A stretch of DNA of 40,413 bases. Origin: Cyanobium sp. C1_MAG_00004. Its GTDB lineage: Bacteria > Cyanobacteriota > Cyanobacteriia > PCC-6307 > Cyanobiaceae. The stretch is taken from the NCBI GenBank assembly GCA_027486935.1, contig JAIXOF010000101.1, positions 1 to 40,413 on the forward strand, given 5' to 3'. Each line of letters begins with the position of its first letter. The first letter of the stretch is position 1. A program made the position numbers and the translations under genes. Positions 1 through 40,413 of the stretch are shown in pieces. The notes beneath the pieces are model-generated. The model worked only from the letters and a program-made list of their open reading frames with translations. It was not told where the DNA came from and ran no database searches.

Positions 1-1
1 G

Positions 2-237
2 CGCGCAGCCACCTGGGATCTCAAGGGCGAGAGCATCACGCTTGGTCTCTGAGGGCCTGCTGGTCCTGCTGGCCTGGATTGGCGAATCGTTTGGCCAGGT
101 CAACAGCCATGGCTGGCGGTTCTCGCTCGCTGAAGTCAATCTCACCCACAAGGCCCTGGCTGAGCTCTGCGGCCTGACGCGGTTGACGGTGACCAAACTG
201 TTGAGTCGTTGACCTGCTGATTCCACGTTTGCCATGA
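2..237 (+). pseudogene. Remnant of a Crp/Fnr-family transcription regulator (3' end, frameshifted)
   Basis: The frame at 3-212 encodes a recognisable C-terminal winged-helix segment of the Crp/Fnr family: LLVLLAWIGESFG, then NLTHKALAELCGLTR and LTVTKLLSR, which is the recognition helix. It stops at TGA 210-212. The next frame (211-237) reads DLLIPRLP-stop, which resembles the normal C-terminal tail of this family. The linker between the two, usually about ten residues, is missing. The reading therefore looks like a small deletion plus frameshift. A further shift near position 50 is possible, because frame 2 upstream reads plausibly as well. In Synechococcus elongatus a Crp-type gene, cysR, sits in the sulfate-permease cluster, so this may be a dead cysR-like gene; that identity is inference. 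The 5' part lies outside the window. Confidence 0.55.
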
Positions 238-331
238 GCAACCCTTTTCCGCTTCAGCAGCTGCTGAGCCAGGTGTCCATCAAGGGCCAATCAACGTCAA
301 CGTCTTCAACATTCCAGCTTTGGTGAGGCTG

Positions 332-376
332 CTCCTGGGCGTAAACATCCCCTGTGCGTTGGCCCGGGGGTTTTTT
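332..376 (+). terminator. Possible rho-independent terminator after the regulator remnant
   Basis: CTCCTGGGC (332-340) can pair with GCCCGGGGG (362-370) over nine positions, two of them G-U. The loop is 21 nt and a run of six T follows (371-376). The rest of 238-471 shows no gene that I can support. On the opposite strand this stretch is the 3' flank of cysA. Confidence 0.45.
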
Positions 377-471
377 GTTGATGCAGGTACAACGTGTGCA
401 TTGGCAGCGCATCGAACTGGTCGTTCCATAGACCTTCGCTCGATGGTGCTAGCCCCAGCATGGCTGTCAGC

Positions 472-1503
472 TTAAATGCTGTAATCGGGTACAAAGGTGC
501 GTGATTCTCGGCTGGTGATGTGCAGCGCATCCCCGGATTTCAGGTTGCTGTAATCAATGCGCTCCCGCGGCAGTTGTGCGATCACCTGTTCCCCATTCTC
601 CAGGGTCAATTCGGCCTGGATTTCGCGTCCCATATGGGTGATCCGGCGCAGGACCGCCGGCACGCTGTCGGGTTGGGGGCTCAGGTGCAGGTCCAGGTCA
701 TGGGGGCGGATGAACAGTTGCCCCTCCGTGTTCTGTCCTTGGATGCCGCTGTTCGAGGCTGCCGCGGCGAGCGGACCGTTGCCGGGCAGCACGTTGACAG
801 CCCCGACAAAGCTCATCACAAACGGGGTTGCCGGGTGGTCATAGATCTCGGCAGGGGTGCCGATCTGTTCGATGCGTCCTTGATTCATCACCACAATCCG
901 GTCAGCCACTTCCATGGCTTCCTCCTGGTCGTGGGTGACGATCACCGTGGTGACGTGCATCTCGTCGTGCAGGTTGCGTAGCCAGGCGCGCAACTCCTTG
1001 CGCACCTTGGCGTCGAGGGCGCTGAACGGTTCGTCGAGCAACAGCACCCGCGGTTGCACCGCCAGGGCGCGGGCCAGGGCGACCCGCTGCCGTTGGCCGC
1101 CCGACAGCTGGGACGGGTAGCGGTTGCCAAAGCCCTGCAATTGCACCAGCTCGAGCAGTTCGTCAACGCGGCGACGGATCGCGTCCTGCTTCCAGCCCCG
1201 CAGTTCCAGCCCAAAGCCCACGTTCTGGCGCACGGTGCGGTGCTTGAACAGGGCAAAGTGCTGGAACACAAAGCCCACTTGCCGGTCCTGGACCGAGCGG
1301 GTGGTGGCCTCTTCACCGGTGATCCAGATGCGCCCAGCATCGGACTCCTCAAGACCCGCAATCAGGCGTAGCAGGGTGCTTTTGCCCGATCCCGAGGGCC
1401 CCAGCAGCGCAACCAGGGAACCGCTGTCGACATCAAGGCTGACGTCATCGACGGCCTTGAAGCTGCCGAATTCCTTGCTCACGCCGGAAACGCGGATGCC
1501 CAT
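472..1503 (-). CDS. cysA: Sulfate/thiosulfate ABC transporter, ATP-binding protein CysA
   Basis: Cytoplasmic ATPase of the sulfate/thiosulfate importer; it energises the CysT-CysW channel. The 343-residue product has Walker [10 protein letters not shown] at residues 35-43, the ABC signature LSGGQ at 133-137 and Walker B with D-loop [11 protein letters not shown] at 154-164. A C-terminal TOBE-like region of about 100 residues follows, which is normal for CysA/PotA-type subunits. It starts at ATG 1503 and is transcribed divergently from cysT across a 119-bp gap, so the three genes probably share control. No periplasmic sulfate-binding protein gene (sbpA) is present in the window. The family assignment is secure. 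The sulfate substrate is inferred mainly from the adjacent CysT/CysW-type permeases. Confidence 0.93.
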
Positions 1504-1622
1504 GGCAACGCCAATAGAAGGTCATCAACAAGCATAGACCCAAAGGACGATTCCCCACTGGTCTACCGTAGAATTATTGTCCGATCGGTGATACGGTTTA
1601 TGGCTGGATTACGGGTTCGCCC
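1504..1622. promoter_or_regulatory. Divergent cysA / cysT promoter region with an inverted repeat
   Basis: The region serves both cysA (-) and cysTW (+). It contains ACCGTA at 1565-1570 and its reverse complement TACGGT at 1592-1597, separated by 21 nt. A CCGATCGG palindrome lies between them at 1581-1588. Such spaced dyads are typical binding sites for dimeric regulators such as Crp or LysR types. No regulator was identified, and the site could be chance. Confidence 0.35.
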
Positions 1623-2492
1623 ATGGTGACGACATCCCCAACGCGCCGCAGGGCCTGGGTTTGGCCCGCCTGGCTCCAGCTCAGCTGGTCCTGGCGGATC
1701 ACCTGGCTCTATCTGATTCTGATCCTTTTCCTGCCCCTGGGGGCCCTGGCGCTCAAGGCTGCAGCCGTCGGTCCGGCGCAGTTCTGGGCCCTGGCCACAA
1801 CGCCTGAGGCGCTGTCCACCTACAAGATCAGCTTTGGGCTGTCCTTTGTGGCCGCCGTGTTCAATGGGGTGTTCGGCCTGGTGATCGCCTGGGCGCTGGT
1901 GCGGTGCCGCTTTCCAGGGCGCCGGCTGCTGCATGCCCTGATCGATCTGCCGTTTGCCCTGCCGACCGCCGTCGCCGGTTTGGCCCTCGCCTCTCTGTAC
2001 AGCACCAATGGCTTGTTGGGGGCCCCGCTCAAGGCCCTGTTCGGCATCGAGGTGTCCTTTACCTGGCTCGGTGTGGCCATTGCCATGGTGTTCATCTCGC
2101 TGCCGTTCGTGGTGCGCAGCGTGGAGCCGGTGCTCGAAGCCCTTGAGATCGACCAGGAAGAAGCGGCCTGGTGCCTGGGCGCCAGCCCCCGCCAGACCCT
2201 GATCAAAGTGGTGCTACCCCAGCTCATGCCAGCGATCCTGTCTGGTGTGGCGCAGGGATACAGCCGCGCCGTGGGCGAATACGGCTCGGTGGTGATGATC
2301 TCCTCCAACGTGCCGTTCAAGGACCTGATCACGCCGACGCTGATCATTCAGAAACTGGAGGAATACGACTTTGCTTCGGCGACCGTCATCGGCATGGTGA
2401 TGCTCGCCTTTTCCCTGGTGAGCCTGGTGGTGATCAACGGCATCCAGGTCTGGGGACGCCACTGGGAAGCCAACCCCACCACCAATTCCTGA
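1623..2492 (+). CDS. cysT: Sulfate ABC transporter permease CysT
   Basis: Inner-membrane permease of the sulfate/thiosulfate importer, 289 residues, with about six hydrophobic membrane segments. The cytoplasmic EAA loop that docks on the ATPase is visible as EEAAWCLGASPRQTLIKVVLP near residue 180. Segments such as LPFALPTAVAGLALASLY and AVGEYGSVVMIS are typical of CysT/CysU. It starts at ATG 1623 and is followed after 3 bp by cysW, with which it should form the channel heterodimer. The alternative, a molybdate-type ModB permease, is less likely because two distinct permeases are paired. Confidence 0.92.
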   Translation: MVTTSPTRRRAWVWPAWLQLSWSWRITWLYLILILFLPLGALALKAAAVGPAQFWALATTPEALSTYKISFGLSFVAAVFNGVFGLVIAWALVRCRFPGRRLLHALIDLPFALPTAVAGLALASLYSTNGLLGAPLKALFGIEVSFTWLGVAIAMVFISLPFVVRSVEPVLEALEIDQEEAAWCLGASPRQTLIKVVLPQLMPAILSGVAQGYSRAVGEYGSVVMISSNVPFKDLITPTLIIQKLEEYDFASATVIGMVMLAFSLVSLVVINGIQVWGRHWEANPTTNS

Positions 2493-2495
2493 ACC

Positions 2496-3356
2496 ATGAA
2501 ACGTCAATTGCGTTCGTTCAAGCAATCCCTTGGCGGGGTCAAGGCGTCCGCTCTGGTGCCGCTGATCGCGTTCATCTATGTCGGGATGATCATTATTCTG
2601 CCGGCACTGCAGGTTGTGGCCGGTGCCCTGGCCAAAGGGCTTCAGCCGTTTCTGGACAACTTTCAGTCCGAAGAGCTGCGCTCGGCGGTGCTGCTGACCT
2701 TGCGTTGCACCCTGATCGCGGTGCCGGCCAACACGATCTTTGGCCTGGCAGCGGCGACAGCGATTGCCCGTCGGCAGTTTCCAGGCAAAGCCCTCATGCT
2801 CAGCGTGATTGACCTTCCGTTCTCCATCTCACCGGTGGTGGTGGGCTTGATGCTGGTGCTGCTCTACAGCCCCACCAACGGCTTGTTCGGTGATGTGGTC
2901 AACAGCCTGGGGTGGAAGATCATTTTTTCCTGGCCGGGCATGGCCCTCGCCACGATCATGGTGACCTTCCCGTTCATGGCGCGGGAGGTGATTCCCCTGC
3001 TGGAAGAGGAAGGCTGGGATCAGGAGGAAGCAGCCCGCACCCTGGGTGCCAGCAACTGGCAGGTGTTCTGGAAAGTCACCCTGCCCTCTGTGCGTTGGGC
3101 CGTCCTCTATGGCTTGATCCTGACCACCGCCCGGGCCCTGGGTGAATTCGGCGCGGTGTCAGTTGTCAGCGGCAACATCGCCGGTCAGACCCAGACCCTG
3201 CCCCTGTTTGTGGAAGATGCCTACAAGCAGTACCAGACCGAGTTGGCCTATGGCGCTGCTTTGGTGTTGGGGGGAGTGGCGATTGTGTCGCTGCTGCTGA
3301 AGTTGCTCGTCGAACAGTTCCTTGGTGGCATCAAGGAGAACGAGCCCTTTAATTGA
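2496..3356 (+). CDS. cysW: Sulfate ABC transporter permease CysW
   Basis: Second membrane permease of the sulfate importer, 286 residues, homologous to CysT. It carries its own EAA loop, EEAARTLGASNWQVFWKVTLP, near residue 175. The segment ARALGEFGAVSVVSGNI is characteristic of CysW. It sits 3 bp after the cysT stop, so co-transcription and probably translational coupling are expected. It ends convergently with the P-type ATPase gene, 48 bp away. I see no clear terminator hairpin in 3357-3404. Confidence 0.92.
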   Translation: MKRQLRSFKQSLGGVKASALVPLIAFIYVGMIIILPALQVVAGALAKGLQPFLDNFQSEELRSAVLLTLRCTLIAVPANTIFGLAAATAIARRQFPGKALMLSVIDLPFSISPVVVGLMLVLLYSPTNGLFGDVVNSLGWKIIFSWPGMALATIMVTFPFMAREVIPLLEEEGWDQEEAARTLGASNWQVFWKVTLPSVRWAVLYGLILTTARALGEFGAVSVVSGNIAGQTQTLPLFVEDAYKQYQTELAYGAALVLGGVAIVSLLLKLLVEQFLGGIKENEPFN

Positions 3357-3404
3357 TGGGGCTTGCGACTGCTCACCCCATCAGCGTGCTAGTTCAGACG
3401 AAGA

Positions 3405-6179
3405 TCAGGTGTTGGCGCTGGCTTGAAGCCTCCACAATCGCCAAATCTTGGCTGCTTCCAGGTAGACAAAGAACAGCATTGCAAAGCCGATGCAGACCAG
3501 GAGATCATCGAGATCCAGTGGTTTGGTGCCAAAGAACTGGGCCAGCGGTTGCACGTACAGCAGCATCAGTTGCAGCAGGGTGGTCAACACAACCGAACCC
3601 AGCAAAGCAGGGTTGCTCAGCGGATTGATCTGGAATAGCGGCAGGTTGCTGCGGCACGAGAGGGCATGGCCCATCTGCGCCAGGCACAGGGTGGTGAACA
3701 CCATCGTGGGCCAGGGATTACCGCTGCGTGCGGCATAAAGCATCATCGCGATCGTGATCAGACCAAAGACGATGCCGCTGCGCAGGATGTAGCTGCCGGT
3801 GCCGGCGGCAAAGATCGACTCGCCCGGTTCGGCTGGGGGCCGATCCATCAGGCCTTTTTCGCCCGGTTCGAGCGCCAGAGCCAGGGCCGGCAGCCCGTCG
3901 GTGACCAGGTTCATCCACAGGATCTGCAGGGGTGTCATCGGCACACCCACCAGACCCAGCAGGGGCGCCGCAGCGATTGTCACCAGTTCGCCGACATTGC
4001 TGCCCAGGATGTATTTGACGAAGCGGCGGATGTTGGCATACACCAACCGTCCCTCTTCAATTGCACTGACAATCGTGGCGAAGTTGTCGTCGAGCAGCAC
4101 CATGTCGGCCGCTTCCTTGCTGACCTCGGTGCCGGTGATGCCCATGGCCACACCGATGTGGGCCTGCTTGAGCGCCGGTGCGTCGTTGACCCCATCGCCC
4201 GTCATGGCGACGATCTGCTTGTTGGCCTGCAGCGCTTTGACGATGCGCAGCTTCTGCTCGGGGGGAACGCGGGCGTAGACGTTGCACCGGGCGGCCACCT
4301 GTTGCAGCTCGGCATCACTGAAGGATTCGAGCTGCCGTCCCAGCACCACCTCGCCTTCGCCATCGCTCAGCCCGATTGATGCGGCAATCGCCCGCGCCGT
4401 CAGGGGGTGGTCGCCGGTGATCATCACCGGGCGAATCCCGGCCTGGCGGCAGGTGGCCACGGCCCGTGCCACCTCGGGGCGAGCAGGATCCAGCTGGGCC
4501 ATCAGCCCCAGCAGCACCTGGCCATCGAGCTCGTGGTCCGGGCTCTGGTGATGGGGCGCGCAGGCAAAGGCGAGCACCCGCAGGCCACTGCCGGCCAGGT
4601 GTTGGGCCTGCTCGAGCCACCACTGCCGTTGGCTGCTGCTGAGCTGCACCACCCCCGAGCCGTCGACCCAGCGGTCGCAATGGCCCACGACGACTTCGGG
4701 GGCGCCCTTGCTGATCAGCAGGCGCCTGGATCCGGCTGCCGCCTGACCCAGCGGAGCCTGCAGGTTGCCTCTGGGGTCATCGATCCAGACGGCCATCAGC
4801 TGCCGTTCGGAGCTGAACGGGATCTCGGCGTTGCGGCGAAACTGGTTGCGCAGGTCAAAGTCGTCGATGCCGACCTTGGCGGCCACGACCGACAAGGCGC
4901 CTTCGGTGGGATCCCCCAGGATCTCCCAGCTGCCATCGGCGTTCTGTTTGTGCTCGGCATCGCTGCACAGCACACCGGCCTGGATCAGCAGCTGTTGCAG
5001 GCCCGCCGGGACACCGGCGCTGGCCCCTTCTGGTGCGCTCAGGGCAGTAGGGGTCAGCGATCCCTCGGGCTGATAGCCCTGGCCCGTGACGGCTACCGCC
5101 TGGGTGCCCAGACGCAGTTCCTGCACCACCTGGCGGTTCTGGGTCAGGGTGCCGGTCTTGTCCGAGCAAATCACCGTCACCGAGCCCAGGCCCTCAACCG
5201 CGGGCAGTTTGCGGATCAGGGCCGCGCGGCGCACCATGCGCTGGGTGCCGATCGCCAGGGTGACCGTGATCACGGCGGGCAGCCCCTCGGGCACGATCGC
5301 CACCGCCATCGACAGTGACACCTCCAGCAGGTTCAGAATTGGCTGGCGCAGGAACACACCGGCAATCAGCAGCACCAGACCCACCAGGGCCATGGCCGTG
5401 GTGACCAGAACCTTGGCCAGGCCGTCGAGTCGCTCCTGCAGCGGCGTGTTGCCGCTTTCGGCGGTGTTGATCAATTCAGCGATCTGCCCCAGTTCGGTGG
5501 CCATGCCGGTGGCCCCGATCACGGCCACGGCGCGACCGCGCACGATTTCCGTTCCCTGGAACACGCAGTTCTGCCGTTCGAGCACCGGCGTGTCGGGCTC
5601 GAGAACCAGGTCTGCTTTCTTGAACACCGCTTCGGCTTCCCCGGTCAGGGCCGCCTCGCGCACACCCAGGTCGGCCACCTCGATCAGGCGGGCGTCAGCT
5701 GGAACCCGGTCGCCGGCCTCGAGCCGGATCAGGTCGCCCGGCACCAGCTCTTCGCTGGACAGGCGCAGCCACTGGCCATCGCGACGGGCCTGCACCAGGG
5801 GCTGGGCCATGTCGCGCAGGGCCAGCAGAGCTTTCTGGGCCCGGCTTTCCTGGGCGTAGCCCAGCAGGCCATTCAGAATCACGATCACCAGGATCGCGAT
5901 CGCGTCTTTTGGGAAGGCCTGTTGGTAAAGGTCGATCGCTGCTGAAACCGCGGCGACCACCAGCAGCATGATCAGCATGATGTTGCTGAACTGATCCCAG
6001 AGGATCTGCAGGCTGGTGCGCCCTGCCTTGAGCTCGAGGCGGTTGGGACCGATGTCGGCAAGACGGCGGGCAACGTCAGCGGTCGTGAGTCCGTCAGGGC
6101 TGGTCTTGAGGTCCGCCAACGCCTCGTTGATGGACCGGGCGTGCCACGCGCCCTTGCCTGCGGTGCTCAAGATCGTCAA
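3405..6179 (-). CDS. P-type Ca2+-transporting ATPase (P2A, PacL-like)
   Basis: A 924-residue P2-type cation pump, probably exporting Ca2+ across the plasma or thylakoid membrane. An N-terminal cation-ATPase segment is followed by the actuator loop (LTGEAEAV). The phosphorylation motif DKTGTLT has its aspartate at residue 340. The hinge motif TGDGVNDAP and a C-terminal membrane block of six helices complete the fold. Four SERCA-type Ca2+ ligand segments are visible: PEGLPAV in M4, NVGE in M5, and N with TD in NLVTDGLPA (M6). The M8 region reads [10 protein letters not shown], with no obvious equivalent of the SERCA site-I glutamate, so a single Ca2+ per cycle is possible. Mn2+ or Na+ transport cannot be excluded. 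It starts at ATG 6179. Confidence 0.88.
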
Positions 6180-6272
6180 ATCAGGATCCGCCGAGCTTAG
6201 GTTGGGAGCCCCTGATCTGGGCCGGCAGAGGTTGTTGCGCCAGGTGTGAGGGTTGCTGCGGCTGAATCTGAT

Positions 6273-7472
6273 TCAGGCTTTCGCTTCAGCGCCTGCGCGG
6301 TTCGATTGCAGTCGTCCTTCCAACAGCAGCAGGCCAATGACTGTTGTTGCCGTGACCATGATCACCAGAGCAGAAAACTGCTGGTTGTTGATCACGCCAG
6401 CGCTCAGTGCTGTCGAGGCGAACACCAGACCGGGCAGACCGCGGGGAATCAGGCCATAGACCACGGTCCAGCGATCAACCCCTGCGCGCCGGTCACTGGC
6501 TGTGACTCCGAACCCACAGGCCAGTTTGCTGACCATGGCGATCACAAACAGGACAGCGGCCAGAGACCAGGCCGATCCGTCCAACAGTGACCCCGCTGAG
6601 ACCCTCATGCCAACGCTGATGAAATACAGCGGCAGGAAGATGTCAGAGAGCAATTCAAGAACTTTGGATTCCTGGGCATCCACCTGGGACAGTCGGCTCA
6701 GCAGCACGCCGCCCCAAAGTGCTCCCAGCAGGGAGGTCAGACCACTGACCTCACCCACCCAGGCCGAGGCGATCAGCACCATCAACACCGACAGCGAACT
6801 GGAGGGACGTTCGCTGCGGTGGCGAATCCACCAGCCCGACAGGCCATAACTGGCCGCCGCCGCTCCCAGACCCAGCAGCATCGGCAACAGCCCCCCCCCA
6901 CCGCGGGACAGGGACTGGGCCCCCATGGCCACCGCCAGGCTCAGCAGGGCGATCGCCGGCAAATCGTCCAGCACCGACACCCCGACGAGCAGCCGGCCCG
7001 ATGGGGTCTGCAGGGCCTGGCGTTGGGCCAGCAGGCGCAGGGTGACGCCCGTGCCGGTGGCAGACAGGCAGGCCAGGCACAGCAGGGCCGTGGCCGGTTT
7101 CATGGCGAACCAGGCCACCAATGGGCCATAGGCCAGCAGCGGCATCAGAAAGCTCAGGGCCACCAGCCGCAGGATCGTCTTGCGCCGTGAGATCAACAGA
7201 TCCCCACGCACTTCCAGGCCCACCTGGAAGAACAGGCTGAGCACCCCGAGCTCGGTCAGCCCGCTCAGGGGCTGGATGGCCTGGTAGGGCATGACGGTGT
7301 TGCCCAGCACAAAACCGACGGCCAGCTCGATCACGATCGCTGGCACGGCCAGGCGCGCCACCGTGCCGCTCATCAGACGGGCAATCGCCAGGCCCAGGAG
7401 CAGGACCAACAGCGTTGTCAGCAGCGAGGGGGTCAGCAACCGATCGGCGATGGCGGGCCGCAGCCTAGGCAT
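6273..7472 (-). CDS. Cation/proton antiporter, CPA2 (Kef/NapA-like) family
   Basis: A 399-residue, almost wholly hydrophobic protein with about a dozen membrane segments. Family hallmarks are the early AIVIELAVGFVLGN segment, LSLFFQVGLEV, and the VSVLDDLPAIALLSL segment, whose paired aspartates DD fit the ion-binding site of electrogenic CPA2 exchangers. It lacks the C-terminal TrkA-N/RCK domain of full KefB/KefC proteins. It probably exchanges Na+ or K+ for H+; specificity cannot be read from sequence. It starts at ATG 7472 and is divergent from the KimA-like gene with a 54-bp gap. Together with the Ca2+ pump and K+ transporter it forms an ion-homeostasis group. Confidence 0.85.
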   Translation of the reverse strand: MPRLRPAIADRLLTPSLLTTLLVLLLGLAIARLMSGTVARLAVPAIVIELAVGFVLGNTVMPYQAIQPLSGLTELGVLSLFFQVGLEVRGDLLISRRKTILRLVALSFLMPLLAYGPLVAWFAMKPATALLCLACLSATGTGVTLRLLAQRQALQTPSGRLLVGVSVLDDLPAIALLSLAVAMGAQSLSRGGGGLLPMLLGLGAAAASYGLSGWWIRHRSERPSSSLSVLMVLIASAWVGEVSGLTSLLGALWGGVLLSRLSQVDAQESKVLELLSDIFLPLYFISVGMRVSAGSLLDGSAWSLAAVLFVIAMVSKLACGFGVTASDRRAGVDRWTVVYGLIPRGLPGLVFASTALSAGVINNQQFSALVIMVTATTVIGLLLLEGRLQSNRAGAEAKA

Positions 7473-7526
7473 GGGGAACCAACCCAGCCAGGGGACCTAG
7501 GTTGAGGTTCCCTCATTGCTGCCACG

Positions 7527-9425
7527 GTGTCGGCCAAAGCCTCTGTCCCGCTGGGCAGATTGAAAACGGCCCTGCTAGGGGCGCCGCTCCCAACCAGCGC
7601 CCACGCCGAAGAACGGCTAACCAACGCCGAGGCCCTGGCCATTCTCAGTTCGGACGCCCTGTCCTCGGTGGCCTATGCCACCCAGGAGATCGTGCTGGTG
7701 CTGGGGGCCGCTGGGGCCGCCGGTCTGGCCAGCACCCTGCCGATCACGGGCCTGATCATCGCCCTTATGGTGATCGTGGCGATCAGCTATCGCCAGACCA
7801 TCAAGGCCTATCCCCTTGGGGGGGGCTCCTACCGGGTCAGCCACGAAAACCTGGGGCCGTTGACCGGGCTGATCGCCGGCGCCTCGCTGTCGATTGATTA
7901 CGTGCTGACGGTGTCGGTCAGCACCGCAGCCGGCATTTCGGCCCTGACCTCGTACCTGCCGCAGCTGGAGCCTTACCGCGTCGGTCTCTGTCTGGTGGCG
8001 GTGGTGCTGCTGACCCTCGCCAACCTGCGGGGGGTGCGCTCCAGTGCCCAGCTGCTCAGCCTGCCCACCTTTGTGTTCATGGTGGTGGTGTTCGTCCTGG
8101 TGATCGGTGGTCTGGTCAAGGCCGCCCAGGGTGATCTGCAGGTGTTGAGCGAGAGCCAGCAGAACCTGCTGCTTGCCCACGAGCATCACCAACCACTGGA
8201 GCAGATGGGTACGGCACTGACGCCGGTGCTGCTGATGCGGGCCTTCAGTTCCGGCTGTGCAGCGCTGACAGGCATTGAAGCGATCAGTGATTCGGTGCTG
8301 GCCTTCCGCCCCACCGAATGGCGCAACGCCCGCCGGGTGCTGACGGTCATGGTTGTGGTGCTGGCCTTGATGTTTGGCGGCATCAGCCTGCTGGCCCATG
8401 AGGTCGGAACCGTCTATCGGGAGCACGGTCCGACCTTGCTGTATCAACTGGGGCAGGCGGTGTTTGGCAACGGACCCCTGTTGCTGATCCTGCAGCTGGC
8501 CACGTTGCTGATCCTGCTGCTGGCAGCCAACACCGCCTATGCCGACTTTCCCCGCCTGGCCAACTTTCTAGCCCAGGATGGTTACCTGCCGCGCCAGCTC
8601 ACCTCGTTGGGGGATCGGCTGGTGTTCAGCAACGGCATCCTCGCCCTGAGTGGATTCGCAGGGTTGTTGTTGATTGCCTTCAACGGCAGCGTCACCAGGC
8701 TGATCCCGCTCTACGCGGTCGGTGTCTTTCTGAGCTTCACCCTCTCCCAGGCCGGCATGGTCGTCCATTGGTGGAAGGACAAAGGGGCCGGATGGCTGGG
8801 CAAGGCTGCGGTCAACGGTTTCGGCGCCACCGTGACGGCGGTGGTGACCGCCGTGCTGCTCTACAGCAAATTTCTGCAGGGGGCCTGGCTGGTGGTTCTG
8901 ACCATCCCGCTGTTGGTGGCCCTGTTTCTGACCATCAAGGGCCACTACCGGCAGGTGGCCAGCCGGTTGCGGCTCGCTGCCGACAAGAAGCTGAGCCTGC
9001 CCCCGGCGCCGGCCCAGGGCGGGGCCCCGGTGGTGGTGTTGGTGGGGCAGCTGCACCGCGGCAGCTTTGAGGCGGTGCGCTATGCCCGCACCATTGCCCG
9101 CGAGCTGGTGGCCGTGCATGTCGATCTGGGGCTTGGCAGGGCTCAGGCTTTCAAAGATCAGTGGCAGCGCCAGCTTCCTGAGATTCCGCTGGTGGTGCTC
9201 GAGTCCCCTTACCGCTCACTGATCGATCCTGTCCTGGACTTTGTCCAGGCGTTCGAAATTGAGCACAAAAAAGATCGTGATCATTTCTGCACCGTGGTTC
9301 TGCCGGTGTTCGTGACCCGCCGCCGTTGGGAGAACCTGCTGCACAACCAGAGCACCATCGCCCTGCGCCGTGCCCTGCGTGCCCAGGGCACCCGGGTTGT
9401 GACCACCGTCGGTTTCTACCTCTGA
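7527..9425 (+). CDS. KimA/YdaO-like APC-superfamily potassium (or amino acid) transporter
   Basis: A 632-residue APC-superfamily transporter: twelve or so membrane segments, then a cytoplasmic C-terminal domain of about 150 residues. The N-terminus reads LTNAEALAILSSDALSSVAY, followed by SYRQTIKAYPLGGGSYRVS and LSIDYVLTVSVSTAAG. This is very close to the arrangement I recall for Bacillus KimA (YdaO), a high-affinity K+ importer regulated by c-di-AMP. The C-terminal domain (VVVLVGQLHRGSFEAVRYAR) fits the cytoplasmic dimerisation domain of that group. The start is GTG 7527; no ATG is available nearby. Many homologues are annotated simply as amino acid permeases, so the substrate is inference. 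Confidence 0.8.
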   Translation: MSAKASVPLGRLKTALLGAPLPTSAHAEERLTNAEALAILSSDALSSVAYATQEIVLVLGAAGAAGLASTLPITGLIIALMVIVAISYRQTIKAYPLGGGSYRVSHENLGPLTGLIAGASLSIDYVLTVSVSTAAGISALTSYLPQLEPYRVGLCLVAVVLLTLANLRGVRSSAQLLSLPTFVFMVVVFVLVIGGLVKAAQGDLQVLSESQQNLLLAHEHHQPLEQMGTALTPVLLMRAFSSGCAALTGIEAISDSVLAFRPTEWRNARRVLTVMVVVLALMFGGISLLAHEVGTVYREHGPTLLYQLGQAVFGNGPLLLILQLATLLILLLAANTAYADFPRLANFLAQDGYLPRQLTSLGDRLVFSNGILALSGFAGLLLIAFNGSVTRLIPLYAVGVFLSFTLSQAGMVVHWWKDKGAGWLGKAAVNGFGATVTAVVTAVLLYSKFLQGAWLVVLTIPLLVALFLTIKGHYRQVASRLRLAADKKLSLPPAPAQGGAPVVVLVGQLHRGSFEAVRYARTIARELVAVHVDLGLGRAQAFKDQWQRQLPEIPLVVLESPYRSLIDPVLDFVQAFEIEHKKDRDHFCTVVLPVFVTRRRWENLLHNQSTIALRRALRAQGTRVVTTVGFYL

Positions 9426-9443
9426 GGCGCCACAATCGGCCCC

Positions 9444-10136
9444 ATGCTTCCCTTTCACTGGCTCACCCAGACCATCGCCCTGGGGCTGGGCATCTCCTTC
9501 AGTCCGCTTAACATCGCCCTAGTGGCCCTGTTGCTTCTGGGGCGCCATCCCCTGCGGCGTTGCGCCACCTACCTGGGTGGATGGGTGCTGGCCAACGGCG
9601 GGGCGCTGGCGCTCGTGGTGCTGGTGGGCAGCCGTTTCAGCTGGGCCATGCATTTGGGCAGCCGCGGCCAGGTGCTGATGGACCTGATCGGAGCCGGCGC
9701 CCTGGTGGCCCTAGGGCTGTTTCAGCTGACTCCGGCGGTGGCCATGGGAGAGGAGAACTGGGCGATGCAGCTGATGGGTCAGCTGCCCGAGCTCGACTGG
9801 TTCCCGCTGCTGGGTCTTGGCGCTGGCTGCGCCCTGATCAGCCCCGAAAACCTGGTCTTCTACGTCAAGGAAGGGGGCATGCTGCTCTCGAACCACACCA
9901 CCCTGCGTGGTGATCTGGAGGTGGGTCTGGTGTTCGTGGCCGTCACCACCTCGCTGTTGCTGTTGCCGCCACTGGCCTGGTTGATCAGTCGTGGTCGCCT
10001 GCGTGAGCCTCTGACCCGCATCAACGACTGGCTGGTGCACCGGGCCGAGTGGCTGGTGGGCGTGTTTGCCCTGGTGCTCGGCCTGTATCTGGGCTGGCAG
10101 GGCATCGAAGGCCTGCACCAGATGACCGCTGCATGA
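9444..10136 (+). CDS. GAP-family (LysE-like) integral membrane protein, function unknown
   Basis: 230 residues with about six hydrophobic segments. The opening ALGLGISFSPLNIALVALLL and the spacing of segments resemble the GAP (Sap/LysE-like) membrane family, which includes putative small-molecule exporters. An extra acidic loop follows the third segment, around MGEENWAMQLMGQLPELDWF. It starts at ATG 9444, 18 bp after the KimA-like gene, and its TGA overlaps the bioA start (ATGA), so it is probably co-transcribed with bioA. Whether it has any link to biotin is unknown; the assignment rests on general pattern only. Confidence 0.6.
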   Translation: MLPFHWLTQTIALGLGISFSPLNIALVALLLLGRHPLRRCATYLGGWVLANGGALALVVLVGSRFSWAMHLGSRGQVLMDLIGAGALVALGLFQLTPAVAMGEENWAMQLMGQLPELDWFPLLGLGAGCALISPENLVFYVKEGGMLLSNHTTLRGDLEVGLVFVAVTTSLLLLPPLAWLISRGRLREPLTRINDWLVHRAEWLVGVFALVLGLYLGWQGIEGLHQMTAA

Positions 10137-11401
10137 GCTGGCATCCCCATCTGTGGCATCCCACCACCCAGGTGGCAACCAGCCCTGAGCCCCTGCAGGT
10201 GCGCTCTGGCCGTGGATGTGAGCTCGAATTGGCCGACGGCCGGCGGTTGATCGACGCGATCAGCAGTTGGTGGGTCACCCTGCACGGCCATGGCGAACCG
10301 GCGATCGCCGCGGCGATTGCCGCCCAGGCCCAGCGCCTCGAGCAGGTGATCTTTGCCAATTTCAGCCACGAGCCGGCCGAGCAGTTGGCCACCCGGCTCA
10401 GCAGCCTGATCGGTCTGCAGCGGCTGTTCTTTTCGGATAACGGCTCCACGGCCATCGAGGTGGCTCTCAAGATCGCCTGGCAGTGGTGGGCCAACCAGGG
10501 CCAGCCCCGCCACCAGCTGATCGCCTTTGACGGGGCCTATCACGGCGACACCTTTGGGGCCATGGCGGTGGGTGAACGCTCCCTGTTCACCGCGCCATTC
10601 GAGCGGTTGCTGTTTGACGTCGCTCGGGTGTCCTGGCCCCACACCCACTGGGATGACGACCAGGTTGAGCAGCGGGAACAGCAGGCCCTGGCCCAGCTCG
10701 ATCTCGCCCTGCAGACGCCGACCGCAGCGGTGATTCTGGAGCCGTTGCTGCAGGGGGCCTCTGGAATGCGGCTGGTCAGGCCAGGCTTTGTGCGGGCGGT
10801 GGCTTCCCGCGCGGCAGCCAGCGGTGCCCTGTTGATCGCCGATGAGGTCATGACGGGGTTTGGCCGCACCGGTGCCCTGTTCGCCTGTCAGAAGGCCGGC
10901 GTGCAGCCCGATCTGATGGCCCTGTCCAAGGGCCTCACCGGCGGTTTTCTGCCGATGGGGGTGACCATGACGAGCGAACGCCTGTATCAGGGTTTCATCG
11001 GCACCGATCCGGCCGTGACCTTTTTCCATGGCCACAGCTTCACCGCCAACCCCCTGGGCTGTGCCGCGGCCCTCGCCAGCCTGGATCTGCTGCAGGCCAA
11101 CCCCGAGCGGTTTCAACAGTTTGAAGCCCGCCACATTCCAGCACTGGAACAGCTGGCCCAGCACCCCAGGGTGCAGCGCCCGCGGGCGCTGGGCACCATC
11201 GCCGCCTTTGATGTCGAGGCGGGCAATGACGGCTACCTCAACCCGGTGGGCAAGCAGATTCAGCGCCTCTGCCTTGATCAGGGGGTCTATCTGAGGCCGC
11301 TTGGGAACACCGTCTACCTGTTGCCACCGCTGAGCCTGAGTGATTTGCAGCTGCAGCAGTGCTATGGCGCCCTGGCCTGGGCCCTCGATCAGCTCGGCTG
11401 A
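10133..11401 (+). CDS. bioA: Adenosylmethionine-8-amino-7-oxononanoate aminotransferase
   Basis: PLP-dependent enzyme of biotin synthesis: it transfers the amino group of S-adenosylmethionine to KAPA, giving DAPA. The 422-residue length is normal. It begins SWHPHLWHPTTQ, typical of BioA, then ISSWWVTLHGHG. DEVMTGFGRTG carries the cofactor-binding aspartate. LMALSKGLTGGFLPMG carries the Schiff-base lysine, K266. The reading frame is open further upstream, but ATG 10133 gives the family-type N-terminus and overlaps the upstream stop by ATGA. No other bio genes are in the window. Confidence 0.92.
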   Translation: MSWHPHLWHPTTQVATSPEPLQVRSGRGCELELADGRRLIDAISSWWVTLHGHGEPAIAAAIAAQAQRLEQVIFANFSHEPAEQLATRLSSLIGLQRLFFSDNGSTAIEVALKIAWQWWANQGQPRHQLIAFDGAYHGDTFGAMAVGERSLFTAPFERLLFDVARVSWPHTHWDDDQVEQREQQALAQLDLALQTPTAAVILEPLLQGASGMRLVRPGFVRAVASRAAASGALLIADEVMTGFGRTGALFACQKAGVQPDLMALSKGLTGGFLPMGVTMTSERLYQGFIGTDPAVTFFHGHSFTANPLGCAAALASLDLLQANPERFQQFEARHIPALEQLAQHPRVQRPRALGTIAAFDVEAGNDGYLNPVGKQIQRLCLDQGVYLRPLGNTVYLLPPLSLSDLQLQQCYGALAWALDQLG

Positions 11402-11425
11402 TGGCCAGGAGGCCAGGTGTCAGCC
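11396..11425. terminator. Bidirectional hairpin between bioA and the GH24 gene
   Basis: GGCTGA-TGGCC (11396-11406) pairs with GGCCA (11411-11415) and TCAGCC (11420-11425), with a 4-nt loop and a GGTG bulge. The hairpin spans both stop codons of the convergent genes. There is no T-tract, so it may block transcripts only weakly or may protect 3' ends. Confidence 0.4.
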
Positions 11426-12256
11426 CTGAAACAGGCTGACTTCGGCGGCCCGGCGCCGCTCCAGCCCGGCCAAGACCTCGCCGTCATCGCCAAAGCGCCA
11501 GCGGGGCAGTTCCTGGCGGATCACCAGGCCAGGCGGTTCACCGGCCAGCAGACGTTGGCGCAGGGTGGATTGGTTCAGGGCCTGCACCCCCACGTTGTAG
11601 GTGAAACTGACCAGCGCGGCCTGCTGCCGGGGGGAGAAGTCACCGGCCATGGGCAGGGCTTTGAAGACCGCAGGCGCATAGTCACGCAACACCTGATCCC
11701 GCAGCAGTTGATCGGCCTGTTGCGGCGTCACCCGCTCGCCCAGCTTCACGGGCCGGCCGTCGTTGTAGGTGGTGGTGCCCCAGCCGATCGTGACCACCCC
11801 CACCGCATCGACATAGGCCTCTAATTCCAGACCCTCGAATTCTTTGATGATCTCCAGGGCAGGTGCCATCCACGGTTCGTCTTTAATCACCTCCTGGACC
11901 CGTTCGATCGCTTGGCTGGGGAGCCCACCACCGATGGCGGCCACCCCGATCGAGGTGCCCAGCAAGGCTGCGCCGTCGCTGGCCGAAATGGTCAGGGTGC
12001 TGGCCAGGGCGATCAACATGGTCGACACGTCCAGCCGTCCGGCGGCGACGCTGTCCAGTTGCTCATCACTGAGGATGACCGCTTCGCCCAGCAGTTGCCT
12101 GTAGGCCTCGGCAATCTCTGGCTCCAGCTGCTCAGCCCGCCGTTGGTGATCCGCATCAAGCGGGCATGGGTGTCCGCTCTGGCACTGTTGGATCTGTCGG
12201 ATCAGAGCGACAAGCTCAGTGGACAGCTCAGCCGCTGCGCTCGATGTCGGGGCCAT
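11420..12256 (-). CDS. GH24 phage-lysozyme-like protein
   Basis: 278 residues. The C-terminal half (about 128-278) is a lysozyme-like domain of glycoside hydrolase family 24: IIKEFEGLELEAYVD holds the likely catalytic Glu141. GVVTIGWGTT is the typical T-x-G-x-G stretch, and AALVSFTYNVG follows. It would cleave peptidoglycan beta-1,4 bonds. The N-terminal 120 residues are not lysozyme. They contain a Cys-containing segment (QIQQCQSGHPCPL) and a hydrophobic Ala/Gly-rich stretch (80-112) that may anchor or export the enzyme. No phage genes surround it, so a cell-wall role or a domesticated endolysin are both possible. Confidence 0.75.
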   Translation of the reverse strand: MAPTSSAAAELSTELVALIRQIQQCQSGHPCPLDADHQRRAEQLEPEIAEAYRQLLGEAVILSDEQLDSVAAGRLDVSTMLIALASTLTISASDGAALLGTSIGVAAIGGGLPSQAIERVQEVIKDEPWMAPALEIIKEFEGLELEAYVDAVGVVTIGWGTTTYNDGRPVKLGERVTPQQADQLLRDQVLRDYAPAVFKALPMAGDFSPRQQAALVSFTYNVGVQALNQSTLRQRLLAGEPPGLVIRQELPRWRFGDDGEVLAGLERRRAAEVSLFQG

Positions 12257-12308
12257 GGGCGATCGGGAGCGAGTATGCCCGGTATCCCTTCAGTGTGGCC
12301 ATGGCCGA

Positions 12309-12710
12309 TCAACCCGGCAGGATTACCCGGTTGATCACATGCACCACGCCGTTGTCGCAGGCGATGTCGGCGGTAACAACGGTGGCGTTCTTGACCTCGA
12401 ACGGTTCGCTGCGGCGGATCGGCACCGTGGCCCCTTCCAGGCTCTGCCATTCACTCTGAGCCACGAGCTCGGCCTGCTGGTGGGCCCCGGCGAGCACATG
12501 AAATTTGAGGATGCGGGCCAACTGGGGCGGATTGTCGACCAGGGTCTGCACCGTGCCGGGGGGCAGGGCGGCAAAGGCATCATCGACCGGCGCAAACACG
12601 GTGAACGGGCCGGCGCTTTCGAGCGCGCCGCGCAAGCCGGCGGCGTCGACCGCGGCAAGCAGGGTGTTGAAGCAACCGGCTGAGGCTGCGGTTTCGAGAA
12701 TCGTGGCCAT
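12309..12710 (-). CDS. cupS: CupS, fasciclin-fold subunit of the NDH-1_3 CO2-uptake complex
   Basis: A 133-residue single FAS1 (fasciclin) domain without a signal peptide: it opens ATILETAASAGCFNTLLAAV, then GPFTVFAPVDDAFAALPPG (motif H1-like), and ends NGVVHVINRVILP (H2-like). CupS of the cyanobacterial NDH-1MS complex is known to have a fasciclin-like fold. This gene lies 23 bp after cupA on the same strand, so it is called CupS rather than a generic fasciclin protein. It would bind the cytoplasmic CupA module. It is the gene that marks this cluster as the inducible NDH-1_3 type rather than NDH-1_4. Confidence 0.85.
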   Translation of the reverse strand: MATILETAASAGCFNTLLAAVDAAGLRGALESAGPFTVFAPVDDAFAALPPGTVQTLVDNPPQLARILKFHVLAGAHQQAELVAQSEWQSLEGATVPIRRSEPFEVKNATVVTADIACDNGVVHVINRVILPG

Positions 12711-12733
12711 GGGTGGATGGGGCGAAACAGCAA

Positions 12734-14044
12734 TCAGCGGTAGTCCTGGCTCTGGATGTCGCTCAGGCGTGCCTCGGGCCGCAGAAAACGATCCAACTGG
12801 GCTTCAAAGAAACGGCGGTTGGCCATCAGGTGCTCGGGGTCGGTGTCATCAAGCGGGTAGAGCAGGGCACAGCGCAGGGCCTGGATCACCGCCGAGGTGA
12901 CGTTGTACATCGAACGCTGGAAGGTGATACCGAGCTGGATCAGCTCGTCCTCTTCACCGCGGCGGTGCTCCTTGTAAGTCTCCTTGAGGTAGGGAGGCAG
13001 AAAGTGCAGCATGTCCTGCATCAGCAGGGTCGGCGGAATTCCGGCCGAGCCCACGGGGTAGACATCGGCATAGAGGATGCCATAGTGGAAATCGGCCTGA
13101 TCACTCGGCACCTGATCGGCCTGGGCGTTGTAGCTCTTCGTGCCACGAAATGGTGAGGTGCGGTAGAAGACAGCCTCCACATAGGGCAGGGCGGCTTCAT
13201 AGAGCCAGGTGAAGCCTTCGCTCTTGGGAATGATCTCGTAACACTCGCCACCAATGTAAACGTGGTGGTAGATCGGCCGGCCGGCCACCGCAAAGATGCC
13301 GTTGACCAGGAAGTCCATGGCATCGGGCACACCCTTGAACCCGCCCTCGTCGTAGATGTCGCTCATCTCGAAGAAGACCGGCGCCATCACCTCCCAGAAC
13401 AGGCCCAGGTTGGCGGTGTAGCTGAGTTGCCGCACCTGCTCCAGAAACATCTCCGGGAACAGCTTGTAGAGACCCAGCATCAGGGGGTTGCCCTTGAAGT
13501 AAGCCTTGATCGCGCGATCGGCGTTGGCTTTGTAGGCGTCGCTTTCCAGGTAGTCATTGAAGCGACCACCCATGCCCTGATGCCAGAGCATGGCCTGCAT
13601 GCAGGCCTCGGCGAACTCCATGTTCACCCGGTCATGCCAGAGGTGATGCAGCAGCTTGGGCATGTTGCCCGTTTCGCCCCGGGCCATGAACTCGAGCAGT
13701 TCGGGGTGCGCCTTCTCGCCACCACGCCAGATGCGCAGCTTGGACTGGTCGCCGGCGTAGCTGTTGGGCAGGTCCAGATACTCCTGGGAGATGAAGTATT
13801 TGAAGGCCGGCAGGGGATTGAGAAAAACGCGCTCGGCGATGTACAGCAAATCCCGCCAGTAGAAGTCCATCGGCACGGCATAGGCCTTGTAGATGCCGAT
13901 GATCTGCTTCAGGTTCTCAGGGGTATCGGGCAGCATCGACCCGCCTGCTTCGAGCCGATGAATCACCTCGGAGTACCGGTGGGTCGAGGGCGGGATCAAC
14001 GGCGTCCTGGTGGCTTCAGTGGCTGCAGTGGCGGTGGGTGTCAT
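12734..14044 (-). CDS. cupA: CO2 hydration protein CupA (ChpY)
   Basis: Subunit of NDH-1_3 that hydrates CO2 to HCO3- on the cytoplasmic face of the thylakoid complex, acting as a vectorial carbonic anhydrase. It has 436 residues. A conserved block, HHLWHDRVNMEFAEACMQAM, recurs in the second copy at 32864-34006 as RHLNHDRINFEYAEYCQKAM. The shared H, D, R, E and C positions are candidates for the Zn-linked active site. The C-terminal part (GITFQRSMYNVTSAVIQAL) is also shared. ATG 14044 overlaps the ndhD3 stop (ATGA). A longer open frame runs upstream inside ndhD3 but adds unrelated sequence. The CupA call is favoured over CupB by length and by the cupS neighbour. Confidence 0.88.
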   Translation of the reverse strand: MTPTATAATEATRTPLIPPSTHRYSEVIHRLEAGGSMLPDTPENLKQIIGIYKAYAVPMDFYWRDLLYIAERVFLNPLPAFKYFISQEYLDLPNSYAGDQSKLRIWRGGEKAHPELLEFMARGETGNMPKLLHHLWHDRVNMEFAEACMQAMLWHQGMGGRFNDYLESDAYKANADRAIKAYFKGNPLMLGLYKLFPEMFLEQVRQLSYTANLGLFWEVMAPVFFEMSDIYDEGGFKGVPDAMDFLVNGIFAVAGRPIYHHVYIGGECYEIIPKSEGFTWLYEAALPYVEAVFYRTSPFRGTKSYNAQADQVPSDQADFHYGILYADVYPVGSAGIPPTLLMQDMLHFLPPYLKETYKEHRRGEEDELIQLGITFQRSMYNVTSAVIQALRCALLYPLDDTDPEHLMANRRFFEAQLDRFLRPEARLSDIQSQDYR

Positions 14045-15528
14045 GCGTTCAGCTCCTGAGGGGTTGAGGTGGCAATCACGGTCACGGCATCGCTCGAGCG
14101 CAGGGCCAGGGGTGCGGTGTCTGTTTCGCTGAACCCGGTGAGCGCTGAGGGCCACAGGCCCCCTAGCACCACCAGTGCGGTCAGCACCAGGGCGGGGGCG
14201 CGCTCCGTCCAGCTGGTGCTCGCCCAATTAGCCCTGGCGTTGTCCAGTCGACCGAAGCCGACGCGGTTGAACAACCGCACTGCATACACCGCGGTCAGGC
14301 CCGATGACACCAGGCAGACGAGGGTCGGCCAGGGATAGGCGACCCAGCTGCCTTCAAACACCAGCAGCTCGGCCACAAAACCCGCCTGGCCAGGGACCCC
14401 GGCGGCGGCCATCAGGGCCAGCAGCATCAGTCCCATGGTGAACGGAAGACCGCGCTGGGCATTGAGCAACCCCGACAGCTCGGGGATCTCACTGCTGCCC
14501 GTCTTGATCTCGATCAGACCCACCAGGCAGAACAGCAGGGCAATGATCAGGCCGTGGGCCAACATCTGGGCCATCACCCCCTGCAGGCTCAAGGGTGTGG
14601 CTGCCGCCAGAGCCAGCAGCAGAAAGCCCATGTGCCCCAGGGAGCTGTAGGCCACCAGACGCCGCATGTCCAGCTGGGCCACCGCATTGAGGGCCCCATA
14701 CATGGCACTGATGGCACCGACCGCAGCGATCCAGCCCGACCAGGCGCTCCAGGCATCGGGCAGAAACGCGACGCCGAAGCGCAGCAGGCCGTAGGCGCCC
14801 AGCTTGGACACTGCGCCAGCCAGCATCATCGCCACCGGTGTTGGCGCCTGGCTGTAGGTCAGGGGCTGCCAGCCGTGCAGGGGGACGACCGGTAATTTGA
14901 GCCCAAAGGCCAACAGCACCAGGGCCAGGATCCAGCGCTGCTGCGTGGGGGTCAGGCTGTGATGGGCCAGGGCAGCAAAGCTGAAGTCAAGGCCGCCGCC
15001 CTGCAACCAGCCAAAGGCCATGACCGCGGCCAGCAGGGCAATGCCCGAGATGGCGCCATAAAGCAGAAAGCGAATGGCGGCGGTGGAGCGACGCGGGCCG
15101 CCCCAGATCGCCACCAGCAAGGTGGTCGGAATCAGGATCAGCTCGTAGGCCAGCACAAACAGCAGCGCATTGCGCGCCACAAACGAACCCACCAGACCGA
15201 CGTTGGTGGCCAGCAGCAGGGCAAAGAACAGGCGGGGCCTGTTCTGATCAGCCGGAGTGGCCAAAATCGCCATCGCGGTCAGCAGGGCCGCCATCAACAC
15301 CAGCGGCAGCGACAGACCATCGAGCCCCAGGTCCAGCTGCAGTCCCAGCTGGGGCAGCCAGCGCAGCGACAGCTCAACCGGGGGGTGTTGCCACAACCAC
15401 AGCCCAACAGCCACCTGGGCCAGGGCGGCCGCCAGGGCAGCGGCACGAACCCGGTTGGCCTCTCCGCTCAACAGGGGCAGCAGCACCGCGGCCACCACCG
15501 GAATCAACAACAGCAACAGCAAGGTCAT
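14041..15528 (-). CDS. ndhD3: NAD(P)H-quinone oxidoreductase subunit D3
   Basis: Antiporter-like proton-pumping membrane subunit (MrpD/NuoM family) of the NDH-1_3 CO2-uptake complex in the thylakoid. 495 residues with about fourteen hydrophobic segments. LDLGLDGLSLPLVLMAAL, LAYELILIPTTLLVAIWGG (key membrane Glu) and KLPVVPLHGWQPLTYSQAPTP (key Lys and His) are characteristic. A Shine-Dalgarno GAGGAG precedes ATG 15528, which lies 10 bp after ndhF3. The stop overlaps the cupA start. The D3 rather than D4 type is assigned from operon context, not from a tree. Confidence 0.88.
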   Translation of the reverse strand: MTLLLLLLIPVVAAVLLPLLSGEANRVRAAALAAALAQVAVGLWLWQHPPVELSLRWLPQLGLQLDLGLDGLSLPLVLMAALLTAMAILATPADQNRPRLFFALLLATNVGLVGSFVARNALLFVLAYELILIPTTLLVAIWGGPRRSTAAIRFLLYGAISGIALLAAVMAFGWLQGGGLDFSFAALAHHSLTPTQQRWILALVLLAFGLKLPVVPLHGWQPLTYSQAPTPVAMMLAGAVSKLGAYGLLRFGVAFLPDAWSAWSGWIAAVGAISAMYGALNAVAQLDMRRLVAYSSLGHMGFLLLALAAATPLSLQGVMAQMLAHGLIIALLFCLVGLIEIKTGSSEIPELSGLLNAQRGLPFTMGLMLLALMAAAGVPGQAGFVAELLVFEGSWVAYPWPTLVCLVSSGLTAVYAVRLFNRVGFGRLDNARANWASTSWTERAPALVLTALVVLGGLWPSALTGFSETDTAPLALRSSDAVTVIATSTPQELNA

Positions 15529-15538
15529 CGGTTTCTCC

Positions 15539-17416
15539 TCAACGGGCCAGTAGCCAGGCGGCCATCACCAACACCCCCAGCACCAGCGACAGGGCGTAGG
15601 CCTGGGAATTGCCGCTTGTGGTGAGGCTCAGCTTGCGGGCGCCGGCCATGGCGGCCTGACCGCTGCCGCTGCTGAAGCCATCCACCAGCTGGGCATCACT
15701 CCAGGCGCTCAGGCGGGCCAGACCCACAACCAGGGCGACGACGGTGCGGTGATAAAAGCTCTCGGTGTGCATGTCCTCGGCCAGCCAGTGCTGGATGCCC
15801 CCCAGACCCGAGGGCAGTTCGGCCAGCGGGTGCGGCCGCAGGTAGAAGAACAGGGAGCTGCCCGCACCCAACAGGGTCGAGACCAGCAACGGCCAGGCGA
15901 GAGGACCCCAGCCGGGCACAGGTGTGAGCTGATAGACGCCGATGTGCACCAGCAACTGGGGGATGTGCAGCACAAAACCCATCAACACCAGGGTGGGCAG
16001 CACCATCAACCACAGCACCTCGGGTGAGCGCACCGTGAACGGTTTGGGCACGCCCCCCCAGATCAGGCCAAACACCCGCATCAGCGAGGCGCTCAGCAGG
16101 GCATTGGTGATCAGCACCAGCGCACCGAGCACCACCGGCAGGCGGCTGGAGGCGGTCAGCTCCAGCAATTCGCGCAGGGCGGCAAACCCGCCAAACGGCG
16201 GCAGGGCCATCAGACCGGCTGCACCGCTGAGAAAGGCCAGTCCCACCAGTGGTCGCCGGCTCCACAGCCCCCCCAGCTGGGTCAGGTCCTGGGTGACATT
16301 GCTGATCACGATGGTGCCGACCGCCATCAGCATCACCGCCATCGGCAGCGGGTAAACCAGCATCAGGTGGTCGGCGACGTTGATGCCGCCCAGTCCGACG
16401 GCCACAAACAACAGGCCCAACCAGCTGCTGACCAGAAAGCTCATCGCCCGTTTGACGTCGATCTGCCCCAGGGCGATCAGGGCTGCCACCAGGGCTGTGG
16501 TGCCGCCCACCACCACCAGCACGGCCTGGGCCAGGGGGCTCAGTTCGATCAGGGGTTCAAGCCGCAGCAGCACCCAGGCGCCGCCGATCACCACCACCGA
16601 ATTGCGCAGAACCGTCGAAGGCAGCGGGCTTTCCATGGCCTCGTCGAGCCACAGGTGAAGGGGGATCTGGGCGCATTTGCCCATGGGACCGGCGATCAGG
16701 GCCAACAGGATCAGCTGAAAGCCAACGGGCAGGGACTGGCCGTTGTTGGCCAGATCAGCAGCCCAGCCCTGCAGGCCATGGAAGTTCCAGGTGCCGGTCA
16801 CCGGCAGCAGGGCGATGACACCGGCCAGCAGCACAATGTCGCCGATCCGCTTGGTCAAAAAGGCGTCGCGGGCCCCTTTGACCACCAGGGGCTGGTTGTA
16901 CCAGGTGCCGACGATCACGTAAGTGCCGATGGTGAGCAGCTCCAGCAGCACATAGCTGAAAAACACCGAATCGGTCAGCACCAGGCCGCACAGGCCCGAC
17001 TCAAAGAAGCTGAGGGCGCCAAAGAACCGCGGCCAGCCCCAGTCCATTTCGAGGTACCCGATCGAAAAGATCTGCACCAGCACGTGCAGGCCGGTGATCA
17101 CCGTCATGGCGATCAGGGCCGGTTCGCTGATCAGACCGTCAAAGCCGACCCGCAGCCCCGCGGTTGACAGCCAGGTCCAGCCAAATGTCGGCGGCGCGTA
17201 GATCGCCGCCGCTCCAGCAGCCGAATTGTTGTGCAGGCTCAGCAGGGCCAGCAGGCTGTGACCGAAGGCCAAGGTCACCATCAAAAGATTGATGTACCCG
17301 CTGGGACGGGGGCCTGTGCGCTTGATCAGACCAGGGGACCACAGCAGGCTGAAGGCTGCACCCACCAACGGGTACAGCGGGATCAGCCAGGCAGTCCCTA
17401 TCCAGGACAGGGTCAT
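15539..17416 (-). CDS. ndhF3: NAD(P)H-quinone oxidoreductase subunit F3
   Basis: Distal proton-pumping membrane subunit (NuoL/MrpA-like) of NDH-1_3. 625 residues, strongly hydrophobic. It opens with LIPLYPLVGAAFSLLW. Typical blocks are SYVLLELLTIGTYVIVGTWY, DAFLTKRIGDIVLLAGV and GPMGKCAQIPLHLWLDEAME, the last holding the conserved Lys and His of the quinone/proton channel. The C-terminus runs AEDMHTESFYHRTVV into a final helix. First gene of the ndhF3-ndhD3-cupA-cupS operon; in other cyanobacteria this operon is induced by low inorganic carbon through the LysR regulator CcmR/NdhR. It starts at ATG 17416. Confidence 0.88.
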   Translation of the reverse strand: MTLSWIGTAWLIPLYPLVGAAFSLLWSPGLIKRTGPRPSGYINLLMVTLAFGHSLLALLSLHNNSAAGAAAIYAPPTFGWTWLSTAGLRVGFDGLISEPALIAMTVITGLHVLVQIFSIGYLEMDWGWPRFFGALSFFESGLCGLVLTDSVFFSYVLLELLTIGTYVIVGTWYNQPLVVKGARDAFLTKRIGDIVLLAGVIALLPVTGTWNFHGLQGWAADLANNGQSLPVGFQLILLALIAGPMGKCAQIPLHLWLDEAMESPLPSTVLRNSVVVIGGAWVLLRLEPLIELSPLAQAVLVVVGGTTALVAALIALGQIDVKRAMSFLVSSWLGLLFVAVGLGGINVADHLMLVYPLPMAVMLMAVGTIVISNVTQDLTQLGGLWSRRPLVGLAFLSGAAGLMALPPFGGFAALRELLELTASSRLPVVLGALVLITNALLSASLMRVFGLIWGGVPKPFTVRSPEVLWLMVLPTLVLMGFVLHIPQLLVHIGVYQLTPVPGWGPLAWPLLVSTLLGAGSSLFFYLRPHPLAELPSGLGGIQHWLAEDMHTESFYHRTVVALVVGLARLSAWSDAQLVDGFSSGSGQAAMAGARKLSLTTSGNSQAYALSLVLGVLVMAAWLLAR

Positions 17417-17620
17417 GGAGCCACGGCACGGGCGAAGTCAGGGGAATGTAGAAATCCCAGATCGGCCTTGGGGCTTGCATTCGAGAGTCTTTTCCTATCT
17501 CCCGCCCAAGTGATTCTTATCGACAGCAAAGAGCCCCACAGCCTGCTGGCCATGGGGCTTGATGGATCGTCCACAGGTGTGGGCTTTGAGCGCAATAGCC
17601 CAGTGACTCAGGCAGCTGTC
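17417..17620. promoter_or_regulatory. Upstream region of the ndhF3 operon
   Basis: 204 bp between the ndhF3 start and the 3' end of the next minus-strand gene. On the minus strand a -10-like TACATT lies near 17440-17445, inside an imperfect dyad GGGA-N9-TCCC (about 17438-17454). No confident LysR (CcmR) site can be defined by eye. The distal part contains a hairpin listed separately. Confidence 0.3.
17532..17559 (-). terminator. Hairpin downstream of the 140-residue hypothetical gene
   Basis: AGCCCCA (17532-17538) and TGGGGCT (17553-17559) pair perfectly. A nested CAGC/GCTG stem lies in the loop. Read on the minus strand the stem is followed by CTTTGC, a weak T-rich tail, 60 bp after the stop of the gene at 17621. 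It would separate that gene from the ndhF3 operon. Confidence 0.45.
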
Positions 17621-18043
17621 TCAGCCGAAGCGACGGCGACCATCGTTGAATCCGCTGAAGCCACCGCCCTCGCTGCCGCTGCTCTGGCTCAGCTTCCAGA
17701 CGTTGCGGCTGACGCGCCGGGCTTTGAGGCCACCCCGCTCGACCACGGCGGCCCCGGGACGGGCACCCATCAGATAGGTGACCTCAGCGGTGCTCAGCGG
17801 TGCTCCGGTTTTGAGGGCGAGGTCGGTGAGCTCGAGCCGGTTGCGCAGGGCGCCGGGATCGCAGGCACCAGCGTCTTCTCCCTCGGTCCAGACCCAGGGC
17901 AGCTCGCCATTGGCGGCCATCTTTTGCAGCAGACCCATGCCCACCAACGCCAGGGCCTGTTCGGGGCGCACCTCGTCTGTTTCCGGTTGAACCGGGACCG
18001 AGCTGTTGGCGGTGCCGTTGGACACAGGGCGCTTGGCAGCCAT
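17621..18043 (-). CDS. Uncharacterised protein next to csoS1D, possible helix-turn-helix C-terminus
   Basis: 140 residues; I do not recognise a named family. The first 25 residues are polar and probably disordered. Residues 28-45 ([20 protein letters not shown]) look helical, and a Pro/Trp-rich turn follows. Residues 68-115 contain [28 protein letters not shown], then [17 protein letters not shown]. This resembles helix-turn-basic helix, as in small DNA-binding domains; the tail is Gly/Ser/Arg-rich. Its start overlaps the longest possible csoS1D frame on the other strand, so the two genes are divergent neighbours. As I recall, small conserved proteins occur here in other alpha-cyanobacterial carboxysome regions. 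A regulatory or carboxysome-associated role is inference only. Confidence 0.6.
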
Positions 18044-18206
18044 GGCGTTGAAAATGGGGATGGGCGGAAGCTACCGGCTGTGGACCGGGACGCAAGGGCA
18101 GGGCCGTAGAGTCAGCCGGCTTCTGCGGCCGGTGAGCGCAGATCCAACCACCCCAGGAGCTGCCGAGTCCTTGGCCGAGTCCAACCCCAGGAGACGTGCG
18201 AGGTCG

Positions 18207-18971
18207 GTGCAGGTCACCGGCACCGACCTGGGTCTGGGCATTGCAAGGGCAGCGGGCGTCGACCCGTTGCATCCGTCGGCTGCCAGCTGCGTGATCACCA
18301 CCGACAGCGAGACCTCGCGCTTGGCGCGCGAGTCGAGTCATGTCGAGTCGATCGAGCTGCGCACCTACGTGTTTCTGGACAGCCTGCAGCCCCAGCTGGC
18401 CGCCTACATGGGCACGGTCAGCCAGGGCTTTCTGCCGATCCCTGGTGATGCCTGCCTCTGGCTCGAGGTCTCGCCCGGTATGGCTGTGCACCGGGTCACC
18501 GACATCGCCCTCAAGGCCAGCACCGTTCGCCTCGGTCAGATGATCGTCGAGCGGGCCTTTGGCTCCCTGGCGCTGTACCACCGGGACCAGAGCAACGTGC
18601 TCCACTCGGGCGACGTGGTGCTCGAGGCGATCGGCAGCAGCGTCAACCACCGCAGCCGCTGTGAGGTCAGCTGGACTGAGATCATCCGCGCGATCACACC
18701 CGACCACGCGGTGCTGATCAATCGCCAGAACCGCCGCGGATCGATGATTCAGGCGGGCATGAGCATGTTCATTCTCGAAACCGAGCCCGCGGGTTACGTG
18801 CTGATCGCCGCCAACGAGGCCGAAAAGGCCTCGAACATCACTGTGGTCGATGTCAAGGCGGTGGGCGCCTTCGGCCGTCTGACCCTGGCCGGCCGCGAAG
18901 GCGATGTCGAAGAAGCTGCCGCCGCCGCCATGCGGGCCATCAACCAGGTCAACCGCTCAGCCAAGGGCTGA
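18207..18971 (+). CDS. csoS1D: Carboxysome shell protein CsoS1D (tandem-BMC trimer)
   Basis: A tandem BMC-domain shell protein that forms trimers, stacks in pairs, and is thought to gate passage of larger metabolites such as RuBP. The first domain opens [20 protein letters not shown]; the ER pair of the gated pore is at E115-R116 in MIVERAFG. The second domain ([20 protein letters not shown]) ends [15 protein letters not shown]. The frame stays open to ATG 18006, but that extension overlaps the divergent gene and is unlike the family. GTG 18207 gives 254 residues, near the roughly 256 expected, with AGGAG 12 nt upstream. GTG 18132 is an alternative. The 3' end overlaps the convergent rdgB by 15 bp. 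Confidence 0.9.
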
Positions 18972-19547
18972 GGCAAGACCCAGCACCGCCCGCAGTTCGT
19001 CGGCCATCTGCCGTGCAGCCTTGCCGCGGCTGCCCAGCCTGCGCCGCAGGTGATCACCCAGCTCGGCGTAGGTGCAACCGGCCTCACGCACCCAGAAGAT
19101 CGGGTCATAGCCACTCCCCTGGCCCTGGGGTTCGTGCAGGATCTCACCCCGGCAGATGCCCTGGGCTTCGAGCACGGTGGTGCCGTCGGGCCCGGCCAGG
19201 GCCATGGCGCTGTTGAAGCTGGCGCTGCGGTACGGGGTGTCGCCCAGTTCGCCCAGCAGGCGGGCGATGCGCGCCTGATCGCTGGCCGCATAGCGGGCCG
19301 ACAAGATGCCAGGGGCACCGCCAAGGGCGTCGACCTCAAGCCCTGAATCGTCGGCCAGGGCCCATTGGCCGGTCAGCTGGGCGACAGCCTCTGCCTTGAG
19401 ACGGGCATTGGCCAGGTAGGTGCTGCCGGTCTCCTCGATGTCGAGTCCCTGGGGCTGCTGCCGCACCTCGAGCGGCAGATCGCTGAGCATGGCGGCGATT
19501 TCAGCCACCTTGTGGGGATTGCCACTGGCGATCACCAGAACGACCAA
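18957..19547 (-). CDS. rdgB: dITP/XTP pyrophosphatase (RdgB/HAM1)
   Basis: House-cleaning enzyme that hydrolyses non-canonical purine nucleoside triphosphates (XTP, dITP) to monophosphates. The N-terminal nucleotide-binding motif [13 protein letters not shown], the [14 protein letters not shown] segment, the catalytic [15 protein letters not shown] and [10 protein letters not shown] are all family hallmarks. The frame is open to 19682, but the upstream residues are unlike the family. TTG 19547 gives VVLVIASGN at the N-terminus and 196 residues, the usual size. In many alpha-cyanobacteria a ham1 gene lies beside the carboxysome operon, so its position here is conserved. Confidence 0.88.
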
Positions 19548-19789
19548 GGCTGCGGCGGCAGAGGCCCCACATTGTGTCGCAACGGCCTCGTTGGCCCCAA
19601 GCGGCACCGGCCACAAGGGTTGGAACCGGCTGGGTTGAACAGTCCACCCCCCGAACAGGTCCGGAGGTACCGGTTCCACCAAAACAGTAGGAATGGCGTC
19701 GGGTTTTGTCGTGTTCTGTCATCCGTCAATCAGCAGCCGCTGACCGGCAGGCGAACTAGCTTGAAGCCTTGAGATCTGCAGGATGGCCG
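19548..19789. promoter_or_regulatory. sbtA upstream region
   Basis: 242 bp between the divergent rdgB and sbtA starts. It contains CAAAAC (19680-19685) and its reverse complement GTTTTG (19703-19708), 17 nt apart, a plausible operator dyad. AGGA at 19780-19783 is the ribosome-binding site for ATG 19790. A -10-like TAGCTT lies near 19757. Nothing else coding was supported. Confidence 0.3.
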
Positions 19790-20776
19790 ATGGATTCCAC
19801 CCTGGTGCTGCAGAACCTGCTGTCCCCCCCGGTGCTGTTCTTCGGCCTGGGCCTGCTGTCGGTGATGTTGCGATCGGATCTGGAGATTCCCTCGCCTCTC
19901 CCCAAGCTGTTTTCGCTCTATCTGTTGCTGGCTATCGGTCTCAAAGGGGGCCTGGAACTGCAGCACAGCGGCCTTGATCGCCTGGTCCTGCTGACCATCG
20001 GTGCGGCGCTGGCGATGGCCCTGCTGGTGCCAATCACCAGTTTTCTGCTGTTGCGCACCCGCTTTGACACCTACAACGCGGCGGCGCTGGCTGCTGCCTA
20101 TGGCTCGATCAGCGCTGTGACCTTCATCACCGCTGAAACCTTTCTCGGGTCCCTGGCTGTTCCCTTTGATGGCTTCATGGTGGCAGCCCTGGCGTTGATG
20201 GAGTCGCCGGCGATCATTATCGGCCTGCTGCTGGTGCGGCTGACAGCACCCCGTGGCGACAATCCAGAACTGAACTGGGGCTCGCTGCTGCACGAGGCCT
20301 TTCTCAACAGTTCAGTGCTGGTGCTTGTGGGTTCGCTGTTGATCGGTGTGCTCAGCGCGGCCTACAGCCCTGCGGGCATGGCCAAGATGTCGCCCTTCAC
20401 CGATCAATTGTTCTACGGAGCGCTTAGCTTTTTTCTGCTGGATATGGGCATCGTGGCCGGCCAGCGGTTGCGCGAACTGAGGGCCACCGGTGGCTTCCTG
20501 ATCGCCTTTGCGCTGCTGTCGCCGCCTGTGCATGCGGCGGTTGGTCTGCTGGTGTCCCTGCTGCTGCACCTGCCCCAGGGTGATGCCCTGTTGTTCATGG
20601 TGCTGTGCGCCAGCGCCAGCTACATCGCCGTGCCCGCGGCCATGCGCATGACCGTGCCCCAGGCCAATCCAAGCCTGTACATCACCTCGTCTCTGGGACT
20701 GACCTTTCCCTTCAACATCGTCGTCGGCATTCCTTTGTATATGGCCGCCGTGCAGCGCCTCATTCCTGCCGCCTGA
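19790..20776 (+). CDS. sbtA: Sodium-dependent bicarbonate transporter SbtA
   Basis: High-affinity Na+-dependent HCO3- importer of the plasma membrane. 328 residues with about ten hydrophobic segments in two related halves. Family blocks include PPVLFFGLGLLSVMLRSDLE, LLAIGLKGGLELQ, AAAYGSISAVTFITA and ALMESPAIIIGLLLVRL. The second half has LLDMGIVAGQRLREL and CASASYIAVPAAMRM. A TTG start at 19769 would add seven residues, but ATG 19790 has AGGA at the right spacing. It ends 4 bp before sbtB. As a single-copy transporter beside the carboxysome operon it supplies the HCO3- pool that CsoS3 uses. Confidence 0.92.
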   Translation: MDSTLVLQNLLSPPVLFFGLGLLSVMLRSDLEIPSPLPKLFSLYLLLAIGLKGGLELQHSGLDRLVLLTIGAALAMALLVPITSFLLLRTRFDTYNAAALAAAYGSISAVTFITAETFLGSLAVPFDGFMVAALALMESPAIIIGLLLVRLTAPRGDNPELNWGSLLHEAFLNSSVLVLVGSLLIGVLSAAYSPAGMAKMSPFTDQLFYGALSFFLLDMGIVAGQRLRELRATGGFLIAFALLSPPVHAAVGLLVSLLLHLPQGDALLFMVLCASASYIAVPAAMRMTVPQANPSLYITSSLGLTFPFNIVVGIPLYMAAVQRLIPAA

Positions 20777-20780
20777 TCCG

Positions 20781-21062
20781 ATGAACCGCCTTGATCTGAT
20801 CGTCAGCGAACGGGAGCTCGAGCGTCTGTGCGCGGCTCTGACCAACGCCGGAGCCCCTGGCTACACCGTTTTGCGCCACGTCACCGGCCGCGGGCATGGC
20901 GGCACTGTCTCCGAGGGCATGGAGTTCAGCGGTGTGGGGGCCAATGCCCATGTGATCGTCTTCTGCGAAGCCGCCGCCCTGGGGGCGATCCGTGATGCGG
21001 TCAAACCTCTGCTCGCCTACTACGGGGGCGTGGGTTTCGTCTCGGACGCCCAGCTCCTGTAA
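20781..21062 (+). CDS. sbtB: PII-like regulator of bicarbonate transport SbtB
   Basis: A 93-residue ferredoxin-like-fold PII protein that binds SbtA as a trimer and adjusts its activity according to adenyl nucleotides (cAMP, AMP, ADP, ATP). It opens RLDLIVSERELERLCAALT, has a T-loop region TGRGHGGTVSEGMEFSGVGA, and ends LAYYGGVGFVSDAQLL. It lacks the short C-terminal extension with a cysteine pair (the redox or R-loop) found in Synechocystis SbtB. Such short forms are expected in Cyanobium. It is 4 bp downstream of sbtA and certainly co-transcribed. Confidence 0.9.
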   Translation: MNRLDLIVSERELERLCAALTNAGAPGYTVLRHVTGRGHGGTVSEGMEFSGVGANAHVIVFCEAAALGAIRDAVKPLLAYYGGVGFVSDAQLL

Positions 21063-21271
21063 GCACTGTTGCGCTTGACACCAAGCTGAAGCCCTGTCAG
21101 GGACTCCTGCGCAAGCATTGCCTAACGATTTGTGATCGACTGATCAGCCGTGCTTATCGAAGCGCCCCAGGAACGGTGATGGTCGCCGCGCCCCAAATGT
21201 CTTGACGGGGGGAATGGCGTCAGAGCAAGGTTGTTGGCGAACATTCCACCCCCCTCCTCCAGGAGCAGGTA
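21063..21271 (+). promoter_or_regulatory. Intergenic region between sbtB and csoS1A (leader of the cso operon)
   Basis: 209 bp. The first part has TTGCGC (21070-21075) pairing with GCGCAA (21110-21115) around an inner CCCT/AGGG stem, a weak terminator or processing hairpin after sbtAB. TGATC-GACT-GATCA (21133-21146) is a small palindrome. TGACG (21203-21207) pairs with CGTCA (21218-21222). No strong sigma70 -35/-10 pair is visible, although TTGACA occurs near 21075. AGGAG at 21261-21265 is the csoS1A ribosome-binding site. The main cso promoter probably lies here or upstream of sbtA. Confidence 0.4.
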
Positions 21272-21586
21272 ATGGCAAACGAAACCATGGGCATCGCCCT
21301 CGGCATGATCGAGACCCGCGGTCTGGTTCCCGCGATCGAAGCGGCTGACGCCATGACCAAGGCTGCCGAAGTGCGCCTGATCGCCCGCGAATTCGTCGGC
21401 GGTGGCTACGTCACCGTGATGGTCCGTGGCGAAACCGGTGCTGTCAACGCCGCTGTGCGTGCCGGCGCCGATGCATGCGAGCGCGTGGGCGATGGCCTGG
21501 TGGCTGCCCACATCATTGCTCGCCCCCACCGTGAAGTGGAACCTGCCCTGGCTGGCAGCGCCGGCTTCGTGGGTTCGAAGGACTGA
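21272..21586 (+). CDS. csoS1A: Major carboxysome shell protein CsoS1A (BMC-H)
   Basis: 104-residue single BMC domain that forms the hexamers tiling the facets of the shell. GIALGMIETRGLVPAIEAAD and REFVGGGYVTVMVRGETGAV are diagnostic; the Gly-rich FVGGGYV loop lines the hexamer pore. ADACERVGDGLVAAHIIARP ends the domain. An ideal AGGAG lies 6 nt before ATG 21272, consistent with very high expression. First gene of the operon, before rbcL. A second, N-terminally extended copy of the same domain is at 28319-28960. Confidence 0.95.
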   Translation: MANETMGIALGMIETRGLVPAIEAADAMTKAAEVRLIAREFVGGGYVTVMVRGETGAVNAAVRAGADACERVGDGLVAAHIIARPHREVEPALAGSAGFVGSKD

Positions 21587-21603
21587 GCTCGGTTGATCAA
21601 CGT

Positions 21604-21625
21604 CTCAGCCAGGACCTGAGCTGAG
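21604..21625 (+). promoter_or_regulatory. Stem-loop between csoS1A and rbcL
   Basis: CTCAGC (21604-21609) pairs with GCTGAG (21620-21625), with a 10-nt loop, 18 bp after the csoS1A stop. There is no T-tract, so a role in transcript processing or stability is more likely than termination. GGAG at about 21664-21667 is the rbcL ribosome-binding site. Confidence 0.35.
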
Positions 21626-21674
21626 CTGTTGGTTCTGATCTCATCCCTTCACCCGACCCAACCGGAGAACCTCC

Positions 21675-23087
21675 ATGAGCAAGAAGTACGACGCCGGGGT
21701 CAAGGAGTACCGCGACACGTATTGGACTCCTGATTACGTCCCCCTCGACACCGACCTGTTGGCCTGCTTCAAGTGCACCGGCCAGGAAGGTGTGCCCAAG
21801 GAAGAAGTGGCTGCCGCTGTTGCCGCTGAATCCTCGACCGGTACCTGGTCCACCGTGTGGTCCGAGCTCCTCACCGATCTCGATTTCTACAAGGGCCGTG
21901 CCTACCGCATCGAAGACGTTCCTGGTGACAAGGAATCCTTCTATGCCTTCATCGCTTACCCCCTCGACCTGTTCGAAGAAGGTTCGGTGACCAACGTGCT
22001 GACCTCCCTGGTCGGCAACGTGTTCGGCTTCAAGGCCCTGCGCCACCTGCGTCTGGAAGACATCCGCTTCCCGATGGCCTTCATCAAGACCTGCATGGGT
22101 CCCCCGAACGGCATCCAGGTCGAGCGCGACCGGATGAACAAGTACGGCCGTCCCCTGCTGGGTTGCACCATCAAGCCGAAGCTCGGCCTGAGCGGTAAGA
22201 ACTATGGCCGTGTGGTGTATGAGTGCCTGCGTGGCGGTCTCGACTTCACCAAAGACGACGAAAACATCAACTCCCAGCCCTTCCAGCGCTGGCAGAACCG
22301 TTTCGAGTTCGTTGCTGAAGCCGTTCGCTCCGCCCAGGAAGAAACCGGCGAGAAGAAGGGTCACTACCTGAACTGCACCGCCGCCACTCCTGAGGAGATG
22401 TACGAGCGGGCCGAGTTCGCCAAGGAACTCGGGCAGCCGATCATCATGCACGACTACATCACCGGTGGCTTCACAGCCAACACCGGTCTGGCGAAGTGGT
22501 GCCGCAAGAACGGCATGCTGCTGCACATTCACCGCGCCATGCACGCGGTGATCGACCGTCACCCCAAGCACGGCATTCACTTCCGTGTGCTGGCCAAGTG
22601 CCTGCGTCTCTCGGGTGGCGACCAGCTGCACACGGGTACCGTGGTCGGCAAACTCGAAGGTGACCGTCAGTCGACCCTCGGTTACATCGACCAGCTGCGC
22701 GAATCGTTCGTTCCTGAAGATCGCAGCCGCGGCAACTTCTTCGATCAGGACTGGGGTTCCATGGGCGGCGTGTTCGCCGTGGCCTCCGGTGGTATTCACG
22801 TCTGGCACATGCCGGCCCTGGTCGCCATTTTTGGTGACGACTCGGTGCTGCAGTTCGGTGGTGGTACCCACGGTCACCCCTGGGGTTCAGCTGCTGGTGC
22901 GGCTGCCAACCGCGTGGCTCTCGAAGCCTGCGTCAAGGCACGCAATGCCGGCCGTGAAATCGAGCGCGAAGGCCGCGACATCCTGACGGAAGCAGCCAAG
23001 CACAGCCCTGAGCTGGCAATCGCCCTCGAGACCTGGAAGGAGATCAAGTTCGAGTTCGACACCGTCGACAAGCTCGACGTTCAGTGA
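21675..23087 (+). CDS. rbcL: RuBisCO large subunit, form IA
   Basis: Catalytic subunit of ribulose-bisphosphate carboxylase, fixing CO2 inside the carboxysome. 470 residues, as usual for form [13 protein letters not shown] holds the carbamylated lysine and the two Mg2+ ligands. [13 protein letters not shown] carries the active-site lysine. [19 protein letters not shown] (loop 6 precursor region) and [14 protein letters not shown] are also present. The N-terminus [19 protein letters not shown] is of proteobacterial/alpha-cyanobacterial type. It follows csoS1A and precedes rbcS by 137 bp, the standard cso order. Confidence 0.98.
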
Positions 23088-23166
23088 TCATCAGCTGCAT
23101 GGTCTGCCCGAACCATCTGTTCGCAGGTGGTCCTCTGACAGATCTGATGCGGCCGAGTTGTGTCAT

Positions 23167-23195
23167 GGCCTGAGTCTCCACCCGAGGTTCAGGCC
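23167..23195 (+). promoter_or_regulatory. Stem-loop between rbcL and rbcS
   Basis: GGCCTGA (23167-23173) and TCAGGCC (23189-23195) pair perfectly around a 15-nt loop, in the 137-bp spacer and 29 bp before the rbcS start. The spacing could influence rbcS translation or protect the rbcL 3' end. There is no T-run. Confidence 0.35.
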
Positions 23196-23224
23196 CAACC
23201 ATTCCATTCACCCCAAGGTTTCCC

Positions 23225-23566
23225 ATGCCCTTCAAGAGCACCGTGGGTGACTACCAAACAGTCGCCACCCTGGAGACATTCGGCTTCCTCCCGCCGATGA
23301 CCCAGGACGAGATCTACGACCAGATCGCCTACATCATTGCCCAGGGTTGGAGCCCGCTCGTTGAGCACGTCCACCCCAGCCGCTCCATGGCCACCTATTG
23401 GTCCTATTGGAAGCTGCCCTTCTTCGGTGAGAAGGACCTGAGCGTGATCGTCAATGAGCTCGAGGCTTGCCATCGCGCTTACCCCGATCACCATGTGCGT
23501 CTGGTGGGCTACGACGCCTACACCCAGAGCCAGGGTTCTTGCTTTGTTGTGTTCGAGGGCCGCTGA
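23225..23566 (+). CDS. rbcS: RuBisCO small subunit, form IA
   Basis: 113-residue small subunit that caps the L8 core to form L8S8. It opens PFKSTVGDYQTVATLETFGF, then the conserved MTQDEIYDQIAYIIAQGWSP and YWSYWKLPFF. C-terminal DHHVRLVGYDAYTQSQGSCFVVFEG completes the domain. Length and lack of the long N-terminal insertion of other forms fit alpha-cyanobacterial CbbS. It starts at ATG 23225. Confidence 0.97.
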   Translation: MPFKSTVGDYQTVATLETFGFLPPMTQDEIYDQIAYIIAQGWSPLVEHVHPSRSMATYWSYWKLPFFGEKDLSVIVNELEACHRAYPDHHVRLVGYDAYTQSQGSCFVVFEGR

Positions 23567-23599
23567 TTCTTCAGCGTTTCTGAGAACTCTTGGTCTTGC

Positions 23600-23620
23600 G
23601 GTCCCGACGGCGTCGGGACC
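23600..23620 (+). promoter_or_regulatory. First of two perfect hairpins between rbcS and csoS2
   Basis: GGTCCCGAC (23600-23608), a GGC loop, then GTCGGGACC (23612-23620): a perfect 9-bp, GC-rich stem with a 3-nt loop. It is followed by CATGGCTTTGTT, with no continuous T-run. It lies 34 bp after the rbcS stop. It may act as a leaky terminator or as a 3'-end stabiliser of rbcLS message. Confidence 0.65.
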
Positions 23621-23636
23621 CATGGCTTTGTTCATG

Positions 23637-23663
23637 GCAGCACGGGCAATTGCGCCGTGCTGC
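23637..23663 (+). promoter_or_regulatory. Second perfect hairpin between rbcS and csoS2
   Basis: GCAGCACGG (23637-23645) and CCGTGCTGC (23655-23663) pair perfectly. The 9-nt loop itself contains the palindrome GCAATTGC. The hairpin ends 32 bp before csoS2 ATG 23696. No clear ribosome-binding site follows, so this structure could also tune csoS2 translation. Confidence 0.6.
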
Positions 23664-23695
23664 AAATCCTTCGCACATTCATTTGACGGGCGGAC

Positions 23696-26104
23696 ATGGC
23701 CAGTACATCCAGCCGGGAAGCAGCGCTCGAGCGGCGCAAGGCCCTCACCACGGGTGGCAAAAAGGCCGCCAGTCGGTTCACCTCTGCCCCCAATCGGGTG
23801 CGTTCGGCCAACGATGCCCGCCCCAGTCGCACCGTTGTTGAACCAGCGGTGATGACCACCCCCCCTGCGGCTTCCGCCGCTGCCGTGCCGGCAGCCCCCG
23901 CAGCCCGGGCCCGCTCTGCATCGCTGAGTGCTCCGTCCTCGCCTCGACAGGTGAGCGCCCACAAGGTGAGCAATCCCAGCCGTGACCTGGTGCTGGCCCG
24001 CCGCGAAGCCCTGAGTCGCGGCGGAAAGCGCGCCAGCACCTCCCGCGATCGCACCCGTACCGATCTCGCCCGTACGACTGCTCAAGTCGCGCAGCAGGCC
24101 GCTGCAGCTCCTGCCGAGGCTCCTGCCAAGCCTTGCCGTTGTCAGGATCAGGGGTTCAATAGCCGCGCCAATGGCCGCGATGTTGCCCCCCGGCTGAGTC
24201 TTGGTACACCCGCCGACACCGCCAACGCTTCAAGCCGCCGCAGCCAGCAACGCAAGGGGACGGCCCAGCACAACTCCAGCCGTGCCCTGGTCCTGGCTCG
24301 TCGTGAAGCCATGTCGAAGCGCGGCAAGTCAGCCAGCACGGGCAGCAAAAGCGGTGCCGCTGCCGTTGTGCGCCAGATCAATCCCGATTTGAACGGCCGC
24401 GAATTGGCCCAGAAGGTCCGCGAGCTCAAGAGCCGCAGTGGCTCTGCAGGCTCCAGCCGTAGTGGTGGTACCCGCCCCACCGGTCCGAATCGTCACGGCG
24501 CCAAGCAGAGTGCCGCCGCAGATGCCCATTGGAAGGTCGGTGTCAGCCAGACGGCGGCTGGCCAGTTGGTGACCGGAACCCAGGCCAACCGCTCGGCCAA
24601 GACCACTGGCAATGAAGCTGCCACCTGCCGAGCCATCACCGGCACCGAATACCTGGGTGCCGAAGTGTTCCAGTCGTTCTGCAACACCACACCTGCCGCA
24701 ACCCAGCCGGCCAAGGTGCGTGTCACGGCCACCAGCCATGGCAACCGCGTTACCGGCAACGAAGTCGGTCGCTCTGAGAAGGTAACCGGCGACGAACCCG
24801 GTACCTGCAAATCGATCACTGGCACCGAGTACGTCTCGGCCAACCAGTCGGCCGCCTACTGCGGCACTACGGCCCAGACACCGCGCAAGGTGGGTCAGAG
24901 CCAGACCCTGGGTGGTCAGCCTGTCTCGGGTGTAATGGTCGGCCGTTCCAGCAAGGTCACTGGCGATGAGGCCGGCTCGGGCCTGCAGCTCACTGGGGAC
25001 CAATATCTGGGCTCCGAACCTCCGACCGCCGGTCGCGCCCCCAGCAAGGTCGCCAGTCAGCAGACCCTGCGGGGCACCGGCGTGACCGGTACCGCCGTTG
25101 GACGGAGCGAACGTGTGACCGGGGATGAACCCGGCAGCTGCCGCAACATCACGGGCGACGAATACATCGGCTTTCAGCAGTACAACCAGTTCTGCGGCTC
25201 CCAGCCGGCTGCGGAAGCCCCCAAGGTCGGCTTCAGCGTCACCAATCGTTCCCTGATTGTGAGCGGAACCCGCACGGGCCGCTCTGAGAAGGTCACCGGT
25301 GATGAACCAGGCACCTGCAAGGTGGTCACCGGCACCCCTTACGCCGGGCTCGAGCAGGCCAGCAACTACTGCTCGACTGGGTCTGTGCGCAGCATTCGTG
25401 AGCGCACACCCGTTCGCGGCTCGAATCGCCTGAGTGGCATTCAACCGGGCATCGGCGGCAGCCTCACCGGTGCTGACCGTGGAGCCTGCGAGGACATCAC
25501 CGGTACCCCCTATGTGGGTGCCGATCAGATGATCGAGGCCTGCGGTGCAGCCAGCAGCGAGGACCCTGACTTTCCCCAGGTTCTGGAGCAGGCTCCCTGG
25601 CAGCGCTTCAGTGTCCAGTCGCCCGCCCGCGTCGCCCACACAGCCCGGGCCCGTGGTGGATCGGTGACCGGCACCTCCTACGAACAGGGCAACCGGATTA
25701 CTGGCCCTTTTGATCTGGCCGGTGACAAGGTCACCGGCACCGAACAGTTCCGTTTTGACCGGCGCGGCGCCCAGCTGTCACGCGGTCCGATCGAGCTGGC
25801 ACCCGTTCACCAAGTTGCGGTTGAAGACCAGCGCCCCACTTCCCGTGTCACCGGCGAGGGTATCTCGGCCGGACTCCGTATCACTGGCGATGACTGGGAT
25901 CGCGGTGAGCGCGTCACCGGCACCGAGGGAGCTTCGGCCCGTCGCCGCAACCCAACCCGCACCGGCCCCATGGCGGCCATGGCGATGCGCACCAACAACA
26001 AGCGCAACGACGATGTGCCTGAACCCGTGAGCCGGGTCACCGGTTCCAGCGGCAACACCCTGGCCGGTTCGCTGATCACGGTCTCGGGCGGAGCCCGCGG
26101 TTGA
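23696..26104 (+). CDS. csoS2: Carboxysome scaffold protein CsoS2
   Basis: Intrinsically disordered linker that gathers RuBisCO and attaches it to the shell. 802 residues in three regions. The N-terminal region has three RuBisCO-binding repeats of the form SR-x-LVLARREALS: near 6-24 (SREAALERRKALT), 95-113 and 195-213. The middle region (about 280-620) has six repeats with VTG, GRSEKVTGDEPGTC and ITGTEY signatures and paired cysteines; the third lacks them. The C-terminal region (620-802) has further VTG motifs and ends with the shell-anchoring peptide GSLITVSGGARG. One continuous frame is seen. The ribosome-binding site is poor, and two hairpins precede the gene. Confidence 0.95.
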   Translation: MASTSSREAALERRKALTTGGKKAASRFTSAPNRVRSANDARPSRTVVEPAVMTTPPAASAAAVPAAPAARARSASLSAPSSPRQVSAHKVSNPSRDLVLARREALSRGGKRASTSRDRTRTDLARTTAQVAQQAAAAPAEAPAKPCRCQDQGFNSRANGRDVAPRLSLGTPADTANASSRRSQQRKGTAQHNSSRALVLARREAMSKRGKSASTGSKSGAAAVVRQINPDLNGRELAQKVRELKSRSGSAGSSRSGGTRPTGPNRHGAKQSAAADAHWKVGVSQTAAGQLVTGTQANRSAKTTGNEAATCRAITGTEYLGAEVFQSFCNTTPAATQPAKVRVTATSHGNRVTGNEVGRSEKVTGDEPGTCKSITGTEYVSANQSAAYCGTTAQTPRKVGQSQTLGGQPVSGVMVGRSSKVTGDEAGSGLQLTGDQYLGSEPPTAGRAPSKVASQQTLRGTGVTGTAVGRSERVTGDEPGSCRNITGDEYIGFQQYNQFCGSQPAAEAPKVGFSVTNRSLIVSGTRTGRSEKVTGDEPGTCKVVTGTPYAGLEQASNYCSTGSVRSIRERTPVRGSNRLSGIQPGIGGSLTGADRGACEDITGTPYVGADQMIEACGAASSEDPDFPQVLEQAPWQRFSVQSPARVAHTARARGGSVTGTSYEQGNRITGPFDLAGDKVTGTEQFRFDRRGAQLSRGPIELAPVHQVAVEDQRPTSRVTGEGISAGLRITGDDWDRGERVTGTEGASARRRNPTRTGPMAAMAMRTNNKRNDDVPEPVSRVTGSSGNTLAGSLITVSGGARG

Positions 26105-26111
26105 TCGACTG

Positions 26112-27704
26112 ATGCGCCGTCCCCTGGCCACGACCAACCCATCCCTGGCGCCGACGGCACCCCGCCGTCGGCCTGGCGTGCCGTCTGCGCCTGACCAGAT
26201 TGCTCAGGTCCTGAGCGAACCTGCTCAGCCGGCTGCGGCCCTTGGTCGCGTGCGGCCGATGCGTGCCCCGCGCCCCAGCCCTCCTGGAGTTGCTGGGCGC
26301 TTGCATCCATTGACTGATGCAAGGGCCAATGCAGCCCTGCAGCAGTACGAGAGTCAGGTCAAGGACAGCTTCGACAAGATCGTGCCTGTGCTCAAGCGGA
26401 TTGCCGCTCTGCAGCATGAATCGACCTTCATCGAGCAGGCCCAACAGCTGGCGCGTCAGGAGTTCGGCTTTACCCTTCCCCTCCCCATTCTGGAGACCGC
26501 TTGGGTCAGTCAACTGGACATGCGAACTCTGTTCGCCTGGTGCGTGTTCGAGACCTATGAGCACACCAGTGCAGGGTTCTTCGAGCAGGACCCCCTGGGC
26601 GGCCAGCCCGGCAGTGATGCGGCCAAAACCTTCAACCTGTTTCTGCTGTCCTGCGGTTTCCACCTGCTCGACATCACCCCCTGCGCCGACGGCCGTTTGG
26701 CCCATGCGATCGCCTACGCCCTGCGACTGCCCTTTGCTTCGGTGCGCCGACGCTCCCATGCCGGGGCCCTGTTTGACGTTGAAAACACCGTCAACCGTTG
26801 GGTCAAGACCGAGCACCGTCGCTATCGCGAGGGGGTTCCCAACAGTGCCCATGACGACACCCGCTATTTGAAGGTCGTCCTCTATCACTTCAGCTCAAAA
26901 GACCCCAGTCACGAGGGCTGTGCCGCCCATGGCAGTGATGACGCTCTCGCCGCCAGCAGTGGCCTGGCCCGCCTGAACGATTTCCAGCAGGCCGTCGAGA
27001 ACAGCTTTTGCTGTGGGGCCTCGGTTGATCTCCTGCTTCTGGGGATCGACACCGACACCGATGCCATTCGTGTTCACGTTCCGGGAATGGATGGCAGCAC
27101 CAACCTTCAACGTTGGTTGGATGCCACCGATGTGTATGCCGAGACTGCCGGCATGACGGTCGAGCAGGCAAGGGCGGCGGTTGAGCGCATGGTCCAAGAC
27201 GCGGCTGCCGCCACACCCGATCCCGGCATGGTTCGTCTGATCAGCCGACTGTTGGAGAACAACATGTCGCAGCTCGATTATGTGCGCCAGTTTCATCAAG
27301 GCGCTTACAGCGATGCGGGCCATGCCGAGCGTTTCATCGGTGTCGGGATCGGCTTTAAAGAGGTTCACCTGCGCAACCTCACCTACTTCGCTTACATGGA
27401 CACGGTTGAAGAAGGGGCTCCTGATCTCGATGTTGGTGTCAAGATTTTCAAGGGACTCAATGTCTCCCGCGGCTTGCCTGTGCCAGTGGTTGTTCGTTTC
27501 GACTACAACGGTCAGGTTCCAGGCGCCCGTGAACGGGCGGTCGAGCGAGCCCAGCGTGTGCAGGCTGCGATTGAGCAGCGTTACAGCGACCTGGTGCAGC
27601 AGGGCCTGATGCATGCCCTGCTGACCGTGCGGGATCAGGAACGCCACTGCCCTGCGGAAGCGGTAGGTTCCACCATCAACTTCGCGAGCACTGGAGGGCA
27701 CTGA
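26112..27704 (+). CDS. csoS3: Carboxysomal beta-type carbonic anhydrase CsoSCA (CsoS3)
   Basis: Shell-associated carbonic anhydrase that turns HCO3- into CO2 within the carboxysome. 530 residues. The N-terminal 60 or so residues are Pro/Arg-rich and disordered; in other systems this tail tethers the enzyme to RuBisCO. The catalytic domain contains PCADGR with the C-x-D-x-R motif at C191, D193 and R195. The other zinc ligands fit H259 in LYHFSS and C270 in HEGCAAHG, with the 11-residue spacing of the Halothiobacillus enzyme. A defunct second half follows, as in the family. It starts at ATG 26112, 7 bp after csoS2. Confidence 0.95.
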   Translation: MRRPLATTNPSLAPTAPRRRPGVPSAPDQIAQVLSEPAQPAAALGRVRPMRAPRPSPPGVAGRLHPLTDARANAALQQYESQVKDSFDKIVPVLKRIAALQHESTFIEQAQQLARQEFGFTLPLPILETAWVSQLDMRTLFAWCVFETYEHTSAGFFEQDPLGGQPGSDAAKTFNLFLLSCGFHLLDITPCADGRLAHAIAYALRLPFASVRRRSHAGALFDVENTVNRWVKTEHRRYREGVPNSAHDDTRYLKVVLYHFSSKDPSHEGCAAHGSDDALAASSGLARLNDFQQAVENSFCCGASVDLLLLGIDTDTDAIRVHVPGMDGSTNLQRWLDATDVYAETAGMTVEQARAAVERMVQDAAAATPDPGMVRLISRLLENNMSQLDYVRQFHQGAYSDAGHAERFIGVGIGFKEVHLRNLTYFAYMDTVEEGAPDLDVGVKIFKGLNVSRGLPVPVVVRFDYNGQVPGARERAVERAQRVQAAIEQRYSDLVQQGLMHALLTVRDQERHCPAEAVGSTINFASTGGH

Positions 27705-27705
27705 G

Positions 27706-28014
27706 ATGTTGATCTGCAAGGTCGTCAAACCCCTGGTCTCCACCAATCGCATTCCCGATTTCGAACACAAGCACCTGCTGGTCGTCCTCGACGGCAGCAC
27801 CCAAAAGGTTGCTGTCGATGCGGTCGGTTGCATACCCGGCGACTGGGTGATCTGCGTGGGCAGTTCTGCCGCCCGCGAAGCCGCCGGTAGCAAGTCCTAT
27901 CCCAGTGACCTGACGATCGTCGGGATCATTGATCACTGGGATCCTGAGGCTGCCAAACCCACTGCACCACAAGCCGGATCGGTTGTCGCGCCGTCCCCAG
28001 GGGGTGCCAGGTAA
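27706..28014 (+). CDS. csoS4A: Carboxysome vertex protein CsoS4A (BMC-P pentamer)
   Basis: 102-residue pentameric EutN/CcmL-type protein that closes the twelve vertices of the icosahedral shell. It opens LICKVVKPLVSTNRIPDFEH and continues VAVDAVGCIPGDWVICVGSS and LTIVGIIDHW, the family core. A C-terminal Pro/Ala-rich tail of about 20 residues follows. It starts one base after the csoS3 TGA, and its stop shares a base with the csoS4B start. Confidence 0.95.
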   Translation: MLICKVVKPLVSTNRIPDFEHKHLLVVLDGSTQKVAVDAVGCIPGDWVICVGSSAAREAAGSKSYPSDLTIVGIIDHWDPEAAKPTAPQAGSVVAPSPGGAR

Positions 28015-28265
28015 TGGAGATCATGCAAGTCACCGGTTCCCTGGTGTGCACCCAACGTGTCGGTGGTCTCAAGCACTGGAATCTGCGGGTACTCCGTACG
28101 GCCAAAGGCAAGCTCAACGTGGCTGTCGACCCCGTTGGCGCCTCCCCCGGCAACTGGGTCTTCACCGCCAGCGGCTCAGCAGCACGCTTTGCCTGTGGCG
28201 ATCCCGATACGTACACCGATCTCACGATCGGCGGAATCATCGATTTCTGGGAGCCGGATGGTTAA
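28014..28265 (+). CDS. csoS4B: Carboxysome vertex protein CsoS4B (BMC-P pentamer)
   Basis: 83-residue second pentamer protein, paralogous to CsoS4A. MQVTGSLVCTQRVGGLKHWN and VAVDPVGASPGNWVFTASGS are diagnostic, ending LTIGGIIDFW. The first ATG is at 28014; an internal ATG at 28023 (MQVTG) is also possible. It overlaps the csoS4A stop by one base, so translation is likely coupled, keeping the two minor vertex proteins balanced. Confidence 0.94.
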   Translation: MEIMQVTGSLVCTQRVGGLKHWNLRVLRTAKGKLNVAVDPVGASPGNWVFTASGSAARFACGDPDTYTDLTIGGIIDFWEPDG

Positions 28266-28318
28266 GGGCGCATCCCGCGTTCTGAACGTTTCTGCTCCCT
28301 CGCTTCCGTCCTACCGCC

Positions 28319-28960
28319 ATGGCCACACCTTCCAAGCCCTCTGCCGCGTCCCATGGCCCGGCCGCAGCGGCCGCCGCTGGTGCCACCCCTGCAAAAGTCT
28401 CTGCAGTTCCTGCAGACGCCAAGGCCAGCACGGCCCAACCCCAGGCGCCGGCCGTCAAGGCCGTCACTCCCGAGGTGTTGCCCGCTGCCACCAGCACAAC
28501 CCGTGCCACCAGCCGCGCCTCTGCCTCAAGGGCCACATCCAGCCGTAGCACCACTCGCAGCAGCAGCGCCCGCAGCAGCGGCGTCCCCAACAGCAGCAGT
28601 GGCCGTGGCGGCCGTGGCATCACACCTCCCTCGAATTCTCCCTCCAGCACTCCGATGGCTTCCAACATTCAGGGCGTCGCCCTCGGCATGATCGAAACCC
28701 GTGGCCTGGTGCCGGCGATCGAGGCGGCTGACGCCATGACCAAGGCGGCCGAGGTGACCATGGTTGCCCGCGAGTTCGTCGGTGGCGGTTATGTGACCGT
28801 GTTGGTGCGCGGCGAAACCGGTGCCGTCAACGCCGCCGTGCGTGCCGGTGCCGATGCCTGCGAGCGCGTTGGCGACGGCCTGGTGGCGGCCCACATCATT
28901 GCGCGCCCCCACAGCGAAGTCGAGTCTGTGCTGGGCAGCGCTGGTAACCGACGCGCTTGA
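28319..28960 (+). CDS. csoS1E: CsoS1E-type shell protein: BMC-H domain with a long disordered N-terminus
   Basis: 213 residues. The C-terminal part (about 115-205) is a BMC-H domain nearly identical to CsoS1A: GMIETRGLVPAIEAADAMTK is shared exactly, with substitutions such as RLI to TMV. The first 110 residues are Ala/Pro-rich, then Ser/Thr/Arg-rich (ATSRASASRATSSRSTTRSS), with no predicted structure. An internal ATG at 28655 would give a plain BMC-H protein. Neither start has an obvious Shine-Dalgarno, so two products are possible. It would enter shell hexamers and expose a cationic tail to the lumen or cytoplasm. The E name follows the extended paralogues known in marine Synechococcus. Confidence 0.82.
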   Translation: MATPSKPSAASHGPAAAAAAGATPAKVSAVPADAKASTAQPQAPAVKAVTPEVLPAATSTTRATSRASASRATSSRSTTRSSSARSSGVPNSSSGRGGRGITPPSNSPSSTPMASNIQGVALGMIETRGLVPAIEAADAMTKAAEVTMVAREFVGGGYVTVLVRGETGAVNAAVRAGADACERVGDGLVAAHIIARPHSEVESVLGSAGNRRA

Positions 28961-28965
28961 TCATC

Positions 28966-29454
28966 ATGGGCGCCGTTCATCCGCGCGTCCTCGGCATCCT
29001 GGGCCGCGCCCTGAGCCTTGAGCTCACTGCGGTCCAGCAGTACATGACCCAGGCGTCCCTGTTGGAGCTTTGGGGTGATCACGATTCCGCAGCGCGCTTT
29101 CGCCGCGAAACCGTCGAAGAGCTGCGCCACGCCGAAACGTTGGTGCAGCGCATGCTGGCTCTGGGTGCGGCACCCGCTGCCTCCCAGCTGCGGCCTGTCA
29201 CCCTCGCGGCCGATCTGGGTGGTCTGTTACGTCAGAATCTGGCACTCGAGCAGGATCTGATCCACCTCTATGCCGAGGCTGTTCGCTTCACCCTGCTGAT
29301 CGGGGACCAACACTCCTGTGACCTGTTCACAGCCCTCCTCGACGACGAGGAGCATCACCTGCGACAGCTGAGGGACTGGCTGGCTGACCGCCCCCGCGAG
29401 TCAGGCTTTTCCGGCAACCCCGACAGGGACCCTCACGCCCGTGCCACCTTCTAA
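28966..29454 (+). CDS. Ferritin-like / bacterioferritin-type protein of the cso operon
   Basis: 162 residues, an all-helical ferritin-like four-helix protein. Diiron ligands are suggested by E19 in SLELTAVQQY, E52 and H55 in EELRH, a Glu in NLALEQDLIHLY, and the DDEEHH cluster near the C-terminus. Bacterioferritin-like genes are common companions of cso operons; their role is unproven, perhaps iron or oxidant handling. A TTG at 28957 would overlap the csoS1E stop; ATG 28966 is preferred. Followed after 23 bp by ndhF4. Confidence 0.8.
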   Translation: MGAVHPRVLGILGRALSLELTAVQQYMTQASLLELWGDHDSAARFRRETVEELRHAETLVQRMLALGAAPAASQLRPVTLAADLGGLLRQNLALEQDLIHLYAEAVRFTLLIGDQHSCDLFTALLDDEEHHLRQLRDWLADRPRESGFSGNPDRDPHARATF

Positions 29455-29477
29455 CCCCGTCGATCGCCGCCCCGCTG

Positions 29478-31349
29478 GTGCAGTCCTTGAGTGAAGCCCT
29501 GCCGTTACCGCTGCAATTCACCTGGCTGATCCCGATCTACGGCTTCAGCGGCATGCTCCTGTCGCTGCCCTGGGCGACCGGGTGGATCAAGCGCAACGGC
29601 CCCCGGCCTGCTGCCTATCTCAATCTGCTGGTCACCCTGTTGGCTGTCCTGCACGGCAGCCTGGTCATTCGTGATGTTCTCGCGATCGGTCCCCAGCACC
29701 TTGACTTCGTCTGGTTCAATGCCGCCGACCTGACCCTGCGCCTTGGGTTTGACCTTTCATTGACCAACCTGGCCGCACTCGAGCTGGTCACCACCATGAG
29801 CCTGGTCTGCCAGGTCTACGCCCTGGGTTACCTGGACAAGGAGTGGTCCCTGGCCCGTTTCTACGCGTTGGTGGGGTTCTTTGAAGGGGCCATGAGTGGG
29901 GTGGTGCTGAGCAGCAATCTCTTCCTGAGTTATTTCCTGCTGGAGATGCTCACCCTCTCCACCTATCTGCTGGTCGGGTTCTGGTATGCCCAACCCCTGG
30001 TCGTCACGGCCGCCAGGGATGCGTTTCTGACCAAGCGGGTCGGTGATGTGCTGCTGCTCATGGGTGTGGTCGCCCTGGCTGCCTGGACCGGTTCACTCGA
30101 GTACAACGATCTGTACGACTGGGCCTCTGAGAATGCATCCACGGGCGCGATCGCTCCGCTGGCCGGCACCCTGCTGGGCCTGGGTCTGATTGCCGGTCCC
30201 ATCGGCAAATGCGCCCAGTTCCCCATGCACCTCTGGCTGGATGAGGCGATGGAGGGACCCAACCCGGCCTCGATCCTGCGCAATTCGGTGGTGGTGACCT
30301 GCGGGGCAGTCGTGCTGATGAAATTGATGCCGGTTGTGGCACCCCTTTCCCCTCTGGCGACCCAGGTGCTGCTGGTGGTCGGCAGCATCAGTGCCATCGG
30401 CGGCGCCCTGGTTGCCCTGGCCCAGGTCGACCTGAAACGGGCTTTCAGCTACTCGACCACGTCCTACCTGGGCCTGGTGTTCATCGCCATCGCCCTGCAG
30501 CGTCCCGGCCTGGCTCTTCTGCTGCTGTTGGCCCACGGCCTGGCCCGCGCCCTGCAGTTCATGGGCGTGGGCAGCATCATTGCGACCACGAATTGCCAGG
30601 ACCTCAGCGAACTGGGGGGCATCGGCACCCGCATGCCAGCAACCCTGCTGGCGTTTGTGGTTGGTGGGGCCGGCGTGGTGGGGCTGTTCCCCCTGGGCAC
30701 GTTCTGGTGCTTCGCTCTGATGCTCAATACCCTGCTGCCCGCCTCGCCGCTGTTAGCAACGGTCTTTCTGCTGACCAATGCGCTCACCGCCGCCAATGTC
30801 GTGCGAGTGGTCCGCTCGGTGTTTGGGGGAAGCCCCACTCCCAAATGCAGGCGCACCCCTGAATGCAACTGGTTGATGGCGCTGCCGATGGTCAGCCTGA
30901 CTGTCCTGGTGCTGCTGTTGCCCTGGATCATGCAACGGTTCGATCCGGTGCCGGGCATCGGTTCGTTCCCCCTGCCCGTTGCCCTGGGTGTGGCCGGCAG
31001 CGCTGCCGCTGGCGTGGTCGTCGGCAGCCTGCTGCCCCAGGATCAGTTCTGGTCACGGGCCACCACCCCCTGGCTGCGATTGCTGCAGGACCTCCTGGCC
31101 TACGACTTCTACACACCCGAGATCTACCGCCGCACGATCGTTGCGCTGGTGGCCTCCTTAGCGCGCATCACCCTGTGGGTGGACCGGATCCTGATCAAGG
31201 GATTGGTCGATGGGCTCGGGAGACTGTCCCTTGTCACCGCCGAGGGGCTCAAACTCACGGTCAGTGGCCAACTGCAGAGCTACGTGTTGACCGTGATCGC
31301 AGCCCTGCTGTTGCTGTTGGGGAGCCTCCAATGGCTGAGGGGAGCCTGA
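29478..31349 (+). CDS. ndhF4: NAD(P)H-quinone oxidoreductase subunit F4
   Basis: Proton-pumping membrane subunit (NuoL-like) of the NDH-1_4 CO2-uptake complex. 623 residues, paralogous to ndhF3 at 15539-17416: compare LLEMLTLSTYLLVGFWY and GPIGKCAQFPMHLWLDEAME. It starts at GTG 29478; no ATG lies near. Assigned F4 because its partner CO2-hydration gene is the shorter, CupB-like type without a cupS. It continues the carboxysome operon on the same strand, so shell and low-affinity CO2 uptake are probably co-expressed. Confidence 0.87.
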   Translation: MQSLSEALPLPLQFTWLIPIYGFSGMLLSLPWATGWIKRNGPRPAAYLNLLVTLLAVLHGSLVIRDVLAIGPQHLDFVWFNAADLTLRLGFDLSLTNLAALELVTTMSLVCQVYALGYLDKEWSLARFYALVGFFEGAMSGVVLSSNLFLSYFLLEMLTLSTYLLVGFWYAQPLVVTAARDAFLTKRVGDVLLLMGVVALAAWTGSLEYNDLYDWASENASTGAIAPLAGTLLGLGLIAGPIGKCAQFPMHLWLDEAMEGPNPASILRNSVVVTCGAVVLMKLMPVVAPLSPLATQVLLVVGSISAIGGALVALAQVDLKRAFSYSTTSYLGLVFIAIALQRPGLALLLLLAHGLARALQFMGVGSIIATTNCQDLSELGGIGTRMPATLLAFVVGGAGVVGLFPLGTFWCFALMLNTLLPASPLLATVFLLTNALTAANVVRVVRSVFGGSPTPKCRRTPECNWLMALPMVSLTVLVLLLPWIMQRFDPVPGIGSFPLPVALGVAGSAAAGVVVGSLLPQDQFWSRATTPWLRLLQDLLAYDFYTPEIYRRTIVALVASLARITLWVDRILIKGLVDGLGRLSLVTAEGLKLTVSGQLQSYVLTVIAALLLLLGSLQWLRGA

Positions 31350-31353
31350 ACTG

Positions 31354-32862
31354 ATGCTGCTCTCCTCCCTGCTGTTGATCCCGTTTGTCGGGTCGTTGGT
31401 CGTGCTGCTGTGGCCGGGTGGGCCCAGCCCCCAGCGCCTGCGGCTCGTAACGATTCTGATCCTGGTAGCCCAGCTGCTGGTCAGCCTCGGGGCGATTGCG
31501 CTGTTTGATCCAACGGCCCCCGGCATGCAATTGCAGGAACTGCATGCCTGGGTACCGGGCATCGGCCTGGATTACGCCCTGGGCATCGATGGGCTCTCAC
31601 TGCCGCTGGTGCTGATCAACGCTGCCTTGACCCTGGTTTCGGCGGTGATCACCCGCGACATCGACAAGCGCCCGCGCATCTATTTCGCCATGCTGCTGCT
31701 GATCAGCGGTGCCGTGAATGGTGCATTTCTGGCCGAGAACCTGTTGCTCTTCTTCCTGTTCTATGAGCTTGAACTGATCCCGCTGTGGCTGCTGATCTCG
31801 GTTTGGGGTGGGGCCAACCGGGCCTATGCCGCCACCAAATTTCTGATCTTCACTGCCGTGTCGGGCATGTTGATCCTTGGCGCGTTTCTGGGGCTATCCC
31901 TGCTGACCGGCACGGTCGATTTCAGCCTGACCCCTGTGCTCTCTGATCGGTTGACGATCGGGGGGCAGCTGCTGCTGCTGATCCCACTGCTGATCGGATT
32001 TGGGATCAAGATTCCGTTGGTTCCGTTGCACAATTGGTTGCCCGATGCCCACACCCAGGCGTCGACGCCGTTGTCGGTGCTGCTGGCTGGCGTGTTGCTG
32101 AAACTCGGAACCTATGGATTGCTGCGCTTTGGCCTGCAGCTGTTTCCCGAGGCCTGGGCCCGCATTGCCCCTGCCCTGGCGATCTGGGCCGCCTTTTCGG
32201 TGCTGTATGGCTCTTTGGCGGCGATCGGCCAGACCGACATGAAGCGCATGGTGGCCTTCAGCTCGGTCGGCCACATGGGTTACGTGCTGTTGGCTGCCGC
32301 TGCGGGTACGCCGGTGGCTCTGCTGGGGGCTGTCTTCCAGATGGTCAGCCATGGCCTGATCTCAGCCCTGCTATTCCTGCTGGTGGGGATTGTCTATCGC
32401 AAGACCGGAACCAGGGATCTGCAGGTGCTCCATGGCCTGCTCAACCCTGAAAAGGGGTTGCCGCTGACAGGCTCGCTGATGATCGTCGCGGTGATGGCCA
32501 GCGCCGGCCTGCCGGGCATGGCCGGCTTCATTTCAGAGTTCCTGGTGTTTCGCGGCAGCATCGGCGTGTTTCCCCTGGCCACCCTGTTGTCAATGGTCGG
32601 TTCTGGCCTGACAGCGGTGTACTTTTTGCTGCTGGTCAACCGGGCCTTCTTTGGACGTTTGGCGATCACTCCCCCCAGCGGCGACGCCCAGGTGGATGGG
32701 CGTCTCGACGTACGCCTGTCACCCGTTGCCCTGCGGGAGACATTGCCGGCGATTGCCCTGGCTGCAGGGGTGGTCCTGCTGGGATTGTGGCCCGCCAGCC
32801 TCGGCCATCTCAGCGAGGCGGCCACCACGGCCATGGGCCTGACCATCGGGGGGGTTGCCTGA
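31354..32862 (+). CDS. ndhD4: NAD(P)H-quinone oxidoreductase subunit D4
   Basis: NuoM/MrpD-like membrane subunit of NDH-1_4, 502 residues, about fourteen membrane segments. LDYALGIDGLSLPLVLINA, LFYELELIPLWLLISVWGG and KIPLVPLHNWLPDAHTQAST carry the conserved Glu, Lys and His. The HxxLPDAH form is closer to ordinary NdhD than the ndhD3 copy, whose equivalent reads LHGWQPLTYSQA. It lies 4 bp after ndhF4 and abuts cupB. Confidence 0.88.
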   Translation: MLLSSLLLIPFVGSLVVLLWPGGPSPQRLRLVTILILVAQLLVSLGAIALFDPTAPGMQLQELHAWVPGIGLDYALGIDGLSLPLVLINAALTLVSAVITRDIDKRPRIYFAMLLLISGAVNGAFLAENLLLFFLFYELELIPLWLLISVWGGANRAYAATKFLIFTAVSGMLILGAFLGLSLLTGTVDFSLTPVLSDRLTIGGQLLLLIPLLIGFGIKIPLVPLHNWLPDAHTQASTPLSVLLAGVLLKLGTYGLLRFGLQLFPEAWARIAPALAIWAAFSVLYGSLAAIGQTDMKRMVAFSSVGHMGYVLLAAAAGTPVALLGAVFQMVSHGLISALLFLLVGIVYRKTGTRDLQVLHGLLNPEKGLPLTGSLMIVAVMASAGLPGMAGFISEFLVFRGSIGVFPLATLLSMVGSGLTAVYFLLLVNRAFFGRLAITPPSGDAQVDGRLDVRLSPVALRETLPAIALAAGVVLLGLWPASLGHLSEAATTAMGLTIGGVA

Positions 32863-32863
32863 G

Positions 32864-34006
32864 ATGCCGGTTATTTCAGCCGATCTGGTTCATGTCGAGC
32901 CCTCCCTCAGCTGTGATGAGCTGCAGCGACGCCTGCTGAGCGGCCAGACCCTGCTGGCCGAGAGCAGCGACCATCTGCTCGAGGTCGTCGGGGTGCTCGA
33001 AAGTTATGGGGAGGTGCTCGATGCCTACAGCCTGAACCTGATCTACCAGGCGGAGCATCAGTTTCTCAATCCCGTCCCGGTCTTCAAGTACCTCGATGGT
33101 GACCTGAGCCCAGCCAAGATCTGGCGCCATCTCAACCACGACCGCATCAACTTCGAGTACGCCGAGTACTGCCAGAAGGCCATGTTCTGGCATGGCACCG
33201 GTGGACTGGATGCTTACCTCGACGGTGAAGCCTTTGCCTCGAATTGCCAGGCCATCATCGCCGCCAAACGCCGGCGGGATCCACTCCTGGCCCTGCTGAA
33301 TCCCCTCTTTCCTGGTTTCCTGCCTGAGCTGATTCGCTCAGCTGCCACCACCCACGCCCTCGGTCAGTTCTGGCGGGTGATGAGCGATCTCTTTCTTGAT
33401 CTGGCCCGGGCCGAGCGCAGCGGACAGGTCAGCACGATTGCCCATGTGGTCGACTTCATCAAGGAGGGTCTGGTGGCTGCAGCCGCCAATCCGATTACCT
33501 ATGGGGTCACGATTGCCGGGCAGCACCATTGGGTCCTGCCGCCGGAAGCGGGCCTGACCTTTCTGGTCGATGTGGCGGTCCCCTACGTGGAAGCGGTGTT
33601 CCTGCGGGGCATGCCGTTTCTTGGCACCGTCAGCTTCAACGCCCAGGCCCAGCAGATCTCGCCCGATCAGGCCCAATTTGCCTATGGGGCCCTTTATGCC
33701 GATCCCCTGCCCAGCATGGGGGCCGGTATCCCCCCCAGTCTGCTGCTGCAGGACATGTACCGCCACCTGCCCGAGCCGTTGCACCAGTGGTACCGCCAGC
33801 GCACCCGTGGCGAAGGCGACGTGCGCGTGAAGATCTGCATGAGCTTCCAGAAGTCGATGTTCTGTGTCACCAACGCCGCCATCAACGGCACCATGCCCCA
33901 TCCGCTCTCGACCACAGACCCGCAGCAGCAGGCCGCCAACGCGGCCTATGCCCTGGCCTGGGCCGACCGCCTGGCGGCAGGTCGCACCGATTGTCTGGCG
34001 GCGTAA
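32864..34006 (+). CDS. cupB: CO2 hydration protein CupB (ChpX)
   Basis: CO2-hydrating subunit of NDH-1_4, 380 residues, paralogous to CupA here but about 55 residues shorter. Shared blocks include LNLIYQAEHQFLNPVPVFKY, RHLNHDRINFEYAEYCQKAM and KICMSFQKSMFCVTNAAI. ATG 32864 is one base after the ndhD4 stop; a TTG at 32855 would overlap it and is less likely. Length and absence of a fasciclin partner support CupB. The CupA/CupB split would need a tree. Confidence 0.86.
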   Translation: MPVISADLVHVEPSLSCDELQRRLLSGQTLLAESSDHLLEVVGVLESYGEVLDAYSLNLIYQAEHQFLNPVPVFKYLDGDLSPAKIWRHLNHDRINFEYAEYCQKAMFWHGTGGLDAYLDGEAFASNCQAIIAAKRRRDPLLALLNPLFPGFLPELIRSAATTHALGQFWRVMSDLFLDLARAERSGQVSTIAHVVDFIKEGLVAAAANPITYGVTIAGQHHWVLPPEAGLTFLVDVAVPYVEAVFLRGMPFLGTVSFNAQAQQISPDQAQFAYGALYADPLPSMGAGIPPSLLLQDMYRHLPEPLHQWYRQRTRGEGDVRVKICMSFQKSMFCVTNAAINGTMPHPLSTTDPQQQAANAAYALAWADRLAAGRTDCLAA

Positions 34007-34015
34007 GTTGACCTG

Positions 34016-34276
34016 ATGGATCAGCCCTGGACGCCAAGGCCCAAGCCCGAGCAGGCCGACCGGCTCGAACGGCGCATCGAGTTTGCCGATTACCAGGAGA
34101 CGCGCGATTTTCTCGAGCGACTCAACAGCCTCTCCGAGGCCCAGAACCGTTTTGCCGACCTCAGCTTCGGTCGAACGTACGTGAACATCACCGTGCGGCC
34201 CACCGACGATGGGGCCACCATTGGCGACGACGACCATCGTTTTGCCGCAGCGATCGACGCCCTGCTTCAGGCCTGA
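34016..34276 (+). CDS. acRAF: acRAF-type RuBisCO assembly factor (pterin-dehydratase fold)
   Basis: 86 residues with the fold pattern of pterin-4a-carbinolamine dehydratase: [39 protein letters not shown], then [12 protein letters not shown]. The catalytic His-His-Pro of true dehydratases (normally in the SEAQNRFAD position) is missing. Alpha-carboxysome operons encode such a non-catalytic homologue, acRAF, which acts as a RuBisCO assembly chaperone. Its place just before cbbX fits. The TGATG overlap with cbbX suggests coupled translation. Confidence 0.85.
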
Positions 34277-35223
34277 TGGATGGGTCTTTGCCCAGCGATG
34301 CCCACGCCCCAGGGGACCCAGGTGCCTGCATCAATCTTCAGGACACCTATGACGGCGCCGGCATCGAAGCGGTGCTCGATCAACTCGATCGCGAGCTGAT
34401 CGGATTGAAGCCGGTCAAGGCCCGCATCCGTGAGATTGCGGCCCTGCTGGTGATTGACAAAGCCCGGGCCGGGCTCGGTCTGCAAACGACTCCGCCCAGC
34501 CTGCACATGTCCTTCACAGGACGGCCAGGCACCGGCAAGACCAGCGTGGCCGAACGCATGAGCATGATCCTGCACAAGCTGGGGTACGTGCGCAAGGGAC
34601 ACGTGGTCACCGCCACCCGCGATGACCTGGTGGGTCAGTACATCGGCCACACCGCCCCAAAGACCCGCGAGATGCTGAAGAAGGCCATGGGTGGGGTGCT
34701 GTTCATCGATGAGGCCTATTACCTCTACCGACCTGAGAACGAGCGCGATTACGGCGCTGAGGCGATCGAGATCCTGCTGCAGGTGATGGAGAACAACCGC
34801 GACGATCTGGTGGTGATCTTCGCCGGCTACAAGGAACGGATGGACGTCTTCTACCAGAGCAATCCGGGTCTGTCGTCCAGGGTCGCCAACCACATTGATT
34901 TCCCCGATTACAGCGCCGATGAACTGTTGGCCATCGCCCGCCTGATCCTGGCGGCTGAGCACTACCGCTTCAGCGACGAGGCGACCGCCGCTTTTGGCGA
35001 GTACATCCGCCGCCGCATGAAATTGCCCTTTTTTGCCAACGCCCGCTCGATTCGCAATGCGATCGATCGAGCCCGCATGCGTCAGGCGGGTCGGCTGTTC
35101 AAACGCATGGGGCAACCCCTGAGTCGTCAGGATCTGATGACGATCGAGGCCGAGGACATCACGGCCTCGCGGGTGTTTTCCGGTGAGCTTGAGGGGCGCG
35201 ACCGGGCCACACCACTGACCTGA
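34276..35223 (+). CDS. cbbX: RuBisCO activase CbbX (AAA+)
   Basis: AAA+ motor that removes inhibitory sugar phosphates from RuBisCO by threading the large-subunit C-terminus. 315 residues. Walker [10 protein letters not shown] lies at 82-90 and the pore loop QYIGHT near 121-126. Walker B is [10 protein letters not shown] at 141-150, and the arginine-rich [20 protein letters not shown] carries sensor-2. The first 30 residues are a variable leader. Last gene of the operon. Unlike many proteobacteria there is no cbbQ/cbbO pair here. A repeat at the gene end is described separately. Confidence 0.94.
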
Positions 35224-35257
35224 TCAACGGGTCCTGATCAACGGACCTGATCAGCGG
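35219..35257. repeat. Three tandem CCTGATCAACGG-like repeats at the cbbX-dnaA junction
   Basis: CCTGATCAACGG occurs at 35219-35230 and 35233-35244, and once with one change (CCTGATCAGCGG) at 35246-35257, period 13-14 bp. The first overlaps the cbbX stop, the third the dnaA 3' end. The same stretch can form GGTCC (35230-35234) with GGACC (35243-35247), a weak bidirectional hairpin between convergent genes. Each unit contains TGATCA, itself a palindrome. Confidence 0.6.
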
Positions 35258-36654
35258 CGTCTGCGGCTGTCGATCTGCAGCAGATCACGCACCTGTTGCA
35301 CCTGCCGCGCCAGGGCCGGATCACTGCTGACCTTCTTGTCGATCTGATCGACCGCATACATCACGGTCGAGTGATCTTTGCCGCCGAACACCTCGCCGAT
35401 GCGGGGCAGCGACAGATCGGTGCACTGCCGCATCAGAAACATGCCCACCTGGCGTGCCTGTGAGACGTTGCGTTTGCGACTGGCGCTGCGCATCTCGTCG
35501 GGGCTGACGCTGAACACTTCGGCCACCTTGGTGAGAACCTGGTCCGGGGTGACATCGACATCGCCGCTCACCGGATCGAGCATCGGCGCCACCGATTCGA
35601 CCGTCATCGGCAGACCGGTGATCGAGACAAAGGCGACCGCTCGGGTGAGAGCGCCCTCGAGCTCGCGAATGTTGGAGGTGAACCGGCCGGCGATGAACTG
35701 GATCAGCTCACGCGGCAGGCTCATCTGCTCCTGTTCGGCCTTCTTGTGCAGGATCGCCATGCGGGTTTCCAGGTCGGGGGCCTGGATGTCGGCGATCAGG
35801 CCCATCGAAAAGCGGGAGATCAACCGCTCCTGCAGCCTTGGGATCTGGTTCGGCGGCCTGTCGCTGGCGATCACGATCTGACGGCCGGCTTCGTGCAGGG
35901 CGTTGAAGGTGTGGAAAAACTCCTCCTGGGTGTATTCCTTGCCTTCAATGAACTGAATGTCATCGACCAGAATCAGGTCGGCGGCCCGGTAGCGATCGCG
36001 AAAGGCCTGCATGCCGTCCTTGCGGATCGCCTGAATCAGGTCATTGGTGAAGGTCTCGGTGCTGACATAAAAGACCCGGGCGTCTGGGTCGATCTCGAGC
36101 CGGTAGTGACCGATCGCCTGCATCAGGTGGGTCTTGCCCAGGCCCACTCCGCCGCACAGAAACAACGGGTTGAATTCGCGGCCAGGAGCTTCGGCCACCG
36201 CCAGGGAGGCCGCGTGGGCCATGCGGCTGTTGGGCCCCACCACAAAGCGGTTGAACACGTATCGGGGGTTCAGGCCGGCGCTCAGGCGGCTGGGCATGTC
36301 GCCTAGGGGCTGGGCTGCTGCGGCCGGCCTCTGGGGCTCCTGACCCCGATCCCGTTCACCGGCCGCGGTCGAAGGAGCCCCGGCCCCGGCATCCACCTGG
36401 GCATGGCCGTTGGCGGCCTGAACGACCACCGCCACCGGTTGCCCCGCGATGGCACTGGCGGCGGTGGAAATCGCCGTCAGGTAGTTCTTGCGCAACCAGC
36501 CACAGGCAAAGCTGTTGGGAGCCTCGAGCTCCAGACGCCCCTGGTCGTAGCCGGTGCAGCGGGCCGGGCGGATCCAGGTCTCAAAGGTCGGCTTGCTGAG
36601 GCTGGCCTGGAGATCCTGTTGAACCTGGTGCCACAGCTGTTCACCCTGCTGCAC
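35251..36654 (-). CDS. dnaA: Chromosomal replication initiator DnaA
   Basis: AAA+ initiator that melts oriC. The N-terminal domain I has [14 protein letters not shown], then a disordered linker, Walker [10 protein letters not shown], Walker [10 protein letters not shown] and sensor [10 protein letters not shown]. The DNA-binding domain IV ends with the signature [15 protein letters not shown]. No ATG is available. The frame begins at TTG 36666, directly behind an in-frame TGA, or at GTG 36654 (467 residues). GTG is preferred because a -10-like TATATT lies at 36684-36679, putting transcription start almost at the TTG. Neither has a Shine-Dalgarno. Convergent with cbbX; divergent from htrA. Confidence 0.93.
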
Positions 36655-36678
36655 CGACGGCCACAATCACGACAGCCG

Positions 36679-36684
36679 AATATA
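36679..36684 (-). promoter_or_regulatory. -10-like element upstream of dnaA
   Basis: TATATT on the minus strand, in the 47-60 bp space between dnaA and htrA. No good -35 is seen 17 bp upstream. If used, transcription would begin near 36672-36670, about 16-18 nt before GTG 36654. Confidence 0.35.
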
Positions 36685-36713
36685 CGCAGCTCGGCCCTGC
36701 CGTTCCGTCATCC

Positions 36714-37865
36714 ATGACACGCTCTGCCTCGAAGTCTTCAGCAAGGCGCCTGGTGCCGTTGCTGGCCACTGGATTGGCCACCGGTCTGGCCCTGTCCGGA
36801 TGCGGCGGTCGCCTGCCGGGTCTGCCCGGTGGTGGCTGGCGTCAGGAACCCGCTGCGATCAGCGATGCTCCTGCCACGCCGCCCCTGCAGCCCGGCAGCA
36901 ATGTGATCGTCGATGCGGTGTCGCGGGTGGGTCCCGCGGTGGTGCGGATCGACACGGTCAAGCGCACGATCAATCCCCTGGGCGGCCTGTTTGGCCAGGG
37001 GCCCTCGATCCAGCAGCAGCAGGGCCAGGGCTCGGGCTTCATCACCCGCTCGGATGGGGTTGTTCTGACCAACGCCCACGTGGTCGAAGGGGCCAATGAG
37101 GTGAGTGTCACCCTGCCCGACGGCCGCAGCTTTAGCGGCAAGGTGCTGGGCAGCGATCCCCTCACCGACGTGGCCGTGGTCAAGCTGGTGGCCAGCCGTT
37201 TGCCGGTGGCGCCGTTGGGCGATTCGAGCAAGCTGCGTCCAGGCGAATGGGCGATCGCGATCGGCAACCCGCTCGGTCTCGACAACACCGTGACCGCCGG
37301 CATCATCAGCGCCATCCAGCGCACCAATGCCCTCGGCGAGGGGCAAAGGGTGCCCTACATCCAGACCGATGCCGCCGTGAACCCAGGCAACAGCGGCGGC
37401 CCGCTGATCAACGACCGGGGCCAGGTGATCGGCATCAACACCGCGATTCGCCAGGCTCCGGGCGCCGGACTCAGCTTTGCCGTGCCGATCAATGTGGCCC
37501 GCCAGATCGCGGCCCAGATCCTGGCCCGCGGCTATGCCAGCCATCCGTACATCGGTGTGCGGCTGCAGAGCCTCACGCCCCAGCTGGCCCGCGAGATCAA
37601 CGCCTCCACCAGCGAATGCCGTCTGCCCGAGGTCAACGGCGTCGTCGTGGTCGATGTGATGGCCGGCAGTCCGGCAGCCAAAGGTGGCCTCAAAAGCTGC
37701 GACCTGATCGAAGAGGTGGCCGGCCGAGCGGTGCGCAATCCCTCTGAAGTGCAGCTGGGCGTCGATGGGGCCCGGGTGGATGAACCCTTGGCGTTGCGGG
37801 TGCGCCGCGGCGATCAGCGCCTCACCCTGAACCTCCGGCCGGCCGAGCTGCCGCGTCAGGGCTGA
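36714..37865 (+). CDS. HtrA/Deg-family serine protease, predicted lipoprotein
   Basis: Periplasmic quality-control protease, 383 residues. The N-terminus has a basic start, a hydrophobic run and the lipobox LSGC with Cys30, so a lipid-anchored protein is likely. The trypsin-like domain has the triad H122 (TNAHVV), D152 (LTDVAVV) and S227 (GNSGGP). One PDZ domain follows at about 280-370, as in cyanobacterial HhoA/HhoB/HtrA. It starts at ATG 36714. Whether it corresponds to HtrA, HhoA or HhoB cannot be told by eye. Confidence 0.9.
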   Translation: MTRSASKSSARRLVPLLATGLATGLALSGCGGRLPGLPGGGWRQEPAAISDAPATPPLQPGSNVIVDAVSRVGPAVVRIDTVKRTINPLGGLFGQGPSIQQQQGQGSGFITRSDGVVLTNAHVVEGANEVSVTLPDGRSFSGKVLGSDPLTDVAVVKLVASRLPVAPLGDSSKLRPGEWAIAIGNPLGLDNTVTAGIISAIQRTNALGEGQRVPYIQTDAAVNPGNSGGPLINDRGQVIGINTAIRQAPGAGLSFAVPINVARQIAAQILARGYASHPYIGVRLQSLTPQLAREINASTSECRLPEVNGVVVVDVMAGSPAAKGGLKSCDLIEEVAGRAVRNPSEVQLGVDGARVDEPLALRVRRGDQRLTLNLRPAELPRQG

Positions 37866-37870
37866 GCCGG

Positions 37871-38488
37871 GTGCCCGCTCAGCCGCGGCTGTTGATCCTG
37901 ATGGCCCGCGCCCCGGCCCCCCTGCGCTGCAAGAGCCGGCTGGCGCGGGGGGGGCTGGGGCCGCGCCGCGCTGCCACGGTGCAGAGCCGGTTGCTGGCCC
38001 ACACCCAGCTCGTGCTGGATCAGGCGGCAGCCCAGCAGGGCGCCCGCAGTCGCCTGGCCCTGGCCGGGGCCGGCGCCCGCTGCGGCCGCCGGCTGTTGGC
38101 TGGGGCCACCCACCCCGAGCTGGTTCTGCAGGGCGGCGGCGGTCTGGGGTTGCGCATGCAGCGCCAGTTCGCCCTGGGATTTGCCCAGGGATACCGGGCG
38201 ATTGTCCTGGTCGGCAGTGACCTGCCCCGGCTGGCAGCAGCCGATCTGCAGCAGGCGTTTGCGGCCCTGCAAAGGGAGCCGCTGGTGCTGGGCCCTGCCG
38301 ACGATGGCGGCTACTGGCTGATCGGTCTGCAACGACCGGCTGCGGCCCTGTTCGCGGGCATCGACTGGGGCGGCCCGCACGTGCTGGCCCAGACCCTGGC
38401 CCAGGCCAGGCGCTTGGCCCTGCCGTTCAGCCTGCTGGACCACCAGGCCGACCTGGACCGTGCCTGCGACCTGGTGCCCTGGCGATGA
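37871..38488 (+). CDS. DUF2064 / TIGR04282-type glycosyltransferase-like protein
   Basis: 205 residues, a small nucleotide-diphospho-sugar-transferase fold related to CofC/MobA. ILMARAPAPLRCKSRLA is the nucleotide-binding start; IVLVGSDLPRLAAADLQQAF and LGPADDGGYWLIGL are family hallmarks. Paired with the next gene it matches the TIGR04282/TIGR04283 duo, annotated in databases as arsenosugar-biosynthesis glycosyltransferases. That role is not established for every member. GTG 37871 lies 5 bp after htrA. Its stop overlaps the next start (ATGA). Confidence 0.78.
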   Translation: MPAQPRLLILMARAPAPLRCKSRLARGGLGPRRAATVQSRLLAHTQLVLDQAAAQQGARSRLALAGAGARCGRRLLAGATHPELVLQGGGGLGLRMQRQFALGFAQGYRAIVLVGSDLPRLAAADLQQAFAALQREPLVLGPADDGGYWLIGLQRPAAALFAGIDWGGPHVLAQTLAQARRLALPFSLLDHQADLDRACDLVPWR

Positions 38489-39231
38489 TTTCGGTCGTGA
38501 TTCCGGCGCTCGACGAAGCCGGCCGTCTGCCCCTGTTGCTGGCCGATCTGGCCGCCGATGGCGGCCTGATTGCCGAGGTGATCGTGGTGGATGGCGGCAG
38601 TGCCGATGCCACTGGCCAGGTGGCGCGCCTGGCGGGTGCCCGGGTGTTGTCGGCCCCGCCAGGTCGGGGGGCCCAGTTGGTCGCCGGCATCGCCCAGGCC
38701 AGCTCGCCCTGGCTGTGGCTGCTGCATGCCGACGCCCGCCTACCCCGCGACTGGCACTGCCGGCTCCAGCCGCTGCTGGTCGCTGCCAAAGCCGATCCTC
38801 AAGCGTTGCGGGCGTGGTACGGACGGCTGCGGGTGCAGCTGCCCGGCCCCCACTACCGCCTGCTGGAGTGGACCGTCAGCCTGCGCAGCCGCTGCTGGCA
38901 GCGGCCCTACGGGGACCAGAGCCTGCTGCTGACGCGATGGTGCCATGACCAGGTGGGCGGCATCCGACCGCTGCCGTTGATGGAAGACCTCGAGTTCGCC
39001 CAGCGCCTGGCCCGGTGCGGCCGGTTCGAGAGTCTGGGCCTGCCGGTGCAGGTCGATGGTCGCCGGTGGCGGCGGCTCGGATTTCTGGGCACGCTCTGGG
39101 CCAATGCGGCCCTGCGGCGGGCCTGGCGCAGGGGGGTCTCAGTCCAGGAGCTTCACCGTAAGTATCACGGTGCGTACCAGAACGCGCAGCGTCGCCCCTG
39201 GGGTTCCAGCTCCCAGCCCTGGCCTGAATAG
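38485..39231 (+). CDS. GT2-family glycosyltransferase (TIGR04283 type)
   Basis: 248 residues with a GT-A fold: ISVVIPALDEAGRLPLLLAD, IVVDGGSADAT and LHADARLP, the DAD-like metal site. GDQSLLLTR and LPLMEDLEFAQRLAR follow. The family is the usual partner of DUF2064 proteins. It starts at ATG 38485, overlapping the previous gene. The 3' 67 bp overlap the convergent GNAT gene, so one of the two stop-proximal regions may be less conserved. The sugar donor and acceptor are unknown. Confidence 0.78.
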   Translation: MISVVIPALDEAGRLPLLLADLAADGGLIAEVIVVDGGSADATGQVARLAGARVLSAPPGRGAQLVAGIAQASSPWLWLLHADARLPRDWHCRLQPLLVAAKADPQALRAWYGRLRVQLPGPHYRLLEWTVSLRSRCWQRPYGDQSLLLTRWCHDQVGGIRPLPLMEDLEFAQRLARCGRFESLGLPVQVDGRRWRRLGFLGTLWANAALRRAWRRGVSVQELHRKYHGAYQNAQRRPWGSSSQPWPE

Positions 39232-39695
39232 AAACCCACCACCTCGGGATCGGCGAACAGGCTCACCCGTTGCACCTGCTGCCGTTGCAGCTGGGCCAGC
39301 ACGTAGGCCATCAGTTGTTTGCCCAGGCCCGCGCCCTGGTACAGGGGATGGACAGCCACATCCCAGACGGTCGCATCGATCACCCCGTCACCGGTGCAGC
39401 GGGCAAAGCCCACCAGCTTGGGAACCCGCGGATCGTGGCGCCAGATCCCGACGCGCAACAGGCTGTTCTGCAGCGCCCGCCTGACCCGGCGCAACGGCCT
39501 TCGGCTCCAGCCCACCGCATCACAGAGCTGCTCGAGTTCGATCAGGTCGATCTCGCGCTCGCGGCTCAGGACCAGGGTCAAACGGTCAGACGGGATGGTG
39601 CAAAGCTGATGCGCCGGCCCGTAGAGATCATTGAGCAGCTCTGACACGGGGAGGGGACCGGCGGCAGTGAAGGAGACAAGCCGATCCTCTCCCAT
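39165..39695 (-). CDS. GNAT-family N-acetyltransferase
   Basis: 176 residues. The GNAT core is at about 105-170: LVGFARCTGDGVIDATVWDV, then VHPLYQGAGLGKQLMAYVL with the acetyl-CoA pyrophosphate loop QGAGLGK, and VGFYSGQGWELEP. The N-terminal 80 residues are specific. Similar cyanobacterial and plastid proteins acetylate lysines or arylalkylamines; the substrate cannot be told here. ATG 39695 overlaps the divergent hydrolase ATG in the four bases CATG, so at least one start may differ. A later start is possible. Confidence 0.75.
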   Translation of the reverse strand: MGEDRLVSFTAAGPLPVSELLNDLYGPAHQLCTIPSDRLTLVLSREREIDLIELEQLCDAVGWSRRPLRRVRRALQNSLLRVGIWRHDPRVPKLVGFARCTGDGVIDATVWDVAVHPLYQGAGLGKQLMAYVLAQLQRQQVQRVSLFADPEVVGFYSGQGWELEPQGRRCAFWYAP

Positions 39696-40413
39696 GCTGG
39701 TCGCTGTGCACGGCTGGCTGCTGTCGGGGCGGCTGTGGGATCCCTTGCTCGACCATTGGCAGGGGCGCTGGAGCTGCTGGTGTCCCGACCTGCCTGGCTT
39801 TGGCGGCAGCAGCCGCCCACCCGGCCTGCAGCCCAGCCTGGCCAGCTACGGCCGCTGGCTGGCGGCGGCGGTGCAGCAGCAGGCTGCCGGGGCCCCCGTG
39901 GTGTTGATCGGCCATTCGCTGGGGGGCAGCATCGCCCTGCACGCGGCTGCGCTGCTGGGCCCCCAGTTGCAGGGTCTGGTGCAGGTGGCGGTTGGTGGGG
40001 GCATCTACCAGCCCCGCCCCTTTGTCGCGGTACGCCGTGGTGGTGCCGCCTTTTTGCGCTGGCGCCCAGGGTGGTTGGCCCAGGTGCCTGCGGCCGCCCC
40101 CCTGGCCAACCCGCTGCGGGCCGACCTGCATGCCGCCCGCGGCCTGCTGGCCTGCAGCATGCGCCGACAGGCCGTGCAGCAGCTGCCCCAGCTTGTGCAC
40201 CGGCTCAACGTGCCGAGCCTGTGGATCGCTGGCAGCAACGACCGGGTGATGGAGCCCCGTTACGTTCGCCATCTGGCCAGCTACGCACCCGACCATGACC
40301 TGGTGGAGCTGGCCGGGGCCGGCCATCTGCCGATGCGTCAGATGCCCGCCCATCTGGCCGCGGCCATCGAAGGCTGGTTGGTTCAGAGGCTGGCCGGTTC
40401 CCGCTCTTGCAGC
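39694..40413 (+). CDS. Alpha/beta hydrolase, cut by the window end
   Basis: 240 codons without a stop; the 3' end lies outside. It opens LVAVHGWLLSGRLWDPLLDH (oxyanion HGW), with the nucleophile elbow GHSLGG, the later acid segment IAGSNDRVMEPRY and the histidine in GAGHLPM. So the triad Ser-Asp-His is complete. It may be an esterase, or a BioH-like or other lipase-type enzyme; no substrate can be inferred. The start is shared with the GNAT gene at CATG; a weak AAGGAG lies at 39670-39675, too far for good spacing. Confidence 0.72.
   Translation, partial: MLVAVHGWLLSGRLWDPLLDHWQGRWSCWCPDLPGFGGSSRPPGLQPSLASYGRWLAAAVQQQAAGAPVVLIGHSLGGSIALHAAALLGPQLQGLVQVAVGGGIYQPRPFVAVRRGGAAFLRWRPGWLAQVPAAAPLANPLRADLHAARGLLACSMRRQAVQQLPQLVHRLNVPSLWIAGSNDRVMEPRYVRHLASYAPDHDLVELAGAGHLPMRQMPAHLAAAIEGWLVQRLAGSRSCS

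Follow-up and report, generated by a model that had tools for sequence, protein, structure and literature searches.

The 40,413-nt window analysed here, which is the whole of contig C205 of its own genome (G000), raises the question of what is encoded by orfX, a small open reading frame lying between a CO2-uptake operon and the divergent shell-protein gene csoS1D (Table 1). The first-pass annotation had placed it between ndhF3 and csoS1D with a hairpin terminator of its own, and had regarded it as the best candidate in the window for a CCM regulator or a carboxysome-associated factor. The gene order was borne out by Pfam domains on the flanking ORFs, and the terminator was also found, as a hairpin 3' of the orfX stop, so that a transcript shared with ndhF3 is not required. 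A cupS-like fasciclin gene, chpX, ndhD3, ndhF3 and orfX follow one another on the minus strand; beyond orfX come csoS1D (+), ham1 (-) and, on the plus strand, sbtA, a P-II gene, csoS1 and the cso operon (from Pfam, with rbcL taken from the ORF list). Past the BMC domain of csoS1D, the Pfam domains Ham1, Sbt_1, P-II, BMC, CsoS2_M and CsoSCA were detected in this order. The fasciclin-domain gene after chpX (12312-12710, minus strand) probably corresponds to cupS, which belongs to the NDH-1MS system of CO2 uptake. A gene with a phage-lysozyme domain in Pfam (11423-12256, minus strand) lies beside the CO2-uptake operon.

Table 1. Coordinates of orfX, its parts and its neighbours in the window.
Feature	Position	Strand	Description	Evidence
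orfX	17621..18043	-	small protein of 140 aa; one helix in its acidic N-terminal part, then a basic winged domain and a short tail at the C-terminus	ORF, orthologues, dN/dS
N-terminal helix	17912..17965	-	predicted, residues 27-44	AF2 (block pLDDT 51-66); conserved in orthologues
Winged-helix-like domain	17684..17857	-	residues 63-120, modelled as two helices and three strands; recognition helix absent	AF2 and structure comparison
C-terminal peptide	17624..17641	-	conserved GRRRFG, residues 135-140	orthologue alignment
Promoter-like element	18067..18096	-	30 bp, upstream of orfX	
Terminator-like hairpin	17532..17559	-	intrinsic, after orfX: 12-bp stem, 4-nt loop, T-poor tail	
csoS1D	18171..18971	+	divergent shell-protein gene, TTG start inferred	PF00936 (BMC) on ORF 18120-18968(+)
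ndhF3	15539..17416	-	next gene downstream of orfX	Pfam Proton_antipo on ORF 15542-17416(-)

We found that orfX is a genuine gene, beyond chance. Its dN/dS values of about 0.03-0.2 in 10 pairwise comparisons, five of which include the window gene, indicate strong purifying selection, and a profile search detected orthologues in 187 of 200 family genomes with a completeness of at least 95%. The start codon in the ORF list, an ATG at 18043 on the minus strand, is supported because relatives share the first residues M/V-A-A/V-K-R. Twenty orfX-bearing loci came from a single scan of the collected genomes. Among 60 relatives, matches were obtained in 28, all of the same family (28 of the 37 family genomes sampled, that of the window included), and in none of the 23 genomes of other families in this set. 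In a sample of 292 genomes from the phylum, there were 36 matches inside the family and two weak ones outside it, and no relatives were found among viral contigs. One contig of 36,860 bases (G006:C17) carries identical, mirrored orfX copies (L041 and L049), probably as a palindromic assembly artefact. As judged from these searches, orfX appears to be present once per genome in nearly all alpha-cyanobacteria of oceans and lakes, as part of their carboxysome locus, and to be specific to this group.

All seven genomes sampled from genus g9, and also the single-contig genome G028, are among the 13 of 200 that gave no match. Nine family genomes of the 60-genome set had no orfX match; among them, csoS1D was detected in G002, G013, G021, G028 and G030 but not in the remaining four, whose completeness is 64-72%. 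As the csoS1D match stops at a contig end in G002 and G021, these two genomes are uninformative about the absence of orfX. In G028, csoS1D is directly followed by ORFs that look, by eye, like chlN and chlB, and orfX is missing; thus, orfX can be lost. The cso locus of G013 (L090, genus g9) is rearranged, with csoS1D immediately before csoS1/rbcL and with no orfX, ham1 or sbtA seen there.

The place of orfX at the carboxysome locus, on which the first-pass annotation had staked its proposal, is conserved in close relatives. We found csoS1D at 48 of the first 49 orfX loci, and it lay upstream of and divergent from orfX in 93 of 96 fetched loci, a set that contains repeats of the same gene. Two of the three exceptions represent one gene with csoS1D 1,455 bp away (L072), and the third is a short flank. 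Downstream of orfX and on its strand, chlN was found in 42 loci and ndhF3 in 22; the other 32 loci showed neither gene within the fetched flanks, some of which are short. Since these downstream genes vary and csoS1D stays, csoS1D is the constant neighbour of orfX.

Searches of Pfam, NCBIfam, PHROG and PDB sequences gave no useful match for orfX, and even with E values of up to 10 allowed, no HTH, MerR or LysR model of Pfam matched the protein of the window; DARPins and importin, the top PDB sequence rows, were dismissed as chance matches. HTH_IclR of Pfam gave sub-cut-off matches in 11 of 32 orthologues (best E 0.036) and scored 13.5 bits with the isolated domain, the cut-off being 22. In the AlphaFold model of the full protein, helices at residues 63-79 and 85-92 are followed by strands at 100-103, 106-112 and 115-120, with pLDDT of about 83-90 over residues 71-120, and the domain modelled alone showed the same elements with pLDDT 88 and pTM 0.69. 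The C-terminal half had been read as a helix-turn-basic helix followed by an Arg-rich tail. The tail is real and conserved across orthologues, and the HTH-like character and the helix-turn stood; however, both models place coil at residues 93-99 and strand at 100-103, where a recognition helix would be expected, and therefore the claimed basic helix is predicted to be the wing, a beta-hairpin.

Foldseek returned no significant match with either the whole protein or the isolated domain (E above 0.5). A confident hit to some unrelated fold, which would have spoken against the annotation, was thus not obtained. The structure comparison listed 29 rows with Z of at least 2 (maximum 3.9), 26 of which are winged-helix proteins by their names; the top rows are MAGE and ScpB, both protein-binding winged helices. 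In 44 orthologues, an acidic N-terminal part with a mean charge of -3.3 precedes the basic residues 62-120, whose net charge averages +5.0, ranges from +3 to +8 and is positive in all 44. The residues invariant across 32 diverse orthologues include R103, G105, A108, R113, N114 and W116, with R113-N114 at the tip of the predicted wing hairpin.

Starting from the two weak matches outside the family, we arrived at proteins of about 180 aa in other cyanobacterial families, present in 28 of the 292 genomes. Pfam detected an N-terminal MerR_1 domain above the cut-off in one of two such relatives scanned, and no MerR head in orfX orthologues. The C-terminal domains of orfX and of these relatives aligned with an hhalign probability of 87.8 over 53 columns; with an HMM of the orfX domain, 21 of 25 relatives outscored the best of 1000 shuffled sequences, and the C-terminal domains of some relatives matched HTH_17, MerR or HTH_29 weakly, under the cut-off. 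These unnamed proteins (e.g., L071:4464-5009, 182 aa) share with orfX the C-terminal pattern L-S-T/S-x-E-V...L-x-G-x-K/R-P...R-G-G...W-K-V/L; they carry an N-terminal MerR_1 HTH and can be multicopy, whereas orfX is headless and located at csoS1D. In our reading, orfX putatively corresponds to the C-terminal portion of an HTH-type family and has no MerR head, and this relationship, together with the fold model, supports the assignment of its C-terminal half as a predicted HTH-derived winged domain. The MerR-headed family (L093-L122, in other cyanobacterial families) reaches five matches in one genome (G194), and several members lie near recombinase-, relaxase-, HNH- or transposase-like ORFs, as judged by eye. 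One member, L116:1057-2034, adjoins a small P-II/SbtB-like gene (by eye), possibly a second link to carbon regulation.

Upstream of orfX, members of the family share a directional element, CTTGC-N12-AGCCGRTAMCKTC. The copy in the window, CTTGC-N12-AGCCGGTAGCTTC, is one letter off this pattern and contains a possible -35 (CTTGCG) and -10 (TAGCTT). A loose pattern occurred in 65 of 75 distinct orfX upstream regions, as compared with a mean of 0.15 and a maximum of 1 in shuffles, and most of the remaining regions carry a variant by eye, uncounted. We found the exact 30-bp pattern in 70 of 150 family genomes, always at a single site with no second one, and the reversed control pattern in 10 genomes; the 80 genomes without an exact match include that of the window. 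All 62 checkable sites were located 21-176 bp upstream of orfX on the same strand, and eight were uncheckable. A regulon sharing the motif was rejected on the basis of these numbers. A first motif pattern, with the wrong spacing, gave no sites in 12 genomes, and a looser version of it gave scattered matches. The element looks like a -35/-10 promoter dedicated to orfX. It is asymmetric and remains with orfX where csoS1D is 1.4 kb distant, and therefore lends no support to control of csoS1D. Of the proposed CCM regulator, an HTH-derived winged domain is supported by the fold model and the MerR-headed relatives; of the suggested control of csoS1A, sbtA or ndhF3 there was no sign, as the sole conserved element found is the promoter-like element of orfX itself and the recognition helix is missing from the model.

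The C-terminal tail is likewise conserved, with an aromatic residue among the last five in 101 of 103 distinct orthologue C-termini. These fall into FRRRL (46), WRN-like (26) and RRRF-like or other (31) types, within each of which the last residues are near invariant, and linker plus tail vary in length from 12 to 33 aa. Trp occurs in 73% of the 26 WRN-type tails, in which W or Y stands third from the end.

The explanation that we prefer, with a probability of roughly one in three, is that the winged-helix protein is a nucleic-acid-binding, local regulator of the csoS1D-orfX divergent region. Its basic wing, with R113-N114 at the tip, would bind nucleic acid, its own gene would probably be under its control too, and the conserved C-terminal peptide would contact a protein partner. 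The csoS1D linkage, the occurrence in 187 of 200 family genomes, the low dN/dS, the pLDDT of 88, the winged-helix rows, the MerR-headed relatives, the basic charge and the promoter-like element all argue for this explanation. Against it stand the weak structure scores, the missing recognition helix, the absence of the MerR head, which is the expected DNA-binding part of the relatives, and the promoter-like element, which neither supports control of csoS1D nor has a second site; in addition, the cyanobacterial carboxysome is called presumably constitutive in the portion of PMC4207490 available. In a different role, orfX would serve the neighbouring chlorophyll operon (por-chlL-chlB-chlN) or the NDH-1MS operon and not the carboxysome. 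The same-strand chlN and ndhF3 genes downstream would fit this role, but neither of them is constant, orfX is set apart from ndhF3 by a terminator in the window, and the chlorophyll partnership is weakened because chlN is adjacent in only 42 of 96 loci; we regard this role as very improbable.

The domain may also be a degenerate winged helix that serves protein contacts only, such as those needed to assemble the shell or Rubisco, and does not contact nucleic acid. MAGE, ScpB and ESCRT-II are winged helices that mediate protein contacts, and both the missing recognition helix and the best structure rows agree with such a module; we nevertheless consider it unlikely, with the domain consistently basic and R113-N114 invariant at the wing tip. 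Somewhat less doubtful, though still tentative, is a carboxysome adaptor or tether, in which the basic domain would sit on the nucleoid or a protein and the aromatic/Arg tail on the carboxysome, providing ParA-free positioning with an McdB-like function but without homology. The shell-gene linkage, which persists while other neighbours change, and the near-invariant, aromatic-bearing ends after a linker of varying length favour this possibility. So does the McdB literature, as far as the available portions of the papers go: McdB requires its C-terminal Trp, for which Tyr or Phe partly substitutes, to bind carboxysomes, a Tyr or Phe occurs among the final five residues of McdB-like proteins of other BMCs (PMC11321042), and alpha-cyanobacteria are described as being without McdAB (PMC12918739), with their carboxysome positioning stated as an open question (PMC13052382). 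On the other side, the tail varies by clade, Trp is incompletely kept even in the WRN type, no McdA is nearby, and of the 13 genomes without orfX, three that were checked retain csoS1D. We prefer the local regulator because of the HTH ancestry and the divergent position, and the tether stays a close second because of the missing recognition helix, the one site per genome and the tail. That orfX is the missing positioning factor of alpha-cyanobacterial carboxysomes, a one-protein nucleoid tether replacing McdAB in Prochlorococcus-type and related picocyanobacteria, seems to us a long shot; if the tether reading were true, one protein would stand in for a two-protein system. The gene is a concrete candidate for carboxysome positioning or cso regulation in alpha-cyanobacteria.

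A literature search did not find a description of orfX, and subscription papers were mostly outside its scope, so that absence from print is unproven; for the locus tags PMM0546-0548, no paper was found. The gene is unmentioned in the available portions of PMC12918739, PMC8262871, PMC4499774, PMC4207490, PMC11321042, PMC13052382 and PMC13249358, including the Pfam-based survey of cso loci among them (PMC4207490). It was seemingly passed over because no Pfam model matches it.

In comparison with known systems, the predicted helix-helix-wing topology is weakly similar to that of the winged-helix DNA-binding proteins IclR, ArsR/SmtB, Rok and Fur (Z 2.0-2.6 over 49-57 residues), whereas the orfX model lacks their recognition helix and no family match exceeded the cut-off. 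CbbR, the LysR regulator of proteobacterial cso loci, is likewise divergent from a carboxysome gene, and alpha-cyanobacterial cso loci are without CbbR, according to the available part of PMC4207490; in contrast to CbbR, orfX has no LysR HTH or effector domain by Pfam, is only 140 aa long, and faces csoS1D, not cbbL. Like McdB, the orfX product is small, is encoded at a carboxysome locus and has an aromatic residue near its C-terminus. The Trp of McdB is third from the end in Halothiobacillus (available part of PMC11321042), whereas the window protein ends in RRRFG, lacking both this invariant Trp and the R(V/I)WPD end, and has a predicted folded winged domain. In agreement with the first-pass annotation, no McdA-type partner was seen in the window, as AAA_31/ParA matches numbered zero on contig C205 and five elsewhere in the genome. 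The resemblance between the tails of orfX and McdB is one of layout, not of homology.

Follow-up and report, generated by a model that had tools for sequence, protein, structure and literature searches.

In the carboxysome operon of a Cyanobium genome, the spacer between rbcS and csoS2 carries a GC-rich hairpin (H1) that has been kept, through matched base changes, across nearly all of the Synechococcus, Cyanobium, and Prochlorococcus relatives examined. H1 is almost certainly a real RNA structure maintained by selection. Its main role is most probably (roughly 0.6) that of an intercistronic 3′-end element, which would stabilize or segment the rbcLS message and so keep rbcLS mRNA above csoS2 mRNA.

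Positions given here refer to the window, i.e. the whole 40,413-nt stretch of DNA that was analysed, and the features described lie on its + strand. The operon is of the Cyanobiaceae alpha-carboxysome type, with csoS1, rbcL, rbcS, csoS2, csoSCA, csoS4A, and csoS4B, and the rbcS–csoS2 spacer measures 129 nt, between the rbcS stop codon (23564–23566) and the csoS2 ATG at 23696. A sequence-only reading of this DNA had named the flanking genes as rbcS and csoS2, and these names were borne out. The ORF for rbcL (21675–23087), which lies upstream on the same message, matched the NCBIfam model PRK04208 (Rubisco large subunit) above cut-off, and the ORF for the downstream gene, csoS2 (23696–26104), matched NF050159 above cut-off with 1234 bits; this match covers residues 1–802 and thereby supports the ATG at 23696. 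The rbcS ORF (23225–23566), the upstream gene that would be protected in the proposed model, had no NCBIfam match at the threshold used, but 194 of the 201 genomes of the family have an orthologue of it. A cyanobacterial-type rbcS, 97% identical to that of the window, was also found in a metagenome-assembled genome titled Betaproteobacteria (REEB420; locus L037), for which reason the contig or record label is probably wrong. No sigma-70 promoter for csoS2 was found in a scan of positions 21000–34000, which is weak evidence because cyanobacterial promoters may escape such a scan.

The same reading had reported two perfect hairpins, at 23600–23620 (H1) and 23637–23663 (H2), and both could be confirmed, with fully complementary arms. 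For H1, the arms 23600–23609 and 23611–23620 give 10 bp on paper, or 9 bp with a usable 3-nt loop, GGTCCCGAC-GGC-GTCGGGACC; the hairpin begins at the 34th nt after the rbcS stop and lies 75 nt upstream of the csoS2 ATG. H2, GCAGCACGG-GCAATTGCG-CCGTGCTGC, has 9-bp arms (23637–23645 and 23655–23663) and ends 32 nt before the csoS2 ATG, and its loop, GCAATTGCG, does contain a palindrome, GCAATTGC, as had been described. Between the two lies a single-stranded stretch, CATGGCTTTGTTCATG (23621–23636), with a weak T3-G-T2 run at the site where relatives have a G-poor, T-enriched tail. A third, small hairpin (H0, CGCTGA-TTCT-TCAGCG, 23561–23576) spans the rbcS stop codon in both the MFE and the centroid fold. 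H0, H1, and H2 each form with a probability of at least 0.98 in the fold ensemble (pairing probabilities of 0.98, 1.00, and 0.99, respectively). The fold of the whole spacer has z = −3.79, with none of 200 shuffles equally stable, and 17 of 2000 spacer shuffles (∼1%) produced a perfect hairpin that equalled H1 or H2 (−16.8 kcal/mol each) in stability.

For comparison across relatives, 80 loci from named genomes were combined with loci from other genera of the family, to give 122 distinct rbcS–csoS2 spacers. The core stem was defined as nine pairs, and a G-U mismatch counted in the same way as an A-C one. This core could be found in 113 of the 122 spacers, against 8.8 in shuffled spacers; several of the nine spacers that fell short carry other or imperfect hairpins. 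Within the family, nearly all of the 40 further loci taken from other genera and other sublineages had an orthologue of H1. Among the relatives, H1 starts a median of 20 nt past the rbcS stop (interquartile range 16–22), with a loop of 3–10 nt. Its sequence drifts while pairing is kept, from GGUCCCGG/CCGGGACC in Cyanobium types to GAGCCCUGA/UCAGGGCUC and AUAGCCUCGA/UCGAGGCUAU in other sublineages. Most Cyanobium-type loci have the stem GGTCCCGG/CCGGGACC, and stems of GAGCCCTGA/TCAGGGCTC and ATAGCCTCGA/TCGAGGCTAT were seen in what appear to be the marine-Synechococcus and Prochlorococcus types, respectively, both labels being inferred.

Compensatory changes, which the sequence-only reading had proposed to look for in the stems, were abundant in H1. 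When 53 diverse H1 segments were aligned, all 11 of the tested pairs showed two-sided changes, with 131 two-sided-change cells compared with 43 after shuffling. The covariation score was 0.612, against 0.265 for shuffled alignments, and was reached in none of 500 shuffles; sliding the alignment by 1–3 columns lowered it to 0.08–0.19. RNAalifold independently predicted the same helix, with two-sided changes in 9 of its 9 pairs. Rows of the covariation alignment (A1) were picked for a strong hairpin close to the site, so that the percentage paired comes out too high; the same co-changes were observed in an unselected MAFFT alignment of all close loci, e.g. G-C in 48 and A-U in 19 at one pair. 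Related sequences are not independent, and for this reason counts are given here rather than a probability.

The strand on which the pairing matters could be read from the wobbles. G-U outnumbered A-C by 47 to 7 in H1 (39 to 7 when counted by loci, 28 to 7 by distinct stems), whereas shuffles gave 7.6 of each. A function in the DNA, or in RNA from the opposite strand, would make A-C as common as G-U; the dominance of G-U therefore indicates that it is the coding-strand RNA that is constrained. Both the covariation and the strand-specific wobbles show H1 acting as an RNA under selection for pairing.

Hairpins of this strength are characteristic of the rbcS–csoS2 boundary. Stems of −13 kcal/mol or better were found in 90% of rbcS–csoS2 spacers, compared with 29% of rbcL–rbcS and 0% of csoS1–rbcL spacers. 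In the window itself, the rbcL–rbcS spacer holds a hairpin at 23167–23195, GGCCTGAGTCTC/GAGGTTCAGGCC, of −17.3 kcal/mol when G-U pairs are allowed. As a background control, 400-kb samples of two relatives were examined, using crude gene calls, for hairpins behind genes with a same-direction neighbour. H1 was the most stable of 79 such hairpins in a close relative with an identical RbcS and the second of 70 in a more distant one (G100), where the hairpin 3′ of rbcL came third. High expression of rbcS is well established, and within the operon H1 is, by position and stability rank, a stable stem-loop that follows soon after the stop of this gene.

A covariance model of H1 scored 23.4 bits at the window site, the next site in the window scoring 13.9. 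Genome-wide, the model also matched GC-rich intrinsic terminators, so its matches are not all one kind of thing. Rfam gave no match at the gathering threshold in the window and none at E ≤ 1 in eight relatives. The pattern GGTCCCGNNNCGGGACC had the wrong spacing and was unable to match the window, and GGTCCCG-N3-11-CGGGACC was used in its place. This exact motif occurs just twice in the genome and is present in 3 of 59 others, and a repeat or REP-like genome-wide origin of H1 was rejected on these counts. The second copy in the same genome, GGTCCCGGCATGGACCGGGACC (locus L088, 1501–1522; G000:C95:15353–15374), sits 10 nt behind an ORF that is apparently rpsF (ribosomal protein S6), and the start codon of the following ORF may lie in its loop.

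The other two hairpins of the spacer have narrower histories. In three lineages of the same genus, the place of H2 folds into a GCAGC…GCTGC hairpin with a changed and imperfect upper stem, from which we take H2 to be kept at genus level; the conservation anticipated for both stems thus extends to H2 within the genus but not beyond it, its sequence being genus-specific and not orthologous across lineages. Other sublineages have an unrelated second hairpin 25–29 nt before csoS2, e.g. GGAGGGGC-AAGT-GCCCTTCC; this hairpin, too, changes in sequence without losing its pairing. H2 is an accessory, turning-over part of the spacer. For H0, in which the untranslated region repeats the complement of the last rbcS coding bases, 43 of the 122 spacers have an exact 5-nt counterpart (CGCTG/CAGCG), where 1.9 would be expected, a count that ignores relatedness.

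In the model that we favour, transcription would run through the spacer, and the rbcLS portion of the cso message would have its 3′ end marked by H1. A nuclease would cut within the single-stranded, pyrimidine-rich stretch that follows H1, or farther on, with some release of polymerase there, to leave an rbcLS mRNA ending 3′ in H1. The GC-rich stem would then block 3′-to-5′ exonucleases such as PNPase, so that rbcLS persists while the csoS2–csoSCA–csoS4 part is rarer or shorter-lived, and one operon would yield much more Rubisco than scaffold. In this genus, H2 might act as an additional block, or shield the csoS2 part at its 5′ end. We infer the cleavage, the protection, and the resulting message ratio. 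The genome encodes RNase E (452.7 bits) and PNPase (934.1 bits); Rho gave no match above the family cut-off in this genome, and the weak matches of 21–22 bits probably come from other ATPases. In alpha-carboxysomes, Rubisco is in large excess over CsoS2, with Rubisco:CsoSCA:CsoS2A:CsoS2B at 13:1:2:2.5 in those of Halothiobacillus neapolitanus (PMC12918739). Taken together, the contrast with true terminators described below, the tail profile behind H1, the presence of RNase E and PNPase with no detected Rho, and the known Rubisco excess make a 3′-end stabilizer or segmenter the most likely role. An RNase-E-resistant 3′ end, one of three functions suggested in the sequence-only reading, is the best supported of the three. 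Against the model, translation rate alone could set the Rubisco:CsoS2 protein ratio. A further H1-like hairpin, GGTGGTCCCTGCGGGGACCACC, with a pyrimidine tail, was observed at 1260–1307 of locus L213 (G010), between a putative urtA and a permease gene; it lies at the same kind of high-to-low expression boundary as H1 and was counted in favour of the model.

The most serious alternative, to which we give appreciably less weight, is leaky intrinsic termination at H1, alone or together with H2: most polymerases would stop past rbcS and a minority reach csoS2. A strong GC stem is followed in relatives by a G-poor, T-enriched stretch; across 106 relatives, G falls to 1–8% at positions +4 to +9 behind H1 and T reaches 56–60% at +6 to +8. 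Three loci (L070, L078, and L127) have a run of about 5–7 T directly behind the stem that reads as an intrinsic terminator, and since Rho was not detected, intrinsic signals must do the terminating. However, the T enrichment in relatives is displaced by about 5 nt from the stem, and the window tail behind H1, CATGGCTTTGTT, gave no match in a terminator scan. Textbook terminators in this and related genomes instead carry A-tracts and T-runs that adjoin the stem, e.g. AAAGCCCCTGCTTCAGCAGGGGCTTTTTATTT. A GC stem with an immediate U-run, the form of an intrinsic terminator, is seen in L127 and L078 but not in H1 of the window. The leaky double terminator that had been suggested is therefore less plausible in this lineage, where there is no T-run, no scan match, and little likeness to terminators of the same genome, and it may apply to a few relatives. 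Weak termination at H1 in some lineages is possible, as a rival to 3′-end stabilization or as a contributor to it.

A more ambitious reading, which we consider unlikely at present, makes H1 an ancestral RNA element that acts in cis and is dedicated to the Cyanobiaceae cso operon, where it would set the Rubisco-to-CsoS2 ratio and perhaps adjust it to growth conditions. Such regulation might run through an RNA-binding protein or through sRNAs such as Yfr10. If this were true, H1 would determine how many carboxysomes marine and freshwater picocyanobacteria have, or how large these are. In a pull-down with Yfr10 from Prochlorococcus MED4, csoS1 and csoS2 were enriched, and other operon genes, including rbcLS, were not (PMC6778093). 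This hints at separate csoS2 and rbcLS RNAs but is suggestive only; because the study reports enriched peaks, it is not counted here as proof of separate RNAs.

Translation was considered as well, in that the hairpins, and H2 above all, might control csoS2 by structuring its leader, as the sequence-only reading had also put forward. We judge this improbable. It is true that csoS2 has no clear ribosome-binding site, as had been noted, and no Shine–Dalgarno-like sequence precedes it. H2 or an analogous hairpin stands ∼25–32 nt before the ATG in several lineages, and the csoS2 ATG is partly paired in the fold, with in silico breakage of H2 changing the pairing of the start codon, although only in part. 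The conserved hairpin, however, is H1, which lies 75 nt from that ATG in the window and which can be broken in silico with leader accessibility unchanged (0.41 versus 0.41 over positions −15 to −1), and H2 is not orthologous across lineages. The idea of translation control thus draws little support from H1. At 23688–23698, GGGCGGAC stands directly before the ATG, and it is conserved at the nucleotide level in most relatives. Of the 122 relatives, 97 have GGGCGG somewhere in the 12 nt that precede the ATG, and GGGCGGACATGG was found at csoS2 only in 800 kb of two related genomes. GGGCGGAC may be a separate, unusual translation-initiation signal.

Two remaining explanations are very improbable. 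A DNA palindrome bound by a regulator, e.g. an operator for the LysR-type CbbR or for CcmR, would fit a near-perfect inverted repeat, but neither a fixed half-site spacing nor a fixed sequence was found in relatives, where the spacing varies from 3 to 10 nt, the sequence is wholly replaced between sublineages with pairing kept, and the wobbles are G-U on one strand. Chance GC-rich inverted repeats with no function are to be expected at some rate in a high-GC genome, about 1% of spacer shuffles yielding one such stem, an explanation that is partly possible for H2 and is refuted for H1 by its family-wide conservation and covariation.

A large share of the carbon fixed in the ocean is owed to the alpha-carboxysome operons of picocyanobacteria. 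A covarying hairpin, present throughout the family and placed precisely where the Rubisco genes give way to the scaffold gene, makes it directly testable how a single operon can supply Rubisco in many copies and scaffold in few. It would also matter to anyone transferring the operon to plants or Escherichia coli, a step in which the native spacers may be left out or designed anew.

For the cso transcripts of H. neapolitanus, Cai et al. in 2008 reportedly mentioned that secondary-structure elements might be why protein levels are unequal. That operon is of the same type as the one in the window, its spacer being gammaproteobacterial, and we know of no covariation analysis of it. Two proteobacterial spacers, from Thiodictyon and Nitrobacter, hold hairpins, two cases that prove nothing on homology. 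The cbbS–csoS2 spacer of Thiodictyon plasmid pTs417 (locus L219, 2554–2779) contains an inverted repeat of ∼21 bp, GGAGGTCGAGGCTTTAGCCGG…CCGGCTAAAGCCTCGACCTCC, perhaps a mobile palindrome. In the open-paper literature, no description of such a hairpin in cyanobacterial cso operons was found; the kind of control is already known from puf, malEFG, and cip-cel, and it is the site for which we found no earlier description in open papers. The puf operon of Rhodobacter has, like the cso operon, a hairpin between abundant and less abundant messages of one photosynthesis operon (Klug et al. 1987, cited in PMC11354728); its effect was shown by deletion, and H1 is unrelated to it in sequence and lies in a carboxysome operon. 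The E. coli malE–malF intercistronic REP element is similarly a palindrome behind a highly expressed first gene with differential message stability, but REP is a dispersed repeat, unlike the H1 motif with its two genomic copies. It appears under malEFG in PMC4423207. In the cip-cel (cellulosome) operon of Clostridium cellulolyticum, a case of selective RNA processing and stabilization, the nucleases, organism, and sequence are other than those considered here, and processing sites and message ratios have been measured. Stem-loop stability there correlates with message ratio, and subunit ratios are set by the stem-loops (PMC4423207). As with H1, the cip-cel stem-loops stand 3′ of highly expressed genes in an operon that encodes a complex, mostly lack a U-run, and have orthologues across species (PMC4423207).
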